NCBI GenBank assembly: GCA_000381625.1
Contig: KB906767.1
Location: 5,934,462-5,998,461, forward strand
Direction: 5' to 3'
Length of the DNA stretch: 64,000 bases
Source: Bryobacterales bacterium KBS 96
GTDB lineage: Bacteria; Acidobacteriota; Terriglobia; Bryobacterales; Bryobacteraceae
The notes under the pieces are model-generated. The model made no database searches and had not been told where the DNA came from. It worked only from the letters and a program-made list of their open reading frames with translations. Positions 1-64,000 of this stretch are shown in pieces (position 1 is the stretch's first letter; the number at the start of each line of letters is the position of its first letter). The position numbers were made by a program, and so were the translations under genes.

Positions 1-532
1 GGTGAGCGAGTTCGCGAATCTCGGCCTTCGTTAGCTCGACTTCGGCCAGCGGCGCCTTCACGTCGTGCATCTTGGCGGCGCGCTGGCCGGGCCGGTAATC
101 GCCCAGATCGTCCTGATTCACGCCATAGATGATGTGCCGGTAGCCGTGCTCCTCCGCATAGCCTTCCAGTTGCGTGAAAAGCTCATCTTTGCAATGAAAG
201 CAGCGATCCTTGTCATTCTTCACGTAATCGGGATTGTCGAACTCATTCGTCGCGATGTATTCGTGGCGAAAACCGGCTTCACGCGCGAACGCTTCGGCAT
301 CGCGTTTATGCGATTCGGGCATCGAAGCTGAATCCGCCGTTACAGCAACGGCATTGTTTCCCAGAACGCGATTGGCCGCCCATGCGAGATAGGCCGAGTC
401 CGTACCGCCCGAATAGGCCACAATGACGCGCTCCAATTTGCGAATGCAATCAAATAGCGCATTCTGCTTGGCCTCGAGATCCGTTGAGTCGGAATTCGGA
501 GAAGAGGCCTGAAACGTGACAAGAGAGGCCAT
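1..532 (-). CDS. larE: LarE-type ATP-dependent sacrificial sulfur transferase, cut by the window start
   Basis: The first 177 codons of this gene lie in the window, reading leftwards from an ATG at 532; the C-terminus lies outside. The protein has the N-type ATP pyrophosphatase loop SGGTDS at residues 41-46, a CFHCK motif (Cys111 and Cys114) and NQDDLGDYRPG at about 139-149, the pattern of the LarE/ExsB-like PP-loop family. Characterised LarE adenylates the pyridinium dicarboxylate precursor and transfers sulfur to it to build the nickel-pincer cofactor of lactate racemase. The other lar genes are not visible, so the exact substrate is inferred from family. The gene is divergent from the aminotransferase, with about 70 bp between them. 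Confidence 0.85.
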   Translation of the reverse strand, partial: MASLVTFQASSPNSDSTDLEAKQNALFDCIRKLERVIVAYSGGTDSAYLAWAANRVLGNNAVAVTADSASMPESHKRDAEAFAREAGFRHEYIATNEFDNPDYVKNDKDRCFHCKDELFTQLEGYAEEHGYRHIIYGVNQDDLGDYRPGQRAAKMHDVKAPLAEVELTKAEIRELAH

Positions 533-602
533 ATCTGAAGTATAGCGTTCACGCCGCAATTGGGCGCATCGTCGCCGTCAATGCCTTGGTAACGTAGAAA
601 GC

Positions 603-1718
603 ATGCCGGAAGTTGCCACGAAACGAGTTACCGCTCCGCGGAGATATCTATACGGTCCCGGTCCCACCAATGTCGATCCGCGCGTCTATGACGCCATGAC
701 GCAGCCAGTGGTTGGCATGCGCGATCCATTTTTCTTCGAGTGCATGGCCGATGTACAGGCCAAATTGCGCGACGTCTTCGGCACACAGAACCAGATGACA
801 TTCCCAGTGCCGGGCACCGGCAGCTCGGGTATGGAAGCGGCTGTTTCCAACTTTGTCACGCCCGGCGGCAAGATCGCCATTTTCGCAAACGGCGTATTTG
901 CCGACCGGCAGACGGAAATGGCTCGCCGGCACGGGGCGAACGTGGTGCGGATCGAAAAGGAATGGGGCAAGGTCTTCACTCAGGAAGAGGCGGAGGCATT
1001 TATCGAACGCGAAAAGCCCCAAACCGTCGCGTTCGTACACGGCGAGACGTCTACTGGAGCATATCAGGCAATGCGGCCGATTACCGCAGCGGCCAAGCGT
1101 AGCGGCGCTATTACGATTGCCGATTGCGTAACAACACTCGGCGCAATGCCCGTCGAGATCGACGCGAACGAAGTCGATGTCGCCTATAGTTGCACGCAAA
1201 AGGGACTGAGCTGCCCATCGGGACTGGCGCCGATCACCATTTCGCCAAAAGCGTGGGAGTGGCTGGAGAAGCGTCCGGCGCTTGACAACTGGTATCTCGA
1301 TCTGCGGATGCTTGCGAAGTGGTACGAACCGCCGCACGTCTATCATCACACTCCGTCAACCACCCTGTTCTACGGCATTCGCGAGGCTCTGGCCGTCATT
1401 GAAGACGAGGGCTTGAAAAATCGGTGGGACCGGCATTACCGGGCGCATCAACGACTGCTCGCGGGCATCGCTAAGCTCGGATTCGAGCCGTTCGTGCAGG
1501 AACCGGAGAATCGCATCTGGCATTTGGTGACGGTGAAGCCTCCGGCCGGAGTCGATGAAGCCGCATTGCGGCAGAAGCTGCTCGAAAATTATGGCATGGA
1601 CGTTTCCGGCGGCATCGGCGCTCTGGCGGGCAAGATTTTGCGCATCGGCATTATGGGCCCGCTCGCGACCGACGAGCGCGTGGATGCGCTACTTGAGGCG
1701 CTCGCGGCGTCGATGTAA
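603..1718 (+). CDS. PLP-dependent alanine/serine-glyoxylate aminotransferase family protein
   Basis: This 371-residue protein is a class V, fold-type I aminotransferase. It has the glycine-rich turn GTGSSGMEAA near 71-80, the cofactor-binding Asp in IADCVTTLG (about 174) and the Schiff-base lysine in SCTQKGLSCPSG (Lys200). Its length and the opening YGPGPTNV are typical of the AGXT/serine-pyruvate transaminase group. These cytoplasmic enzymes transaminate glyoxylate with alanine or serine, or act as purine-degrading ureidoglycine aminotransferases; the sequence alone does not decide. It stands alone, divergent from larE, and ends about 116 bp before a barrel protein. Confidence 0.85.
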   Translation: MPEVATKRVTAPRRYLYGPGPTNVDPRVYDAMTQPVVGMRDPFFFECMADVQAKLRDVFGTQNQMTFPVPGTGSSGMEAAVSNFVTPGGKIAIFANGVFADRQTEMARRHGANVVRIEKEWGKVFTQEEAEAFIEREKPQTVAFVHGETSTGAYQAMRPITAAAKRSGAITIADCVTTLGAMPVEIDANEVDVAYSCTQKGLSCPSGLAPITISPKAWEWLEKRPALDNWYLDLRMLAKWYEPPHVYHHTPSTTLFYGIREALAVIEDEGLKNRWDRHYRAHQRLLAGIAKLGFEPFVQEPENRIWHLVTVKPPAGVDEAALRQKLLENYGMDVSGGIGALAGKILRIGIMGPLATDERVDALLEALAASM

Positions 1719-1834
1719 TCGCGCATCATGCGGCATTCTTGCTCGTTGGGAATACGGGCGAAACAATAGCGGCGTACTCTCGCGACAGGCGCTTCTCGAA
1801 ACCGAACGCCTCAGAGCGTCGTCTGATCGAGAGA

Positions 1835-2434
1835 ATGAAATATTTTCTTACACTTCTGGGTTTTTCATTATTCTTTTCATCCTCGGCATTTGCCTTGGGC
1901 CCGTTCTCAATTGGCGTGAAGGGCGGCGTCGGGATAACCGACGCTTTTTCGGATACCACTCAAAGCGGTGTCGGCATTACCCAACGCACGTTTTCAGATT
2001 CCAACGACTACATCGTGGGGCCGATGGTGGAACTGCGGCTTCCGTTTGGCATTGGCGCGGAAGCCGATGCGCTCTATCGCCCGCTACATCTGACGACGCA
2101 GATTAACAACTCGCTGACCGGCGCCGTTACAACCTCCGGCTCCACATCGAGTTGGGAGTTTCCAATCCTTGCAAAGTACCGCTTGAGTTTTCCCATCGTG
2201 CATCCGTATATCGAGGCGGGTCCGAGCTTCCGCAGCCTCGGCGGCAATCTGGACTATATGTCCAAGGCAGGCATTACTGCGGGGGCCGGTATCGAAGTGA
2301 ACGCGCTGCTGCTGCGAGTCGCTCCGGAATTTCGCTACACGCATTGGGGCTCGGATTCAACGGCTAAACCGGGTGTCATTCACGCGCCATCGAATCAGAA
2401 TCAGGTGGAGTTTCTGGTTGGACTGTCGTTTTAG
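1835..2434 (+). CDS. Small secreted outer-membrane beta-barrel-like protein
   Basis: I chose the ATG at 1835 because it gives a good signal peptide (MKYFLTLLGF followed by a hydrophobic run and SSAFA) preceded by GAGAG; the reading frame is open further upstream without sense. The mature part of about 180 residues has alternating hydrophobic and polar strands with glycines (GVKGGVGITDAF, VELRLPFGIGAEADALY, PYIEAGPSFRSLGG) and ends in an aromatic residue (VEFLVGLSF), the usual C-terminal signal of outer-membrane barrels. It resembles OmpA-like/opacity-type eight-strand barrels. The function is unknown. It is followed by a palindrome and converges on the MFS gene. Confidence 0.7.
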   Translation: MKYFLTLLGFSLFFSSSAFALGPFSIGVKGGVGITDAFSDTTQSGVGITQRTFSDSNDYIVGPMVELRLPFGIGAEADALYRPLHLTTQINNSLTGAVTTSGSTSSWEFPILAKYRLSFPIVHPYIEAGPSFRSLGGNLDYMSKAGITAGAGIEVNALLLRVAPEFRYTHWGSDSTAKPGVIHAPSNQNQVEFLVGLSF

Positions 2435-2475
2435 ATAAATCGCGAGCCGTGCGTGCAGGGCGGCGTATCGCCGAC

Positions 2476-2495
2476 GGGCGCGGCGTGCCGCGCCC
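2476..2495. repeat. GC-rich palindrome, copy 1
   Basis: A near-perfect 20-bp palindrome of the form GGGCGCGGC-GT-GCCGCGCCC lies between two convergent genes. The same palindrome with CA or AC in the middle occurs at 21825-21844, again between convergent genes. It could form a hairpin in both transcripts and act as a bidirectional terminator or mRNA end, but there is no T-tract. Confidence 0.6.
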
Positions 2496-2527
2496 CTACA
2501 ACTTCGGTCGTAGCGGCATGCCCATTA

Positions 2528-3793
2528 TCAAATCGGCTTCGGATTCTCCAATCCCGCGAGTGGGGCCGCGTTCAGCAACGTGCTTTGCAGCTTCTCCAAT
2601 CCGCGCGGACCGGCGGCCAGCAATAGCGCGCAAGCCACCAGTGGGGTGATACCCGCGAGCACAATTGCGAATCCGAAATGTTTCTGCGGCCCGAGACTCC
2701 AGCCGGTGATGAGAGGCGCGGCCACGCCGCCAATCTGCGAGATTGTGTTGAGAAACCCGATGGTGCGCCCGACCATGTACGCGGGAGGGGTGTGTTGGGC
2801 AATTGCCCAGTAGTTGGCGCTCGCTACTCCGAACGAGCAGATGGAGATCACAAGAATGGGGAGCACAGCGCCGCGCCCAGGGATCACCTGGAGCAGTAGA
2901 ATGGACCCCGCGCCCAGCAGTCCCGCCGCGGTAAACAGCACGCGCACCCGAAATACGGCGTTGTACTTCGTTGCCAGTTTATCGGCCGCCCAGCCGGTGA
3001 TGACGTTGGTGACGGCCATCGCGAATAGGGGCGTCGAAAGAATCCGGCCCATCCCCATCATCGAATATCCGCGCGCCATCGTCAGGTAGGCCGGCATCCA
3101 CGTCAGAACGAAGTACCAGTAATAGGAAAAGAAAAACACGCAGGCCGACATCGCCCAGAGAGTGGGGCTGGCAATGACGGCGTTGGCGGTGCTCCGCGTC
3201 CAAGGCGCGCTCGCAACGGTTTGCGTGGGAGGTTTCGCTTTGCCTCTTGGCGCGTAATAAAGCCACCACGGGAGCCACAGCATCGCTCCGAGGCCTGTCG
3301 TCGCGAACATGAAGCGCCAGCCGAACTTGGTGAGCAGCGCCGCTCCGAGCAGTGTTCCGATGGCGGGACCGAGCGTCTGGCCGGAGACATAGATCGAGGT
3401 CGGTAAGCCCTGTTCACGTCCTTGAAAATTCTGACGAATAAACGCCAGACTTGCGATCGGACCCACGGTTTCGGCGAAACCCAACACCATGCGCAGTCCG
3501 AGGATATCCGGCATTCCTCGGCTGAGCGCAATGCCGGCGGAAGCAAGGGACCATATCAAGAACGCGGCCGCATACACGCGCCGGATGCCGAAGCGGTCCA
3601 CGGCGAACCCCGCCGGTATTTGAAACAAGGCGTAGGTCCAGAAGAACGCGGATAGCAGCAGCCCCATCGAAGCCGGAGGCAGGTTGAAGTCGCGCATCAC
3701 CGCCGTCGCGGCGATGCTCAAGTTTCCTCGATCGACGTAGCTGATCAGGATGCCCGCGAAAATAATCGCCAGAACGGTCCAGCGGCGATTCAT
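2528..3793 (-). CDS. MFS transporter, anion:cation symporter (ACS) type
   Basis: A 421-residue inner-membrane protein with about 12 hydrophobic segments. The YVDRGNLSIAATA signature at about 20-32 and the loop DRFGIRRV between TM2 and TM3 are characteristic of the ACS branch (glucarate, galactonate, hexuronate and tartrate transporters). It probably imports an organic anion such as a sugar acid with protons. The start codon overlaps the stop of the creatininase-family gene by four bases (ATGA), so the two are translated together. It is the last gene of the minus-strand run, after which lie the palindrome at 2476 and a convergent gene. Confidence 0.85.
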   Translation of the reverse strand: MNRRWTVLAIIFAGILISYVDRGNLSIAATAVMRDFNLPPASMGLLLSAFFWTYALFQIPAGFAVDRFGIRRVYAAAFLIWSLASAGIALSRGMPDILGLRMVLGFAETVGPIASLAFIRQNFQGREQGLPTSIYVSGQTLGPAIGTLLGAALLTKFGWRFMFATTGLGAMLWLPWWLYYAPRGKAKPPTQTVASAPWTRSTANAVIASPTLWAMSACVFFFSYYWYFVLTWMPAYLTMARGYSMMGMGRILSTPLFAMAVTNVITGWAADKLATKYNAVFRVRVLFTAAGLLGAGSILLLQVIPGRGAVLPILVISICSFGVASANYWAIAQHTPPAYMVGRTIGFLNTISQIGGVAAPLITGWSLGPQKHFGFAIVLAGITPLVACALLLAAGPRGLEKLQSTLLNAAPLAGLENPKPI

Positions 3794-4593
3794 GGGGTGC
3801 GATTGCTCCCGGCTCTCGACAGCTTGTGCTGGAAGTCCCAGCCTGCTAGTTCATCCAACAACCGGAAAACTCCATTGCACGCAGCTTCGAGAAAGCGTTC
3901 ACCTTTTTCGGCGGTCGCCAGATTCGGCATGCCTAGCACGCCGGTTTCGGAGAGTTCGTCGAATTCGTTAATGAGAGAAAACGGCGGCTGTTTCAGCATG
4001 TCGATCGTCCGATAGCCCATTTCGGGGCTGGGACCGGCGGCTTTTGCTTTCGACATGTCCACGAGCGCGGGGTCCGTCGCGAGCAAAATCGATGTTTCCA
4101 TTTCGCAGGCATGACCCATGCCGCCCATCGGCGATTCACGGATCGCGTTAAAATCGTCCGCGGCCAGATTCCAATACGCGGCATACACGATGTAAAGATT
4201 TTCGAGCGATTCGAATTCGCTCTTTAGTTCACGCTGGGCCACTTTGCAGGGAAGATCATTGCCGCCGTGACCGTTCAGCAGAAAAATCTTGCGGGCTCCG
4301 AGATGAATGAGTGAACGGCAGATGCCACGGATCATCTCGACGTAAGGCGGGATATCCAGGCTGACGCAGCCGAAACGGCGGTGATGAGGCGAATGCCCTA
4401 ACCACTGCACGGGCAGAAGCACGATCTGGTCCGATCGCTCCTGTTCCACGCGATTCGCGATGTGCGAAATGATCAGCGAATCCGTAAAGACCGGCAGATG
4501 CGGTCCGTGCTGTTCCAATGATCCGAGCGGGACAACGAACAAACGCTTCGACAGATCCGCGAGTTCAGGCCACCGGGCATTCTCAAGGCGCAT
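3790..4593 (-). CDS. Creatininase-family metal-dependent amidohydrolase
   Basis: The start at 4593 (MRLENARWPEL) matches the usual N-terminus of the family; the frame stays open upstream only through a repeat element. The 267 residues carry the di-metal ligands: GSLEQHGPHLP with an Asp in VFTDS, NGHGGND, and Glu in HACEMETS. The family includes creatininase, FAPy deformylase (ArfB) and MftE. The partner is an ACS transporter, joined by a 4-bp ATGA overlap, so the likely job is hydrolysis of an imported small amide or lactone. The exact substrate cannot be read from sequence. The protein is cytoplasmic. Confidence 0.85.
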   Translation of the reverse strand: MRLENARWPELADLSKRLFVVPLGSLEQHGPHLPVFTDSLIISHIANRVEQERSDQIVLLPVQWLGHSPHHRRFGCVSLDIPPYVEMIRGICRSLIHLGARKIFLLNGHGGNDLPCKVAQRELKSEFESLENLYIVYAAYWNLAADDFNAIRESPMGGMGHACEMETSILLATDPALVDMSKAKAAGPSPEMGYRTIDMLKQPPFSLINEFDELSETGVLGMPNLATAEKGERFLEAACNGVFRLLDELAGWDFQHKLSRAGSNRTP

Positions 4594-4680
4594 CAATCCA
4601 GAGTATCTAGTATGCGCTCCGGATGAAAGCAGGATTCGCTTTGCGACGCGGCCTCGCGGGAGTAGCCCTCCACTGATATC

Positions 4681-4750
4681 TGCTCCCTCACGGTTGCGTT
4701 TCAGTGCGTCTAACAAATGCACCGAACCGCGACCGTGAGGGAGCGGACCG
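4681..4750. repeat. Inverted pair of the dispersed CCGAACCGCGACCGTGAGG repeat core
   Basis: Bases 4720-4750 hold the core CCGAACCGCGACCGTGAGG followed by GAGCGGAC; bases 4681-4698 hold its inverted, slightly diverged copy (TGCTCCCTCACGGTTGCG). Together they form a hairpin upstream of the creatininase-family gene. Related cores are at 12464, 53986-54081 and 60009-60143. No protein sense was seen in it. Confidence 0.7.
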
Positions 4751-4806
4751 GCATAGTTCAGCAACTGCCCACTGATATGGGGCGGCTCCGTATCGGACTG
4801 TCCTGC

Positions 4807-6060
4807 TTAAGCCCTGCAGTATTGCGATTCGACGGTTGGCCGGTAATTGACCTTCAGATGAGGCGTTTCGAGGCGTTTCTCGTCCTGTAGTTTCGATGTT
4901 AGGCAGCTTTCGAGAATCCCGCTCGTTAGCAACGTTCGATCGATCGAATAGGGCGCTTTCCGGGTGGTAAACATCTGCTCAATTTTTGAAACCAGGCATG
5001 CCGAGTACGTCACGTTCGGAACCGGCGTGAGCAGAAATTGCGTGGAGACCAGCCCTTTGCCACGGACGCGCGCGGAGAAGTTGAAATCCTCGACGGCGCC
5101 GGTCAGCATGAGCATCGTCGCGCGGAAGCCATCGCGATATTCGATGAGATACGCAGCCGGATGAGGAACCAGTCCCGGCAGCACGCCCGAGCCGACCAGA
5201 TCCTGCGTTCGGCCGTCCTTTATCGTCAACCCCATCGGCGTATCACTGCGGGAGAGCGCGGAACTGAGCAGTCCTTTCGACCAGACCCCCTTGTCACCGG
5301 CCTCCCAAACTTTGTTGCCGGTGATCATCTGGACCGCTTTGACGCCCGTCTCGCCGCCCTTGCGCCGCTCGACCATGCATTGAAGCGCTTCCAAAGCATG
5401 AAAATCCATCGCGTCGGAACCGCCGACGCCCACCATCACCGCATCCTCGATATGAGCATCCAGAGGCATTTCGACATCGGGGAGACGCCACGTCACCGGC
5501 AGCGAAGAACCGCCTAGCATCGGGAAACCGAGTTCTTTCGAAGCCGCGACCATCTTCGACGCTTTCTCGAAGCTGTATGACAGGTGCTTATCGTTGTAGA
5601 CCGGGACGGCGCGACCGCTATCGCGAAACACTTTCGTTGCTTGTTCGAAGAACTCATAGCGCGGATAAAGTATCTGGCCTTTTTCGTTTTTGGGATAGTC
5701 GCCATGCTCGCCAACAATCAAAACCGCGTCGCAGGCGAGGCTCTTGCCCCCGCAACAAATCGCTTCGGCGACGGTTGGATAGACGCGAAATCCGAATTCG
5801 CGAGCGCGCGCCTCGCTGAGATCGCCCTCCGGTTTTTGATCGACGTAGAGCGAGACGACTTTCACGTTCGGCTGATGCCATTCGCCGTTGTGCGGATAGC
5901 CAACCAGAAAGCGATCGCCGATGTGCTGGCCGTGCGACAAATACTTGTAAACCGTCGTCACCACGGCAATCCGTAGCGGTCCGTTTGGAGCCGCGCTTGC
6001 CCGGGCCGCCAGAACCGGGGCCAAGGCAGTGGAGGCGAGAAAATTGCGCCGGGTGATCAT
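4807..6060 (-). CDS. Tat-exported protein of an uncharacterised family (paralogue 1)
   Basis: The 417-residue product starts at 6060 with a Tat signal, MITRRNFLASTALAPVLAAR, cleaved near ASA-AP. The ATG shares a base with the previous gene's stop (TAATG) and has GGAG six bases upstream, so translation is coupled. The mature protein shares long blocks with its upstream neighbour: GEHGDYP, KHLS, SSLPVTWR, QCMVERRKGGETG and ERTLL. An N-terminal alternating pattern (IAVVTTVYKY, DAVLIVGEHGDY) suggests a Rossmann-like fold, loosely like Gfo/Idh/MocA proteins, but I see no clear nucleotide-binding glycine motif. Function unknown; context suggests carbohydrate or sugar-acid metabolism in the periplasm. 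Confidence 0.8.
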   Translation of the reverse strand: MITRRNFLASTALAPVLAARASAAPNGPLRIAVVTTVYKYLSHGQHIGDRFLVGYPHNGEWHQPNVKVVSLYVDQKPEGDLSEARAREFGFRVYPTVAEAICCGGKSLACDAVLIVGEHGDYPKNEKGQILYPRYEFFEQATKVFRDSGRAVPVYNDKHLSYSFEKASKMVAASKELGFPMLGGSSLPVTWRLPDVEMPLDAHIEDAVMVGVGGSDAMDFHALEALQCMVERRKGGETGVKAVQMITGNKVWEAGDKGVWSKGLLSSALSRSDTPMGLTIKDGRTQDLVGSGVLPGLVPHPAAYLIEYRDGFRATMLMLTGAVEDFNFSARVRGKGLVSTQFLLTPVPNVTYSACLVSKIEQMFTTRKAPYSIDRTLLTSGILESCLTSKLQDEKRLETPHLKVNYRPTVESQYCRA

Positions 6061-7265
6061 TACGTTCTCCAAAATGTGGACTCTCGCCGCGGCTCATACC
6101 GTATCGCCAATTGCGGCGTATCGATGCGTGTCTGATTTCGATATAAGCTTTCGACTCCCGCCGCCGTCAGTCCGGTTGTCAGCAGAGTTCTTTCAATCGG
6201 GTATGGCTCTTTATGAGTCAGCATCATGCCTTCAATGTGATGAACCAGCGGGCTGAAGAAATCCGCGAGCGTCGTTCGCCCGTCCGGCATCGGCAGGTAC
6301 ATCTGCGTGGACAGAATGCCGGAAGGCTGCTTCATCCGGGCCGCGAAATTGAAATCCCGGATTAGTCCGTTCATTAGCAGCATCGTGCAGCGCAATCCAT
6401 CGTTGTATTCGTACGTGTAGGCGACCGGCTTCTTGACAAGTTCGCGCATTTGCTCGCGCGTTGGGAAGATGTCGTTGAATCCGGGGCGCGCCGGCGTCAG
6501 CGTGTGGCTGCGGCAGAGTGCCGCCTTCATCAGATCGTACGACCATGCGCCCTCCTTCATCGCGTCCCAGAAGCGATCGCCGCGATAGGCCTGCAGCGAG
6601 CGCACGCCCGTCTCACCGCCGGCGCGGCGCTCCACCATGCATTGAACCGTTTCGAGGCCATGAAAATCGTAGCTATCCACGCCGCCGTAGCAGACGCACA
6701 GCGCTTCGCTCACGGAAGATTTCCAGGGCATGTCAATCGATGGAATACGCCAGGTTACCGGCAGGCTCGACCCGGCCATGAACGGGAAGCCCATGCTTTT
6801 CGATGTGTCGTACATCTGCTTGGCCCATTCCCATTTCCACGAGAGGTGCTTGTCGCTAAACAGCGGCACGCTTCGCCCGCTCGACTTGTACACGGAGACA
6901 ATCTGCTCGAAAAATTTGTAGCGCGGATATTCGGTCTGCCCCATCTCGTTGTGAGGGTAATCGCCGTGCTCGCCTACGAGGACCACGCCGTCGACAGCGA
7001 GCTTGCTGCCGCCCCGCGTTAATGCTTCCGCAATGGTTGGATAGATTTTCATCGCGGGGAAGCGAGCGGCGCGCTCGTGGCTTAGATCGTCTTTCCCGAC
7101 CTGATCGACATACAAAGCGACCAAGTCCATGGGCGGATGATGATATGTTCCGTTCCAACCGTAGCCATCGAGCAATCTATCGACGATGTGCTGCGCATGA
7201 GAATACTTGCGATAGACGGTGATGACCGCCGCAATTTTCGGGCGGTCATGAGTAGTTTCTGGCAT
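6060..7265 (-). CDS. Uncharacterised protein, cytoplasmic paralogue of the Tat protein next to it
   Basis: This 401-residue protein has no signal peptide (MPETTHDRPKIAAVITVYRK) but aligns along its whole length with the Tat-exported product of the next gene. Shared blocks include SHAQHIVDRLLDGY, LVGEHGDYPHNEMGQ, SDKHLSW, SSLPVTWRIPS, QCMVERRAGGETG and ERTLLTTG. The pattern of a tandem duplication with one exported and one retained copy is clear from the sequence. I do not recognise a characterised member. The two genes are joined by a TAATG junction, and 15 bp separate this gene from the DUF362 gene upstream. Confidence 0.8.
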   Translation of the reverse strand: MPETTHDRPKIAAVITVYRKYSHAQHIVDRLLDGYGWNGTYHHPPMDLVALYVDQVGKDDLSHERAARFPAMKIYPTIAEALTRGGSKLAVDGVVLVGEHGDYPHNEMGQTEYPRYKFFEQIVSVYKSSGRSVPLFSDKHLSWKWEWAKQMYDTSKSMGFPFMAGSSLPVTWRIPSIDMPWKSSVSEALCVCYGGVDSYDFHGLETVQCMVERRAGGETGVRSLQAYRGDRFWDAMKEGAWSYDLMKAALCRSHTLTPARPGFNDIFPTREQMRELVKKPVAYTYEYNDGLRCTMLLMNGLIRDFNFAARMKQPSGILSTQMYLPMPDGRTTLADFFSPLVHHIEGMMLTHKEPYPIERTLLTTGLTAAGVESLYRNQTRIDTPQLAIRYEPRRESTFWRT

Positions 7266-7280
7266 CGAAATCCTTACCGG

Positions 7281-8384
7281 CTAAACCAATCGCACTTGCT
7301 GGACGTGGATTTTGTCGTCGCTGAACTCACCCAGTTGAAGCATTCCCGCGATCTCGATATGCTCTACCTGGCAATTCAGAAACTGGCTGGCTCCGTCGGG
7401 TTTCGAAAGGGCGATCGGCGCCATGCCCACCTGCTTCCGTTTCGCGTCGATCGCTTTCCATCCGGTTTTGTCCAGGGCGACCGGGTCCGTTCCGAAGTAG
7501 AGCGTCTTCGGCTCCCACATGTACTGAGGTCTGCCTCCAGGGCCACCATGATACTGCGCCTTCACCGCATCGACAATGTGCAGCACCACTTTTTGCCGGA
7601 TGACCGGCAGACTGACCACCGACGGAATGAACACTCCGCAGGCGTTTAAGGTGGGCGTCAAATGGCTGCGGTTCACGTTGTTGACAAATCCGTGCGACAT
7701 ATTTTTCAACGTGATTGTCACGCCCGCCGATTGATGGTGCTTCAATACCGGCAGATTGATGATCTTATTCACCCGGCTGGTCACGATCTTCGCCACATAC
7801 GAGCGCCGGACGTGCGGATCGTTCGGGTTATCGCCGGGCTTGATCAGCGCCATCTCCATGAAGTGGTTTTCGTCGTAGCCGCCCATATCGAGCTGCACGT
7901 TGTTATAGCGCTCCGACGCGGCGTCAAAATGCACGCCTGCCGGCAGCCATTTGGGGATTCCCGCCTGGACCGCTTCTTCGCGGTAGCGGTTGAATACGAC
8001 GATGTTCGGATTCGTGACGCCCGCCTGGTTCAGGCCGTCGAGAATCGCGTGCATCACCGACGCGTCGGAGCAAAGCTTCGCGCCGCCCACCGGGCTCACC
8101 TTGATGCCGACCACGTCTCCCTTCTCGAAGAACGATCGCCACGCATCCTGCCAGCTCGGCGCGCCGGTCAATTCTTTCATCCCGCGTTCCATCATCTGGC
8201 GGACGGGCTCCGGCTGGTACACGCCGGAAGCGATGCAGCCTGAATGCTCCACCGCGATCACGCGTCCCGGATACGGACCGGGCATTCCGAATTTTGCTGG
8301 TTCCGCTTTACTCTTTGACGCTGTCAACGCAGCCGTCGCTGCGAGCAGGCTCCCTCGAATCCATTGCCGGCGTCCGGTCTCCAT
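7281..8384 (-). CDS. DUF362-domain protein with an N-terminal export signal
   Basis: I placed the start at 8384 (METGRRQWIRG) because GGAG lies about nine bases upstream and the residues form a signal with arginines followed by a hydrophobic stretch (SLLAATAALTASKSKA). The remaining roughly 340 residues are DUF362-like: GDVVGIKVSP, the LKHHQSAGVTITLKNMSHG block and a C-terminal LYFGTDPVALD. DUF362 proteins are poorly characterised; some carry ferredoxin-like iron-sulfur domains, but I see no CxxCxxC cluster here. The gene sits between the glucoamylase-like gene and the paired unknown genes, in what is probably one transcript. Confidence 0.8.
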   Translation of the reverse strand: METGRRQWIRGSLLAATAALTASKSKAEPAKFGMPGPYPGRVIAVEHSGCIASGVYQPEPVRQMMERGMKELTGAPSWQDAWRSFFEKGDVVGIKVSPVGGAKLCSDASVMHAILDGLNQAGVTNPNIVVFNRYREEAVQAGIPKWLPAGVHFDAASERYNNVQLDMGGYDENHFMEMALIKPGDNPNDPHVRRSYVAKIVTSRVNKIINLPVLKHHQSAGVTITLKNMSHGFVNNVNRSHLTPTLNACGVFIPSVVSLPVIRQKVVLHIVDAVKAQYHGGPGGRPQYMWEPKTLYFGTDPVALDKTGWKAIDAKRKQVGMAPIALSKPDGASQFLNCQVEHIEIAGMLQLGEFSDDKIHVQQVRLV

Positions 8385-8462
8385 GGCGTCATCTCCTTTC
8401 CAACTCAATGAGATTTTGTCACACTTCGTGTGCTGCCGGCGAGCAAGAATCCGCTGCCGGAA

Positions 8463-9803
8463 TCAGTAATTCTGGAATCCCGCGCGCTTCAGCCCTACTG
8501 TCGCTTCGCGGTTTTTCATAAACGTGCTCCACACGAAGCTGGTGCGAAGATTCTCGGCCATCAACATCGTGATGCCCGTATCGATGCCGATCACGTCCGG
8601 GTCGTACCAATTCTTAAGCGGGTTGAATGCATTAACGAACCCGTAGCGGCTCCATGCGTGTGTCCCATATTTTTCTTTGATGTTTTTCAGCACCTGCAGC
8701 GTCGGCTGCGGCAGAAACGCCAGCGAGCCCCCCGTCGCGCTTGGGACTACGGATCCGTCAATCGGCCCCATCTCCGGGGGGCCGCCCCAGATCACGTAGC
8801 CGTGTTGCGAATCTGAGGCGGTAATGCCCCACAGATCGTTGCTGTAGTCGGGAAATTGCTTCGCCAGCTCCAGGCAGAACCGCCGGTGCGCTTCGGTTGC
8901 AATCGCCGAATTTTTGAAGTAGTCGGCGTATTTGTCGCGTTTGCCGCGGAAGTCGAACCACGCTTGCGAATACTGATGTACGAACAAGGGCGCAAACGAG
9001 CCGATGTACCGGAGTCCGTCGTATTCAAAAATCGTTCGCTTCCAGGCGTTCCATGTTTCAGCAGGCAGAGGATGCGTCGAGGATCCGAGCCCCAGCAGAT
9101 ACATCATCATGAGTTCGCTGTAAAGATCCCAGCGATAGGGCAGAAAGCCGAGATCGGGCAGCCAGCCTTGCGGCAGAAGCGAGGTGTCCTCAGAAAGCCA
9201 ATTCCATTCGACGCGATTGAAAATCTGCCGGGCCAGGCGCGTAATATCGGCGTGCCCGAAATGTTGACGGCACGTCAGCACGCCGCAGAGCAGGATTGCG
9301 GTGTCTATGGAAGAGAGCTCGGAGTCCCACGTTCGGTCCCCAGTCTTCACGTTGGCCCAATGGTAAAAAAATCCGCGGTGTGCGGGCATCTTCTTCCAGA
9401 GAAACTGCAAGGTTGCCAGCACGCGGTTCCGGGCGTCGGCATGCGAGATATATCCGCGCTTCTCGCCGATGCAAAGGGCGGTAAGGCCGAACCCGGTCGC
9501 GGCGATGCTCGCCACAACCGTCTTGTCGGTCTCCCGTACATTGCAGCGATCTTTGATAAGTCCCGTTCCGGGGTCGCCTTGGTCCCAAAAAAACTGGAAA
9601 TTCGCTTTCTCCAGGTCGTCCAGGAACTGATCGTCTTCTTTTGACAGCGTGAAACCTGTGGGCGGTGTCCAAGGTTTAGGAGGTTGCTGTTCTGCCGCGG
9701 CTTCCAGTACGGCGGGCCCCAATAGGGCGCCAGCCGCCATGCCGCGCAGCAGCCCGCGCCGCGAAACCAAATGGCTATCGATGTGTTTGGCCTCCACCCA
9801 CAT
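8463..9803 (-). CDS. Tat-exported glucoamylase-like protein (glycoamylase family)
   Basis: The start at 9803 gives 446 residues with a Tat-type signal, SRRGLLRGMAAGALLG, ending near LEAAAEQ. The ribosome binding site is weak, so the start is uncertain. The body matches the glycoamylase-like (PF10091) alpha/alpha toroid proteins: FFWDQGDPGTGLIKDR near the start, FYHWAN and WDSELSSIDTA in the middle, LWGITASDSQHGY later, and a C-terminal IDTGITMLMAENLRT. Relatives act on beta-glucans or cyclic glucans. It is the first gene of the minus-strand run down to the MFS transporter and should act in the periplasm or outside the cell. Confidence 0.75.
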   Translation of the reverse strand: MWVEAKHIDSHLVSRRGLLRGMAAGALLGPAVLEAAAEQQPPKPWTPPTGFTLSKEDDQFLDDLEKANFQFFWDQGDPGTGLIKDRCNVRETDKTVVASIAATGFGLTALCIGEKRGYISHADARNRVLATLQFLWKKMPAHRGFFYHWANVKTGDRTWDSELSSIDTAILLCGVLTCRQHFGHADITRLARQIFNRVEWNWLSEDTSLLPQGWLPDLGFLPYRWDLYSELMMMYLLGLGSSTHPLPAETWNAWKRTIFEYDGLRYIGSFAPLFVHQYSQAWFDFRGKRDKYADYFKNSAIATEAHRRFCLELAKQFPDYSNDLWGITASDSQHGYVIWGGPPEMGPIDGSVVPSATGGSLAFLPQPTLQVLKNIKEKYGTHAWSRYGFVNAFNPLKNWYDPDVIGIDTGITMLMAENLRTSFVWSTFMKNREATVGLKRAGFQNY

Positions 9804-9902
9804 TAATCTAGACGATTGAAGGAGGGCTCTCGTGTCATGCCGATGCTGCGGCTCGAAACAAGCGCTGCGATTTGGGCATCGTAGAATCTGATAGGCATTG
9901 GG

Positions 9903-10901
9903 ATGACAAGACGACAAAAAGCGTTGCTCGCGTCGGGAATCACTGTTGCCGGCGGCGTCGTCGCTTCAGTGTTGCTGATTATTCGTCAGCGGAGTCCTGT
10001 TGTCGCCAGGCCTATCACCGTCGAGGGCGCGGTGCTGCGTCAGGACAGCGATCCCAGGAAAGAACAGCCTATCATCGATGCGGAAATCGCCGCCAAAGCC
10101 GGCGCCTCCAGCGCCGACGTACGAACCGATTCGTCCGGATTCTTTAAACTGACCCTCCGTCCCGGAGTTCTGCCCGGCCAATTCGTCGCGTTTAGTTTCC
10201 GCCATCCGGATTATCTGCCGGTCGACATCGTCGATATTCCGGGAGGTCAAATCTACATCATTCGCATGACTCCTCTCGTGAGCGAGGATGGTCCGAAGCC
10301 CAGCACGCCCGCAGTGCCGATCGGCGAAGTTCGCCTCAGATATTCGGTGAAGGCGACGAACACAGTGAACGTGAGCAGCGCCGCAAAGGCATTCGTCGTT
10401 TCGAATATCGGCAATATCCCCTGCGAGGGGCGCACGCCGTGTTCTCCCGATGGTAAATGGAAAGCGACGGAAGGATCTATCGATCTCGATGCCGGCGAGG
10501 GCAACGAATTTCAAAACGTCAGGGTATCCTGCATCGCCGGGCCATGCCCGTTCACAAAAATTGAGCCGTCGAAACCCTCTCACCCGGCGCGAAAGGTGAC
10601 GGTTTCCGTGCTCAACTGGTCCGATCCGGCGACGTTTCTGGTGGAGGCCGAAGTCATTCGCACGATGCGCAGCGACATGATTCGCGAGTTGTACCCGGTC
10701 ATCTTCGGCGAGGCGATGAACTTCACGTTGCCCGCCGCGGCGCAGGGGCCTAGCATCCAAGCCGATCTGAATGGTCAGCCCATTGTGTTTCCACTTGGGC
10801 CGGCTCTGAAGTTGTCATGGGCTAACTGCAGTCTCACGGTCGGTTCCGACGGTTCCAAAGCTTATCGATGTGAACTGAAGGCCGGATATCGATTCAAGTA
10901 A
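9903..10901 (+). CDS. Hypothetical membrane-anchored protein with a carboxypeptidase-regulatory-like domain
   Basis: The 332 residues begin with a short arginine-rich end and one hydrophobic segment (about 9-27, ASGITVAGGVVASVLLII), an N-terminal anchor with the rest outside the membrane. Residues about 38-125 look like a beta-sandwich of the carboxypeptidase-regulatory type (VEGAVL, TDSSGFFKLTL, FRHPDYLPVDI). The middle has four cysteines (PCEGRTPC, CIAGPC) that may pair. Molecular function is unknown. The gene is divergent from the glucoamylase-like gene and followed 73 bp later by a DUF2934 gene. Confidence 0.65.
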   Translation: MTRRQKALLASGITVAGGVVASVLLIIRQRSPVVARPITVEGAVLRQDSDPRKEQPIIDAEIAAKAGASSADVRTDSSGFFKLTLRPGVLPGQFVAFSFRHPDYLPVDIVDIPGGQIYIIRMTPLVSEDGPKPSTPAVPIGEVRLRYSVKATNTVNVSSAAKAFVVSNIGNIPCEGRTPCSPDGKWKATEGSIDLDAGEGNEFQNVRVSCIAGPCPFTKIEPSKPSHPARKVTVSVLNWSDPATFLVEAEVIRTMRSDMIRELYPVIFGEAMNFTLPAAAQGPSIQADLNGQPIVFPLGPALKLSWANCSLTVGSDGSKAYRCELKAGYRFK

Positions 10902-10974
10902 AACGTTTCGCGCGGTAACCGTAAGCGCCGGTAACATTCAATATGTACTCATGTCCTACTGAGGGAGAATCCGC

Positions 10975-11256
10975 ATGGCCACGACAAACACATCATTGGC
11001 TGCCAGTCCCAAAGAACAAAACGCGCGGAGCGCCAAGGCCGATCCCGCGAAAGAAGCAATTTCGCCGGTTTCCACCGAATCTGATCGGGCGGATGCCGCG
11101 GCCGGACGTTCCACTGCCCCGCAAAATGCGCCGGCGCACGAAGACATCGCAGTTCGCGCCTACCAGTGCTGGCACGAGCGAGGTTGCCCCGACGGTTCTC
11201 CCGAAGTGGACTGGCATCGCGCCGAAGGCGAGTTGCGGTCGAGCAAGAATCGTTAA
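10975..11256 (+). CDS. DUF2934 small protein
   Basis: A 93-residue protein with a good ribosome site (GAGGGAGA) before its ATG. The first 55 residues are low-complexity, rich in Ala, Ser and charged residues. The last third carries the DUF2934 signature, AVRAYQCWHERGCPDGSPEVDW followed within a few residues by AEGEL. DUF2934 proteins are common in Acidobacteria, rhizobia and other soil bacteria; their role is unknown. It is followed by the aldo/keto reductase gene after only 16 bp, so co-transcription is likely. Confidence 0.8.
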   Translation: MATTNTSLAASPKEQNARSAKADPAKEAISPVSTESDRADAAAGRSTAPQNAPAHEDIAVRAYQCWHERGCPDGSPEVDWHRAEGELRSSKNR

Positions 11257-11272
11257 AGCGCCGCTAACGCGC

Positions 11273-12412
11273 ATGCCTCAGTCCACTACTATCCGGCGCC
11301 GCGCATTTCTGCGGAATGCCGTGGCGAGCGCTGTCGCCGTGCCGCTTGCTTCGGGCCAGCAGAGTTCTGGTCCGGCCACGCAGGCGGGGATCGGCGCGAA
11401 CGAATCTCAATTGCCGAAAACGTCCTCTCCGGGCGACTTAAAAGGCGAAATGCTATATCGTCCGCTTGGCCGCACGGGTGAAACCGTTTCGGCTATTGGC
11501 CTTGGCGGCTCGCATATCGCCAAGCCCACGCTGACGGAAGCGGAAACGATACGCCTGATTCACGCGGCAATTGATCGCGGAATCACGTTCATGGACAATT
11601 CCTGGGATTACAACGAAGGCAGAAGCGAGAGGCTGATGGGGAAAGCTCTCTCCGAGAATCACTCCCGGAACAAGGTCTTCCTTATGACCAAAATCGACGG
11701 CCGTGCGAAAGGTGTGGCCGCCGAACAAATTGACTCCTCTCTAAAGCGCTTGCAGACGGACCATGTTGATCTCTTGCAATTCCACGAGATCCTCAGATAT
11801 GACGATCCGGACCGCATCTTCAGCGAGGGCTGCGCGTTGGAGGCGGTTCTCGAAGCCAAAAAAGCGGGAAAGTTCAAGTTCATCGGTTTCACTGGGCATA
11901 AGGACCCGCACGTTCACCTGTACATGCTGGAGGTGGCCGCAAAGCACAGTTTTCGCTTCGATACCGTACAAATGCCGCTTAACGTGATGGATGCGCACTT
12001 TCGCAGCTTCACCCATTTAGTTGTGCCGAGGCTGACCGCGGCAGGAATTGGCGTTTTAGGAATGAAGCCCTTCGGCGGGGGCGATGGGATCATTTTGAAG
12101 AGCAACACCGTGAAACCTGTCGAGTGTTTGCACTATGCGCTCAATCTGCCCACTTCCGTTGTAATCACCGGCGTCGACAAGCAGCAGGTGCTCGATCAAG
12201 CCTTCGAAGCTGCTAAGGCGTTCCGCCTAATGGATGAACAGCAGACCGCGTCGCTGCTGTCGAAGACAGAACAAGCCGCGAAGAACGGCCAGTACGAGTT
12301 GTTCAAGACCACGGCGCATTTCGATACGACGGCCCGGCACCCCAGATTGGCTGGGGTCCGACAGCCCGGCCGTACAGAAGCTGGCCCCCGAACTCCCCGG
12401 CTGATCTTCTAG
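11273..12412 (+). CDS. Tat-exported aldo/keto reductase with a frameshifted C-terminus
   Basis: The ATG at 11273 opens a Tat signal (TTIRRRAFLRNAVASAVAV). The body is an aldo/keto reductase barrel: LGRTGETVSAIGLGGSHI, catalytic-type Asp and Tyr in FMDNSWDYNEGRSE, Lys in MTKIDGR and His in LLQFHEI. These enzymes reduce carbonyls with NADPH. The tail in this frame (ARHPRLAGVRQPGRTEAGP) looks unlike the family. Dropping one C from the run at 12342-12345 restores PDWLGSDSPAVQKLAPELPG, ending at the TGA at 12404, which resembles the normal ending. So there is either a real late frameshift or a sequencing error; only about 25 end residues are affected. Confidence 0.8.
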   Translation: MPQSTTIRRRAFLRNAVASAVAVPLASGQQSSGPATQAGIGANESQLPKTSSPGDLKGEMLYRPLGRTGETVSAIGLGGSHIAKPTLTEAETIRLIHAAIDRGITFMDNSWDYNEGRSERLMGKALSENHSRNKVFLMTKIDGRAKGVAAEQIDSSLKRLQTDHVDLLQFHEILRYDDPDRIFSEGCALEAVLEAKKAGKFKFIGFTGHKDPHVHLYMLEVAAKHSFRFDTVQMPLNVMDAHFRSFTHLVVPRLTAAGIGVLGMKPFGGGDGIILKSNTVKPVECLHYALNLPTSVVITGVDKQQVLDQAFEAAKAFRLMDEQQTASLLSKTEQAAKNGQYELFKTTAHFDTTARHPRLAGVRQPGRTEAGPRTPRLIF

Positions 12413-12463
12413 TTGCCTGAGTGTTTCGAGACGCGCACGCAGTCGATCAGCATCGTTTGTGGA

Positions 12464-12483
12464 GTCAAGGAGCGGACGTCTTC
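12464..12483 (+). repeat. Partial copy of the dispersed repeat core (TCAAGGAGCGGACGTCTTC)
   Basis: These bases match the end of the repeat core found at 53986-54081 and 60009-60143 (TGTCAAGGAGTGGACG and its continuation). The copy is short and sits in the gap before the FAH-family gene. Confidence 0.45.
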
Positions 12484-12578
12484 GACGGCCAACTTCGGGG
12501 GGCGCTCAACTGCGAGTCGAATCCGCGGCAGCGGGTTTGACTTCGGTTCATGGCGATAAACTCGAAGATCGGCCCACC

Positions 12579-13550
12579 GTGCGTCTGTGTACCTTCGAAA
12601 TCCGCACTCATCTTGGCCGCTGCCGGCGGCTCGGGCTCTTCCTCGCCGACGGCGTTCTAGATATCAATTTCGCGACGGCCTGGCGGCTCGCTGCGGAAGG
12701 CGTTCTGAATCCGCATCAGCTCGCCAACGCGCTTGTTCCATCGGGTATGCTTCTATTCATCTCTCTCGGAGAGAGGGCGCTTGCCGAAGCGCGTCTGACA
12801 ATCGACCGATGGAAGGAATCGAAACCCGATGGCGGGCCAGGAGGCGAGACACTCCTGTACGCTCGTGATGAAGTCCATTTCACGACGCCACTGCCCGACC
12901 CCCGTTCGATCCGCGATTTCTATGCGTTCGAAGAACATGTGCGCAAAGGTTTCGCCAAACGGGATGAACCCGTGCCCAAGGAGTGGTACGAACTGCCGGT
13001 CTACTACAAAACCGCGGCACACAACCTGCTTGGTCCGGAAGCGGATGTCAACTGGCCCTCGTTCACCCAAAGGTTTGATTTCGAGTTGGAGTTAGCGGCA
13101 GTAATCGGCCGCGCCGGGCGGGACATCAAGGCTGCCAACGCCAGTCCATACATCTTCGGCTACACCATCATGAACGACTTCAGCGCACGCGATATCCAGC
13201 GCCGCGAGATGAAGGTTCGCCTAGGCCCCGCGAAGGGGAAGGATTGGGCGACCGCGCTTGGGCCCGTCATCGTAACGGCGGATGAGATTCCAGACCCGCA
13301 CAATCTTGCAATGTCCGCGCGGATCAATGGCGAATTTTGGTCGAGCGGAAATTCAAAAGATATGTTCTGGAGCTTCGAGCAGATGATCGAGTTTTTGACA
13401 GAGGACGATTTCATCCAGCCCGGCGACATTATCGGTTCCGGCACGGTCGGAACTGGTTGTGGCCTTGAACTGGACCGCTGGGTACAACGTGGCGATGTGA
13501 TGGAACTCGAAGTTGAGCACATCGGCGTGCTGCGGAATCGCGTACGATGA
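12579..13550 (+). CDS. Fumarylacetoacetate hydrolase (FAH) family protein
   Basis: I place the start at the GTG at 12579 (VRLCTFEI...), since upstream codons run through repeat sequence; the ribosome site is weak, so this is tentative. The product of about 323 residues has the FAH fold: SIRDFYAFEEHVRKG with the catalytic-type His, the metal-binding Glu in FDFELELAAVIG, the block YIFGYTIMNDFSARD, then LGPVIVT and the closing GSGTVGTGCGLEL. Members hydrolyse or isomerise beta-diketo and acylpyruvate compounds in aromatic or sugar-acid catabolism. It probably follows the aldo/keto reductase in one unit, about 170 bp apart. Confidence 0.85.
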   Translation: MRLCTFEIRTHLGRCRRLGLFLADGVLDINFATAWRLAAEGVLNPHQLANALVPSGMLLFISLGERALAEARLTIDRWKESKPDGGPGGETLLYARDEVHFTTPLPDPRSIRDFYAFEEHVRKGFAKRDEPVPKEWYELPVYYKTAAHNLLGPEADVNWPSFTQRFDFELELAAVIGRAGRDIKAANASPYIFGYTIMNDFSARDIQRREMKVRLGPAKGKDWATALGPVIVTADEIPDPHNLAMSARINGEFWSSGNSKDMFWSFEQMIEFLTEDDFIQPGDIIGSGTVGTGCGLELDRWVQRGDVMELEVEHIGVLRNRVR

Positions 13551-13638
13551 ATGGCAAGACACCGGAACAAACCCCTTCGTACTGCCAGCGGTACCGCGCC
13601 AAGCAATCCAACCCCGAATGTGTACGCTAAAACTTACT

Positions 13639-14424
13639 ATGCGCTTGGTGCTCTTCGCGGCTGTTCTCGCTATCTCGATGCTCGGTTGTCCCGCACAAAC
13701 GGCCATTCCGGTATACAGCTACAAAGTCGTTCACGTTTTTCCGCATGATGGCGCGGCATTCACCGAGGGGCTCTTTTATCGCAACGGATTTCTTTATGAA
13801 AGTACCGGGTTGCCAGGACGCTCATCAATCAGGAAGGTGAGACTGGAGACGGGCGAAGTCGTGCAACAACTGACCGTTCCCGAGCCTTACTTCGGAGAGG
13901 GAGTCGTCGCGTGGAAGAACCGGCTGATCGAACTCACCTACACTACTCAGCTTGGATTTATCTACGACCTTGACACGTTCGCATTGCAGGGCACGTTTCA
14001 TTATCCCGGCCAAGGCTGGTCGATGACGCAAGACGGAAAACAAATCATCATGGACGACGGAACACCCGACATTCGATTTTGGGATCCCAAGAGCCTGAAG
14101 GAAGTCAACCGCATCAGAGTGACGGCAAATGGTGAGGCGGTAGAGAACTTAAATGAGCTGGAGTGGGTCAACGGTGAGATCTATGCCAATATCTGGCACA
14201 CCGATCGTATCGCGCGCATCAATCCCGCCAATGGAAAGGTCCTTGGTTGGATCGACCTTACTGGTTTGCTGCCGAAAGCCGACTTTTTGCCTGAACCCGA
14301 CGGATCTGAGCAAGTTCTGAATGGAATCGCCTATGATTCCAAACGGGATCGTCTATTCGTGACGGGAAAATACTGGCCTAAGTTATTTGAAATTCGGCTT
14401 CAGAGAGGATCGGATATTCGGTAG
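13639..14424 (+). CDS. Glutaminyl-peptide cyclotransferase (bacterial/plant type)
   Basis: The likely start at 13639 gives an N-terminal signal (MRLVLFAAVLAISMLGCPAQ), with Cys17 as a possible lipoprotein site; an ATG at 13618 is also possible. The mature 245 residues match the glutamine cyclotransferase propeller (PF05096): FPHDGAAFTEGLFYRNGFLYESTG, FGEGVVAW, LTYTTQLGFIYD, the conserved MDDGTPDIRFWD and NELEWVNGEIYANIW. The enzyme converts N-terminal glutamine to pyroglutamate on exported proteins or peptides. It lies 88 bp after the FAH-family gene and converges on the cupin gene. Confidence 0.85.
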   Translation: MRLVLFAAVLAISMLGCPAQTAIPVYSYKVVHVFPHDGAAFTEGLFYRNGFLYESTGLPGRSSIRKVRLETGEVVQQLTVPEPYFGEGVVAWKNRLIELTYTTQLGFIYDLDTFALQGTFHYPGQGWSMTQDGKQIIMDDGTPDIRFWDPKSLKEVNRIRVTANGEAVENLNELEWVNGEIYANIWHTDRIARINPANGKVLGWIDLTGLLPKADFLPEPDGSEQVLNGIAYDSKRDRLFVTGKYWPKLFEIRLQRGSDIR

Positions 14425-14483
14425 CGAACCTGCTGCGGTTACTTCGTTCGGGAAGTATCGGACAAACACTACTCCGTTTCTGC

Positions 14484-14633
14484 CTATGCCTTTGGCGATT
14501 CCATCTGCGCATTCAGAACTCTCTCCGCCGTCTCAACCCCATACACGGGCAGCGCGGGATCGATTAGCAGTCCAATCTGATTGAGCCGCGCGTTTGCCCA
14601 GGGCGCTATGTCGCACGATTTCAGTGCATGCCA
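14484..14633 (-). pseudogene. Possible 3-prime remnant of an unidentified gene
   Basis: On the minus strand, 49 codons are open before the TAG at 14484. They read as ordinary protein (SCDIAPWANARLNQIGLLID, then ALPVYGVETAERVLNAQME), and the open stretch starts exactly where a dispersed repeat begins. I could not identify a family. It may be the end of a gene removed by rearrangement at the repeat, or chance. Confidence 0.3.
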
Positions 14634-14698
14634 CTTACTTTGGGTGGAGCAGGCGCCCAGCTTGCGCGCGGCTCTCCGCCGCGCTCTTCGGATCTTGC
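14632..14698. repeat. About 65-bp dispersed repeat, copy 1
   Basis: This stretch (CACTTACTTTGGGTGG, CGCGGCTCTCCGCCGCGCTC, GGATCTTGC) matches 31728-31794 at most positions across roughly 65 bp. It holds internal palindromes (CGCGGC...GCCGCG) and sits between convergent genes. Confidence 0.7.
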
Positions 14699-14702
14699 TC
14701 TC

Positions 14703-15170
14703 CTACTGATGCACTTTCACAACGAAATACGTAAACGTTTTTCCGGGCGCGAGCTTCAGTTGATGCGGCGTATTCGGCGCGATATGGACGATATCGCCGG
14801 CCGCGAGTTGCTGTGACTCACCGCCTGTGATTCCGCTCCCGCGCAACTCGCCAGGGCTTTCCGTCTTGGCTTTCACCATCTTGCCGCCCGTGACGAGAGT
14901 TGCTTCGCCCTCGACCACCATGAAGACGTCGGCATCGTGAGCGTGGAACTCCGAAGACCCGGTCTTATCGCGAAAAGCAATCATGGTCAGGTGGTTACCG
15001 TAGCGTTCGAGAGTTTCCCCGGCGAACCCGACTCCATTCTTCTTGCTTTTCGCGGCAAGCTTCTGCGTCATCTGGTGCAAATCGGCAGAGGTGTAAAGGT
15101 CGACAGGCTTTTGTGCGGCGAAACACATTCCGGCAAACGAGAGAGAGAGAGCAAGCAGTGTAGGTTTCAT
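14703..15170 (-). CDS. Secreted cupin-domain protein
   Basis: A 155-residue product with a clear signal peptide (MKPTLLALSLSFAGMCFAAQ). The mature part is a single cupin barrel: the first motif is FHAHDADVFMVVEGEATLVTGG and the second is GDIVHIAPNTPHQLKL, with His and Glu positions suited to bind a metal. The closing FTYFVVKVHQ is typical of small periplasmic cupins found in Acidobacteria. The enzymatic or binding role is unknown. The start codon overlaps the stop of oligopeptidase B by four bases (ATGA), so the two proteins are co-translated. Confidence 0.8.
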   Translation of the reverse strand: MKPTLLALSLSFAGMCFAAQKPVDLYTSADLHQMTQKLAAKSKKNGVGFAGETLERYGNHLTMIAFRDKTGSSEFHAHDADVFMVVEGEATLVTGGKMVKAKTESPGELRGSGITGGESQQLAAGDIVHIAPNTPHQLKLAPGKTFTYFVVKVHQ

Positions 15171-17203
15171 GAATCGAGCGGAGTCTCCAAACTCTTTACT
15201 ATAAACGCATAGCTGAAGGCCGTGTCCTTAAATCGCCCGTACCGGCCGGAGGCGCCGAAGTGGCCGGCTTCCATGTTGGTTTTTAGCAGATGCAAATTCC
15301 GGTCGGTTCTGGCGACGCGCAATTTCGCTGTCCACTTAGCCGGTTCCCAATAAGACACGCGCGGATCGGACAGTCCGGCCGTAATCAGCATATGCGGATA
15401 GGCTCCCGGCTTCACGTTATCGTACGGCGAATACGATTTGATGTAGCGGTAGTAGATCTCGTCCTGCGGATTTCCCCATTCCTCGTATTCGCCTATGGTG
15501 AGTGGAAGCGTGGGGTCGAGGCATGTCGTCAGCGTGTCCACGAATGGAACTCGCACCACCACGGTATGAAACAGATCGGGCCGCATATTTACCACGGCGC
15601 CCGCCAGCAGGCCGCCCGCGCTGCCTCCCTGGATTGCGAGTTTCTCTTTCGACGTGTAACGTTCCGCGATCAGATGCTCGGCGCAGCCAATGAAGTCCGT
15701 AAACGTGTTCTTCTTCTGAAGCAGCTTGCCGCTGTTGTACCAGGCGCGGCCGCGGTCGCCGCCGCCGCGAATATGTGCGATGGAGTAAACGAATCCGCGG
15801 TCGAGCAGCGAAACCAGCTCAGAACGGAACTCAGGTTCGGATCGTATCCCGTACGAGCCATATCCATAGAGCAGCAGAGGCGCGCGTCCGTCTCGTGCAA
15901 ATCCCTTTTTGTAGACCAGCGAGATCGGAACCGCTGTTCCATCTTCGGCAGTCGCCCAAATACGTTCGGATGTGTAATCGCGGGCGTCGTAACCGATGAT
16001 TTCCGTCCGTTTACGCAACTCACGGTCCTGGCTCCGCATGTTGTAATCGAATACCGACTCCGGCGTGACCAGGGAGGTGTAGGTGAAGCGCAACGTATCC
16101 GTGTCGAAGACCTCGTTCGGCGCGCCGCCCAGAGTGTACGCAGGTTCGTCGAAACGGATGTAGTGTATGTCGCCGGTTACCAGGTTCTGAATCCGAATCG
16201 CGGGGAGACCTGCATTGCGCTCGTGTACAACCAGGTAATCGCGGAAAGCATCAACGCCCTCGATTGTGACGCCATCCCGCATCGGGAGAAACTCTATTGC
16301 GGTCTCCCACCGCGGGCTTTGCGCGGACACAAGCAGGATTCGGAATTCCTCCGCCGCATCGTTTGTCTGCACGTAGAAATCGTCACCATGCGATTCGACA
16401 TCGTACAGAACGCCCTGCCGGCGCGGCCAGACAATCTGGAAGTTTCCCTCGGGAGCGTTTGCGTCCAGGAAATAGACTTCGGATGTGACTTTGCTCTCGC
16501 TCTGAAGGAAGAGATGCCGGTGATCTCTGGATTTATACAATTCGACTTCGAAACGCTCATCCGTTTCTTCAAAAATCAGGTCGTCTTCTATGTTGCCCAA
16601 ACGGTGGCGCCAAATCCGGTACGGACGCTTGGCATCGTCGAGCGTCACGTAAAAGAGATGCTCATTGTCGTTAGCCCACACCAGGCTGTAATACGTGTTG
16701 GCAATGCTGTCCGGCAAGACGCGGCCTGAGGGAAGATCTTTGATCCGCGTTATATAAATTTCGTCGCCTTCCGTATCGGTGGAGTATGCGAGCAATTGTT
16801 CGTTCGGACTCAGCTCGAAATTTCCAAGAGAGAAGAACTTATGTCCAAAAGCGATCTCGTTTTCGTCGAAGATGATTTGCTCGGGGCCATCGGGAAGCCG
16901 CCGGCAATGAATCGGATAGGCTTTGCCTTTTTCGGTCCGCGTGTAATAAAGAAACGATCCGAGCGGGAAGGGAACACCGCTATCGTCCTCGTGGATTCTC
17001 CCGAGCATCTCCTCATAAAGCTTCTGCTGCAGGTCCTTAACCGGCTCCATCACATGTTCGGTGTATCGATTCTCCGCCTCCAGATAGGCGAGCACCTCGG
17101 GATTATCGCGTTCTCGAAGCCAGTAGTAATTATCTACGCGCACATCCCCATGACAAATGAGCTGTTTCGGAATCACGTTTGCGATGGGAGGAGAAGCATC
17201 CAT
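15167..17203 (-). CDS. ptrB: Oligopeptidase B-like S9 serine peptidase
   Basis: The start at 17203 (MDASPPIANVIPK) gives 678 residues, the usual size for S9A oligopeptidases, and avoids overlap with the divergent acyl-CoA synthetase. An N-terminal seven-bladed propeller (residues about 70-400) begins after DNYYWLRERDNPEVLAYLEAEN. The C-terminal hydrolase domain has the nucleophile in QGGSAGGLLAG, Asp in ITAGLSDPRVSYWEP and His in MEAGHFGASGRY. It cleaves short peptides after basic residues, probably in the cytoplasm, since there is no signal peptide. The downstream cupin gene overlaps by four bases. The weak ribosome site makes the exact start uncertain. Confidence 0.9.
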   Translation of the reverse strand: MDASPPIANVIPKQLICHGDVRVDNYYWLRERDNPEVLAYLEAENRYTEHVMEPVKDLQQKLYEEMLGRIHEDDSGVPFPLGSFLYYTRTEKGKAYPIHCRRLPDGPEQIIFDENEIAFGHKFFSLGNFELSPNEQLLAYSTDTEGDEIYITRIKDLPSGRVLPDSIANTYYSLVWANDNEHLFYVTLDDAKRPYRIWRHRLGNIEDDLIFEETDERFEVELYKSRDHRHLFLQSESKVTSEVYFLDANAPEGNFQIVWPRRQGVLYDVESHGDDFYVQTNDAAEEFRILLVSAQSPRWETAIEFLPMRDGVTIEGVDAFRDYLVVHERNAGLPAIRIQNLVTGDIHYIRFDEPAYTLGGAPNEVFDTDTLRFTYTSLVTPESVFDYNMRSQDRELRKRTEIIGYDARDYTSERIWATAEDGTAVPISLVYKKGFARDGRAPLLLYGYGSYGIRSEPEFRSELVSLLDRGFVYSIAHIRGGGDRGRAWYNSGKLLQKKNTFTDFIGCAEHLIAERYTSKEKLAIQGGSAGGLLAGAVVNMRPDLFHTVVVRVPFVDTLTTCLDPTLPLTIGEYEEWGNPQDEIYYRYIKSYSPYDNVKPGAYPHMLITAGLSDPRVSYWEPAKWTAKLRVARTDRNLHLLKTNMEAGHFGASGRYGRFKDTAFSYAFIVKSLETPLDS

Positions 17204-17261
17204 ATTCGAGCGAAAGCAACCAGAGTAGCGCACGCCATCGCTCGCGCATGCCGCGTCGGCT

Positions 17262-19055
17262 ATGCTGTCTGTTGTGCGAACCGTTTTCACGGTGCTTCAG
17301 GAAACCGCTCATTCTTACGGCAGCGCCCTTGCGCTCCATCAACCCACCGGTTCGAAAGACGGACCGGAATACGAGACGTACACCTGGACTGATTGGGAGC
17401 GTATTTCGCGCGAGATAGCGTGTGGTCTGCACTCGCTGGGACTCGCCAAAGGCGGCGTTGTCTGCACTCTTTCGGAAACGCGCGCCGAGTTTTACCTGGC
17501 GGATGTCGGGGTCATGGGGGCCGGCGGCGTTTCCGCAGCTCTCTATACAAGCTATCCGATAGCGGAACAGGTGAAGACACTGGCGGCGATTGCGCCAGAG
17601 TTTCTGTTCGTCGAAAATCCGAAAACGCTCCGAGCGCTTTCGGATTCCATCGGCGGCGATCTTCCGCGTCACGTCATTCTGCTGACGGGCGAAGCCGAAG
17701 GCGCGATGCCCCTTGCTCGCCTGCGCGAGCTGGGACGCAAGTTGGAATCGCAGGATGCCGGAGTCTTCGAACGCATGCTCGAAACGGTGATGCCGTCGGA
17801 TCCCGCTATTCTGTACCTCACTTCCGGCGCAACCGGAACACCGAAAATGAGCCTCACGTCACATGCGGCTATCCTGGCGAACATTGACGAGGGTCCCAAA
17901 GTGCTGCCCATCGGTCCCGAGGATTCTACCATCGTGTTTCTACCTTCGGCTCACATTGCGCAGCGCGTAGTGCTCGAATTGGTGCCGCTGCGGATGGGGG
18001 CGCCTGTCTGGTTTTCCGAAAGCCTTTCGAAACTCCCCGCCGAGCTACGCAAAATCAAGCCGACGTTCTTTCTCGCCCCCCCGCGAGTGTGGGAGCGGAT
18101 GTACGCGACCATCTGCAACGAAGTCCGCAAACGTCCGGCTATCGCCCGGAAGCTGTTCTACGCGGCTCTCGGACTGGGCATGGAAGCGAGCCGCCGCCGG
18201 CAAGCCGGCAAGCAATTGCCGCTCTGGATGTCGCGCGCTCTCAAAGTCGCAAACCGGGTTGTGTTCTCGAAAGTGCGGGACCGGTTGGGGGGACGCCTTC
18301 GCATCGCAGCCAGCGGCGCGGCCCCCCTGGGCAAAGATTTGTGCGAATTTTTTGCGGCGATCGGCATGCCCTTGATAGAGGGATATGGGCTGACCGAGAC
18401 GGGCGTGCTCTGCTTTAATCCGCTGGAAAGGCCTAAGCCGGGCAGTATTGGAACGCTCCTGCCGAACGTTCAGGCTAAGATCACCGCTGATGGCGAATTG
18501 CTTGTCAAGTCGCCGACGATTTTTATCGGCTACTACAACGATGCGGAAGCGACCCGGTCGGTTCTCAGCGACGATGGTTGGTTTTCCACTGGTGACATTG
18601 CCGAAATGGATGCGGACGGCTACTACTACATCACTGGCCGCAAGAAAGAGTTGATTGTCGCGTCGAACGGGAAGAAGATTTATCCCGCGCGCATTGAAAG
18701 TTTGTTCAAGATGGAACCGATCGTGAATCAGATTCTGTTAATTGGCGATCAACAACCGTATGTCACCGCGCTGATCACCGTAAATGCTGCCAATGCCGCA
18801 TCACTGGAAGGCGTGAACAATGGCAGTGATCGTGCGAACGTGATTCACTCCCGTGCTGTCGCCGACGCGGTTCAGGCCGCCGTGACCCATGTGAATGAGC
18901 AGATCGCGGATTTCGAGCGAATCCGCCGCTTCAAAATTTTGCCGCGGGACTTTTCAATTGAAGAAGGCGAATTGACGCCGACAATGAAGATACGCCGCGC
19001 CCAGGTCATCGAGAATCACCGGGATCTGGTGAACGAGTTATATCTAGGGAAATAG
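17262..19055 (+). CDS. Long-chain fatty acid-CoA ligase-like AMP-forming synthetase
   Basis: This 597-residue protein has all core motifs of the adenylate-forming superfamily: the P-loop-like YLTSGATGTPKMSLTSH, GYGLTETGVLC, STGDIAEMDADGYYYITGRKKE and the C-terminal hinge and lysine region NGKKIYP...PTMKIRR. Length and order fit the FadD/long-chain (FACS) branch that activates fatty acids to acyl-CoA. It is cytoplasmic or peripherally membrane-bound. The gene is divergent from ptrB, stands alone and is followed by a large composite palindrome before DinB. No other beta-oxidation gene is near. Confidence 0.85.
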   Translation: MLSVVRTVFTVLQETAHSYGSALALHQPTGSKDGPEYETYTWTDWERISREIACGLHSLGLAKGGVVCTLSETRAEFYLADVGVMGAGGVSAALYTSYPIAEQVKTLAAIAPEFLFVENPKTLRALSDSIGGDLPRHVILLTGEAEGAMPLARLRELGRKLESQDAGVFERMLETVMPSDPAILYLTSGATGTPKMSLTSHAAILANIDEGPKVLPIGPEDSTIVFLPSAHIAQRVVLELVPLRMGAPVWFSESLSKLPAELRKIKPTFFLAPPRVWERMYATICNEVRKRPAIARKLFYAALGLGMEASRRRQAGKQLPLWMSRALKVANRVVFSKVRDRLGGRLRIAASGAAPLGKDLCEFFAAIGMPLIEGYGLTETGVLCFNPLERPKPGSIGTLLPNVQAKITADGELLVKSPTIFIGYYNDAEATRSVLSDDGWFSTGDIAEMDADGYYYITGRKKELIVASNGKKIYPARIESLFKMEPIVNQILLIGDQQPYVTALITVNAANAASLEGVNNGSDRANVIHSRAVADAVQAAVTHVNEQIADFERIRRFKILPRDFSIEEGELTPTMKIRRAQVIENHRDLVNELYLGK

Positions 19056-19074
19056 GACGGGTGGCAATCATCTG

Positions 19075-19165
19075 GTGGCGCACGCTTCCAGCGTGCTGCG
19101 GTGAACTTCAGTTCGCTAACGAGCGGGTAGTGAACTGCCCGCCGGCACGATAAATCGTGCGCCAC
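19075..19165. repeat. About 90-bp composite palindrome between convergent genes
   Basis: The outer arms GTGGCGCACG (19075-19084) and CGTGCGCCAC (19156-19165) are perfect complements. Inside are three smaller hairpins: GCACGCTTCCAGCGTGC, GCGGGTAG...CTGCCCGC and GCACGATAAATCGTGC. A partial copy, with the same CGTGC plus AACTTCAGTTCGC order, lies at 32039-32078. Confidence 0.75.
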
Positions 19166-19201
19166 AGCGTAAGAAATTAGAAACTCAACGACGAGGCTAC
19201 T

Positions 19202-19717
19202 TCAGGCGCCCTTCGCTTTCCAGAACTGCATTTCATCCGCTGACGGGCCGTACATGCCTGGAAACTCGACGTTGTTCAACCGCAGATATACGCCCAACTG
19301 TGCCCGGTGATGAATGATGTGATTCATCACCACACTGCGCAGCACGGCAGTTCTGGGCATCGAGAGGATCGTGTCCTCGCCGAACTTCAGCGTCCACGTC
19401 TTGCCCAAATCTTCATCGCTTGCTGCCGCGATGGCCGCGCGCGCTTCCTTCACGTTCTTATCGAAGGCGTCCAGTAGCTGCTGTCGGTTGTTCGCGGAGA
19501 ACGGCTGCTGGCCCACATCAAGCTTGAGGACTTCCGTATCCAACGTGTGCTTTGCCCAACTGGGCAGTTCCGCGACATGGCTCGCGAGCCGCCCCAATTT
19601 CATCGATTTTTCATGCGGAACATAGTCGAATTTGCCGTCGGGAACGAGTTCCAGAAGCTTCCGTGTATTCCCCATTTCCTGATCGAACTCAGGCAGTAAT
19701 GTTTGGCCGATTGGCAT
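19202..19717 (-). CDS. DinB-family four-helix protein
   Basis: The start at 19717 (MPIGQTLLPEFDQEM) has GGAA upstream. The 171 residues form a DinB/YfiT-like helical bundle: SHVAELPSWAKHTLD near the first third and NHIIHHRAQLGVYLRLNN near the end supply the three histidines that bind a metal in this family. Members include thiol S-transferases using bacillithiol or mycothiol and damage-inducible proteins of unknown role. The gene converges on the acyl-CoA synthetase and is divergent from the sigma factor gene, sharing a 174-bp control region. Confidence 0.85.
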   Translation of the reverse strand: MPIGQTLLPEFDQEMGNTRKLLELVPDGKFDYVPHEKSMKLGRLASHVAELPSWAKHTLDTEVLKLDVGQQPFSANNRQQLLDAFDKNVKEARAAIAAASDEDLGKTWTLKFGEDTILSMPRTAVLRSVVMNHIIHHRAQLGVYLRLNNVEFPGMYGPSADEMQFWKAKGA

Positions 19718-19786
19718 AGAAGTTGATTCCTTTCGTACTGGAGAATAACACGGCCACAAGGGGAATACAAGGCGAAACTAGTCGTC

Positions 19787-19833
19787 TTGACAAATTGCTT
19801 TCAACGATCTCGGATATCGTGTCGTATATCGAA
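19787..19833 (+). promoter_or_regulatory. Possible control region of the ECF sigma operon
   Basis: A perfect TTGACA box is at 19787-19792, but the -10 area at the right spacing is poor. On the opposite strand the motif CGATATACGACACGATAT, a direct repeat of CGATAT six bases apart, covers roughly 19814-19832. It could be an operator serving either the sigma operon or the divergent DinB gene. This is a weak call. Confidence 0.3.
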
Positions 19834-19891
19834 CGAAGAATGGAAGGGCGACGGCTTTGAGGCGATCCGGGTTGTGTCGATAGCACATTCG

Positions 19892-20446
19892 ATGAGCGAG
19901 CCAACCGTGATGCGGCAATGGATAGCCCGCGCGAAATCAGGCGATTCAGCCGCATTTGAGCAGTTGCTGGCGCTGCATGGCCGCATGGTGTTGCGAACGG
20001 CGCAGCGGTTGCTTCTGAACGACGCCGATGCGCAGGACGCGGCTCAGGAAGTATTTCTGCGATTGCACCGTTCGCTGCACAAGTTTCAGGAGGAGCGAGA
20101 TCTGATCCCCTGGCTGTATCGCATCACAGTGAATATCTGCCACGATCAGCGCAAGCGGCGCAAGCCGGCGGTCACATTTGAGGAAACCACGGAACTCGCG
20201 GCGCGCGAGGCCAATCCCGAGCAGCAGTTGAACGCTGAAGAGCGCAGGTTGCTTCTACGTGCCGCGCTCGCCGGCTTGAGTGATCGCGAACGGGATGCGA
20301 TCGTGCTACGTGACATTGAGGGCTTGTCGACCGCTGAGGTTGCTCGGATTCTCGGCACGACCGAGACAACTGTGCGGTCGCAGATCTCGATGGGAAGAGT
20401 AAAGCTCAGGCGGCGCCTTCAGGAAAGCATGGAGAAGAAGTTATGA
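19892..20446 (+). CDS. ECF-type RNA polymerase sigma factor
   Basis: The start at 19892 (MSEPTVMRQWIARAK) gives 184 residues of classic ECF form. Sigma region 2 runs from about 15 to 85 (AAQEVFLRLHRSLHKFQ, LIPWLYRITVNICHDQRKRRK). Region 4 follows a short linker (LSDRERDAIVLRDIEGLSTAEVARILGTTETTVRSQISMGR). Its stop overlaps the start of the anti-sigma gene by four bases (ATGA). It should direct RNA polymerase to a small regulon, perhaps its own promoter, when its anti-sigma factor is relieved. Confidence 0.93.
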   Translation: MSEPTVMRQWIARAKSGDSAAFEQLLALHGRMVLRTAQRLLLNDADAQDAAQEVFLRLHRSLHKFQEERDLIPWLYRITVNICHDQRKRRKPAVTFEETTELAAREANPEQQLNAEERRLLLRAALAGLSDRERDAIVLRDIEGLSTAEVARILGTTETTVRSQISMGRVKLRRRLQESMEKKL

Positions 20447-21033
20447 ATCATATCGACGAAAGGATGCTCGCACTGCTCGATTCCGGCGATGTTGACGCGC
20501 AAACGGCTGCCGCCGCCGAATCTCATCTGAGCGAGTGCCCGTCGTGCCAGGCGCTTTCGGCGAATTTTGCGGCGAACGGCCGTTGGCTCCAGTCGCTGGG
20601 CACGGAGCCCGGCGCCGACGAGCTTGCGATGCTGACTGCCGGAACGCTTTCGCGAATAGAAGCTCGTCGGCAGCCACAGAAATTGTGGCTCGCGGCTTCC
20701 AGCGTGGCCGCCGCGCTCGTGCTCGGCGCGCTGGTTTTTGCATGGCGGCCGAGGACTCCGGTCGCTGAGCCGCCGACAGTTGCGCAAATCTCGCCGCCGC
20801 CGGCAGCGCACGCTGCTCCTCCCGCGCCGAAGGTAGCGCAAGTGGAGCAGTCTGTCAGACGTGTTCGGGCAAAAATACGGGCGCGACCCCACCGTCCGCG
20901 GCTTGAATCGGTTTCGCTCATTTCGCAAAAGGACGCCCCGCCAATTTTAAAGATGAATACCAACGATCCCAATGTAGTGATTCTTTGGGTGATGAACGGC
21001 AACTCACCCCAACCGGAGATTAACCATGAATAA
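20443..21033 (+). CDS. Membrane anti-sigma factor with a zinc-finger N-terminus
   Basis: The 196 residues open with a cytoplasmic anti-sigma domain (residues 1-75) holding the HxxxCxxC motif in SHLSECPSCQ. One membrane segment follows at about 82-103 (LAASSVAAALVLGALVFAW). The rest is a proline/alanine-rich linker (PPPAAHAAPPAP), a very basic stretch and a short tail outside the membrane. It should hold the ECF factor at the membrane through the zinc-finger domain. Its gene overlaps the sigma gene by four bases and the next gene by eight, so the three are one translation unit. Confidence 0.88.
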   Translation: MNHIDERMLALLDSGDVDAQTAAAAESHLSECPSCQALSANFAANGRWLQSLGTEPGADELAMLTAGTLSRIEARRQPQKLWLAASSVAAALVLGALVFAWRPRTPVAEPPTVAQISPPPAAHAAPPAPKVAQVEQSVRRVRAKIRARPHRPRLESVSLISQKDAPPILKMNTNDPNVVILWVMNGNSPQPEINHE

Positions 21034-21790
21034 GAAGCTTGCAGTTCTGATGATCGCGTTTGCGTGGTGTGTGGCAGGGCAGGGGACTACCGCATCGACA
21101 TCGAAGCCTGCCGAAGTCGAGACAAAGCTAATCCTGCTGAAACATGCGAGCGCATCCGGCGTTGCGAGACTCCTGCATAACGCAGGATTACCTGTCGCAG
21201 GTGATAATCTTCTCCGCGCAATTGTAGTTCGGAGTACGCCGGACAAGATTGACCAGGTCGAACGGATTGTGAAGCAATTAGACGCCGAACCGCAGCCCTT
21301 GCCACAAATCGAGCCTACCAACTGCGACTTGATTATCTATGTGCTGGGGGGCACGAAAACTTCGCCCGGCGAAGGCCAACTTTCTCAGAGCCTTCTCCCC
21401 GTTGTGAGGCAGCTAAAAGCCGTGTTTCCGTACCAATCCTACCGGCTCCTCGAAACGCTTTCGCAGCGAACGCGCGTCGGAGAGAGCACGACCTTGGCTG
21501 GTATTTTACCCCCGTTTGAAGGATCGAACAGCAATATCCCATCTAAATATGTTCTTATCTATACGCTCGGCAGTGTCTCGAGCCAACGCGGCCAGTGGAT
21601 CGCGAAAGTTGATAAGTTCAGCTTCAACGTCAATAGTTATTTCCGGGTCGACAACAGCTCATTCAGCAGAGATGCAGAGGTGAAGTCTAGTTTCGACGTC
21701 AAGAGCGGCCAAAAAGTCGTCATTGGCAACGCAAGCGTTACCGGTGACGAATCTATTTTCCTCGTTGTCGAAGCGAAGCCTGTGGAGTAA
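21026..21790 (+). CDS. Periplasmic protein with a secretin N-domain-like repeat, third gene of the sigma operon
   Basis: A 254-residue product with a signal peptide (MNKKLAVLMIAFAWCVAGQG). Residues about 30-90 (ETKLILLKHASASGVARLL, RAIVVRSTPDKIDQVERIV, KQLDAEPQ) look like the N1/NolW domain of type II and III secretins. The second half is beta-rich, with VVIGNASVTGDESIFLVVEAKP. It is too short to be a pore. It starts inside the anti-sigma gene, so it is probably part of the same signalling system, perhaps a periplasmic sensor or the target. Function inferred only from context. Confidence 0.7.
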   Translation: MNKKLAVLMIAFAWCVAGQGTTASTSKPAEVETKLILLKHASASGVARLLHNAGLPVAGDNLLRAIVVRSTPDKIDQVERIVKQLDAEPQPLPQIEPTNCDLIIYVLGGTKTSPGEGQLSQSLLPVVRQLKAVFPYQSYRLLETLSQRTRVGESTTLAGILPPFEGSNSNIPSKYVLIYTLGSVSSQRGQWIAKVDKFSFNVNSYFRVDNSSFSRDAEVKSSFDVKSGQKVVIGNASVTGDESIFLVVEAKPVE

Positions 21791-21824
21791 CGACTATTTC
21801 GACAAACCATCCCGCTCTTTGTAT

Positions 21825-21844
21825 GGGCGCGGCACGCCGCGCCC
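21825..21844. repeat. GC-rich palindrome, copy 2
   Basis: GGGCGCGGC-AC-GCCGCGCCC, the same palindrome as at 2476-2495 apart from the central pair. It again lies between the 3-prime ends of two convergent genes (21790 and 21852). Confidence 0.6.
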
Positions 21845-21851
21845 GCCAATG

Positions 21852-22289
21852 TTAACCTGCTGCGTACTCATCCGCCCCGATTCTTTTCTTCATCCCCAGC
21901 CGCAACAGCAAATACAGCAGCAGCCCCACCGGGCCGACGAGGAAGGTTCCGACGAGGCATGGGATCACAAGCACATGGTGAATGCCGATCCGTCGTGCAT
22001 CCCGCACTTCCCAGCTTCCAATAAACAGATCGAAGGCAAGATAGTGAATCCAGCCGGCCAGCACCATGCCCGGATTCTGAAAAATGGCAAAGACCTGATC
22101 GAGCGATCCAAATCCCAAGTGCGAGTTCCAATGAGCGGCAAACAGACCGAGATACAACGCCGCGAGCGGGACAATCAGAAAGAACGTGGTCACTCGCTGC
22201 GTCCATTTCCAGCCCGGCAGAAATACCAATAGCAGCCAGCCCGGAATCACGGCCACGCTGCACACATGAAATAATTCGCTGAGATACAT
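21852..22289 (-). CDS. ABA4-like family membrane protein
   Basis: I use the ATG at 22289 (MYLSELFHVCSV), which gives 145 residues; a TTG at 22304 overlapping the RidA stop is an alternative. There are four membrane segments, and the family block PGMVLAGWIHYLAFDLFIG is followed by SWEVRDARR and HHVLVIPCLVGTFLVGPVG. These match plant and bacterial ABA4-like (DUF4281) proteins. In plants ABA4 is needed for neoxanthin synthesis; the bacterial role is unknown. The gene follows ridA closely and ends near a palindrome. Confidence 0.85.
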   Translation of the reverse strand: MYLSELFHVCSVAVIPGWLLLVFLPGWKWTQRVTTFFLIVPLAALYLGLFAAHWNSHLGFGSLDQVFAIFQNPGMVLAGWIHYLAFDLFIGSWEVRDARRIGIHHVLVIPCLVGTFLVGPVGLLLYLLLRLGMKKRIGADEYAAG

Positions 22290-22300
22290 GCCGCGCGCGG

Positions 22301-22693
22301 TCAACTCGTCCGTTTCTCGTCGAACGCGATGGCATCAATTTCAACCTGCACGTCGCGTGGCAACCGCGCCACCTCCACCGTGGAACGCGCCGGCGGACTC
22401 GACGTGAAATACTTCGAATAGATTTCATTCATCTGCGAAAAGTCGCTGAGATTCTTCAGAAACACAGTCGTCTTCACGACTGCGTTCAACGAGAGTCCCG
22501 CTTCTTCCAACACCGCCTTCAGATTTTCGAGCACGCGTTCAGTCTGGTGCTGGATACTTCCCTCCACCAGATGTCCCGTGGCCGGATCGATTGGTATCTG
22601 TCCGCTCAAAAAAACCAGATTGCCGGTGCGAACCGCCTGAGAGTACGGCCCTATTGCCTTCGGCGCCTTTTCGCTGGAGATGATCTCTTTCAT
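22301..22693 (-). CDS. RidA-family enamine/imine deaminase
   Basis: With the start at 22693 ([12 protein letters not shown]) the protein has 130 residues, the usual RidA length. The family blocks are present: [43 protein letters not shown] and the C-terminal [21 protein letters not shown] containing the substrate-binding Arg and Glu. RidA hydrolyses reactive 2-aminoacrylate and related enamines formed by PLP enzymes, protecting the cell. Several PLP enzymes lie in the window. The gene is a neighbour of pyrD and ABA4-like genes on the same strand. Confidence 0.92.
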
Positions 22694-22765
22694 AGCTGCT
22701 CCCAGGGTGCGGTCTAACCTTCGATTATGCAATGACGCGGAGATGGAAGAAGGTTAAAAACAGAA

Positions 22766-23689
22766 CTATCGCCTAAATTGCAGTGTTCCGATCAGCTCGC
22801 GAACGTTGCCGATTTTCTCATCGCGCAAAAACTCATCCAATTCGTGCGCGATCTTGACCGGAGCTTGCGGGTTCCAAAAATTGGCCGTGCCAACCTGGAC
22901 CGCTTGTGCCCCCGCAATTAGAAACTCTGTCGCGTCCTCTCCGCTCGCGATGCCGCCGAGCCCCACTACCGGAATCTTGACTGCCTTCGCCGCCTCGTAT
23001 ACCATTCGCAATGCAATTGGCTTGATCGCGGAGCCGGAGAGGCCGCCGAAACCAGCTCCAATCCGCGGCTGCCGTGTCCGCGCATCGATGGCCAGCGAAA
23101 CAAACGTGTTTACGAGCGAGATGGCGTCGGCGCCCGCTTCCTCCGCGGCCTTAGCCAGCGGCTCAATGCGCGCCACATTCGGCGAGAGCTTCACAATGAA
23201 GGGCCGTTTCGCAATCGCGCGCACGCCTTGAACGAGCTCCGCCAAAAGTTGTGGATCGCTCGAAAAATAGATGCCGCCATGCCGCGTGTTCGGGCACGAA
23301 ACGTTCAACTCGTAACCCGCCAGCCCCGGATGAGATTCGAGGATGCGAATAACTTCGAGATAGTCTTCACCGCAATAGCCAAACACGTTTGCGAACACCG
23401 GAACCTGGAAGACGGCTAATTTCGGGAGTTTCTGCTCGACAAACTCGCGCACGCCGACATTTTGCAGGCCCACGGAATTGATCATGCCCGCGGTTGCTTC
23501 CCATAACCGCGGGGCCGGATTTCCCGCCATGGGCTCTCGCGAAAGCCCCTTCGTGACAATGCCGCCCAACGCATTCAGATCGACGAGATGCGCAAATTCG
23601 AGCCCGTAGCCGAATGTCCCCGAAGCGGCCAGCACCGGGTTCCGCAGCGCGATGCCGCAAAGCGATGTTTGGAGACGGGAGCTAGTCAT
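22766..23689 (-). CDS. pyrD: Dihydroorotate dehydrogenase, class 1B-like catalytic subunit
   Basis: The 307 residues match PyrD of the soluble class 1 type: LRNPVLAASGTFGYG at the start, the FMN/substrate lysine in IVTKGLS, NVFGYCGEDY, the catalytic cysteine in YELNVSCPNTRHGG, and the FMN phosphate region VVGLGGIASGEDATEFLIAGAQAVQVGTAN. It oxidises dihydroorotate to orotate in pyrimidine synthesis. Class 1B enzymes normally pair with the electron-transfer subunit PyrK. No pyrK is in the window, so the partner is encoded elsewhere or this is another subtype. Confidence 0.92.
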   Translation of the reverse strand: MTSSRLQTSLCGIALRNPVLAASGTFGYGLEFAHLVDLNALGGIVTKGLSREPMAGNPAPRLWEATAGMINSVGLQNVGVREFVEQKLPKLAVFQVPVFANVFGYCGEDYLEVIRILESHPGLAGYELNVSCPNTRHGGIYFSSDPQLLAELVQGVRAIAKRPFIVKLSPNVARIEPLAKAAEEAGADAISLVNTFVSLAIDARTRQPRIGAGFGGLSGSAIKPIALRMVYEAAKAVKIPVVGLGGIASGEDATEFLIAGAQAVQVGTANFWNPQAPVKIAHELDEFLRDEKIGNVRELIGTLQFRR

Positions 23690-23755
23690 GACCGCTCACG
23701 TCCATGTGCGTCGGCACTCGTGTCGACGTTATCTGCCCGCCAATCTGCGGGCTGC

Positions 23756-25207
23756 TCAACGCGCCGCCTTTACTTTCGATGCATCCAGCGATTCGTCGAC
23801 GAGCCTTGCCGCTATCTCTTGAATCGCACGCCACGTTTCCCGTACATCCTTTTCCCGTGTCTGCATATTCCCGATCGCAAAGCGCAACACATAACTGCCA
23901 CGCAAGACAGTATGTGAGAGAAGCGCTTTGCCGCTCGCGTTGATCTCCGCCAGCAACCGCCGGTTGAACTCGTCCCCCGCGCGATGGCGGAAGCAAACCA
24001 GCGACAACTCAACCGGCGCCGCGAGTTCAAAATCGCGATCTCCGTCCACCCATTGTTTCAAAAGTTGGGCAAGCCTCAAGCTCTCGCGCAGCATTGTCAC
24101 GACGCCTTCGTGTCCGTAATAGCGGAACACATACCACAGCTTCAGCGCGCGGAAGCGGCGGCCGAGTTGGATGCCATAGTCCATGTAATTCATGGCGCTC
24201 GCGTCTTCCTCGGTCGTCAGATATTCCGCGCTTAGCGATGCCGAGCGCCGCAGTACTTCGGGATGACGTATGTAGAGCACGCTTAGATCCACGGGCACGA
24301 ACAGCCCTTTATGCGGATTCATCACCAGAGAATGCGCTTGCTCCACGCCTTCTAAAATATGCCGCATCTCGGGAACTACCGCGGCCGATCCTCCATATGC
24401 CGCATCCACGTGCAACCAGAGGTTGTGTTTTTGGGCAATCGCGGCAATCGCCGGCACGGGATCGATGCTTGCCGTCGACGTGGTCCCGACTGTCGCGACC
24501 ACGCAACACGGCCGTTTGCCTGCCGCGAGGTCCGAGACAACGGCTGCTTCGAGCAGTTCGGGCCGCATTCGGAACCCGGCATCCACGCCAATCTTGCGCA
24601 CGTTTTCCTGCCCGAATCCGAGCGCCAGCGCTGCCTTCTCTGCCGATGAATGAGTCTGCTCCGAAAGATATACGATTAACCCCGGTCGCATTCCTTTCGT
24701 TCGCGACTCCGGATCGGCCCATTCCCGCGCGGCCGCAAGCGCCTGAAACGTGCTGACCGAGGCAGTGTCGTAGATAATGCCGAAAAACTCTTCCGGCAAT
24801 TGCAGCCACTGCCTCAGCCACGACAGAGTTACCTGCTCCAACTCCGTCGCAGCCGGAGCCGATTTCCAGAGCATCGCATTCACGTTCACGGCCGCGGCGA
24901 GCATCTCGGCTAGAATCGCGGGCGGCGACGAGGAGATGGCAAAGTACCCGAAAAAGCGTGGATGATTCCAGAGCGTAAGGGCAGGGAAGATTAGCGATTG
25001 AAATTCCGCGAAGATGTCGCTAATTGGCTCGCCGCGTTCCGGAGCCTTCACCGGGAGCTTCTTCGTCAGCTCGCCTGGAGCCGTGCTGGGCAGCACCGGA
25101 AATTCACGCACGTTCTCGAAGTAAGTTGCGATCCACTCCGTATGCTGTTTGGCCGCTTCTAGAAATTCTTCCGGCCGCATCGCCGGGAAATCCGATCCAT
25201 CGCTCAC
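23756..25207 (-). CDS. PLP-dependent group II amino acid decarboxylase (aromatic amino acid type)
   Basis: A 483-residue protein that starts with GTG at 25207. It matches group II decarboxylases: WNHPRFFGYF, the aspartate in LWLHVDAAYGGSA, the Schiff-base lysine in LVMNPHKGLFVPVDLS, and the dimer motif LGRRFRALKLWYVFRYYG. The family (tyrosine, DOPA and tryptophan decarboxylases) releases CO2 from aromatic amino acids to make amines; some members are aldehyde synthases. Substrate is not settled by sequence. It is on the same strand as pyrD, 66 bp upstream of it. Confidence 0.87.
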   Translation of the reverse strand: MSDGSDFPAMRPEEFLEAAKQHTEWIATYFENVREFPVLPSTAPGELTKKLPVKAPERGEPISDIFAEFQSLIFPALTLWNHPRFFGYFAISSSPPAILAEMLAAAVNVNAMLWKSAPAATELEQVTLSWLRQWLQLPEEFFGIIYDTASVSTFQALAAAREWADPESRTKGMRPGLIVYLSEQTHSSAEKAALALGFGQENVRKIGVDAGFRMRPELLEAAVVSDLAAGKRPCCVVATVGTTSTASIDPVPAIAAIAQKHNLWLHVDAAYGGSAAVVPEMRHILEGVEQAHSLVMNPHKGLFVPVDLSVLYIRHPEVLRRSASLSAEYLTTEEDASAMNYMDYGIQLGRRFRALKLWYVFRYYGHEGVVTMLRESLRLAQLLKQWVDGDRDFELAAPVELSLVCFRHRAGDEFNRRLLAEINASGKALLSHTVLRGSYVLRFAIGNMQTREKDVRETWRAIQEIAARLVDESLDASKVKAAR

Positions 25208-25270
25208 TCGGCAGTATCCTTTATGCAGCGTGATGACGCCGCTTACTTTCAGTTTCGCAGCAGCGGTTTC

Positions 25271-26191
25271 TTATGAGCACACCTTCAACACCGCGGGAAG
25301 CCAGTCGCGGAACCACGCTCTGAATCTGTCGAGATCCGCCAGATCCGCTTCGTCGAGCGGTACTGCGAAATGATCTTGACTCCACCCCCGCAATACGGCC
25401 GCCTGCTTGATGCCAATCGTCGCCGGGAACCGGGAGATCCAGTCGAGAAATCTCTGTAGTTCTTCATCGAGCGCCTGTACGCGATCCTGCCGCTTTTCGC
25501 GTAGCGCCTTATCCATCGCGACGATAAGTTCAGGCAGTGCCGCCGCCACACCGGAAACAATGCCGCACGCCCCCGATTCTCGAGAGCGAGCGTAAATTCT
25601 CTCATTGCCGGAGAGCAGACGGAACTCCTGCTTGCGACGAAACTCGTTTAGCTTCTGGAACAGTTCGTAGTCGCCGCTCGCATCTTTAATTCCCGCGAAC
25701 AATCCCGTGCCTAGCAGCCGCTCCGCAAGCGCTCCGGAGATTGGGTTCGTAAACGCCAGTGCGTTGGAAAGATAAATGGGGACGCGTCGTTCGATGAACT
25801 CCGCAAACTGAACATAAAAGTGGAAGACCTCTCCGTCTGAGTACTGGTAAAAATATGGCGGCATCACGAGGAGTCCGGCTGCGCCGGAGTCAATCGCGCC
25901 TTCCGCCAGAATCAGGGCGCCGTCCAAGGTCGAATGCGAAACGTTTACCAATACGGGAACCCGGCTGCGCCGTATGGCCAGACCAAGCGTATGTATCCGC
26001 TCGGTGACATCGAAATGAACGAATTCGCCGGTTGCCCCAAAGAGCGCCAGCCCATCGACCCCGGCCCGAACGACTACATCCAAGTAATCGAGCAGCGCCG
26101 CCGTGTCCGGCTCGATCGAATCCTTCCGGCGCGGTGTGGCAAGTGCCGCATAAACGCCTTCGGCGAGAGCGGGGAAAGCGCTGTGAGCCAT
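25271..26191 (-). CDS. Dihydrodipicolinate synthase (DapA)/N-acetylneuraminate lyase family aldolase
   Basis: The 306 residues form a class I aldolase barrel: GLALFGATGEFVHFDVTERI is the substrate carboxylate-binding loop, with the family change of GTTGE to GATGE; MPPYFYQYSDGEVFHFY holds the tyrosine; GIKDASGDYELF holds the Schiff-base lysine. Such proteins cleave or form 2-oxo sugar acids or make dihydrodipicolinate. The variant loops and lack of lysine biosynthesis genes nearby favour a sugar-acid type aldolase. It is located 63 bp before the decarboxylase on the same strand. Confidence 0.87.
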   Translation of the reverse strand: MAHSAFPALAEGVYAALATPRRKDSIEPDTAALLDYLDVVVRAGVDGLALFGATGEFVHFDVTERIHTLGLAIRRSRVPVLVNVSHSTLDGALILAEGAIDSGAAGLLVMPPYFYQYSDGEVFHFYVQFAEFIERRVPIYLSNALAFTNPISGALAERLLGTGLFAGIKDASGDYELFQKLNEFRRKQEFRLLSGNERIYARSRESGACGIVSGVAAALPELIVAMDKALREKRQDRVQALDEELQRFLDWISRFPATIGIKQAAVLRGWSQDHFAVPLDEADLADLDRFRAWFRDWLPAVLKVCS

Positions 26192-26257
26192 AGCTTGTCG
26201 CGAACGGGCGAACGGCTGCTTGTTTAAGCATTCTACACGGCGCGAGGCCGTGGCGGC

Positions 26258-26617
26258 TTAGTGCGGCTGTAGGCGCCGGTCCATTGTTTGCGTGACCAGA
26301 GCGCGTGGATCCAGCAAGTGCTCGGGTTTGAAATGTTTGCTGGACCACTTGCCGCCTTCTGCAAATTCGATTCCCAGAAAGTAGCTGCCGTCGCGATATA
26401 GGCAGTACCGGATCGCGCCTTTCAGTTCCCCATCGCCGTAGCGGATTGCCACGGTGGAACCGCAAATCACGGCTGCTTCGAGGCTCACGCACGCTCCCGA
26501 TAAAGAGATATCTTCCAGGTGGGCCGTGCGAACGCAACGGCTCCCGGATTTATCGCGCCATTCGAGTTTGACTAGTTCGGCGCAAAGCATACGCGCTTCT
26601 GTGCGGCGTTCATCCAT
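26258..26617 (-). CDS. PilZ-domain protein
   Basis: A 119-residue single-domain protein. It has the arginine-rich start DERRTEAR and, after a short strand region, LEDISLSGACVSLE, the (D/N)xSxxG motif of PilZ domains. These bind cyclic di-GMP and regulate motility or polysaccharide output; the spacing of the two motifs is compatible with binding, though the RxxxR signature is imperfect. It is monocistronic and divergent from the CPBP-protease gene. Confidence 0.78.
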   Translation of the reverse strand: MDERRTEARMLCAELVKLEWRDKSGSRCVRTAHLEDISLSGACVSLEAAVICGSTVAIRYGDGELKGAIRYCLYRDGSYFLGIEFAEGGKWSSKHFKPEHLLDPRALVTQTMDRRLQPH

Positions 26618-26789
26618 ATACAGGTCTTATCGGCAGCGCCGCGCCTCGCCTGAATGAGGATCGATCCCGCGAAGTACTGGAACTGCGGCAAAATAGCCGG
26701 GCCACTACGGTTAGCAAGATATAGTGGCTACGAGGGCGGGTTCGGCCCTTCCGCATCGGTCCGGATCAGCGGATCGGCGAATCCGACGT

Positions 26790-27668
26790 ATGCAACCGCA
26801 GCTTATTCCCCCGCCTGCCCCGCATCTGAACACGCGCATGAGCCTCATCTTGCGGCTCGCCTTTTACATCGGGACGGGTCTCATCGGATTACAGATTATC
26901 CCGCTGATCTTTGTGTATCTGGGGGGAACGGTCATTGCCGCGACCGTCGGCTTATTCTTTCTGGCGGTCATAGCGAACCTCTTGACGATGCGTGTCTTCG
27001 ACCGGCGCCCGTTGACGGATATCGGCTTGGGAAGCGGGCGTGGCGCCGGACAGAATCTCGTGTGGGGACTGGTGCTCGGCGGTGGCGCCGCCGCACTGAT
27101 GATGTTGGCCCCGCTCATCGCCCAGGCTGCTCATTTCCAGTCCCGTCCGGAAGGCATTTTCGCGTGGCCCGATCTCATCTTTTATCTGGTTGTGCTGCTG
27201 TTCGGCGCGGCCGGTGAGGAGATTCTTTTCCGTGGATACGCCTTCCAGCTACTAATAGAGAAGGCCGGGCCGTGGGCTACGGTTCTGCCGGTCGGCGTCC
27301 TCTTCGGCCTGGCTCATTCCGGTAATCCGGGCGCCACCTGGCTTGCGGTTTTCAACACCATACTCTGGGGCGTGCTGTTCGGCTACGCCTTCCTCCGCAG
27401 TCGCGATCTCTGGCTGCCCATCGGCCTCCACTACGGCTGGAATCTTGTGCTTCCCCTGTTCGGATCTAATCTGAGCGGGCTTACAATCGAGATAACGAGG
27501 TACGGCTACAAATGGGACTTAGGCCCGCTCTGGAGTGGTGGCAGCTATGGCCCGGAAGGTGGAATTCTCACCACCGTCTTTGTTTGCGCCCTGTTCGCCG
27601 TGCTCCATCGCATCCCCATCGTTCCGCAAACGGCGTGCATCGCGGTTTCTCTGAACGAGCCTGCCTAG
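26790..27668 (+). CDS. CPBP-family intramembrane glutamic endopeptidase
   Basis: The start at 26790 (MQPQLIPPPAPHL) yields 292 residues with about eight membrane segments. The CPBP/Abi motifs are in order: EEILFRGYAFQLL (EExxxR), FGLAHSG (FxxxH) and HYGWN (HxxxN), the catalytic residues of Rce1-like intramembrane proteases. Bacterial members can process peptides or confer immunity to bacteriocins. The hydrophobic C-terminal region ends in CALFAVLHRIP. The next gene starts 34 bp before its stop, so the pair may be co-translated. Confidence 0.88.
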   Translation: MQPQLIPPPAPHLNTRMSLILRLAFYIGTGLIGLQIIPLIFVYLGGTVIAATVGLFFLAVIANLLTMRVFDRRPLTDIGLGSGRGAGQNLVWGLVLGGGAAALMMLAPLIAQAAHFQSRPEGIFAWPDLIFYLVVLLFGAAGEEILFRGYAFQLLIEKAGPWATVLPVGVLFGLAHSGNPGATWLAVFNTILWGVLFGYAFLRSRDLWLPIGLHYGWNLVLPLFGSNLSGLTIEITRYGYKWDLGPLWSGGSYGPEGGILTTVFVCALFAVLHRIPIVPQTACIAVSLNEPA

Positions 27669-28441
27669 CGGCGTTCCTCACGCTGCTGGCGTTTTCCGGC
27701 GTACTCTATGCCGATAAATTGAGCTTCGACGAACGAATGGATATCACGCGCGGCCTCATGGCGGAATTTGCTAAGAGCAAGGTCACGCTTCCCCGCGCAA
27801 AGAAACCGCTTGTCTTTCACAGTAACGGAAAATATGACCGGAAGAAGTGGCAGGAGGACCTGCTTGATAACGGCGCGGCGGCCCGGGTGGGCGACCAGGT
27901 TCAGATCACTCGTGTACTCATAGAAGACAAAAAGATTATCTTCGAAATTAATGGCGGATTGAAGACCGGCCGCCACTGGTACGACCACGTTGAGGTCGGC
28001 ATGGGGCCGAATCTGTCACCCGTTAACACCGGCCAGAACGAGAGCCCTACGGCAGGTTCTACTATCGCGCTGGAGTTCCCTGGTAGCGTCCCTTCTCTTA
28101 CTGTGAACGACATCAAACAGATGCTCGGCCCTCTCTTTGATTTTTCGAAGCATTCGGCCACTCAGAACTACGTCGAGAGCCTGCCTGCCCCCATTCAGAA
28201 AGCCATTAAGGAGCAGCACGCGATCGAAGGCATGAACCCCGAGCAGGTAATGCTGGCCATGGGCCATCCGAAGCGTAAGACCCGGGAAGATAAGGACGGA
28301 GAAGAGATTGAAGACTGGATCTACGGAGAGCCGCCCGGAAAAATTACATTCGTACGGTTCAGTGAGGGCAAAGTTGTCCGCGTGCACGACGATTACGCGA
28401 ACATAGGCGGCTACACAGCGCCGCCGCTACCTCAACGCTAG
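27635..28441 (+). CDS. Hypothetical secreted protein with a BamE-like C-terminal region
   Basis: The most sensible start is the GTG at 27635, which gives a signal peptide (HRGFSERACLAAFLTLLAF, SGVLYA) and 268 residues; it overlaps the CPBP gene by 34 bp. The C-terminal part, MNPEQVMLAMGHPKRKTRE, DKDGEEIEDWIYGEPP and FVRFSEGKVVRVHDDY, looks like the SmpA/BamE fold, where a helix reads xPEQV and a WxYG strand follows. The first two thirds are beta-rich with no family I know. It is followed by gap. Function unknown. Confidence 0.65.
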   Translation: MHRGFSERACLAAFLTLLAFSGVLYADKLSFDERMDITRGLMAEFAKSKVTLPRAKKPLVFHSNGKYDRKKWQEDLLDNGAAARVGDQVQITRVLIEDKKIIFEINGGLKTGRHWYDHVEVGMGPNLSPVNTGQNESPTAGSTIALEFPGSVPSLTVNDIKQMLGPLFDFSKHSATQNYVESLPAPIQKAIKEQHAIEGMNPEQVMLAMGHPKRKTREDKDGEEIEDWIYGEPPGKITFVRFSEGKVVRVHDDYANIGGYTAPPLPQR

Positions 28442-28510
28442 CGCGGCAGAGGTGGCCCACAGTCGCTTCCTGGGCCGAAATTCTGCAAATTAAAAATGGC
28501 CTTTGCATAA

Positions 28511-29527
<1,017 letters not shown>

Positions 29528-29545
29528 ACTAGTCTCTAAGGTAAA

Positions 29546-29567
29546 GCGGGCGACGCGCCTCGCCCGC
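29546..29567. repeat. Hairpin between gap and the toxin-antitoxin pair
   Basis: GCGGGCGA (29546-29553) and TCGCCCGC (29560-29567) are perfect complements around the loop CGCGCC. It may mark the 3-prime end of the gap mRNA, but there is no T-run. Confidence 0.55.
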
Positions 29568-29579
29568 AAACCCGACGAC

Positions 29580-29816
29580 ATGAACGTGGCTGTCAATCCT
29601 TACGTCTCACGCATCACGATTAAGCCGGGTGTGCGTTCCGGAAGGCCGTGTGTTCGCGACACACGCATAACGGTACAGGAGATACTTCGCTGGCTTGGTT
29701 CAGGCGTAACGGAAGAAGAGATCCTGAGCGATTATCCGTATTTAGAGAAGGATGACTTCAAAGCCGTCTTTGCCTACGCGGCGCAGTTTCCGGATGCCAG
29801 GGCCTCCGGACTGTGA
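29580..29816 (+). CDS. DUF433 antitoxin
   Basis: With the ATG at 29580 the protein has 78 residues. It matches DUF433, a VapB-like antitoxin family: ITIKPGVRSGRPCVRDTRITVQEILRWLGSG is the helix-turn-helix-like core, followed by TEEEILSDYPYLEKDDF. Such antitoxins neutralise a PIN-like ribonuclease and repress their own promoter. The toxin gene starts inside its stop (GTGA), a typical module arrangement. The pair lies 52 bp after gap, with a hairpin in between. Confidence 0.85.
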   Translation: MNVAVNPYVSRITIKPGVRSGRPCVRDTRITVQEILRWLGSGVTEEEILSDYPYLEKDDFKAVFAYAAQFPDARASGL

Positions 29817-30151
29817 AGTTGCTGTTCGATGCCAACTTATCACCGAAGTTGGTTCTTAGGCTCGCGGGCTTATTCCCGGATTCAGTTCACCTTTTCGATC
29901 TTCCGTTGCCCCGCGACGAAGACGATCGCGTAGTTTGGGAATACGCAAGAGCGAACGGATACGATATCGTTACCACGGACGGAGATGATTTTCCCCCATT
30001 GGTGCGGCGGTTCGGTTCTCCGCCTCGTGTAATCCTGCTTGAGAGCTGGCAATTTCCGACCCGCGTTGCTGAAGAGTTACTGCGGGCGAACTCGATTCTG
30101 ATCGCCGAGTTCGCCCGCGGCGATAAAGGATTATTGATCCTCAGACGTTAG
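29813..30151 (+). CDS. DUF5615 PIN-like toxin
   Basis: The 112-residue product starts with GTG at 29813, overlapping the antitoxin stop. It fits the DUF5615/Mut7-C-like family of the PIN superfamily: LLFDANLSPKLVLRL at the start, then WEYARANGYDIVTTDGDDF with the acidic cluster (Asp7, Asp in TTDGDD) expected to bind metal, and RVILLESWQ. It is likely a ribonuclease toxin paired with the DUF433 protein. The cellular target cannot be inferred. The convergent GH27 gene lies only 8 bp away. Confidence 0.82.
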   Translation: MKLLFDANLSPKLVLRLAGLFPDSVHLFDLPLPRDEDDRVVWEYARANGYDIVTTDGDDFPPLVRRFGSPPRVILLESWQFPTRVAEELLRANSILIAEFARGDKGLLILRR

Positions 30152-30159
30152 AATCCATA

Positions 30160-31656
30160 TCACTTCAGCCACAGCAACACCGTTCCGTGCACCGGCACTT
30201 CCGCCGTATATCCGGTTTTCGAAACCTTCACGTCCTTGTGCGCCCACAAATCGCGTGCATGCTTCGGAGCCTTCACGCCGGCGTCGGACCATTGCAGCGT
30301 CACCTTGGCCGGTTGATCTCCGCGATTGAAAAACGCGAGCGCCGTGGCGCCGCCTGCCAGCGGCCGCGTCCAAATCTCTGTCTCACCGTCTGTTTTCGCT
30401 AGTTTCGCCGGTTTGCCAGCGCGATCCTGATCGATGGCGATAACGTCTTTATTCAGGAGGATGCTCTTCGTCTCAGCGGACATGTCTCGCACATCGTTTC
30501 CAGCCAGCAACGGCGATCGCAGCATGGACCACATCGTCATGTGTGTCTTGTACTCGTTGTCGCTCATGCCTCCGTTGCCGATCTCGAGCATGTCCGGATC
30601 GTTCCAGTGCCCGACCGTGGCATACGGCGCTATTTTAAGCTGGCTGAACCCGATCTTCGACATGGATTTCCAGTTATCCGAGATATCGCCCGTCGTCCGC
30701 CAGGAATTGCCGCCGACCTTCGCGCCCCAGTTCCAAACGTCCTCGCGCCCGTACTGGCACAAACTGAACACAATCGGGCGGTGCGTCGCCTGCAACGCGT
30801 CACCCATCACCTGATAGAGCCGCTGCATGTCAGTGTCTTTATAAATAGCGCTCGCCGAACACCAGTCGTATTTCAGATAATCGAATCCCCACTCCGCGTA
30901 CGTATTCGCGTCGTCCGTTTCGTGTCCGAAACTACCCGTATAGGCAGCGCACGTGGTCGGTCCGGGCGACGAATATATCCCGATTTTCAATCCCTTCGAA
31001 TGAACATAATCGGCAAGCGCCTTCATGTCCGGAAATTTCGTATTGGCGTGAATCCTGCCGGAGGCGTCGCGTTCACCCTGCCAGGTATCGTCGATGTTGA
31101 CGTAAATGTATCCGGCGTCTTTCATCCCGTTCGACGCCATCGCATCGGCAATCTCGCGCACGGTCTTGTCGTCGATCCGGTGAGAGAAATGATTCCAACT
31201 GTTCCACCCCATCGGTGGCGTTCGCGCAAGCCCGTTATCGGGAACATCGTGCAGCGCCGGCAGAGGCCGCGGCGGGGGCGGAACCATCGCTTGTTCGCTG
31301 CTACGCTGCGCGTCACCCTCTTCGATCACCTTACCGTCGGCGGACTTCATCTCCAGATGCAGACGATCGCCCGTAAGCGATCCCTCCACCGTCCGTTGCC
31401 GCCTTCCATTGCCGACGGCGAAATGGAATTTACCGTTGTCGACAGTGCCATTGGCGATCTCGATATTTCTATAGTTGAAATCGACACTGCCCGTCAGCCC
31501 ACTTCCCTGCTGATTCAGCTTAAAAAATGTTTTTCGGTAAGTCCCGTCGTTATTCGAAGTGCGAAGCAGCCAGATCCCGCTGAGATCCGTCTGCGCACTG
31601 AGGTACGCCAAGCCGCTGGCGGCGAAAATGCCGAACACAATGAGAGCGCGTTTCAT
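30160..31656 (-). CDS. Secreted GH27 alpha-galactosidase with an N-terminal beta domain
   Basis: The start at 31656 (MKRALIVFGIFAASG) gives a signal peptide and 498 residues; an ATG two codons earlier is possible. Residues about 25-120 are a beta-barrel-like domain (SGIWLLRTSNNDGTYRKTFF, GSLTGDRLHLEM) often seen before acidobacterial enzymes. The GH27 barrel follows: TPPMGWNSWNHF, YINVDDTW-like YIYVNIDDTWQG, the nucleophile Asp in FDYLKYDWCS and acid/base Asp in WRTTGDISDNW. A C-terminal beta domain ends the protein. It removes terminal alpha-galactose from galactomannan or raffinose-type oligosaccharides outside the cytoplasm. Ribosome site is weak. Confidence 0.9.
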   Translation of the reverse strand: MKRALIVFGIFAASGLAYLSAQTDLSGIWLLRTSNNDGTYRKTFFKLNQQGSGLTGSVDFNYRNIEIANGTVDNGKFHFAVGNGRRQRTVEGSLTGDRLHLEMKSADGKVIEEGDAQRSSEQAMVPPPPRPLPALHDVPDNGLARTPPMGWNSWNHFSHRIDDKTVREIADAMASNGMKDAGYIYVNIDDTWQGERDASGRIHANTKFPDMKALADYVHSKGLKIGIYSSPGPTTCAAYTGSFGHETDDANTYAEWGFDYLKYDWCSASAIYKDTDMQRLYQVMGDALQATHRPIVFSLCQYGREDVWNWGAKVGGNSWRTTGDISDNWKSMSKIGFSQLKIAPYATVGHWNDPDMLEIGNGGMSDNEYKTHMTMWSMLRSPLLAGNDVRDMSAETKSILLNKDVIAIDQDRAGKPAKLAKTDGETEIWTRPLAGGATALAFFNRGDQPAKVTLQWSDAGVKAPKHARDLWAHKDVKVSKTGYTAEVPVHGTVLLWLK

Positions 31657-31727
31657 AACCATAGATCGTATACCCAGGCAGCTTCGAGAGTGTCCGAAAC
31701 TTGTGGCGCAGGCTCTTAGCGCAATGT

Positions 31728-31794
31728 CACTTAGTTTTGGTGGGGCAGACGCTCCGTCTGCGCACGGCTCCCAGCCGCGCTCTTAGGATCTTGC
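31728..31794. repeat. About 65-bp dispersed repeat, copy 2
   Basis: Matches the copy at 14632-14698 across about 65 bp, from CACTTAGTTTTGGTGGGG to CCGCGCTC and GGATCTTGC, with internal palindromes (GCAGACG...CGTCTGC). Confidence 0.7.
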
Positions 31795-32038
31795 AGAATT
31801 GTCGAGGAGCCGGGCGGGGCGCCCGGCGCAGGCCAAGGGCCCGCCCACAAGCAAATGCCCGAATCTGGAAAATTGAATGGCATGGGCTCTTAGCGGCTCT
31901 TAGCCTGCAGCCTCAAGACTCGTCTCGACGGGCGTTTGCGCGAGATGCCGCGTGTCGAGATGAATCTCGGCACCGCAGACACGAGTGTCCGCGCCACCAT
32001 CGACAGCAGCTTATCGGTTTTTTGTTCCTGCTCGCGTA

Positions 32039-32078
32039 GCGCACGTCTTCAGCGTGCCCGCGGCAAACTTCAGTTCGC
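32039..32078. repeat. Partial copy of the composite palindrome
   Basis: GCACGTCTTCAGCGTGC and then AACTTCAGTTCGC repeat the left half of the element at 19075-19165, with the same spacing. Confidence 0.6.
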
Positions 32079-32152
32079 CGTTATGCTGGGACTGCTCGTA
32101 GAGACAGACGTCAATACTGGCCGGCAACTCCAGGCTTGGCTGCGACGTCCGT

Positions 32153-32737
32153 CTAAATAGGCACCAGCCCCTGCCGCAGGCCCAGCGCCACCGCTTCCGT
32201 CCGCGTCGAAGCACGTAGCTTGCTGAGTATCGACGCCACGTGAAACTTTACGGTGTGATCGCTGATGCCAAGCTGCCACGCGATCTCTTTATTCCCAAGT
32301 CCCTCCGCCAGCATTCGCAGCACCTGCAACTCTCGCGGACTCAGCGGTTCGGACAAACCCGCGGCACGCTGCGAAGCGCGTGGCGTCTCAAATATCGCTT
32401 CCGACTGCGCGGGCGTAATCACCGTCAGCCCCTCATTCGCCGCGACAATCGCGGCGACAATTTCGTTGGGAGCAGCGCTTAACGGCAACCATGCTCGCAC
32501 CGGTCCTGCGTGCTCCCATCCGTCGAACGGCTCGTCGTTGAGCAGCACGACGGGCACGGCCTCGAACGTTATCTCATCCAGCGCAATGCCGCTCGCCAGA
32601 ATAACATCGGGATGAGCGCTCGCCGCGCCGCCCTCTGAACGAACGCCGATCGTTTCCATGCGATCGTCTTCCGCCAAAAGCGAAGCGAGACCACGTGCAA
32701 ATACAACTGGGGCGGCAATAATCAAAACCCGAATCAC
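32153..32737 (-). CDS. LuxR-type regulator with a degenerate receiver domain
   Basis: The GTG at 32737 overlaps the upstream protease stop (GTGA) and opens a 194-residue NarL-like protein. Residues 1-120 have a receiver fold, but the usual acidic pair is Ala8-Ala9, the phosphorylated aspartate is Ser49 (in PDVILASG), the conserved Thr is Asn67 and the Lys is Leu86. So phosphorylation is unlikely. The C-terminus is an intact LuxR helix-turn-helix (SPRELQVLRMLAEGL, EIAWQLGISDHTVKFHVASI). It is probably activated some other way, perhaps by the protease pair in the same operon. No kinase gene is near. Confidence 0.85.
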   Translation of the reverse strand: MIRVLIIAAPVVFARGLASLLAEDDRMETIGVRSEGGAASAHPDVILASGIALDEITFEAVPVVLLNDEPFDGWEHAGPVRAWLPLSAAPNEIVAAIVAANEGLTVITPAQSEAIFETPRASQRAAGLSEPLSPRELQVLRMLAEGLGNKEIAWQLGISDHTVKFHVASILSKLRASTRTEAVALGLRQGLVPI

Positions 32738-33591
32738 GCAGCGCTCATTAAAGGTGTAGGAACCAGGCGGACGGTCACCTGCCGCTGCGCCTGCCGGCTG
32801 CCGCGAAAGAAGAAGAACCGCACCGTATCGCTCGCGTCCAACACGCTGAACAAATCGGCCGGGGACGCGAGCGGTGTTCCGTTCGCTGCCACAAGTATGT
32901 CGCCGGGCAACAGCGATGCGCATTCGGCCGCGCCTCCGTTGACGAGTTCAAGAACCAAAAGGCCGCGTTGTCTCCTCGCGTCGCTACTCTCAAACGCGAT
33001 CGGACGAACGATAACGCCGAGACTACGAGTGGGTTGGGTTATTATCAGAAATCGTTGAATCGCGGAAGCAGGAATCGCAAGCGCGGGTCCTCCGGCAATA
33101 ATCATCGTATTTACACCGAGCAAATCGCCATGCACGTCCGCGAGCGGCCCGCCGGAATTTCCAGGCGCCAACCGCAAATCGCTCTGAATCCATGGTGTCT
33201 CTCCAAGTCCCCGCAAGCGGCCTGTCGTATAAACGAAACCTTTCGAAACGGCTCCGGCAAATCCAAGCGGATTGCCCACCGCAATGACAGGTTGTCCCGG
33301 TTCTACGGTTGACCCGGCGAATGAAACGGCGGGAGCGTCCAGGCCGTCCGCGCGAAGCAAAGCCAGATCGCGCCGTTGGTCAACCTTCAATACTTCAGCT
33401 TGTTGCGCTGGTCCATTCCATGGTTCGATGCAAACCTGGCTTCCGCGCACCACATGAGCATTAGTCAGAACGCGACCGCCGTTTAGAACAATGCCCGATC
33501 CGCACCCGTGCTCGTAGCCGTCGCCGGTTGTCACTCGTACGGTTGAGCGCCTCAGCAATTCAACTGTGTGCCCTGGAACCGAAAACGGCAT
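32734..33591 (-). CDS. Cytoplasmic HtrA/Deg-like serine protease with a PDZ domain
   Basis: The start at 33591 (MPFSVPGHTVELL) has GGAGG upstream and follows the previous gene by 1 bp. Residues 10-185 form a trypsin-like domain with the full triad: His46 in TNAHVV, Asp75 in RRDLALL and Ser146 in APGNSGGPL. A PDZ domain follows (about 190-280). There is no signal peptide or membrane segment, unlike the usual periplasmic DegP/DegS, so it should act in the cytoplasm. The upstream gene is an inactive-looking homologue and the downstream one a transcription regulator. Confidence 0.88.
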   Translation of the reverse strand: MPFSVPGHTVELLRRSTVRVTTGDGYEHGCGSGIVLNGGRVLTNAHVVRGSQVCIEPWNGPAQQAEVLKVDQRRDLALLRADGLDAPAVSFAGSTVEPGQPVIAVGNPLGFAGAVSKGFVYTTGRLRGLGETPWIQSDLRLAPGNSGGPLADVHGDLLGVNTMIIAGGPALAIPASAIQRFLIITQPTRSLGVIVRPIAFESSDARRQRGLLVLELVNGGAAECASLLPGDILVAANGTPLASPADLFSVLDASDTVRFFFFRGSRQAQRQVTVRLVPTPLMSAA

Positions 33592-33592
33592 T

Positions 33593-34519
33593 TCATTGCC
33601 TCCTCTGGGCGCGCTCCGCCACCAGAATCTCGGTAACCACCGGCGACCCCGCGCGTAGAATCGTGAACCCCACGGCGCTCCCGATTGATTCTCCCCGTAG
33701 GATCGCCTGCAGGTCGTCGACTTCCCGCAATGGTTTCTCATCCGCCGCCAGCAGAATGTCGCCCAAATGAATCCCGGCCTTCTCCGCGGGACTGTCCGAT
33801 TCAACGCTAATCACCATCAGTCCGATCTCGCCGGCTGCCGGCGACTTGCTACGCAGGCGCTCGGGCAGCGGAATCGGTTGTAATCCGACGCCAAGATATC
33901 CATGCCGTATTCGCCCTTCGCGCAAAAGCTCCTGGGCTACCCGATTCAGCGTCGCGAACGGCACGGCTAGCGTCGAATGCCGCAGAAGGGCTGCCGTTGC
34001 CATTCCCCAAAACCGCGTGTTCGCCGAGAACACGCCCGCTCCCGCCTGTGATGGATAGAGGTTTACGTCCAGCCGCAAAAAGCGGTCCAGAGCGCCGCCG
34101 CGCCAGGAACGCCGTGCAGGTCCGACCGCGCCCAGAATGCCGGCGCTTGCCGAAAGCCCGGAGTCGATTGTCCGTCCCGTCACAATGGCGAGCGCGCCCG
34201 GCCTCATCTCGGAATCCTCCTCGGGCGTCACGGGGGTCAGCGCGTCTTGCTCCAGTCCCAATATCGCCAGATCCAGCGTTGGATCGCGCCCGAGAATAGT
34301 CGCCTCCACCCGTTCGCCGCCGGGTAAGTGTACTGGGATCTTTCCTTCCCGCCGCACCGCATGATCGTTCGCCGCAATCAAATTTCCAGCAATGGCTACT
34401 CCGCTCGTCACGCGATAGGCTGCTGCCTGAATCGCCACTACGCTTCGCCCGGTCTCGTCGATCAACTTGGACAGAGCGGCGGAATACCCGCTCAGGTCGA
34501 ATTCGGAAACTGCATTCAT
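33593..34519 (-). CDS. HtrA-like pseudoprotease with a PDZ domain
   Basis: The ATG at 34519 gives 308 residues (a GTG at 34543 is an alternative) and no signal peptide. The fold is that of HtrA: a trypsin-like domain with His53 (in ANDHAV) and Asp83 (in PTLDLAIL), then a PDZ domain from about 215 (GYLGVGLQPIPLP, SDSPAEKAGIHLGDILLAAD). At the nucleophile position the usual GNSGG reads SQAGAG, so the Ser is Ala159 and the protein should not cleave. It may bind and present a partner or control the active protease encoded 1 bp downstream. Confidence 0.85.
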   Translation of the reverse strand: MNAVSEFDLSGYSAALSKLIDETGRSVVAIQAAAYRVTSGVAIAGNLIAANDHAVRREGKIPVHLPGGERVEATILGRDPTLDLAILGLEQDALTPVTPEEDSEMRPGALAIVTGRTIDSGLSASAGILGAVGPARRSWRGGALDRFLRLDVNLYPSQAGAGVFSANTRFWGMATAALLRHSTLAVPFATLNRVAQELLREGRIRHGYLGVGLQPIPLPERLRSKSPAAGEIGLMVISVESDSPAEKAGIHLGDILLAADEKPLREVDDLQAILRGESIGSAVGFTILRAGSPVVTEILVAERAQRRQ

Positions 34520-34602
34520 ATCTACAGTCTGCTCGTGCTCCACCGACGCTGCATCCGCCGGTTGGCTAGGCTGCCACCCGGATCTTCAGCCAGCCGGCGC
34601 CA

Positions 34603-35430
34603 TCAAGTGTCGACAGTTGGACTGGCATTGAGCAACCGGTCAGCGGCCCGCAACACTTCGTCCACGCCGATGGCGTCCATCGAGTCGCCGCGAATCACTG
34701 CGACGTTTTCTCCGCGCGGAGCCCATACCTGCGGATCGCTCGCGCCGAATAACGCGATCGCGGGAATGCCGGTTGCCGCTGCAAGATGCGTGATGCCCGA
34801 ATCGTTGCCGATGAACAGCCTCGCCCCGGCGATCCATTCGGCGAGCGAGAGCAGATCGTCGAAGTGTCGTGCCCGCGCCAGTTCTTCCTCCGGTCCGGAA
34901 GTCCACGCGACCGGCCGCTTCAGCCGGCAGGCCAGTTCTTCAAATCGATCAAGAGGCCAATTCTTCCGCTTGCTGCCGGAAAAAGGATGGATGATTACTT
35001 CGTCTCGAACCGGCCCTTCGGGAGTTTCGATGCGTGGCGCGAGTCCCATCGGCGCGCCTGCCTGCCGAGCGAAGAAATCAATTGCGTGAATCGCGTCCCC
35101 GGCTCCGGGCAGCGCCCGGAAAAACCGCCAGTTCCCATTCAGACGCAGCGCCGCTTCGCGAAACTCCGGCCGGTTCGACCCGTACCAGCTTACGATCGAA
35201 TCGAAGTTCGCCAGCATTTCACGCAGCGCGGCGGGCGGATCGCCTTCCGCTACGCCGAGCAGATCGAGTCCAGTGTCCGGGAGAGCGCGGACGCGATCGG
35301 CAAATTGAACCAGCGGTACGAGCGCGGACGGTATCCACACCTCCGTGTATCCCGCGCCAAGATAGTCCATCGCCGGAAAGCAGGTCAAACAATCGCCAAT
35401 TGCCCCCGGCCGAACCAACAGACGCCGCAT
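34603..35430 (-). CDS. Glycosyltransferase family 9 (heptosyltransferase-like) protein
   Basis: The 275-residue protein matches GT9: LLVRPGAIGDCLTCFPAM at the start, the mid-region VIIHPFSGSKRKNWPLDRF and the sugar-nucleotide site FIGNDSGITHLAAATGIPAIALFGASDP. GT9 enzymes add heptose or another sugar to the inner core of lipopolysaccharide. It is shorter than most heptosyltransferases (about 320-350), mainly in the N-terminal half. It lies just 9 bp from the DsbD-alpha gene on the same strand, which may be fortuitous. Confidence 0.87.
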   Translation of the reverse strand: MRRLLVRPGAIGDCLTCFPAMDYLGAGYTEVWIPSALVPLVQFADRVRALPDTGLDLLGVAEGDPPAALREMLANFDSIVSWYGSNRPEFREAALRLNGNWRFFRALPGAGDAIHAIDFFARQAGAPMGLAPRIETPEGPVRDEVIIHPFSGSKRKNWPLDRFEELACRLKRPVAWTSGPEEELARARHFDDLLSLAEWIAGARLFIGNDSGITHLAAATGIPAIALFGASDPQVWAPRGENVAVIRGDSMDAIGVDEVLRAADRLLNASPTVDT

Positions 35431-35439
35431 TGTGACGGG

Positions 35440-35898
35440 TTATTGAATCGAGACAGGCACTTGCACCGCGACAGTGGCTGGCCGCTTGCAACTGCGGCTG
35501 TCGCAGGCTTGATAGCGAAGCTTGCCTTGCATCGTTGCGATGCCTGCCTGTGCTTGCGGAGGGGCCAGAAATTCAGTGTCGATCGTGAACTTGCCCGTGA
35601 ACACGCTAAGTGTATCGTCGCCGACCTTTACATCTTCCGGCTTCGGATAGCTGATCTGCTTCGTCTGTAAAGGTCCGCTCGTCCATGTCAATTTGATGGG
35701 AATCAGAAACTCGTCTCTCGGTTTGTCGCTGTTAACATGGAAGCCGGAGCGGAGACTGATCTGCAGCTTCTGCTGGGCCGTCTGCCCTCGCTTGACGCTC
35801 AACGTTTGAGGCGTCGCGATATTCACGACTCCATCAGCGGATTGCGCCGAGGCTAAGAAGGGCAGCAGCAGGACTGCCGCTGTTGCTAAGCACCGCAT
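35440..35898 (-). CDS. Stand-alone DsbD N-terminal (alpha)-like domain, secreted
   Basis: Starting at 35898 (MRCLATAAVLLLPFLASAQS), the signal peptide precedes a 130-residue immunoglobulin-like domain. FHVNSDKPRDEFLIPIKL, SYPKPEDV and the cysteine pair in YQACDSRSCKRPATV match the periplasmic alpha domain of DsbD, which passes electrons to periplasmic thiol proteins. Here there is no membrane or thioredoxin domain, so it needs a separate electron donor. Its gene begins inside the TlpA-like gene and overlaps it by 65 bp, suggesting they work together. Confidence 0.8.
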   Translation of the reverse strand: MRCLATAAVLLLPFLASAQSADGVVNIATPQTLSVKRGQTAQQKLQISLRSGFHVNSDKPRDEFLIPIKLTWTSGPLQTKQISYPKPEDVKVGDDTLSVFTGKFTIDTEFLAPPQAQAGIATMQGKLRYQACDSRSCKRPATVAVQVPVSIQ

Positions 35899-36436
35899 CC
35901 TTGTTCGTGTCGTTAAGCAGGCTCTTGATCTCGCTGATGTAGTCATCCTTGCCTATCAATCCCACGTGAGTATCGACCACTTTCCCTTCGCGATTAATAA
36001 CAAAGGTAGTTGGCAGCGAATCGATGCCGCCGTACAAGTTCGCGACTGCGTCGTCTCCCAACACTACCCGGTAATTCATCTTGTGCTCCGCGATATACGG
36101 CTTCACCGCTGCCCACCCGTCGTCGTCCATCGCGATTCCAAGCACTTCAAACCCCTGGTTCTTATATTGCTGTTCGAATTCCATGAACCACGGAATCTCG
36201 ATCTTGCAAGGCCCGCACCAGGTCGCCCAGAAATTCAGCAGCACGACTTTTCCGCGATAGTCCGACAGCTTTACCGCGCTTCCGTTGGCGTCTTTTAGAG
36301 TGAATTCCGGCGCCGTCTTCAGGCTGCCATTCTGTTTCGCCACGCCTTTGACATGCACCGGGTCCGTGTCGGAGCACGAATAGAGAAGCAGCAAAGTAGC
36401 GGATAACAGCAAAGCGCCGGTCTTCAATAAGTTCAC
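35834..36436 (-). CDS. TlpA-family thioredoxin-like lipoprotein
   Basis: The GTG start at 36436 opens a lipoprotein signal (MNLLKTGALLLSATLLLLYSCSD, Cys21 in LYSC). After a linker, PEFTLKDANGSAVKLSDYRGKVVLLNFWATWCGPCKIE has the WCGPC redox site, and LPTTFVINREGKV the cis-proline loop. It is anchored to the periplasmic side and probably reduces or oxidises thiols in cytochrome maturation or protein repair. The last 22 residues run out of frame through the signal peptide of the next gene, so the tail is not part of the fold. Confidence 0.9.
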   Translation of the reverse strand: MNLLKTGALLLSATLLLLYSCSDTDPVHVKGVAKQNGSLKTAPEFTLKDANGSAVKLSDYRGKVVLLNFWATWCGPCKIEIPWFMEFEQQYKNQGFEVLGIAMDDDGWAAVKPYIAEHKMNYRVVLGDDAVANLYGGIDSLPTTFVINREGKVVDTHVGLIGKDDYISEIKSLLNDTNKDAVLSNSGSPAAALLSLGAIR

Positions 36437-36516
36437 GGAACGTCCTTGCCTTTAGTATATCGACGCATGTATGACTGTAACGGCGATTCCGATTCACGAC
36501 GCACTCGCGTTTCTAT

Positions 36517-37140
36517 TCACGCGCGGGAGATTCGGATGTTTGAAAGAACGGTGGCGCGCCGGTTGCGCCATTCTTCCGGCAGCCGGAAGTAGCGATACCG
36601 TTTCACGCCGCTGTAGCTCCATGCCGCCGTATCGCAGAAGCTTTCGCAAACGTAAGCTCGCCATCGGAGATAGCGCTGCGCTCGATCGCTGGGCAGGAGC
36701 GATTCTCTCGCCACCTCGGAGGATTCCCCGAGCTCGCCCGCCACGCAAGCTGTGTGTTCTTGGAGCAACACCTGCTCGAATCCGCGCCTGGATTCATTCG
36801 ACAAGCGGATCCAGACGAAATGGAAGATCTCGTGGGTCAATGTAAGCCGGAGCAGCAGAGGATGCTGTAACAAATCGTCCTCAAGCACGATACGGCGTTC
36901 GCGGAGAAAGCTAGCCGCGTGTACCGCTTTGCCGCGACCGGGCTCGCCCGTGAGCAGCTTACCGCGATGGGCCGTCAGTTCAGGCAGGAACTGCAAATGG
37001 ATTGGGCTGCCGTCGAGATCGGGCAGCCCGGAAAGATAATCACTTAGCCACTCGCTCACTGGCCGGTCGTGGATTCGCGCCGGCGGCGCAAGCGTTTCGT
37101 TATTTGCCAGGCTTCGGCTGGCCAGGAGCAGGGTGAGCAC
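36517..37140 (-). CDS. Secreted protein with an HExxH zinc-protease-like motif
   Basis: A 207-residue product with a possible short signal (MLTLLLASRSLA). The motif LTLTHEIFHFVW contains HExxH, the metal-binding signature of gluzincin and related metallopeptidases, and about 60 residues later CESFCDTAAW supplies an acidic residue that might be the third ligand. I do not recognise the family. Its start lies 41 bp inside the PPIase gene upstream, so the two are probably translated together. It could be a small peptidase linked to protein quality control in the periplasm. Confidence 0.6.
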   Translation of the reverse strand: MLTLLLASRSLANNETLAPPARIHDRPVSEWLSDYLSGLPDLDGSPIHLQFLPELTAHRGKLLTGEPGRGKAVHAASFLRERRIVLEDDLLQHPLLLRLTLTHEIFHFVWIRLSNESRRGFEQVLLQEHTACVAGELGESSEVARESLLPSDRAQRYLRWRAYVCESFCDTAAWSYSGVKRYRYFRLPEEWRNRRATVLSNIRISRA

Positions 37141-38149
37141 TAGGAGCGGGGTGAGCGAGGGATGGCGTCGTGGCGCCTACTTTTCCCGGAAGGTTGAAGA
37201 AGTCGGGATCCTGGACCTGGATCTCGTACTGCTTGCTGTTGCTGTCGAGCACCTTCCGGACCTGTTGATTTTTCAATGTAGTCACAATCTCTTCTTGCGA
37301 TTGCTCGAAGGTTTTCTTGTTCAGGTTGTCGACTTTTAGAATATAGAAGCCGTTGCTCTCGCGAATGGGATCGGTGATATCGCCGGCTTTCAGCTTGAAC
37401 ACCGGATCGCTGATCTCTTTGGGCAATTTATCGGGCGAAAAGGAGCCGAGTTCGCCGCCTTTGGCCGCCGACGGCTTGTTATCGGATTCGGTCTTCGCGG
37501 TTTGCGCGAAGTCCGCGCCGCCTCTGATCTTCTTTACCAGGTCGGTAGCTTTTGCTTGCGCTGCATCTTCGGTGCGGGCGCCGGGCGTCCCCGCCGCGGG
37601 CGCCGCTGCTCCGGCCGGTGTAAAGCCGACGAAAATCGCGCTCAACTTCGCTTCCTGGAACTCCTGCGGATGCTGGTCGTAGTAGCTCTTCAGTTCCGCC
37701 GCGGTGGGGTTAGCGCTGCTGCTCACTTGGCCGATGTAGGCCTGAGCCATCAAGTTCTCGCGGTAGAACTCGAGCTGCGATTTCCAAGGTTCCTGTTGCC
37801 CCAAGTGCTGCTGCTCTGCGATGTCGGCGAAATGCCGCATCATGAAAAGCTGTTGAAGCGCATTCGTCAAGCCGCCGGGACTTTGCTCGAAGCGTTGCAA
37901 TTCGTTCGCGGGCATGCCCTTCAATAGCTTCAAAGCTTGTTCGGCGGTGACTTTCTGGCCATTGATAACCGCGACAACGCGGGTCGGTTCCTGCTGGGCT
38001 ACCGCTGCTGGACCTCGAACTTTCAACTGCTCCGGAGTTGTAGCCGGTGTGGAAGATTGAGCCGGCGCCGGCGATGTGGATGGGCCTGGCGCTTGGGCCC
38101 AAGCGAAGGTGGAACTGAGGAGAAAAAGGGAAAGAATACTGCTCTTCAT
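37100..38149 (-). CDS. Parvulin-type peptidyl-prolyl isomerase (SurA/PpiC-like)
   Basis: The start at 38149 (MKSSILSLFLLSSTFAWAQA) gives a signal peptide and 349 residues. A helical N-terminal chaperone region (AVINGQKVTAEQALKLLKGM) contains the SurA_N pattern; the parvulin domain follows, with KGGELGSFSPDKLPKEISDPVF and NGFYILKVDNL. A low-complexity insertion of Ala, Gly and Pro (about 185-205) sits inside it. Ends are Pro/Ala-rich. It should help fold outer-membrane proteins in the periplasm. The next gene overlaps by 41 bp. Confidence 0.87.
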   Translation of the reverse strand: MKSSILSLFLLSSTFAWAQAPGPSTSPAPAQSSTPATTPEQLKVRGPAAVAQQEPTRVVAVINGQKVTAEQALKLLKGMPANELQRFEQSPGGLTNALQQLFMMRHFADIAEQQHLGQQEPWKSQLEFYRENLMAQAYIGQVSSSANPTAAELKSYYDQHPQEFQEAKLSAIFVGFTPAGAAAPAAGTPGARTEDAAQAKATDLVKKIRGGADFAQTAKTESDNKPSAAKGGELGSFSPDKLPKEISDPVFKLKAGDITDPIRESNGFYILKVDNLNKKTFEQSQEEIVTTLKNQQVRKVLDSNSKQYEIQVQDPDFFNLPGKVGATTPSLAHPAPSAHPAPGQPKPGK

Positions 38150-38216
38150 GGGGAGGTGAGTGTACAGGCCCTCCCAGCCTAACACAACGTGAATATGGGC
38201 AAAAGTACTTCTGCGG

Positions 38217-38600
38217 CTACTTCTGCGGTTCGACGGCCGCCTTTCTCAATCCCTTCGTCCCATTCGTCTTTCCCGTTGCACTTACCTGGATATTGTTCAC
38301 GACTTGAACCGCTCCCGCTGACCTTGCCATTCGTGTTGCGGCCCCTTTGTGCTGCATGACGTTTGTGGATCCCTCCCAGGTAACTACCCCATGCGACACA
38401 TGGAATCGAAATCCGTCCTTACCCACCTTCGACTTAGCCAGTTTCTTTTCGAGAGTCTGCTGAATCTCGTTATCGCTGGCGGTTCCCGGCTGGGGTTGAG
38501 TGGCTCGGTGGCTCGTGCTGGCCGCCCGGGCGCGTTCCGCCGGAACGATTAGGCCGAGCAAAAGCAGGATCGTAGCTGCGATACGTATCATCGAGAACAT
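38217..38600 (-). CDS. Secreted BON-domain protein
   Basis: With the ATG at 38600 (MFSMIRIAATILLLLGL) there is a clear signal peptide and 127 residues. The mature part has one BON domain: DNEIQQTLEKKLAKSKVGKD, FHVSHGVVTWEGSTNVMQHKG and AGAVQVVNNIQV. BON domains bind phospholipids or other periplasmic ligands and occur in osmotic-stress proteins such as OsmY. It is likely in the same unit as the PPIase, 67 bp downstream. An inverted repeat lies upstream of it. Confidence 0.78.
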   Translation of the reverse strand: MFSMIRIAATILLLLGLIVPAERARAASTSHRATQPQPGTASDNEIQQTLEKKLAKSKVGKDGFRFHVSHGVVTWEGSTNVMQHKGAATRMARSAGAVQVVNNIQVSATGKTNGTKGLRKAAVEPQK

Positions 38601-38933
38601 AGTGCATTCCGCCGCCGATTTTCTCGCGAATAATTTCGCGAGCCCCCTACTTGTGGGATTTTCATGCATGTCTTGGATGAAGGAAACCGTCAAATCTGAG
38701 CCAGGAGCCTAAGCGACCCAAGGCGAACCGGGGAGGTTCGCGTCGATCCGTTCCGGCTTGCTGTTTGGTCGCCTACGTTCCCGGTTCAGAACCGGCATTT
38801 GCGTCAATCGAAAACGATTGTCTGTAGCGACGAGTCCCGGCGAGCCTCGGAAGGGTTCGACAAACAAGCGACGCTGATCTCCAGTCTCTCGCTCAGGTTC
38901 GATACAATTGGCGCCTCATCCGGAGAGGACTTC
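38601..38933. other. 333-bp divergent intergenic region
   Basis: It separates the BON gene and the hypothetical secreted gene and so should hold both promoters. It contains the inverted repeat at 38698-38792 and no supported gene. TACAAT near 38900 could be a -10 box for the plus-strand gene, but I see no good -35. Confidence 0.4.
38698..38792. repeat. Long imperfect inverted repeat of the GAGCCGGGAGCGTAAGCGACC family
   Basis: The arms are TGAGCCAGGAGCCTAAGCG and, in reverse, GTCGCCTACGTTCCCGGTT, about 45 bp apart. A related arm (GAGCCGGGAAGCGTAAGCG) is at 62297. Confidence 0.65.
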
Positions 38934-39293
38934 ATGAAACGCGCCTTACTTTTGACTGCCGTGCTATCGTCCTGCCTCACAACCCTCGCCCTCTGGGCGA
39001 CAGGGATGGTGACATTGCCCACCACCGTGAAACTGGAGAACTCTCGCGTGAAGGTCAGCGAAATCGATTATGTGCCCGGCGTGCCGCGTAAGCACTATAT
39101 TCGTCAGACCGATCAAGTGATTGTCTTCCTTGACGACTGTAAGTACCAGCGCACCGACTCCATCACGCACGAGAAGACAATTCGCGTTCGGAAGTCCGGT
39201 GATGTCATTTTTCATCACAAGGGCGACGATGCTCCGGTGCTGATCAATGTCGGCTCAAAGATCTACCGAAGTTTGCTGATCGAACTGAAGTAA
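38934..39293 (+). CDS. Hypothetical small secreted protein
   Basis: The start at 38934 has a good ribosome site (GGAGAGGAC) and a signal peptide (MKRALLLTAVLSSCLTTLAL). The mature part of about 95 residues is beta-rich with basic and acidic clusters: VKLENSRVKVSEIDYVPG, HYIRQTDQVIVFLDDC and VRKSGDVIFHHKGDDAPVLIN. It looks like a small cupin-like or Ig-like barrel, but I know no family. It converges on the ParE-like gene. Confidence 0.6.
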   Translation: MKRALLLTAVLSSCLTTLALWATGMVTLPTTVKLENSRVKVSEIDYVPGVPRKHYIRQTDQVIVFLDDCKYQRTDSITHEKTIRVRKSGDVIFHHKGDDAPVLINVGSKIYRSLLIELK

Positions 39294-39306
39294 TCGCCGG
39301 GCGGAA

Positions 39307-39576
39307 TCAGGGCGACTGCCGGGCGCCGCGCAGAACATTCAGAATCACGATTCCATCTTCCGAAACGCGGTACACAACCAGATACGGAGTTCCTGTGATG
39401 ACAAGCTCGCGCGTATTCTCAACGCGACCGGGACTAGCCAGGTATGGCAGTGAACGCAAACTCTGCACTCGCTCGTAGATCGCTCGTCTGATTCTATTGG
39501 CTGTTTCCGGTTTGCGATCTGTTTCGGGAACAGCCTTCAATTCTGAGGCGGCCTGCATCGACCATAGAACTGTCAA
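39307..39576 (-). CDS. RelE/ParE-superfamily toxin
   Basis: The TTG at 39576 overlaps the antitoxin stop (TTGA) and gives 89 residues, matching the usual ParE length (LTVLWSMQAASELKAV). The fold pattern is typical: an amphipathic helix (RKPETANRIRRAIYERVQSL), then RVENTRELVITGTPYLVVYRV and IVILNVLRGARQ. ParE toxins target DNA gyrase and RelE types cut mRNA; sequence alone leaves this open. With the preceding antitoxin it forms a two-gene addiction module on the minus strand. Confidence 0.83.
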   Translation of the reverse strand: MTVLWSMQAASELKAVPETDRKPETANRIRRAIYERVQSLRSLPYLASPGRVENTRELVITGTPYLVVYRVSEDGIVILNVLRGARQSP

Positions 39577-39779
39577 GCGCTTTCCCGCCGCTCCAGCCAC
39601 CTTCGAACGCTTTTATTGGTAACCGCTTCGCCGCGCCGCACTGCCGCGATGCTGCCCCTGACCTTGCTTTCGAACCACTCGTTGTAATCGGCCAACTGCT
39701 CTGCCGCCCTTTGGCCGTTCGTCCGGGACTCCGGTTCGTTCAGTTTCGCTTCGGTTTCCGGGACGAGAGGCCGTTCCAT
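39573..39779 (-). CDS. ParD/stability-determinant-like antitoxin
   Basis: The start at 39779 (MERPLVPETEAKL) gives 68 residues. YNEWFESKVRGSIAAVRRGEAVTNKSVRRWLERR matches the helical core of antitoxins encoded before ParE-like toxins. The stop overlaps the toxin start. About 70 bp upstream, ATCAA-AACGA-TTGAT (39847-39861) is a small palindrome that could be its operator, as these antitoxins repress their own promoter; this is a guess. Confidence 0.75.
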   Translation of the reverse strand: MERPLVPETEAKLNEPESRTNGQRAAEQLADYNEWFESKVRGSIAAVRRGEAVTNKSVRRWLERRESA

Positions 39780-40012
39780 AGCTGCGAGTCTAGCGTCTCC
39801 TGCGGCCGATGTCCATGAGCGCTGTGGTGTATTCCTTTTCAAGAGAATCAAAACGATTGATCCTCGGTTAAAGTCTGTGCTATCTCTCCGCTTATGCTTG
39901 GCCGGCGCAACGCCCTGAGAAACACCGCTATTGCCGTTCAAGACAGTATGGTGGAAACCTACGGCGCAATCAGCGTGGTCGTACTCCGGCAACGTTTCAG
40001 CAGATTACGTCT

Positions 40013-40600
40013 TTAATCGGTACAGCACTGCTTCGGTCGCGCAGGGTTGCCCACAACGGTTGTGCCGGGCGCAACGTCGCGCGTCACTACGCTTCCGGCG
40101 CCAACAATGGCATCGTCGCCAATAGTGATGCCGGGCAGCAGAATCGCTCCTCCGCCGATCCAGACATTCTTTCCGATCACAATGGCTTTGCCGTTCTCTA
40201 GTCCGCTCGCCCGGATTGCCGGATCTCTTGGATGATCCGCAGCATAAAACTGGACATTGGGACCGATTTGCGTTCCCTTGCCGATACGAATGGGCATCAC
40301 ATCCAGGAAAACCGCATTGAAGTTGACGAACACGCCGTCGTCAAGATAAATGTTGCGGCCGTAATCGCAATAGAACGGCGCCCGGATCGTTGAGTTCTTC
40401 CCCAAGCCGCCCAATAGCTGCTTCAGAACGTTCCACTTCGAGCCGGGAGCTTCATCCGCCGCCGCGTGGTTGTAGGCTTGGGACAACGCTGCGGCTTAGT
40501 CGCGTTCCCCAACGAGCTCCGGCGCGGATGCGTCGTAGAGGTCACCCGCAAGCATTTTTTCCTTTTCGCTTTTCTCTTGCTTATCGATATTGATGCCCAT
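40013..40600 (-). pseudogene. maa: Maltose O-acetyltransferase-like gene with an in-frame stop
   Basis: The natural start is the ATG at 40600 (MGINIDKQEKSEKEKMLAG, DLYDASAPELVGERD), which matches the N-terminus of maltose/galactoside acetyltransferases. Codon 35 (40496-40498) is TAA in that frame. The rest continues in frame as a left-handed hexapeptide helix (RIGKGTQIGPNVQFYAADHP, NVWIGGGAILLPGITIGDDAIVG, AGSVVTRDVAPGTTVVGNPA) that uses acetyl-CoA. A TTG at 40486 could restart a 157-residue piece lacking the first helix. So it is a nonsense mutant, a recent pseudogene or a sequencing error. Confidence 0.82.
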
Positions 40601-41259
40601 CACTCTTTCAATTTCCTCGCTCGTTCAACGGCTGCTGACGACGCAGACCGCGCCCGACGGCCGAATGTTCGTGGCCTTCGCCGCTAATCGTCAGGCCGCA
40701 TTTTCAAGACATTCATCTCCCGGTTTTCACGGCTCCAAAATGCTCGCAAATTCTGTTACATTCAAAGTGGCGTGATTGGTTCACTCACATCGAATAGAAT
40801 AGCGGCCGGGCGTGTTCTCCCCGTGTTGCTGGCTATTCTCTTTATGGGGAGCGCCGAGCCTTCGCTGCAACAGGGCGTTAATGGGGGCGGCAGCTCAACC
40901 CGCTGTAAACACGAGAAACTGGTTTCTTCAAGTGCGGCGTACGAAAACGCCCGTACGGCTCTTTGCTTGCTGCCGGCTCTGTTGGGGCACGCCTGCCAGA
41001 CGAGCTCAACCGCAGTTTCCAATGCCGCGCTGCCCGAATCGTCCAGCGCCACGGACGTCCGGGTTTTGCGTGAGTCGTATCAGGCATTTGACTCCGCCCG
41101 GCGGCCGTTGACCTCTCATTCCCGTCATCTCTGGCAACGTCCTCCTCCTTCTGCCTAGAACTCCTTGCGTCTGACTGGCCAGCGGCTGCGAGCTCCATCG
41201 CGTTATACGGCTAAGTCGTTGAAATGTAAGTTCTAGCTACACTGGAGGCAGAAGTACTT
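40601..41259. other. About 660-bp region upstream of secA
   Basis: No gene with family support lies here. It includes an open frame at 40772-41158 listed separately, and probably the secA promoter. No strong -35/-10 pair was found close to secA; a GGAGG ribosome site lies before its ATG. Confidence 0.4.
40772..41158 (+). CDS. Doubtful small open reading frame upstream of secA
   Basis: A GTG-started frame of 128 codons begins with a possible signal (AAGRVLPVLLAILFMGSAEP) but the remainder is Ser- and Ala-rich with no recognisable domain. No good ribosome site precedes it. It ends 101 bp before secA. I list it only because it is the longest plausible frame in this gap; it may be non-coding. 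Confidence 0.25.
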   Translation: MIGSLTSNRIAAGRVLPVLLAILFMGSAEPSLQQGVNGGGSSTRCKHEKLVSSSAAYENARTALCLLPALLGHACQTSSTAVSNAALPESSSATDVRVLRESYQAFDSARRPLTSHSRHLWQRPPPSA

Positions 41260-44070
41260 ATGATTCTCGAGGCACAGTTTGCCAAGGTTTTTGGCACGAA
41301 GCACGACCGCGAAGTGAAGAGTTTGCGGCCGATGATTGCGGCCATTAACGATCTTGAGCCCCAAATGCAGTCTCTCTCGGACGAGCAACTGGCGGCCAAA
41401 ACCGTCGAATTCAAAGAGCAGATTGCGAACGGTGCTTCGCTCGACGATATTCTCATTGAAGCGTTCGCCGTATGCCGCGAAGCGGGCCGCCGCGTTCTGA
41501 ATATGCGGCATTTCGACGTGCAGTTGATCGGCGGCATCGAATTGCACCGCGGCCGGATCGCCGAAATGAAAACCGGCGAGGGCAAGACGCTCGTCGCCAC
41601 CCTGCCCTGTTATCTCAACGGGCTCAGCGGCAAAGGCGTACACGTTGTTACGGTCAACGATTATCTGGCGAAGCGCGATTCGGAGTGGATGGGCCGGCTT
41701 CACAAATTTCTTGGTTTGACCGTCGGGACCATCGTCCACGACCTCGATGACGACGAGCGCAAAGCCGCTTACGGCGCCGATATCACTTACGGAACGAACA
41801 ATGAATTCGGCTTCGACTACTTGCGCGATAACATGAAATTCCGCCTGGACGATTGCGTGCAGCGCGAGCATAATTTCGCCATTGTCGATGAGGTCGACTC
41901 CATCCTTATAGATGAGGCGCGTACGCCGCTCATCATTTCCGGTCCGAGCGAAGAGTCGACCGATAAGTATTACAAGGTCAATCGCATCATTCCGTTTCTC
42001 GAACGCGGCGAGGTAATCGAGGGCAAGGAACCGGGCCAGCAGTACACTACCGGCGATTTCACCGTTGACGAAAAGCATCGCGCCGCTGCTCTAACCGAGC
42101 AGGGTGTCTTGAAGGTGGAAAAGCTTCTTGGCACCGGAAACCTCTACGATCCCGCCAACATCGAGATGAACCATCACGTGCAGCAGGCCCTGCGTGCGCA
42201 TGTGCTCTATCAGCCCGACCGCGACTACGTGATTCAAGATGGCAAGGTGGTGATCGTCGACGAGTTCACCGGGCGCCTGATGCCCGGCCGCCGTTGGAGC
42301 GATGGTCTGCATCAGGCTGTCGAGGCCAAGGAAAACGTGAAAATCGAGCGTGAAACACAAACGCTCGCCAGCATCACGTTCCAGAACTACTTCCGCATGT
42401 ATAGGAAACTCGCCGGCATGACCGGCACCGCGGATACGGAAGCGACGGAGTTTAGAAAGATCTACAATCTCGCGGTAACGGTCATTCCCACCAACAAGCC
42501 GTTGATCCGGCTGGAGAGCCCGGACGTCGTTTACCGCACCGAGGAAGAAAAGTTTCGCAATGCCGCGAAGGAGATCAAGGAGTCGAATGCAAAGGGCCGC
42601 CCTGTGCTCGTTGGCACTGTCTCGGTGGAAAAGTCGGAAAAGCTGGCGTCCATTCTGAAGAAGATGGGCGTCAAGCACGAAGTGCTGAACGCGAAAAATC
42701 ACGAGCGCGAGGCCTCGATCATCGCGCAGGCGGGACGCAAGGGCGCGGTCACCGTTTCCACCAATATGGCCGGCCGCGGCACCGATATTTTGCTGGGCGG
42801 CAACCCGGACTTCCTCCTAATGGAACGGCTCAAGAAAAAAGGCAAGCCGCTCGAAACTATTCCGCAGGAAGAACTCGAACAGGAACTGGCGGGCATCAAG
42901 GCTGAAATCGAGAAAGAGCGCCAGGAAGTGATCGCGCTCGGCGGACTGCATATCGTCGGCACTGAACGGCACGAGTCGCGCCGCATCGATAACCAGCTTC
43001 GTGGACGCGCCGGACGGCAGGGCGACCCCGGCAGCTCGCGCTTTTTTCTTTCACTCCAGGACGATCTGCTGCGCATTTTCGGCGGCGATCGAATGCAGCG
43101 CCTGATGCTGCGGCTCGGCATGGAAGAAGACGTGCCGATCGAGTCGAGGCTTATCTCCAAGCGCATTCAATCCGCGCAGGAAACCGTCGAAGCGCAAAAC
43201 TTCGCTTCGCGCAAACACGTTCTCGAATACGACGACGTGATGAACAAGCAACGGCAGGCCGTGTACGGCATGCGGCATCAACTGCTTGAAGGCGTGAACC
43301 AGAAGGAGCGCATCCTCGAGATGGTGCGCGGCATCGTTCAATCTTTTCTCGATCAATTCTGCCCGCCGAATAAGCATATCGATGAGTACAATCTCCTGGG
43401 CCTTCAAAATGCGATCGTGAATCAGTTCGGCGTGAAGATCGAAATCGCCGATGTGGAAGGACAGCTCGCGACCGACCTCGAACAGCAGATTTTCGATACG
43501 CTCGTTGGCCGCTACGACGAGAAGGAACGTATGGTGGGCGCCGACAATATGCGCGAAGCCGAGCGCATCATCATGCTGAACGTCATCGATAACCAGTGGA
43601 AAGATCACCTGTTATCGATGGATCACTTGAAAGAGGGGATCGGACTTCGCGGATATGGCCAGAAAGATCCGCTGATCGAATATAAGCGGGAAGGCTTCGA
43701 GATGTTCCAGGACATGATGGAACGCATCGAAGACGAGACAATCCGGTATTTGTTCTTCCTGCGCATCGAAACGTCCGGAGGAGATGTTCCCGTGCCGTAT
43801 CCGGAGCCTGAGGACGAGGAAGAAGATGAATCGGAAGAAGAGGCCGAACTAGCGGCGGTCGCCGCGCAGCGGGAGGCCGAACGATCGGTGCTCGACCTCA
43901 CGCGCAACATCCAGCGGAAAAAAGAGAAGGAACTCGCCGCCATGCAGTTTATGGGCGGCGAGGCATCCAGCGCGCCACAGGCGGCGTCAAATCCATACAA
44001 GAACGTGGGACGCAACGATCCGTGCCCCTGCGGCAGCGGAAAGAAATTCAAGAAATGCCACGGAGCCTGA
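41260..44070 (+). CDS. secA: Preprotein translocase ATPase SecA
   Basis: This 936-residue protein has every SecA landmark: Walker A in [14 protein letters not shown] (about 100), [14 protein letters not shown], the Walker B-type [21 protein letters not shown], the helicase motif [14 protein letters not shown], the [14 protein letters not shown]-type motif [16 protein letters not shown], and the C-terminal zinc site [16 protein letters not shown]. It drives Sec-dependent export with SecYEG. A GGAGG ribosome site precedes the ATG. The next gene starts 16 bp before its stop. Confidence 0.98.
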
Positions 44071-45047
44071 TCGCGCTAGCGGCGATTTTCCTCGGCTCAA
44101 TTGCCTTCGCGGCCCCGGTGTCGCTGTTGCCGGCGAATTTGGGTTCGTATCGCAAAATAGCATCCCAGGCAATCTCCCCGGTTGACCCGCAGGTCTTTCA
44201 GGAGTTTGGATTTACGTCGGCGGAGTCCGCCAGTTACCGCGGCCCGAAGGGGCAGGGAACTCTCGCCGCTTACCAGATGAAAGACGCCACGGCCGCACTG
44301 GCCGCTTGGGAATGGCTGCGCCCGGCCGATTCGCGCCGGTGCAATTATTCACCGTATTGCGCCGAAGATCGCGGCCGCGTGCTGCTTCTGGATGCGAATT
44401 ACGTCCTGGAATTTCGAGGCGTCACGCCGAGCAAGGATCTCCTTCAGACGCTCGAAGCCGGCCTTCCGAACCGGCGCGAATCGGCCCCCCCGCCGGTTCT
44501 GGCGTTCGTTCCGCATAAGGATTTAGTCTCCAATTCGGCGAAATACGTTCTTGGCCCCAGCGCACTTGGCAAAATCGCCCCCCAGCTTGCAGGCTCCAAA
44601 CCCGGTTTCGACGAGGGGGCGGAAGCGCATTTTACGGAATATCGCCTCGATGGCGGGTTGGCCAAACTGGTGTTGTTTTATTACCCCAGCCCGGAGATGG
44701 CGCGGCTTCATGTAGTCGCCTTTAAGTCGATTCCCGGCGTGCAGGCGAAGCGATCGGGAGTGCTGGTGGCCGTGGTGCTGCCAGGAGCGACTGAGAAGCA
44801 GGCGGACGCTATTCTCGGCCAGGTGGAGTATGAGGCGAAGATCACCTGGAACGAATCGCCTCAGCCTGATCCGATGCCGGTTTTGTACAGGCTTTTGGTC
44901 AATATCGTCTATCTTTGCATCCTGTTAGCGGCTCTTTGCTTTGCCGCTGGTGTAATGTACGGAATGATGCGGCTGTATCGTCGCCGGTTTGGGACGCTCG
45001 AAGAAGACGAAGCGATGACGACACTTCATTTGACCGCCAGAGAGTGA
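44055..45047 (+). CDS. Secreted DUF6599-like protein with a C-terminal membrane anchor
   Basis: The start at 44055 ([20 protein letters not shown]) lies 16 bp inside secA and gives a signal peptide and 330 residues. The domain between about 20 and 275 is of DUF6599 type: [33 protein letters not shown] and [20 protein letters not shown] membrane segment near 290 ([21 protein letters not shown]) then a short basic, cytoplasmic tail. Its function is not known. The position right behind secA may reflect co-expression only. Confidence 0.65.
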
Positions 45048-45192
45048 GCGAGTTCACGTTTATTCGTCAGGCCAGAACTGTTTTCCACAGGGGGCAAACC
45101 TTCGTTTTGACGCCGGCCGGAAAACAAGACGACCCATAAATGGTTTGACTGGAGCGGTTTGGACGGTGGAAAAAAATTCGGGAAAATCGGCC

Positions 45193-45221
45193 TTGACTTC
45201 CCCCCTCGCTCGCCCTACACT
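45193..45221 (+). promoter_or_regulatory. Strong sigma-70-type promoter
   Basis: TTGACT (45193-45198) and TACACT (45216-45221) are separated by exactly 17 bp, five of six and close to five of six matches to the consensus boxes. It points at a start site near 45228, the 5-prime end of the predicted RNA described next. No coding frame starts nearby. Confidence 0.7.
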
Positions 45222-45227
45222 CCAATC

Positions 45228-45354
45228 ACAAACAGGTTTTGTCGGTTGCGAAGCCGTCGAATCTGATTCTCCCATCAAACGTAAACCTGCTTGTGCAGGC
45301 TCCTGGAAACAGGAAGGGAAAGTGCTCATTCACCAAAGAATGAGCATTTTCTTT
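45228..45354 (+). ncRNA. Candidate structured small RNA or leader, unknown class
   Basis: From the predicted start near 45228 to a terminator ending at 45354 lies about 127 nt with no good reading frame. It can fold as follows: a closing helix CAGGTTT (45233-45239) with AAACCTG (45283-45289); within it CGGTT-GCGA-AGCCG (45243-45256), a GNRA tetraloop; then TCCTG-GAAA-CAGGA (45301-45314), a second GNRA loop; then the terminator. CCTGC-TTGT-GCAGG (45286-45299) competes with the closing helix, so a switch between two folds is possible. It could be a free RNA or an attenuator for the ABC exporter 113 bp downstream. Confidence 0.55.
45323..45354 (+). terminator. Rho-independent terminator of the candidate RNA
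   Basis: TGCTCATTC (45323-45331) pairs perfectly with GAATGAGCA (45338-45346) around ACCAAA, followed by TTTTCTTT. The orientation is the same as the promoter at 45193 and the ABC exporter gene. Confidence 0.8.
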
Positions 45355-45466
45355 ATGCGGCTCGCTCCGCGGAAGCCCGTATAGCCGTGAGCCTAGCCGG
45401 ATCTCCAGGCAGGCGCCTAACCAGTCGGGCGTCGCGGTAAGCGGCTTTTCACGTTACGCTAGCATC

Positions 45467-47299
45467 ATGCGGCCGCCCCCAACGAAACCGGAAGAACTGC
45501 CGCAAAGCTGGACCCAGCGCCTGCAAGCTTTGCGGAACGTTCCTCCGCTCCTAAAGCTGGTCTGGCAAACCAGCCCGGGGCTCTGTCTGGCAACGCTTGT
45601 CTTGCGTCTGGTGGCTTCGTTTGTTCCGCTGGCGATGCTGTGGATTCCCAAGCTCATCATCGACCTGGTCGTTCGTGCAATCCGTCACCAACCGATAGAT
45701 AACGTTTTGATTTGGAAGCTGTTAGCGCTTGAGCTGGCGCTTGCGGTTCTTTCCGATGCCCTGTCCCGGTTCACCAGCCTGGTCGACAGCCTTCTGGGCG
45801 ATAAGTTCACGAATCATGTCAGCGTTCGGCTGATGGAGCACGCCAACTCGCTCGACTTGGTTTCGTTTGAAGATCCAGTGTTCTACGACAAGCTCGAACG
45901 GGCTCGCCGCCAAACGACGGCGCGGCTCGGTATGCTGGCGACTCTTGCCGGCATGACCCAGCAATTCATTACCCTCCTGACGATGATCTCGGCTGTGGTT
46001 TTTTACGCACCGTGGCTCCTCGTTCTGCTGATCGCCTCCACAATCCCCGTATTTCTGGGCGAGACTCATTTTGCGCTGCTGAACTACTCGATATTGTTCC
46101 GCTATACTCCTGAGCGCAGAGAGCTTGACTATCTCCGCTACCTGGGCGCAAGCAACGCCAGCGCGAAAGAAGTTAAGATTTTCGGCCTGGGCGGCTACCT
46201 GATTCGCCGGGCGCAACTTCTTTTCGATCGCTTCTACGATGAGAATAAAGCGCTGGCCATGCGGCGGGCGCTCCATGGTCTTTTTCTGGGTTTGATCCCG
46301 ACAGGAGCATATTACGGGGCGTATGCGTATATCATTACGCGCGCGCTGGCGGCCACAATTTCGGTCGGCGATCTGACGCTAATGGTGGGGGCCTTTTCGC
46401 GAGCAAGAACGATCATGGAGAGCCTTTTCTCCAATCTCGCCAATGTCTCCGAGCAGGCTCTTTTTATCAAAGACCTGTTCGATTTCTTCGACAGCAAACC
46501 GGCCATTGTTTCGCTCCCCGATGCGCTGCCGGCGCCCCGCCCCATTCGCCACGGCTTCGATTTCCAGAATGTCTCATTCTCCTATCCGGATTCGGACCGC
46601 AAGGTGCTCGACGGCGTCAGCTTCCGATTCGAACCTGCCGAGCGAATTGCGCTTGTGGGCGAGAACGGAGCCGGCAAGACCACTCTAGTGAAGCTGCTGG
46701 CTCGCCTGTACGACCCGACGGAGGGCCGTATTCTCCTCGACGACGTCGATCTTAGGGAGTACAGCGTCGACGATCTGCGGCATGAGATTGGAGTCATCTT
46801 TCAGGACTACATGCGCTATGACATGTTAGCTTCTGAAAACATTGGAGTTGGCCGGATTGAGAACGTCGAGGAAGAGCAGCGGATCATCCGTTCGGCGGAA
46901 AAAAGCCTGGCTGCCGGCGTGGTGGACTCGCTGCCGCAAAAGTATCAACAAATGCTGGGAAGGCGCTTCGAGGGAGGCACAGACCTCTCTACCGGGCAAT
47001 GGCAAAAGGTGGCGCTTGCGCGGGCCTACATGCGCGACGCGCAGATCCTGATTCTGGATGAACCGACTGCCAGCTTGGATGCCCGGGCGGAGTTTGAGGT
47101 CTATCAGCGATTTGTCGACCTGACGGCCGGTAAAATGGCGATTCTGATTTCCCACCGATTCTCGACCGTTCGTATGGCAGACCGCATTTTTGTGCTGGCC
47201 GATGGCCAGATTGTCGAGCAGGGCAATCACCAGCAGCTTGTGGCGCTGGGAGGCCGCTACGCCGAACTCTTCGAGATGCAGGCAGCCGGATATCGATAG
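45467..47299 (+). CDS. ABC exporter, fused membrane and ATPase domains
   Basis: The 610 residues hold a six-helix transmembrane domain (about 40-330) and a nucleotide-binding domain. Motifs are GENGAGKTTL (Walker A), LSTGQWQKVALARAYM (signature, with GQWQ in place of GGQRQ), ILILDEPTASLD (Walker B) and the ILISHRFSTV switch. GQWQ-type signatures are frequent in exporters related to those of lantibiotics and other peptides. No peptidase domain is present, and no precursor peptide was seen nearby, so substrate is unknown. The candidate RNA sits in its upstream region. Confidence 0.9.
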   Translation: MRPPPTKPEELPQSWTQRLQALRNVPPLLKLVWQTSPGLCLATLVLRLVASFVPLAMLWIPKLIIDLVVRAIRHQPIDNVLIWKLLALELALAVLSDALSRFTSLVDSLLGDKFTNHVSVRLMEHANSLDLVSFEDPVFYDKLERARRQTTARLGMLATLAGMTQQFITLLTMISAVVFYAPWLLVLLIASTIPVFLGETHFALLNYSILFRYTPERRELDYLRYLGASNASAKEVKIFGLGGYLIRRAQLLFDRFYDENKALAMRRALHGLFLGLIPTGAYYGAYAYIITRALAATISVGDLTLMVGAFSRARTIMESLFSNLANVSEQALFIKDLFDFFDSKPAIVSLPDALPAPRPIRHGFDFQNVSFSYPDSDRKVLDGVSFRFEPAERIALVGENGAGKTTLVKLLARLYDPTEGRILLDDVDLREYSVDDLRHEIGVIFQDYMRYDMLASENIGVGRIENVEEEQRIIRSAEKSLAAGVVDSLPQKYQQMLGRRFEGGTDLSTGQWQKVALARAYMRDAQILILDEPTASLDARAEFEVYQRFVDLTAGKMAILISHRFSTVRMADRIFVLADGQIVEQGNHQQLVALGGRYAELFEMQAAGYR

Positions 47300-47349
47300 C
47301 GAGTTCGAGCTAGGCACGCCTCGCCCTCGGAGATAAACCAAAACGGCGC

Positions 47350-47751
47350 TTATTTAGCCTGCCGCGCGTGTGAGCGGCCGGTCGTCTTCTCCCCATGGTC
47401 CGCGCCGCCCCCAAGCGCCTGGATGAGCGCGGCTGCCGGGGCTGGCTTTACCAGTAGTTGATCCACAAGAAGCCGTTCTGGCCGCGCTTCGAGAACGTTG
47501 GCTCGGGCTCCTGTGAGCACGATGAGGCGCATTGCGGGATTCATGGTTTTCAGATCGCGAATGAGAGCGAGGCCGTCTTCGATCGTGGGTAACCGCAAAT
47601 CGATCACGGCGGCGTTTGGGCGCTCCTCTGCGGCGATTGTCTTCGCACTTGCGGCATCCCCGGCTTCCGACACTTCAAATCCCGTCTGCGACAGTAACAA
47701 GGCGCGGATCTCGCGCTGGTCCGCATCGTCATCGATAATCAATATTTTCAT
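47350..47751 (-). CDS. Receiver-only response regulator
   Basis: A 133-residue single CheY-like domain: acidic pocket Asp7-Asp9 (ILIIDDDADQ), phosphorylation site Asp51 (AAVIDLRLP), Thr80 (LIVLTGA) and Lys102 (LLVKPAP) are all present, so it can be phosphorylated. A low-complexity charged tail (GGGADHGEKTTGRSH) follows. No output domain. Single receivers act in phosphorelays or by binding a partner protein. The gene converges on the ABC exporter and lies 27 bp from the next minus-strand gene's stop. Confidence 0.9.
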   Translation of the reverse strand: MKILIIDDDADQREIRALLLSQTGFEVSEAGDAASAKTIAAEERPNAAVIDLRLPTIEDGLALIRDLKTMNPAMRLIVLTGARANVLEARPERLLVDQLLVKPAPAAALIQALGGGADHGEKTTGRSHARQAK

Positions 47752-47778
47752 GGAGACACAAACGGCGATAGGCCGGGC

Positions 47779-48249
47779 CTATTGAGCGAACTTGATCTGC
47801 GCGACTGCGAGTCGCGGCATCGCCTGATTCCAATCGGCTGGCAGCGTATCGAACGGCAGCCGGAAGTCCCGAGTCTGTTGCGGCGTGAACGGCTTTGCCG
47901 TGGCGCGCACAATCGGAACCTTCTCCCGATGCACCTCGCGACCGTCTACACCGTAAAAGATGCAGTATACGTCCACGGAATCCAATGTGCGATTGCCTTT
48001 GTTCGTGATTTTGCCCTCTATCTCGACGACCCGCTGCTGCATGAAATTCTCTGCCGCCTTCATGCTGACATCGCTCAAATCAAGATTTTTGACGTATGCC
48101 TTCGATTCCGCCGATGCAGGACTATTATCCGGTTTCGGAGGGCCGGAGCGAAGGTAAAAATAAGCCGTGACCAGCACAGCCAGCGCGACTGCTCCGATAA
48201 TAATTGGTATGTAGGATGCCTTGCGTTTTTCAGAAGCGGAGCGTGGCAT
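47779..48249 (-). CDS. Membrane-anchored DUF2393/FxLYD-like protein
   Basis: A 156-residue protein with one N-terminal membrane segment (about 14-33, PIIIGAVALAVLVTAYFYL), basic residues before it. The outer part is an immunoglobulin-like domain: VEIEGKITNKGNRTLDSVDVYCIFYG and FTPQQTRDFRLPFDTLPADW, close to DUF2393/FxLYD beta-sandwich domains, which are thought to bind ligands at the cell surface. Function unknown. It is upstream of the receiver gene on the same strand. Confidence 0.7.
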   Translation of the reverse strand: MPRSASEKRKASYIPIIIGAVALAVLVTAYFYLRSGPPKPDNSPASAESKAYVKNLDLSDVSMKAAENFMQQRVVEIEGKITNKGNRTLDSVDVYCIFYGVDGREVHREKVPIVRATAKPFTPQQTRDFRLPFDTLPADWNQAMPRLAVAQIKFAQ

Positions 48250-48361
48250 AACACGATAAGCTCAAACAACAGGGTACCCGAGTACGATGCCTCGGCTGGG
48301 TGTTTGTTTCGTGTTCTAATCGGGATGCAACCCGAAGACTGAAGGTGTACGTCAGACGTTC

Positions 48362-49756
48362 ATGAAGTTTGCGCCGTCCCTGTTAGCTGCCGCGATGTTC
48401 TGCGCGCTCTTGCCGCCCGGCGCGCAGGCGCAGTATGGGCCTGAGATGCCTTTGCCTGGCATTCACCGCAGACCTGGAGATTCTTCGCAGGACAACAGCC
48501 AACCTTCACCCAAAGACCATGCTTCGTCGAAAGACAATTTCGAGGCGGAGGGCCGGGTGCAATCAATGGACGCCAAGGCGCTGCTGGTCGCGACCAACGA
48601 CGGCCGGCTCTTGAATTTCAAGCTGACCGATTCCACCCAGTTTGTTCGGAACGAGAAGGCCATCACGGCGAATGCGATTCATCAACGCGCAACAGTCCAT
48701 GTAGTTGCAAATGAGGACGGTGAGAGCTATCTGACGGCGCGGCGCGTGGAGTTGCTGAAAGATCCCGCCGCGCCGCCGACGCCCGGAGTATCCTCGCCCG
48801 GGGCGCCGCAAACCGCTGCGGCCACTGAGGAAGTGCATCCCGAAGTGCTGGGCACTCCCGTGGACGCGCCAGGCCGCCCCGTTCTGCGGCGTGGTGGTCC
48901 CTCCGGCGAGCACGAAGGCTCCGTGCCGGGCGCGGGAATCGGCGCAGCCAAAAATCGGACAACGGCTGAAAATCGCGGCTCGGGAGACGACGATTCCGGA
49001 ATCATCATTGAGGCGCCAGCGAAGGAGGATGCGGCGCCGGGCAGCAAGCCTGGATCAGCATCGTCACAGGAACTCGTTCATAAAGCGAAGGACTGGGTCG
49101 GCTCGTTTTCGGGCGGCCTTCCGAATTATGTTTGCCAGCAGATCACCACGCGCTACCAGGAGGAATCGAAATCCGCGGGATGGCAGGCGCTCGACGTCGT
49201 GACGGCACAGGTTGTTTATGAAGACGGAAAGGAACAGTACCGCAATATCACGGTCGGGGGCAGGAAAACAAACAAGAGCATGCTCGAACTGGGCGGCGAC
49301 ACCTCAACCGGCGAATTTGGTTCAACGCTGCGCAGCCTGTTTTCCGATGGAAGCCAGGCGCAATTTAAGTATTTCCGCAGTTCGAACTGGTCGCGCGGGA
49401 ATGCCGTAATCTACGATTTCAAAGTGGCGCTGCACAATTCCGACTGGCAGATTCGAGTCGGCGGCCAGACGTTGGTCCCGGCCTATAGCGGGAGCGTGTG
49501 GATCGACAAGGCGACAGCGCAGGTGCGGCGGATCGAGATGCAGGCTGATAAGATTCCGACGGATTTTCCGCTCGACACCGTGCAATGGGCCGTCGATTAC
49601 GATATGGTTCCGTTGGGAACCGCTTCGTTTCTTCTGCCGATTCGCGCCGAGAATCTCGGATGCCAGCGCGGAACGTCTACCTGCATGAAAAACACAATCG
49701 AATTCCGTAATTACCAAAAATTCGCCGGCCAAAGCACAATTACGTACGACAAATAG
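48362..49756 (+). CDS. Hypothetical secreted protein with a DUF5666-like region
   Basis: The 464 residues start with a signal peptide (MKFAPSLLAAAMFCALLPPG, AQAQ). Residues about 60-125 (EAEGRVQSMDAKALLVATNDGRLLNFKL, ATVHVVANEDGESYLTARRVELL) look like the small DUF5666 beta domain. A long proline- and glycine-rich linker follows. The C-terminal 240 residues (LPNYVCQQITTRYQEES, STGEFGSTLRSLFSDG, SGSVWIDKATAQVRRIEMQADKIP) occur in many Acidobacteria proteins with no known role. It converges on the methyltransferase gene. Confidence 0.65.
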   Translation: MKFAPSLLAAAMFCALLPPGAQAQYGPEMPLPGIHRRPGDSSQDNSQPSPKDHASSKDNFEAEGRVQSMDAKALLVATNDGRLLNFKLTDSTQFVRNEKAITANAIHQRATVHVVANEDGESYLTARRVELLKDPAAPPTPGVSSPGAPQTAAATEEVHPEVLGTPVDAPGRPVLRRGGPSGEHEGSVPGAGIGAAKNRTTAENRGSGDDDSGIIIEAPAKEDAAPGSKPGSASSQELVHKAKDWVGSFSGGLPNYVCQQITTRYQEESKSAGWQALDVVTAQVVYEDGKEQYRNITVGGRKTNKSMLELGGDTSTGEFGSTLRSLFSDGSQAQFKYFRSSNWSRGNAVIYDFKVALHNSDWQIRVGGQTLVPAYSGSVWIDKATAQVRRIEMQADKIPTDFPLDTVQWAVDYDMVPLGTASFLLPIRAENLGCQRGTSTCMKNTIEFRNYQKFAGQSTITYDK

Positions 49757-49773
49757 GCCGTGTTGTTCCGGGG

Positions 49774-50535
49774 CTACATCTTTATCGCGACGATGCGCAA
49801 GCGCCGATAGTCGGCGATCCAGCCGTCTTCACGCCACAGGATGGGCCGCAACACGTTGAGCACTTCATCGAGCGCCTCTCTCCGCCGTTCGGGAGGCAGT
49901 TGCTCAAAGTAATACCACTTGAACTGGCGAATCCAGTCTTCCATGCCATTCGTTCCTTCGAGAGGCGTGGGACGGTCGAAGAGTTGCGCAAAGCGAACCT
50001 CCAGGCCGTTTGCTTCGAGGACGGAACTGTATTCACCGACGGACGGGAAATACGTGCGGGACTTCGGCATTGTGACAGTTTCAAAATGGCAAAGCACCGA
50101 TTCGATGGCATCTTGAATGTGACCGATATTGCGCCTGCCGCCGAGTTCCGCCACCAGTCTGCCATTGCGTCGCAGAGCCCGTGAGATGGCTGCCGCGACG
50201 CCTTCGACGTTGGTCATCCAATGGAGGGCAGCATTTGAAAACACCGCGTCGAATTCATCCTCGAATTTCATCTCGCCGGCATTTTGGAGCTGAAACCGCA
50301 GTTGCGGAAAGTTCTGTCGCGCCTGGCCAATCATTTCGGGGGATGCGTCGATCCCGACCACTTCGGCTCCGCGTTGCGCAATCCGATCCGTCAGATGACC
50401 AGTGCCGCACCCAAGGTCGAGAATCCGTTCGCCCGGCATCGGATCGAGCAGGTCAATCACGCCCTGTCCCAATTTCCAGACGAAGCTGTGTTTTGCTTCG
50501 TAGAGTTCGGCGTCCCAGTTAGCTTTTGCGCTCAC
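49774..50535 (-). CDS. Class I SAM-dependent methyltransferase (trans-aconitate methyltransferase-like)
   Basis: A 253-residue Rossmann methyltransferase: the SAM site is ILDLGCGTGHLTDRIA, the acidic strand-2 end is EVVGIDASPEMI, and DAVFSNAALHWM is motif IV. The order and the C-terminal region (TYFPSVGEYSSVLEANGLEV) match Tam-like carboxylate methyltransferases. Substrate is not known. It is cytoplasmic. The start (50535) lies 94 bp from the endonuclease IV start on the opposite strand, so both share a control region. Confidence 0.87.
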   Translation of the reverse strand: MSAKANWDAELYEAKHSFVWKLGQGVIDLLDPMPGERILDLGCGTGHLTDRIAQRGAEVVGIDASPEMIGQARQNFPQLRFQLQNAGEMKFEDEFDAVFSNAALHWMTNVEGVAAAISRALRRNGRLVAELGGRRNIGHIQDAIESVLCHFETVTMPKSRTYFPSVGEYSSVLEANGLEVRFAQLFDRPTPLEGTNGMEDWIRQFKWYYFEQLPPERRREALDEVLNVLRPILWREDGWIADYRRLRIVAIKM

Positions 50536-50628
50536 GTTTTAATGATCGCCTATTACCGGCACGGAGCCGCCGCAAGTGCGCGAGTTGCACGGTATCAAAA
50601 ATACCGCGCTCTTCGCTTATCCTTGGAT

Positions 50629-51570
50629 TTGCGAATCGGCATTCATACATCGACCGCAGGATCGATCGAGCGCTCCGCCATCAAAGCGCACGAACTGGGC
50701 GCCAACACGTTCCAGATCTTTTCGTCAAGCCCGCGAATGTGGCGCGCGAAGCCGCCCGATCCTGCCCAGGTCCATTTGCTCAAACGCGAACGGGAACGTC
50801 ACGACTTGAAGCCGCTTGTGGTGCATGACAGCTACTTGATTAACCTTGCGAGCGCCGATCCGGTAATCCGGCAAAGGTCGATCGAAGCGTTCACCGGCGA
50901 GATTGAGCGATCGCTCGTAATCGGCGCCGAATATCTAGTCGCACATCCGGGCAACTATAAGGACTTGACGCTCGAACAGGGGCTTCTCAACGTCGCTGAG
51001 GGCCTCGCCAAGTCGTGGCGGGCAGCCGACAGCGCCCTGAAACGCGGCGCGGCGCTGACGATCCTTCTTGAAAACACGGCCGGCGCCCGCAACCAGCTTG
51101 GCGCGGATTTTGGCGATCTGGCAACGCTCCGCACTCTGGCCGGTCCTTATCTGGATATTCCGATCGGCTATTGTCTCGATACCTGCCACTGCTATGTATC
51201 GGGTAGAGACATCTCGACAGAAGCCGGACTGGCCGCGTTCATTCGCGAAGCAGACGACTCTCTGGGCCTGGACCATGTCCCGGTGATCCACGCCAACGAC
51301 GCAAAAACGGCTCTCGGCTCACACCTTGACCGTCATGCCCATATCGGTGCTGGTTATATTGGAAAGGAAGGCTTTCGCCGAATTCTCAGTCATCCGCGGT
51401 TGCGGGACAAGGCGTTTATCCTCGAAACGCCGGTTGACAAACCGGGTGACGATCTCCGCAACGTGACTGCATTGAAGGAGCTGGTCCCATTCCCGAACAA
51501 GCGTTTGACCACCACAGAATCGAAACGAAGTGGCACGAGCGGTGGAAGAACGATCCGGCGCTCTACGTAG
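50629..51570 (+). CDS. nfo: Endonuclease IV (AP endonuclease, DNA repair)
   Basis: I start at the TTG at 50629 ([12 protein letters not shown]), the usual N-terminus of the family, though no good ribosome site precedes it; an ATG at 50542 would add 29 residues. The 313-residue product has the three-zinc AP endonuclease motifs: [47 protein letters not shown] and [26 protein letters not shown]. It cuts DNA at abasic sites. The last 80 bp run through the start of leuS, so the C-terminal tail (about 27 residues) is not family sequence. Confidence 0.9.
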
Positions 51571-53936
51571 CCAATTCACCCGATAAGCCCAAATATTACG
51601 TGGCGGAGATGCTGCCCTATCCGAGTGGCAAGCTTCATATGGGGCACGTCCGCAATTACTCCATTGGCGATGCGCTTGCACGCTATATGTGGATGCGCGG
51701 CTACAATGTGCTGCATCCGATGGGCTGGGACGCATTCGGTCTGCCGGCGGAGAATGCCGCCATTAAGCGCAATCTGCATCCGCGGCAATGGACCAACAGC
51801 AACATTGCCCAGATGAAGGCGCAGATGCAGCGCATGGGCTTCGCGTACGACTGGTCCCGCGAGATTTCAACGTGCGAGCCCGAATACTACCGTTGGAACC
51901 AGTGGTTCTTTCTGCGCATGTTCGAGCGTGGTCTGGCGTATCAGAAAGAGGCCCTGCTGAACTGGTGCCCGGAATGCCAGACAGTCCTTGCAAACGAGCA
52001 GGTAGTGAATGGCTGCTGCTGGCGTCATGAAACAACGCGGGTGGAACAGCGGGCGCTGAAGCAGTGGTTTTTCAGAATCACCGATTACGCCGACGAATTG
52101 CTGCGGGATTTGAATACGCTCGAAGGCGGCTGGCCGGAGCGAGTCATCACCATGCAGCGGAATTGGATCGGCCGATCGGAAGGCGCGGAAATCGATTTTA
52201 CGCTCGAAGGCAGCGGGAAAGAAATCCGCGTGTTCACAACCCGCGTCGATACCATTTATGGCGCAACCTGCCTAATCCTGGCGCCCGCCCATCCTCTGGT
52301 TGAGAAGCTGATCACAGCCGAAGCCGGCCGGGCGCGTGTGAAAGCGATGATCGATGCCGCGGCTCGCAAAGACCCGGCCAACGCCGAAAAGAACGGCTTG
52401 TTCACCGGGCATTACGCGATTCAGCCTTTCAGCGGCGCTCGCGTGCCGGTCTGGATCGGCGATTTCGTTCTGATGGGCTACGGCACGGGCGCAATCATGG
52501 CCGTGCCGGCGCATGATGAACGCGACTTCGAATTCTGCCGCAAATACGGCATAAGCGTGCGGCCTGTCATTCGTCCCGCCGATGGTCCCCTTGCGGACGT
52601 TGCAACGATGAAGGAGGCGTTCACCGAATACGGCATTGTCGAAGAGTCAGGTCCATGGTCCGGTTTGCCGAGCGGCGAGGCACGCGCGCGCATGGCTGCT
52701 TACGCGAAAGAACACGGATTCGGCGAAGCGGCCATCACGTTCCGCATCAAAGACTGGGGAATCTCCCGCCAGCGCTACTGGGGCACCCCCATCCCCATCA
52801 TTCATTGCCCCAAGTGCGGCATGATTCCTGTGCCGGAAGAAGATCTTCCGGTCGTGCTGCCTCTGGACGTTACGATCACCGGGGAAGGCCGTTCACCGCT
52901 CGAAAACGTTGACTCCTTCATCCACGTCACTTGCCCCAAATGCGGAGAACCGGCCAGGCGTGAAAGCGACACCATGGACACGTTCGTCGATTCGTCCTGG
53001 TATTTTTATCGATACTGCGATCCGCACAACACGCGGCTCCCGTTCGATCCAGCGGTCGCCAACGCGTGGTTTCCTATCGATCAATACATCGGCGGCGTCA
53101 CGCACGCAATTCTTCATCTCATTTATTCCCGCTTCTGGACGAAGGTGATGCGCGACATCGGCCTCGTATCGAACGCCGAGCCGGCGAAGAATCTGTTTAC
53201 GCAGGGTATGGTTCTGAAAGACGGCACGGCCATGTCGAAATCCAAAGGCAACGTGGTCGATCCCGACGAGATGGTGGAAAAGTACGGCGCCGACACCTGC
53301 CGCTTGTACACGCTGTTCGCCGCTCCGCCTGAACGGGACATGGACTGGAACGAATCGAGCGTGGAAGGCCAGTACCGTTTTTTAGGCCGCGTCTATCGAT
53401 TCGTCACCCGCAACGTCGAACGCATCGGAACCGGCGAACGGAACGATGCCGACCGGCAGGCGCTCCGGAAACTGCATCAAACCATCCGCAAAATCACCGG
53501 CGACTTCGATAGCCGCTGGCATTTCAATACGTCGATCGCTTCGCTGATGGAGCTTGTCAACGAGTTGTACTCGCTCGAAGACAAGCTGTCGCCAGCATCG
53601 CTGCGCGAGCTTTTGGAAGCGCTCACGCTGATGCTCGCGCCGTTTGCGCCTTATACGGCGCAGGATTTGTGGAGCGGCCTGGGCCACGGGACACCGGTAT
53701 TCCGCGAACCATGGCCGCCATTCGACCCGGCGCTTGCCAAGGAAGATCTGGCCGAGATCGTTGTGCAGGTGAACGGGAAGGTTCGCGGCCACGTGCAGGC
53801 TCGGTTTGGCGCGCCGCAAGATGCGATAAAGCAACTCGCGCTTGCAAACGACAAGGTTCAGCCGTTTCTCGAAGGCAAGCAGATCGTGAAGACCATCGTC
53901 GTTCTGGACAAACTGGTTAATATCGTTGTGCGGTAA
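51489..53936 (+). CDS. leuS: Leucyl-tRNA synthetase, probable ATT start
   Basis: The homologous protein starts before the first ATG in this frame. The frame is open back to 51450, and the ATT at 51489 has GAAGGAG eight bases upstream and gives (I/M)[18 protein letters not shown], the expected leuS start. This makes 815 residues. The class I motifs are HMGHVRNY (HIGH type) and [11 protein letters not shown] (KMSKS), with an editing domain between and the zinc-type cysteines CPKCG in VTCPKCGEP. It overlaps endonuclease IV by 82 bp. ATT starts are rare but known (for example infC). A change of ATG to ATT, or a base error, could also explain it. Confidence 0.9.
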
Positions 53937-53953
53937 CTGGTGCTTCGCGATGC

Positions 53954-53981
53954 TCGAACCCGCTCGCTAACGCGAGGCGGC
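53954..53981. repeat. Dispersed repeat AACCCGCTCGCTAACGCG, copy 1
   Basis: AACCCGCTCGCT-AACGCGAGGCGGC at 53954-53981 matches the start of the inverted repeat at 56740-56822. It lies just before the repeat at 53986. Confidence 0.65.
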
Positions 53982-53985
53982 AGAC

Positions 53986-54081
53986 GTCCGCTCCTTGACA
54001 GTCGCGGTTCGGTGCAGGCAACCGGGCGTCTTCGTCACCTCGTGGCCCGCATGTCCATGGACACTCCCTCACGGTTCAGTG
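53986..54081 (-). repeat. About 95-bp dispersed repeat with two cores
   Basis: Read on the minus strand: a core CACTGAACCGTGAGGGAGTG, then GACATGCGGGCCACGAGGTG, then a second core CACCGAACCGCGACTGTC with AAGGAGCGGAC. The plus-strand copy at 60009-60143 has the same order (core, GCCATGGCCCTGCGGGCCAC, core). It lies between leuS and the FabG-like gene. Confidence 0.7.
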
Positions 54082-54114
54082 CTGGGCACATGGCAATCTC
54101 GCACAATAGAAGCG

Positions 54115-54849
54115 ATGGGCTCACTCAATGGACAAACCGCTCTCGTCACAGGGGCAAGCCGCGGGCTCGGACGCGCCATCGCTATCGCTCTTGCCGAAGC
54201 AGGCGCGGATGTCGCGATCAACTACAACCAGCGTTCCAGCGAAGCGGAAGAAACGGCCGATGCGGTCCGGCGCCTCGGGCGCCGCGCGAAAGTCGTCCAG
54301 GCCGATGTGTCGAACGCAACGCAGGTAGACGGCATGGCAGGGCAGATAACGTCCGCTCTTGGCTCCGTCGCCATTCTGGTGAACAATGCCGGCATCGCGA
54401 AGCCGCAGGCGATTGAAGAAATTACCGAAGAGGATTTTGAGCACGTCATGCGAGTCAACCTGACATCCATGTTTCTGGTGACACAGCGATTTCTGCCGGA
54501 CATGCGCGTGGCTCGATTCGGCCGCATCGTCAATCTGTCATCGGTGGCGGCGCAGGTCGGGGGCGTCGTCGGTCCTCACTACGCCGCTTCGAAAGCGGGC
54601 ATGATCGGTATGACGCACGCCTACGCTAATCTTCTGGTGAAAGAAGGCATCACCGTCAACGCAATCGCGCCGGCGCTGATTGAAACCGAGATGGTGACAA
54701 ATAATCTCAATGCGACTGCGGCGCGGATACCGCTGGGCCGGTTTGGACGCGCGGACGAAGTTGCATCCGTGGCGGTCATGCTTGCCACGAACGGATACAT
54801 CACCGGGCAAACGATCAATGTAAACGGCGGCTGGTATATGAGCAGTTAG
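54115..54849 (+). CDS. Short-chain dehydrogenase, FabG-like
   Basis: The start at 54115 (MGSLNGQTALVTGASRGLG) gives 244 residues. The NADP fold has TGASRGLGRAIA; ILVNNAGIAKPQ, NLSSVAAQVGG and the catalytic Tyr/Lys pair in HYAASKAGMIGMTHA follow. This matches beta-ketoacyl-ACP reductases, but many similar SDRs reduce other carbonyls, and no fatty-acid gene is near. It is cytoplasmic and lies between leuS and the convergent rhodanese-like gene, with repeats upstream. Confidence 0.88.
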   Translation: MGSLNGQTALVTGASRGLGRAIAIALAEAGADVAINYNQRSSEAEETADAVRRLGRRAKVVQADVSNATQVDGMAGQITSALGSVAILVNNAGIAKPQAIEEITEEDFEHVMRVNLTSMFLVTQRFLPDMRVARFGRIVNLSSVAAQVGGVVGPHYAASKAGMIGMTHAYANLLVKEGITVNAIAPALIETEMVTNNLNATAARIPLGRFGRADEVASVAVMLATNGYITGQTINVNGGWYMSS

Positions 54850-54854
54850 CGTTC

Positions 54855-55352
54855 CTATTTTGGCCTGGCTGCTGGCCCTATGGGAACGCCGAGCTGTTCT
54901 TCCACCGGATAGCCTTTCGCAACCCAGTCCGTATGGAAATTTGTCGGAATATCGAGCACCTTCACATTCGTGAAGCCGAGTTTGGTCAGAGTGCTATAGG
55001 CAGGGCGAACGTTGGGGCAGTCAACCATCGGACAACATCCGCAATAGATCACAATTTCTTCGTTCTTCTGCAGGTTCGCGGCCGCTTTCTTCAGCGATTC
55101 GATCCCTTCGGCGCTGCGGCCGGGTCCCGCAAATTCGGCGTGAATGATGTGCCGCTGGCGGTAGAGAACAGGAAACGCGACACAGAGGACGGCCGGTCGC
55201 GCTCCTTCGGAATTCAGCTTTTTTGCGAGCGCCGCGGGACTCATTAGGGCGCTTTGGGGCCATGGTTCCGCCGCAGACTGCTCTTTGCCGAGCGCAATCG
55301 TCGCGGATGCTGCGGCCGCGCCTACCCGCATCACAAAAACACGTCGATTCAT
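54855..55352 (-). CDS. Tat-exported rhodanese-like protein
   Basis: The start at 55352 (MNRRVFVMRVGAAAASATIA) gives a Tat-like signal; an ATG three codons earlier is possible. The body is a rhodanese-like fold, with the active loop YCGCCPMVDCPNVRPAYS containing four cysteines where a single one is usual, and KLGFTNVKVLDIPTNFH with DWVAKGYPVE near the end. Rhodaneses transfer sulfur; here the extra cysteines may bind a metal or act as a thiol reservoir in the periplasm. It is divergent from the Gfo/Idh/MocA gene. Confidence 0.7.
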   Translation of the reverse strand: MNRRVFVMRVGAAAASATIALGKEQSAAEPWPQSALMSPAALAKKLNSEGARPAVLCVAFPVLYRQRHIIHAEFAGPGRSAEGIESLKKAAANLQKNEEIVIYCGCCPMVDCPNVRPAYSTLTKLGFTNVKVLDIPTNFHTDWVAKGYPVEEQLGVPIGPAARPK

Positions 55353-55407
55353 AACAAACACATCTTGTCACGTTTATGCGGGTGGCGGCGTGATATAACT
55401 CTGCACT

Positions 55408-56634
55408 ATGGAAAGTAACCGGCGTCAATTCTTGAAGGCCACCGCGGCAGTGACCGCTCTCTCGCAAAGCCGCGTCCTTGGCGCGAATAATCGGATACGC
55501 CTCGGCGCCATCGGCACCGGCCATCGCTGCCGATATCTGCTTCAGGTTGTCAACAAGGTCGGCGACGCCGACATTCAGGCAGTATGCGATGTCTATCGGC
55601 CGAACGCCGATGAGGCCAAAGAGAAATCCGCGCCGCACGCCGATACGTATGCGGATTATCGTCGAGTCCTTGACCGCAAGGACCTTGACGCCGTCGTTAT
55701 TGGCGCTCCGGATCACTGGCATGTACACATGCTGCACGACGCGCTTGCCGCCGGAAAGGACGTGTACATCGAGAAACCGCTGACCCATAGCATCGCGGAA
55801 GGCGAACGCGTCATGCGGACGATGAACGACACAAAGCAAGTGGTGCAGGTCGGGATGCAGCAGCGAAGCTGGCCTCATTTCAAAGAAGCGAAAGGCCTAA
55901 TCGATCAAGGGCTGCTCGGCCAGATCACGCTCGTCGAGACGTATTGGTATCAGGATTACCTGCCCTCCACTCGTCCGGCTCCGGACGTCGACCTATCGCA
56001 GCTCGACTGGAAGAGTTGGCTCGGCTCCGCTCCCGAGCAGCCGTTTGATGCCGAAAAGTTCCGCCTGTGGCGGTGGTATTGGGATTTCGGTGGCGGAGCG
56101 ATGACCGACCTATTCACGCACTGGGTGGACGTGGCGCATTGGTTCATGGATCATGACACGCCACAGACTGCGCTGACCATGGGCAATCGATATATCCGCC
56201 CGGAGTGGGATTGCCCAGATACCATCAATTCCTATCTCGAATATCCGGGTCACTTCAGCATCACGTACACCGGCACCCTGAACAGCGGCATTGACGACGG
56301 CGGATTAATCTTCCGCGGCTCACAAGGCGTGTTGCAAATCGACCGCACCGGATACGAGTTGAGAATGGAGAAGAAACGTAATTCTCCGCAGCCGGCCGCG
56401 CCAAATCGCAGCGCGCGAGGCGATCATGACGGCACCATCGATCACATGCGTAACTTTTTCGAGTGCGTGCGCTCGCGCAAAACGCCGCATGCGCCCCTCT
56501 CGGCGGGAGTGTCGGCCGCGCGCGCCAGCCACCTGGGCAATCTCGCATTGCGTGATCACAGGCAGGTCCGGCTGGAAGAAGTGACGGCGCCGGATTACGC
56601 GGCAGAAGCGCGGAAAGCCGCCAGCGCTTCATAA
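55408..56634 (+). CDS. Tat-exported Gfo/Idh/MocA-family oxidoreductase
   Basis: A 408-residue protein with an N-terminal Tat signal (ESNRRQFLKATAAVTALSQS). The NAD-binding part has RLGAIGTGHRCRYLL, the LDAVVIGAPDHWHVHML strand and the EKPLTHSIAEG motif with the catalytic-type lysine. The C-terminal domain has FGGGAMTDLFTHWVDVAHW. Family members oxidise or reduce sugars and inositols. Export through Tat is common for acidobacterial and planctomycete paralogues, which keep their cofactor bound. It is followed by repeats and transketolase. Confidence 0.88.
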   Translation: MESNRRQFLKATAAVTALSQSRVLGANNRIRLGAIGTGHRCRYLLQVVNKVGDADIQAVCDVYRPNADEAKEKSAPHADTYADYRRVLDRKDLDAVVIGAPDHWHVHMLHDALAAGKDVYIEKPLTHSIAEGERVMRTMNDTKQVVQVGMQQRSWPHFKEAKGLIDQGLLGQITLVETYWYQDYLPSTRPAPDVDLSQLDWKSWLGSAPEQPFDAEKFRLWRWYWDFGGGAMTDLFTHWVDVAHWFMDHDTPQTALTMGNRYIRPEWDCPDTINSYLEYPGHFSITYTGTLNSGIDDGGLIFRGSQGVLQIDRTGYELRMEKKRNSPQPAAPNRSARGDHDGTIDHMRNFFECVRSRKTPHAPLSAGVSAARASHLGNLALRDHRQVRLEEVTAPDYAAEARKAASAS

Positions 56635-57008
56635 TGTGAGTCCGGGCCTTGCTAAGAGGCGCAAGATCGCTAGTACTGTGACCGTCAAAAGCACTCCGCT
56701 GAAGACGCTTTGAAAGCGCAGGTGTGTAGGTAGGTTCTCCGAACCCGCTCGCTCAAACGCGAGGCGGCTCTGAGTCGAGGCAAACCGGAAATAGAGCCGC
56801 CGCCCTGCGTGAGCAAGCGGGTTTTTCGGATGCACAATCCGCGCGTGTGGCTCCGTTTGTGATTGCCTGGATAATGGAATGTGGTCCTTCCGTCACCGGA
56901 AACAAAATTCGAGGATGCAAAAGTAGAGTTAGGAAACATTCGATCCAAAAGCGCGTCAACCGCGGATGCTGCGAGCTCCGCGGATGCTGCCGGCGCAATG
57001 AAAGGAAA
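56635..57008. other. 374-bp intergenic region before transketolase
   Basis: It contains the inverted repeat at 56740-56822 and then about 185 bp with no recognisable gene or strong promoter. A ribosome site (AAAGGA) lies just before the transketolase ATG. Confidence 0.4.
56740..56822. repeat. Imperfect inverted repeat of the AACCCGCT family, possible bidirectional terminator
   Basis: AACCCGCTCGCTCAAACG with GAGGCGGCTCT on the left and AGAGCCGCCGCCCTGCGTG with AGCAAGCGGGTT on the right form an imperfect hairpin of about 30 bp, followed by TTTTT on the plus strand. It lies just downstream of the Gfo/Idh/MocA gene. Confidence 0.6.
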
Positions 57009-59144
57009 ATGAACTTGCCAACTACGGAAACGCAAACGCTCGAAGATTTATGCATAAACACGATCCGCATACTCTCCGCGGACGCTGTGCAAAACGCCAA
57101 CTCGGGCCACCCGGGAATGCCGATGGGCGCCGCGGCAATGGCGTATACACTATGGGACCGGTATTTGAAGCACAATCCCAAAGACCCGAAATGGTTTGAC
57201 CGGGATCGCTTTGTGCTTTCGGCCGGACACGGATCCATGCTGCTCTACAGCCTGCTTCACCTCACCGGCTACGATCTTCCGCTCGAGGAATTGAAGCGCT
57301 TTCGGCAGTGGGGCAGCAAAACGCCGGGCCATCCGGAGCGCGGGCACACCATTGGCGTTGAAGTCTCCACGGGGCCGCTCGGGCAAGGTTTCGGCAATGG
57401 AGTCGGAATGGCGATTGCAGAGGCTTGGCTGGCGGCGCGATACAACCGCCCCGGTCATAACATCGTCGATCACTATGTCTATTCAATTTGCGGTGACGGC
57501 GATTTAATGGAAGGCGTCACGCAGGAGGCGGCCTCCCTTGCAGGCCATCTGAGGCTCGGTAGATTGATTTATCTCTACGACCAGAACCATATCTCGCTCG
57601 CCGGCGGCACCGACCTGTGTTTCACCGAAAATGTTGCGGAACGATTTCAGGCCTACGGTTGGCATACACGAAGCGTAAAGGACGGCAACGACACCGAAGA
57701 CGTGGCCGCCGCCATCGAAGAGGCGCGGCGCGAAACGAACCGGCCGTCGTTAATTCTGTCGCGCACCCACATCGGATACGGCAGTCCCAAAAAGCAGGAC
57801 AACTTTTCCGCCCATGGCAACCCGCTTGGTGAAGAGGAGTTGCAGGCATCGAAGAAGGCGCTGGGCTGGCCGACTATGGACAAGTTCTTCCTGCCTGAAG
57901 ACGCAGTGAAGCAATTCCGGACGGCTATCGATAAGGGAGCTAAGGCGCAGCAGGCATGGGAGCAGAAACTCGCGGCCTACGCGAAAGATTATCCGAACGA
58001 AGCTAAAGAATTCGAGATGATCCGCAACGGCAAGCTTCCAGAGAACTGGGCGGCCGATCTGCCTTCGTGGAAGCCGACGGATAAGCCAATCGCGACGCGC
58101 GTTGCCGGCGGCGAAGCCATGAATGCGCTCGCGAAGCATATTCCGAACCTGATTGGTGGTTCCGCTGATCTGAATCCATCGACCAATACTGCTCTGAAGG
58201 GAATGGGGGATTTTCAGCCGCCCGAGCTTGCGGGGCCCGGAACATTGGGCGCTGTTGGTGGCGAATGGAGCTACGCCGGCCGCAACGTCGCCTTCGGTGT
58301 TCGCGAACATGCGATGGGCGCTGCCGTAAACGGCATGGCCGCTCACGGTGGAGTGCTTCCGTTCAGCGCGACATTCCTTGTGTTCTCCGACTACATGAAG
58401 CCCGCCATTCGCCTCGGTGCGCTGAGCCATCTGAAGTGCTTCTATGTATTCACGCACGATAGCGTTGCGGTCGGTGAGGATGGTCCGACGCACGAACCTG
58501 TCGAGCATCTGGCTGGACTGCGAGCGATTCCCGGGCTGACCGTGATTCGTCCCGCGGACGCGAACGAAACCGCCGAAGCCTGGAAATTCGCTGTCCAGCA
58601 TGACGGGCCGACGCTGTTTGCGCTGACGCGCCAGCATGTTCCTCATCTCGATCGCGCCAATGCGAAGAGCCCCGACGTAGCCAAAGGCGCGTACATCATT
58701 TCCGAAGCGGAGGGCAGAAAGCCGGACGTGATCTTGATTGGAACCGGCTCGGAAGTAGCGCTCTGCATGAAAGCGCAGGAAAAGCTGAAGGGCTATGGCG
58801 TGAACGCGCGGGTCGTCAGCATGCCGAGCTGGAATCTGTTCGCGGCGCAGGATGAATCGTATCGCGAAAGCGTTTTGCCGAAAGCAATTAAGAAGCGTGT
58901 CACTATCGAAGCCGCCTCATCGCTCGGCTGGCGCGAATGGGCCGGCGATGAAGGGACCATCATCGGGCTCGATCACTACGGCGCTTCGGCCCCGGGAGAC
59001 GAGATTTTGAAGCATTTCGGTTTCACCGCCGAACACGTCACCTCAGCGGCGCTGCGGCTTCTCGGCCGCAACGACGAAGCGTCGAAGGAATACGGCGGAG
59101 AAACTTCGTTCGCGCCAACTTCGCCGCAAGAAGGCCATTCGTAA
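57009..59144 (+). CDS. tkt: Transketolase
   Basis: The start at 57009 ([15 protein letters not shown]) has AAAGGAAA upstream. The 711 residues match bacterial transketolase: [19 protein letters not shown], the thiamine diphosphate motif [30 protein letters not shown], the [16 protein letters not shown] pyrimidine-domain block and the C-terminal [10 protein letters not shown]. It moves two-carbon units between sugar phosphates in the pentose phosphate pathway. The adjacent SDR and GH51 arabinofuranosidase fit a pentose theme. Confidence 0.96.
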
Positions 59145-59195
59145 ACTGCACGGCTTACGATGTGAGGAAGAACCGGCGGCGGTTTCTTCCTCACC

Positions 59196-59987
59196 ATGAC
59201 AAACCAGTTCTCAACATTGCCCGGGCAATTATTAGCCGGGAAAGTGATCTTCTTAACCGGCGGCGCCCAAGGCATCGGCCGGGCATGCGCTCTCGCCTAT
59301 GCCGCGGCGGGCGCCCACGTCTCGATCGCGGATCGCAATCTTGCCGCCGCGGAAGAGACGGCGGCCGCGCTGCCGCGTAAGTCGTTAGCGGCCCTGTGCG
59401 ATGTCGGAGATCGCGCGTCGGTTGAGGCCGCGATTCACAGAACGATTGCAGTGTTCGGCAGGCTTGATGCTGTTCACAATAACGCCGGGATTTCGAGCCC
59501 ATCATCCCCTCTGCATCAAACCTCCGAAGAGGAATGGGACGCTCTTTTTCAGACAAACGTAAAAAGCATTTTTTGGACGACTCGCTTTGCCGTAGCGCAT
59601 CTGGCTGCCGCGCGGGGCTGCATTCTCAACACGGCGAGCCTTGTCGGCGTTATCGGTCAATCGCAACACGCGGCCTATGTTGGCACAAAAGGCGCGATGA
59701 TTTCGCTGACAAAAGCAATGGCGCTCGATTATGCTTCGCTGCACATACGCGTGAACGCAATCTGTCCCGCCGGAGTGTGGACGCCGCTGCTGCGCGAGTG
59801 GGCCTCCCAACAGCAAAATCCCGCCGAGATAGAAAGCTACCTCGATCGGATACATCCTTTGGGAAAGTGCCCCGAGGGGGATGTGATTGCCGATGCGGCT
59901 GTATTTCTCCTCTCCGATATGGCGCGCTTCATCACAGGATGCATTCTGCCGGTAAGCGGCGGAGCCGAACTGGGCTATCGTGCGTAG
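59196..59987 (+). CDS. Short-chain dehydrogenase/reductase
   Basis: A 263-residue SDR: the cofactor motif FLTGGAQGIGRACAL, an Asp at the end of the second strand (VSIADRNL) that points to NAD, VHNNAGISSP and the catalytic pair in HAAYVGTKGAMISLTKAMALDY (Tyr and Lys, YxxxK with GT). The C-terminal FITGCILPVSGGAELG is standard. It starts 51 bp after transketolase, on the same strand, so a shared transcript is plausible. The substrate may be a sugar or alcohol. Confidence 0.87.
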   Translation: MTNQFSTLPGQLLAGKVIFLTGGAQGIGRACALAYAAAGAHVSIADRNLAAAEETAAALPRKSLAALCDVGDRASVEAAIHRTIAVFGRLDAVHNNAGISSPSSPLHQTSEEEWDALFQTNVKSIFWTTRFAVAHLAAARGCILNTASLVGVIGQSQHAAYVGTKGAMISLTKAMALDYASLHIRVNAICPAGVWTPLLREWASQQQNPAEIESYLDRIHPLGKCPEGDVIADAAVFLLSDMARFITGCILPVSGGAELGYRA

Positions 59988-60008
59988 ATGAAGATGCCAG
60001 CTCTCCAG

Positions 60009-60143
60009 CACCGAACCGCGACTGTCAAGGAGTGGACGTTTTTACCGGCGTCTTCAACGGAGTGGCCATGGCCCTGCGGGCCACCAAAGGTGAGGAAGAC
60101 GCTTGGTCGTCTGCACCGAACCGCGACCGTGAGGGAGGGGACG
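60009..60143 (+). repeat. About 135-bp dispersed repeat with two cores
   Basis: The unit has a first core CACCGAACCGCGACTGTC with AAGGAGTGGACG, then GCCATGGCCCTGCGGGCCAC, then TGAGGAAGACGC and a second core CACCGAACCGCGACCGTG with AGGGAGGGGACG. A minus-strand copy with the same order is at 53986-54081. It lies between the SDR and GH51 genes. Confidence 0.7.
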
Positions 60144-60200
60144 TCTTCAGCACAATGCCAGTGATATCGTAGCGGCAAGCCGCGAAATCTTTCCAATGCC

Positions 60201-62270
60201 ATGAAACGTCCCCAAACAGGCAGGTTCAAATTTGCTCTACTGTGCGCCGGACTGCAGCTTGCCCTCTCCGTTCCCGCTCTGCGCGCCGAGATCGTTCCAG
60301 GTCAGACGCCTCAAACTGCAACCATACGCGTGAATGCCGCTCATCGTGCTGCCTTCACCATCCCGCGAAGCATTTTCGGCAGCTTCCTCGAACCGATCGG
60401 CAACTCCATTAACAATGGCCTCTGGGCGGAGCTTCTGCAAAATCCGAGCTTTGAAGCAAATCCGTGGAGCGCTTCCGCCATCGCCCGACTGATCCAGGAC
60501 GAGCCCTCGCTCAGCCGTGCCTCGCAGCTTGCTTTGCCATTACCTTGGGAACCGCTCGATGCATCGGAAGGCAACCGCTACGAACCCCGGTACGGTGACG
60601 CGGCGAATTCGTGGCGATCTCTCGCCATTTTCGGACTGCCCAATAAGCCAACGGGCATCCGGCAGAGCATATTTCTCCCTGTTGGGCGTGAGCTTCAGTA
60701 TTCCGGCAGCATCTATTTAAAGCATCTGAGCGGGCCTTCACGGATCGAACTTTCGATACGGCGGCATGACCGGACCGAGGAAGTGTTGAGCCGGGTTGAC
60801 CTCGACGCTTCAGGGCCGCGATGGCGGAAGTATTCGTTCAAGTTGAATCTCAAGCCGAATCAGCTCGCGCTACGTGAACCGGCCGATTTCGTTATCCAGG
60901 TACAGGGCGATGAGCGTGTTGTTGTCGATCAGGTCTCCCTCATGCCGGACGACGCACTCGACGGATTGGACCCCGAGATGGTCGAGATGGCGCGCGCGAT
61001 GAAGACCCCGGTGGTGCGGTTTGGCGGCAATTTCACCTCGGGCTATCACTGGCGTGATGGCATCGGCCCGCGCGATAAGCGGGCCACGATGATCAATGTC
61101 GCCTGGGGCATCCCTGAGTACAACCAGTTCGGCACGGATGAGTTCCTTCACTTTTGCAAGCTGATCGGTGCTGAACCGCAGATCGCTCTGAATCTCGGCA
61201 GCGGCACGCCCCAAGAGGCGGCCGACTGGGTGAACTATGTAAACCGGCACTGGACGGAGCGGTCGGGCGGCCTGCTTTGGGAATTGGGCAACGAGCTTTG
61301 GGGCAACTGGAATCTCGCGTATCCTACTCTCGAAGAATTGCCCGCACGCACGCTGAGGTTCAGTGAGGCTGTGCGCCAAGTCGATCCTCATGCGCGTCTG
61401 ATTGCGACCGGGCAGGATCCGGACGTGTACCAGAAGTGGAACGCCGCTCAGCTTCAAAATCCGGCCCGTGCGTTCAACTATCTCTCGACTCACTTTGTCG
61501 TGACGACGGACCGGACTGTCAGCGGCGATCGATCCCCCGACTTTCTTGCCCAGGCGGCCTTTGCTCTACCGGTGGAATTAGGCCGAAAAATCGAGGCAAT
61601 GCAGAAACAGATTAACGACCATCCGGCATTTCGCGATAAAGCGCATATCGCCTTCACGGAATGGCTGTATGTTTGCTGCGGCGGAGGCAATGCCGACGCG
61701 CCGCGGTTTGACAACATGGGCGGGGCTATCGGAGCGGCGGGTTTCTTCAACATGCTGATGCAGCACGCGGATGTAGTTCCGATTTCCGATATGACCGGCA
61801 TTATCGAATTTGCCGGAATCTGGAAGAAACGTGGTGTTGTGTATGGAACGCCGTCCTACTATGCTTTCCGCTTATATTCCACGGCGGACACGAGCGCTCC
61901 GGTCGAAGCCAGCACAGATGCCGGCACATACGACGTCCACAAAGGAATCACGAGGCTACCCGAGATTGCAGACGTTCCGTATTTGGACGTCGTCGCCGCG
62001 TTGAACAAAAGCGGCGATGGGTTGACGCTGTTTTGCATTAGTCGCCATCTTACGCGCGATGTTCTCGCCAAAATTTCCATCGAAGGATTTACGCCCGCCG
62101 GAAACGCCCGTATCGAAACCTTGCACGCGGGAAGTTTATACGAGGGCAACACGGATACACGGCCGAAGGCAATCGCGCCCGTCGTTTCAACGCTTACCAC
62201 CGGCGGCGCCCAGTTGGAATGGACGTTCGTCCACGAAAGCATCTCACGCATTGAACTGCACAGCCGCTGA
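60201..62270 (+). CDS. Secreted GH51-like alpha-L-arabinofuranosidase
   Basis: A 689-residue enzyme with a signal peptide (FALLCAGLQLALSVPALRAE). Residues about 45-260 form a beta domain (IFGSFLEPIGNSINNGLWAE, NPSFEANPW); the barrel follows, with GGNFTSGYHWRDGIGPRD, acid/base Glu in LLWELGNELWGNW and the nucleophile-type Glu in IAFTEWLY. A C-terminal beta domain closes it. It should free arabinose from plant arabinans or arabinoxylans outside the cytoplasm. Its position behind transketolase and an SDR suggests use of pentoses, though no specific arabinose pathway gene is seen. Confidence 0.87.
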   Translation: MKRPQTGRFKFALLCAGLQLALSVPALRAEIVPGQTPQTATIRVNAAHRAAFTIPRSIFGSFLEPIGNSINNGLWAELLQNPSFEANPWSASAIARLIQDEPSLSRASQLALPLPWEPLDASEGNRYEPRYGDAANSWRSLAIFGLPNKPTGIRQSIFLPVGRELQYSGSIYLKHLSGPSRIELSIRRHDRTEEVLSRVDLDASGPRWRKYSFKLNLKPNQLALREPADFVIQVQGDERVVVDQVSLMPDDALDGLDPEMVEMARAMKTPVVRFGGNFTSGYHWRDGIGPRDKRATMINVAWGIPEYNQFGTDEFLHFCKLIGAEPQIALNLGSGTPQEAADWVNYVNRHWTERSGGLLWELGNELWGNWNLAYPTLEELPARTLRFSEAVRQVDPHARLIATGQDPDVYQKWNAAQLQNPARAFNYLSTHFVVTTDRTVSGDRSPDFLAQAAFALPVELGRKIEAMQKQINDHPAFRDKAHIAFTEWLYVCCGGGNADAPRFDNMGGAIGAAGFFNMLMQHADVVPISDMTGIIEFAGIWKKRGVVYGTPSYYAFRLYSTADTSAPVEASTDAGTYDVHKGITRLPEIADVPYLDVVAALNKSGDGLTLFCISRHLTRDVLAKISIEGFTPAGNARIETLHAGSLYEGNTDTRPKAIAPVVSTLTTGGAQLEWTFVHESISRIELHSR

Positions 62271-62296
62271 GCAGAAGGCGATGAAAACTCTGAAAC

Positions 62297-62385
62297 TGAG
62301 CCGGGAAGCGTAAGCGACCATTACTCTGGCCCAGCCGGCAATTCTCGACCCAGAGCCAAATTACGTAAGCAAGCGGGTCTAACCA
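62297..62385. repeat. Dispersed inverted repeat between GH51 and mreB
   Basis: GAGCCGGGAAGCGTAAGCGACC and, farther right, GAGCC...ACGTAAGCAAGCGGGT combine both repeat families seen at 38698 and 56740. It fills most of the gap between these convergent genes. Confidence 0.55.
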
Positions 62386-62394
62386 CTGCGCAAC

Positions 62395-63420
62395 TTAATT
62401 AATCGAAATCCGTTTCAGCAGTTTGAAATTCGTCAACATTTTGCCTGTGCCAAGAACGACCGAAGCCAGTGGATCGTCGGCTAAACAGACTGGCAGGCCC
62501 GTTTCCGAACGGATTCGCGCATCCAGGTTCTTCAATAAGGATCCGCCGCCGGTAAGGACGATTCCGCGATCGCCAATATCGGCGCTCAACTCGGGCGGAG
62601 TGCGTTCGAGAGCGGTTCGAATGGCTGTGACAATCGTAGCGACGCATTCCTGTAGTGCTTCACGAATTTCGCCGTCTTTGATGGGGATTGCTTTCGGCAA
62701 GCCGCTGATCAGGTCCCGGCCTCTCACGTCCATCGTTCGAGGTTCGCTGAATGGGGCCGCCGACCCGACTTCCATCTTGATCGCTTCCGCGGTGCGCTCG
62801 CCTATCAGCAAACTATACTGCCTCTTTACATAGTTCATAATCGCGTCGTCCATCTCGTTCCCGGCGACGCGCAGGGAACGGGAATACACGACTCCAGAAA
62901 GCGACAGCACCGCGATATCGGTAGTGCCGCCACCGATATCGACAATCATGTTTCCGCACGGCTCGGCAATGGGTAGTCCGGCTCCCACGGCCGCCACCAT
63001 GGCCTGCTCCACAAGATAAACCTCACTGGCCTTCGCACGGTAAGTGGAGTCCAGAACCGCTCGTTTCTCCACTTCCGTCGTCTCGCTGGGCACTCCAATC
63101 ACAATGCGCGGATGAACGAGTCTTTTCCTCTTGTGTGCCTTGTGAATGAAATGGTTTAGCATTCGCTCGGCTACTTTGAAATCGGCAATCACCCCATCCC
63201 GAAGCGGTTTGATTGCCACGATGTCCGCCGGAGTACGGCCTAGCATCTGTTTAGCCTCGTTGCCGACGGCCTCCACTTCTCCCGTCTTCCGGTTAAGGGC
63301 GACAATCGATGGTTCATTGATGACAATGCCTTTGCCATCGGCGTAGACCAGTGTGTTCGCCGTGCCAAGATCTATGGCCAGATCGGATGAGAACAGACTG
63401 AGGAGCGAGCGACTATTCAT
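62395..63420 (-). CDS. mreB: Rod-shape determining protein MreB
   Basis: The 341 residues match bacterial actin MreB throughout: the phosphate-1 loop DLAIDLGTANTLVYADGKG, HPRIVIGVPSETTEVEKRAV, the phosphate-2 loop NMIVDIGGGTTDIAVLS and the adenosine motif IVLTGGGSLLKNLD. It assembles into filaments under the membrane that position wall synthesis, so the cell is expected to be rod-shaped. mreC and mreD, usually downstream, are absent: the next gene is the convergent GH51. Upstream (63479-63504) a small hairpin may belong to its control region. Confidence 0.96.
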   Translation of the reverse strand: MNSRSLLSLFSSDLAIDLGTANTLVYADGKGIVINEPSIVALNRKTGEVEAVGNEAKQMLGRTPADIVAIKPLRDGVIADFKVAERMLNHFIHKAHKRKRLVHPRIVIGVPSETTEVEKRAVLDSTYRAKASEVYLVEQAMVAAVGAGLPIAEPCGNMIVDIGGGTTDIAVLSLSGVVYSRSLRVAGNEMDDAIMNYVKRQYSLLIGERTAEAIKMEVGSAAPFSEPRTMDVRGRDLISGLPKAIPIKDGEIREALQECVATIVTAIRTALERTPPELSADIGDRGIVLTGGGSLLKNLDARIRSETGLPVCLADDPLASVVLGTGKMLTNFKLLKRISIN

Positions 63421-63478
63421 ACAAATCCCGAGCGATCCGGTAACCCTTCAGCAACTCAGGTGCGCGCGCAACCGGAAT

Positions 63479-63504
63479 TATCTCAGTTGCCGTGAGATAT
63501 TTTT
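63479..63504 (+). repeat. Hairpin with a T-run upstream of mreB
   Basis: TATCTCA (63479-63485) and TGAGATA (63493-63499) are perfect complements around GTTGCCG, followed by TTTTT on the plus strand. It resembles a weak terminator, yet both neighbours are on the minus strand. It may be an operator or chance. Confidence 0.35.
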
Positions 63505-63605
63505 GAGCCGGCTGGCTGGGCCTTGCGCCTCTTTGCGGCTCGGGGACCTTGGCGAACATCCCGCTCGATCCAACCGCCTGCAAAATAGCTGTGTCCCCAG
63601 ACTAC

Positions 63606-64000
63606 CTACTTCTTTTCGCTCTGAAACAGCAGCGGGACGAAATTCGATAGATTCCCCCGCCACACCATCCACGTATGCATGCCCGGCGTTTCGATATCGA
63701 CGTGCTGGATGTCTTTCGATTTCAGCCATTCACGGAACTTCCGATTGAAGTCGATCAGGTGATCCTCCGTGCCGCATGCCACCCAGAGCAGGCGTATCCG
63801 CGAATTAACCTTTGCATCCAATTTGGGAAATAACTCATTGAAGTCTTGCGACAGACCGCCCGCGCTGAACGACCCGATCCAGGCGAAGCGGTCTAACGCA
63901 TTCAATCCTACAAACAGCGATTCCGCGCCGCCCATCGATAGCCCGGCGATTGCCCGGTCGTCCCGGTCAGTCGAGACGCGATATTCCTTTTCCACCTGGG
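63606..64000 (-). CDS. Esterase of the Fes/esterase D alpha/beta-hydrolase type, cut by the window end
   Basis: The last 131 residues of this gene are in the window; the N-terminus lies beyond 64000. The nucleophile elbow is AIAGLSMGGAESL, followed by SFSAGGLSQDF, the acid region LLWVACGTEDHLID and the catalytic-type His in TPGMHTWMVWRGNL. This pattern matches enterochelin esterase-like (Fes, PF00756) and acetyl xylan or feruloyl esterases. In an organism with secreted GH51 and GH27 it may remove acyl groups from plant polysaccharides, but this is inference. The signal peptide, if any, is outside the window. Confidence 0.82.
   Translation of the reverse strand, partial: QVEKEYRVSTDRDDRAIAGLSMGGAESLFVGLNALDRFAWIGSFSAGGLSQDFNELFPKLDAKVNSRIRLLWVACGTEDHLIDFNRKFREWLKSKDIQHVDIETPGMHTWMVWRGNLSNFVPLLFQSEKK

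Follow-up and report, generated by a model that had tools for sequence, protein, structure and literature searches.

HtrA proteins are quality-control enzymes of the cell envelope and NarL-type regulators are switches driven by kinases, which raises the question of what two soluble HtrA-like proteins do in one operon with a NarL-type regulator whose receiver is disabled. The three genes lie on the minus strand of the window (the whole stretch of DNA analyzed, 64,000 nucleotides from Bryobacterales bacterium KBS 96): HtrA-B (33593..34519), HtrA-A (32734..33591), and the regulator, referred to as R (32153..32737). In agreement with a preceding sequence-only reading, the first two were separated by a 1-bp gap and the last two shared a GTGA overlap. 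A scan of positions 32000-34700 for promoters and terminators gave nothing exceeding shuffled sequence. Upstream of HtrA-B, 83 bp away and in the same orientation, lies a gene (34603-35430) that we take to be glycosyltransferase-9/heptosyltransferase-like; its family was not recurrent in three or more of 24 clustered loci (see below). Two small overlapping genes on the plus strand (29499-30151) presumably correspond to a DUF433/DUF5615-type pair, possibly a toxin-antitoxin.

Both window HtrA proteins possessed the trypsin-like and PDZ domains of the HtrA/DegP family (S1C): Trypsin_2 (E 2.8e-18) and PDZ_2 (E 9.3e-14) in HtrA-B, and Trypsin_2 (E 9e-25) and PDZ (E 4.1e-5) in HtrA-A, with profile matches to DegP, DegQ, DegS, and AlgW. 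The His-Asp-Ser triad of S1C was found in HtrA-A as His46, Asp75, and Ser146 (with the motif GNSGG), all three invariant in a 10-row family alignment, while HtrA-B retained His53 and Asp83 but carried Ala159 in the column of the catalytic Ser; the assignments made by the sequence-only reading were thus correct for both proteins. So was its claim that both lack a signal peptide: a simple Kyte-Doolittle scan detected no N-terminal hydrophobic segment that could serve as the export signal or membrane anchor of S1C proteins. The same scan, which is not a trained predictor, revealed no signal-peptide-like stretch in 140/140 B and 139/140 A open reading frames of relatives. According to the part of a survey available to us, 11.16% of microbial PDZ proteins are cytoplasmic (PMC6411480).

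The AlphaFold2 model of HtrA-B (14-row alignment) had a mean pLDDT of 81.0. Its PDZ domain contained a carboxylate-type loop (GYLGV), and the corresponding pattern X-Phi-G-Phi was conserved in 136/140 B proteins, which may bind C-terminal peptides in the manner of DegS-type sensors. B and A were distinguished by profile margins, with profiles built partly from the same sequences. Arg116, present in the window HtrA-B, was found in 129/140 B but in 0/140 A proteins, and, among the rows of the triad comparison, GNSGG occurred in no B protein and in nearly every readable A protein. No open reading frame fusing B with R, or two HtrA proteins, was found among the 140 B loci of Acidobacteriota and Myxococcota, the A-only loci, and the 31 Chloroflexi-type loci.

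R was matched by the GerE helix-turn-helix family in Pfam (E 4.3e-21), with no match to Response_reg in the same scan; its receiver was instead assigned from the R-family profile, which aligned with full-length VraR (5hev, profile 1-198, E 2e-32). In the AlphaFold2 model (three-row alignment; mean pLDDT 64.1), the helix-turn-helix reached about 87-96 and the receiver about 28-72. R may contain a receiver fold without the phospho-Asp, as judged from the VraR match, set against the low confidence of the modeled receiver and the absence of a Pfam receiver. None of the residues characteristic of two-component receivers (phospho-Asp, acidic pair, Thr/Ser, and Lys) was present in window R, as had been stated previously: they were replaced by Ser, Ala-Ala, Asn, and Leu, respectively. 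Whether these losses are conserved, which the sequence-only reading proposed checking, depended on the residue: the acidic pair and the Lys were each kept in 0/111 aligned regulators, but an Asp persisted in the phospho-Asp column of 54/111. In seven Acidobacteriota loci outside the window family, the receiver was reduced to a stub, and all seven had a degraded B triad; since they cluster in one part of the B tree, they may represent a single event. No kinase-like family was recurrent in the 24 clustered loci; a kinase could be unlinked.

The window genome contained 18 GerE matches in 6.7 Mb. Window R ends in LVPI, and a Phi-x-Phi-COOH end, on a 15-residue tail of fixed length, was shared by 110/111 module regulators and by 0/16 other LuxR-type regulators of the window genome. 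The tail was considered as a ligand of the PDZ domain and rejected, because the same end was found in 16/30 regulators from module-less Myxococcota genomes (and in 3/30 from module-less genomes of the window family); it is largely a property of the helix-turn-helix subtype and was not counted as evidence of docking. Among the LuxR-type regulators of module-less Myxococcota genomes, one subgroup (L339, L347, L354, and further members of L336-L365) shared RTHLEHIY.K...NRVEA together with the exact Phi-x-Phi C-terminus.

The first search (60 relatives) located full-length HtrA-B relatives in 10 other genomes of the window family and a cut copy in an 11th, with HtrA-A and R adjoining HtrA-B in most of them. 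Further searches gave HtrA-B matches in at least 68 of 200 genomes of the window family at E 1e-60 (the lowest few being A-type), at least 131 of 396 genomes of the window phylum at E 1e-50 (largely ordinary HtrA proteins; 30 stretches from 28 genomes were read, 15 of them with B), at least 101 of 195 Myxococcota-type genomes at E 1e-60 (66 loci read, 60 with B), and at least 91 of 301 Chloroflexi-type genomes (31 loci read, nearly all with 1.5-kb flanks); on plasmids, 5 of 46 matching records were read. All locus counts refer to the loci read among the matches listed. An R-type gene was present in the stretch read at 136/174 HtrA-B loci: 62/65 in the window family, 15/15 in other Acidobacteriota, 34/60 in Myxococcota, 22/31 in the Chloroflexi-type, and 3/3 B-type plasmid loci. 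For Acidobacteriota and Myxococcota together, R was found in 111/140 B loci versus 0/23 loci containing only a stand-alone A-type HtrA. The gap between R and B or A was 300 bp or less in 104/111 cases and 430-2059 bp in the other seven, whose R genes may be unrelated to the module.

The conservation of the neighborhood, which the sequence-only reading proposed checking for three genes in one order, was borne out across phyla as a linkage between HtrA-B and R that recurs in several gene orders. In the window family (65 loci), B-A-R predominated (54), followed by B-R (8), B-A (2), and B alone (1), while other Acidobacteriota (15) had B-R-A (7, with A in either direction), B-R (6), R-B (1), and R-B-A (1). 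Myxococcota loci with R were R-B-A (25), R-B (5), or R-B-A with a reversed R (4), and those without R were B-A (22), overlapping A and B (2), or B alone (2). The Chloroflexi-type loci (31) comprised B-A-R (12), B-A (8), B-R (8), R-B-A (2), and B (1). Among the plasmids, those of Paraburkholderia sprentiae (pair WP_027194870/WP_027194871) and Bradyrhizobium sp. Ash2021 carried B-R and that of Rubrobacter indicoceani B-R-A, while those of Rhizobium gallicum and Sinorhizobium chiapasense carried an A-type HtrA only, without R. Clustering of the 24 loci disclosed no other regularly shared neighbor: the remaining families found in at least three loci were overlapping frames of the same genes and a family of about 800-910 amino acids in four loci, presumably an ABC-type permease.

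The stand-alone HtrA proteins without R (L134, L135, L138, L139, L143-L146, and L150-L156) had an intact triad with GNSGG, and apparently form a cytoplasmic HtrA group of their own within Acidobacteriota. The 26/60 Myxococcota B loci without R in the stretch read were for the most part B-A pairs whose triad was intact (for example, L165-L178, L208, L209, and L211-L214, mostly in genomes of 9-13 Mb), and inspection of four loci without R showed no LuxR gene next to B; loss or relocation of R may explain its absence from the B-A pairs. In the wider set of Myxococcota B-A pairs, Gln replaces the His of the triad in L219.

One rival account of this linkage is that R merely regulates its own HtrA operon, sensing a small molecule or nothing, while B and A are quality-control enzymes that make no contact with it. 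It is common for a regulator to act on the operon beside which it is encoded, and the Myxococcota loci that do without R are consistent with such an arrangement; however, it leaves unexplained why the receiver is disabled in 111/111 regulators and why R is linked to B and not to stand-alone A-type HtrA, and we regard it as unlikely.

Regulated proteolysis is likewise an improbable explanation: HtrA-A, with the help of B, would degrade or trim R, and a stress that diverts the protease would raise the level of R. A was intact wherever it could be read, often beside B and R, and DegS and AlgW, which the HtrA profiles matched, are PDZ-gated relatives; the accessible part of one study also reports the cleavage of VgrS by an HtrA-type protease (PMC6237974). 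On the other hand, R was absent from all of the A-only loci, and 20 loci had B and R without A in the stretch read: 12 with a dead B and 8 with an intact one (L131, scored as lacking A, contains at 5720-6136 a short fragment resembling HtrA, with the end of the contig about 380 bases away). The Bradyrhizobium plasmid adds one more dead B (E/D/Q) with R and without A. Control of the regulator by the active protease, proposed by the sequence-only reading, is therefore not required everywhere, the dead-B loci without A being the counterexamples.

The triad was intact in all 138/138 readable A proteins. In contrast, among the B proteins of Acidobacteriota and Myxococcota (n = 139), 87 were intact and 52 had lost it, with diverse substitutions. 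L094, in which HtrA-B is interrupted by an internal stop (2314-2940) while the other genes are kept, was excluded from the triad counts; L091 has a short HtrA-A (8711-9256), also with the other genes kept. Intact B triads were found in 33/64 window-family, 7/15 other Acidobacteriota, 47/60 Myxococcota, and 31/31 Chloroflexi-type proteins, and the plasmid B triads were HDS in Paraburkholderia, E/D/Q in Bradyrhizobium, and P/G/G in Rubrobacter. Ala159 of the window protein, whose conservation the sequence-only reading had proposed checking, was accordingly not conserved, since the triad is intact in most relatives. When the 119 non-redundant B proteins of Acidobacteriota and Myxococcota were placed on a quick tree after removal of the triad columns, at least 20 changes between the intact and lost states were required (17 for Ser alone); many forks of this tree were weak, and the counts do not indicate the direction of change. 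Within the window family, B was dead in 7/8 loci without A and in 22/53 with A (Fisher p 0.022, ignoring shared descent). A dead B is thus a recurrent option, and the module is better defined as HtrA-B together with a phosphorylation-blind R, usually with HtrA-A.

This pattern recalls the magnetosome proteins MamE and MamO, and B might be a trypsin fold repurposed for other chemistry (metal or ligand binding), as MamO is. In the available part of the relevant paper, inactive HtrA copies arose independently in several clades of magnetotactic bacteria, MamO (inactive) promotes events that need the triad of MamE, and its activation requires its own TauE domain (PMC4794232). The present module parallels this system in that one of two paired HtrA proteins has repeatedly lost its triad, in the magnetosome case while still being needed, and in that an active and an inactive copy share one locus. 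However, the MamE/MamO system as described there has no regulator and a magnetosome setting, whereas the window-type HtrA proteins are soluble, linked to R, and distributed in many phyla. In addition, most B proteins keep the triad, and the NCBIfam scores of HtrA-A (81.9 bits for MamE and 31.7 for MamO) and HtrA-B (38.1 for MamE) were far below the cut-off of 800, making this explanation a poor candidate.

The remaining explanation, a decaying locus in which Ser and the receiver residues were lost by drift, can be discarded: the mixed residue states among relatives suggest it, but the linkage over several phyla contradicts it, as does the dN/dS of 0.06 for B when the window is compared with its nearest relative, which also carries Ala159. 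In this comparison (Nei-Gojobori, one pair), the values for R and A were 0.10 and 0.22, respectively. B, which had the lowest value in the operon, is subject to strong purifying selection despite its dead triad and is not decaying. Other triad-lost pairs gave a B dN/dS of 0.10-0.25, similar to intact pairs, although one intact pair stood out at 0.51 and one pair gave no usable dS. The sequence-only reading had allowed for decay if homologues kept the Ser and phospho-Asp or the neighborhood was not conserved; Ser was indeed often kept, whereas the neighborhood proved to be conserved and the receiver always disabled.

A role in defense was also rejected: PADLOC gave no match for B, and the weak matches of A (RT-Protease_XI, 2.8e-11) and R (CARF3, 6.8e-9) are attributable to shared protease and helix-turn-helix domains.

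We favor the interpretation, with a probability of slightly under one half (roughly 0.45), that the locus encodes a standalone cytoplasmic cassette for signaling or proteostasis, in which B controls R by contact and A is an optional protease partner. HtrA-B would be the core partner of R, its trypsin fold and PDZ domain functioning as a sensor or adaptor that binds a cytoplasmic ligand, such as the exposed C termini of misfolded or unassembled proteins. By binding its ligand, B would hold or free R, presumably with an effect on target genes, through a protein contact replacing phosphorylation by a histidine kinase. HtrA-A, where present, may be the catalytic partner, perhaps forming mixed oligomers with B or removing clients as a protease. 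The linkage of R to B instead of stand-alone A, the disabled receivers, and the 12 loci with a dead B and no A point to B as the partner of R, and a role of B that is independent of cutting, as proposed here, would account for the repeated loss of its triad beside the kept triad of A. Neither A nor R is obligatory, as indicated by the eight loci with an intact B and R but no A, and by the Myxococcota loci without R, in which B can serve without a nearby R. The non-kinase route suggested by the sequence-only reading hence survives in part: conserved neighbors, disabled receivers, and a B gene that is under selection and not decaying make a kinase-independent route a fair proposal, but Ala159, the catalytic loss on which it also drew, is not conserved.

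Several known systems share one part of this arrangement. DegS and AlgW are PDZ-gated stress sensors; DegS, which is anchored to the membrane and located in the periplasm, targets an anti-sigma factor. The module HtrA proteins have the same protease fold and a PDZ domain with a conserved carboxylate-type loop; in contrast to DegS, they lack a signal segment, and no anti-sigma factor was found among the shared neighbors. R resembles NarL/VraR-type response regulators in its full-length profile match to VraR and its GerE domain, and differs from them in its disabled receiver and in the absence of a kinase among the neighbors shared by the 24 loci. Aspartate-less receiver regulators such as RitR, for which the available text proposes an input other than phosphorylation (PMC4395418), have a receiver without the phospho-Asp, as window R may have; compared with that description, R is linked to a gene for an HtrA-like protein, 54/111 of the aligned regulators keep the Asp without the acidic pair or the Lys, and at least seven retain only a receiver stub. 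A search of the openly available full-text literature, with subscription papers mostly outside its scope, found no description of the HtrA-B/A/R cassette.

The broader proposition, that a cytoplasmic HtrA-fold PDZ protein, whether active or dead, widely replaces the histidine kinase of a NarL-type regulator, and that selection acts on sensing and not on cutting, is more tentative than the interpretation of the locus itself. If true, a conserved pairing of cytoplasmic HtrA-like proteins with a phosphorylation-blind regulator would give response-regulator-like proteins a new route of input. The module also provides a natural experiment on pseudoenzymes, because the B position lost its triad many times and the neighboring paralogue A never did so in the readable set, and it is present over several phyla, including named cultured bacteria. 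The recurrence of an HtrA pair with a phosphorylation-blind regulator across these phyla points to an undescribed route of gene control.
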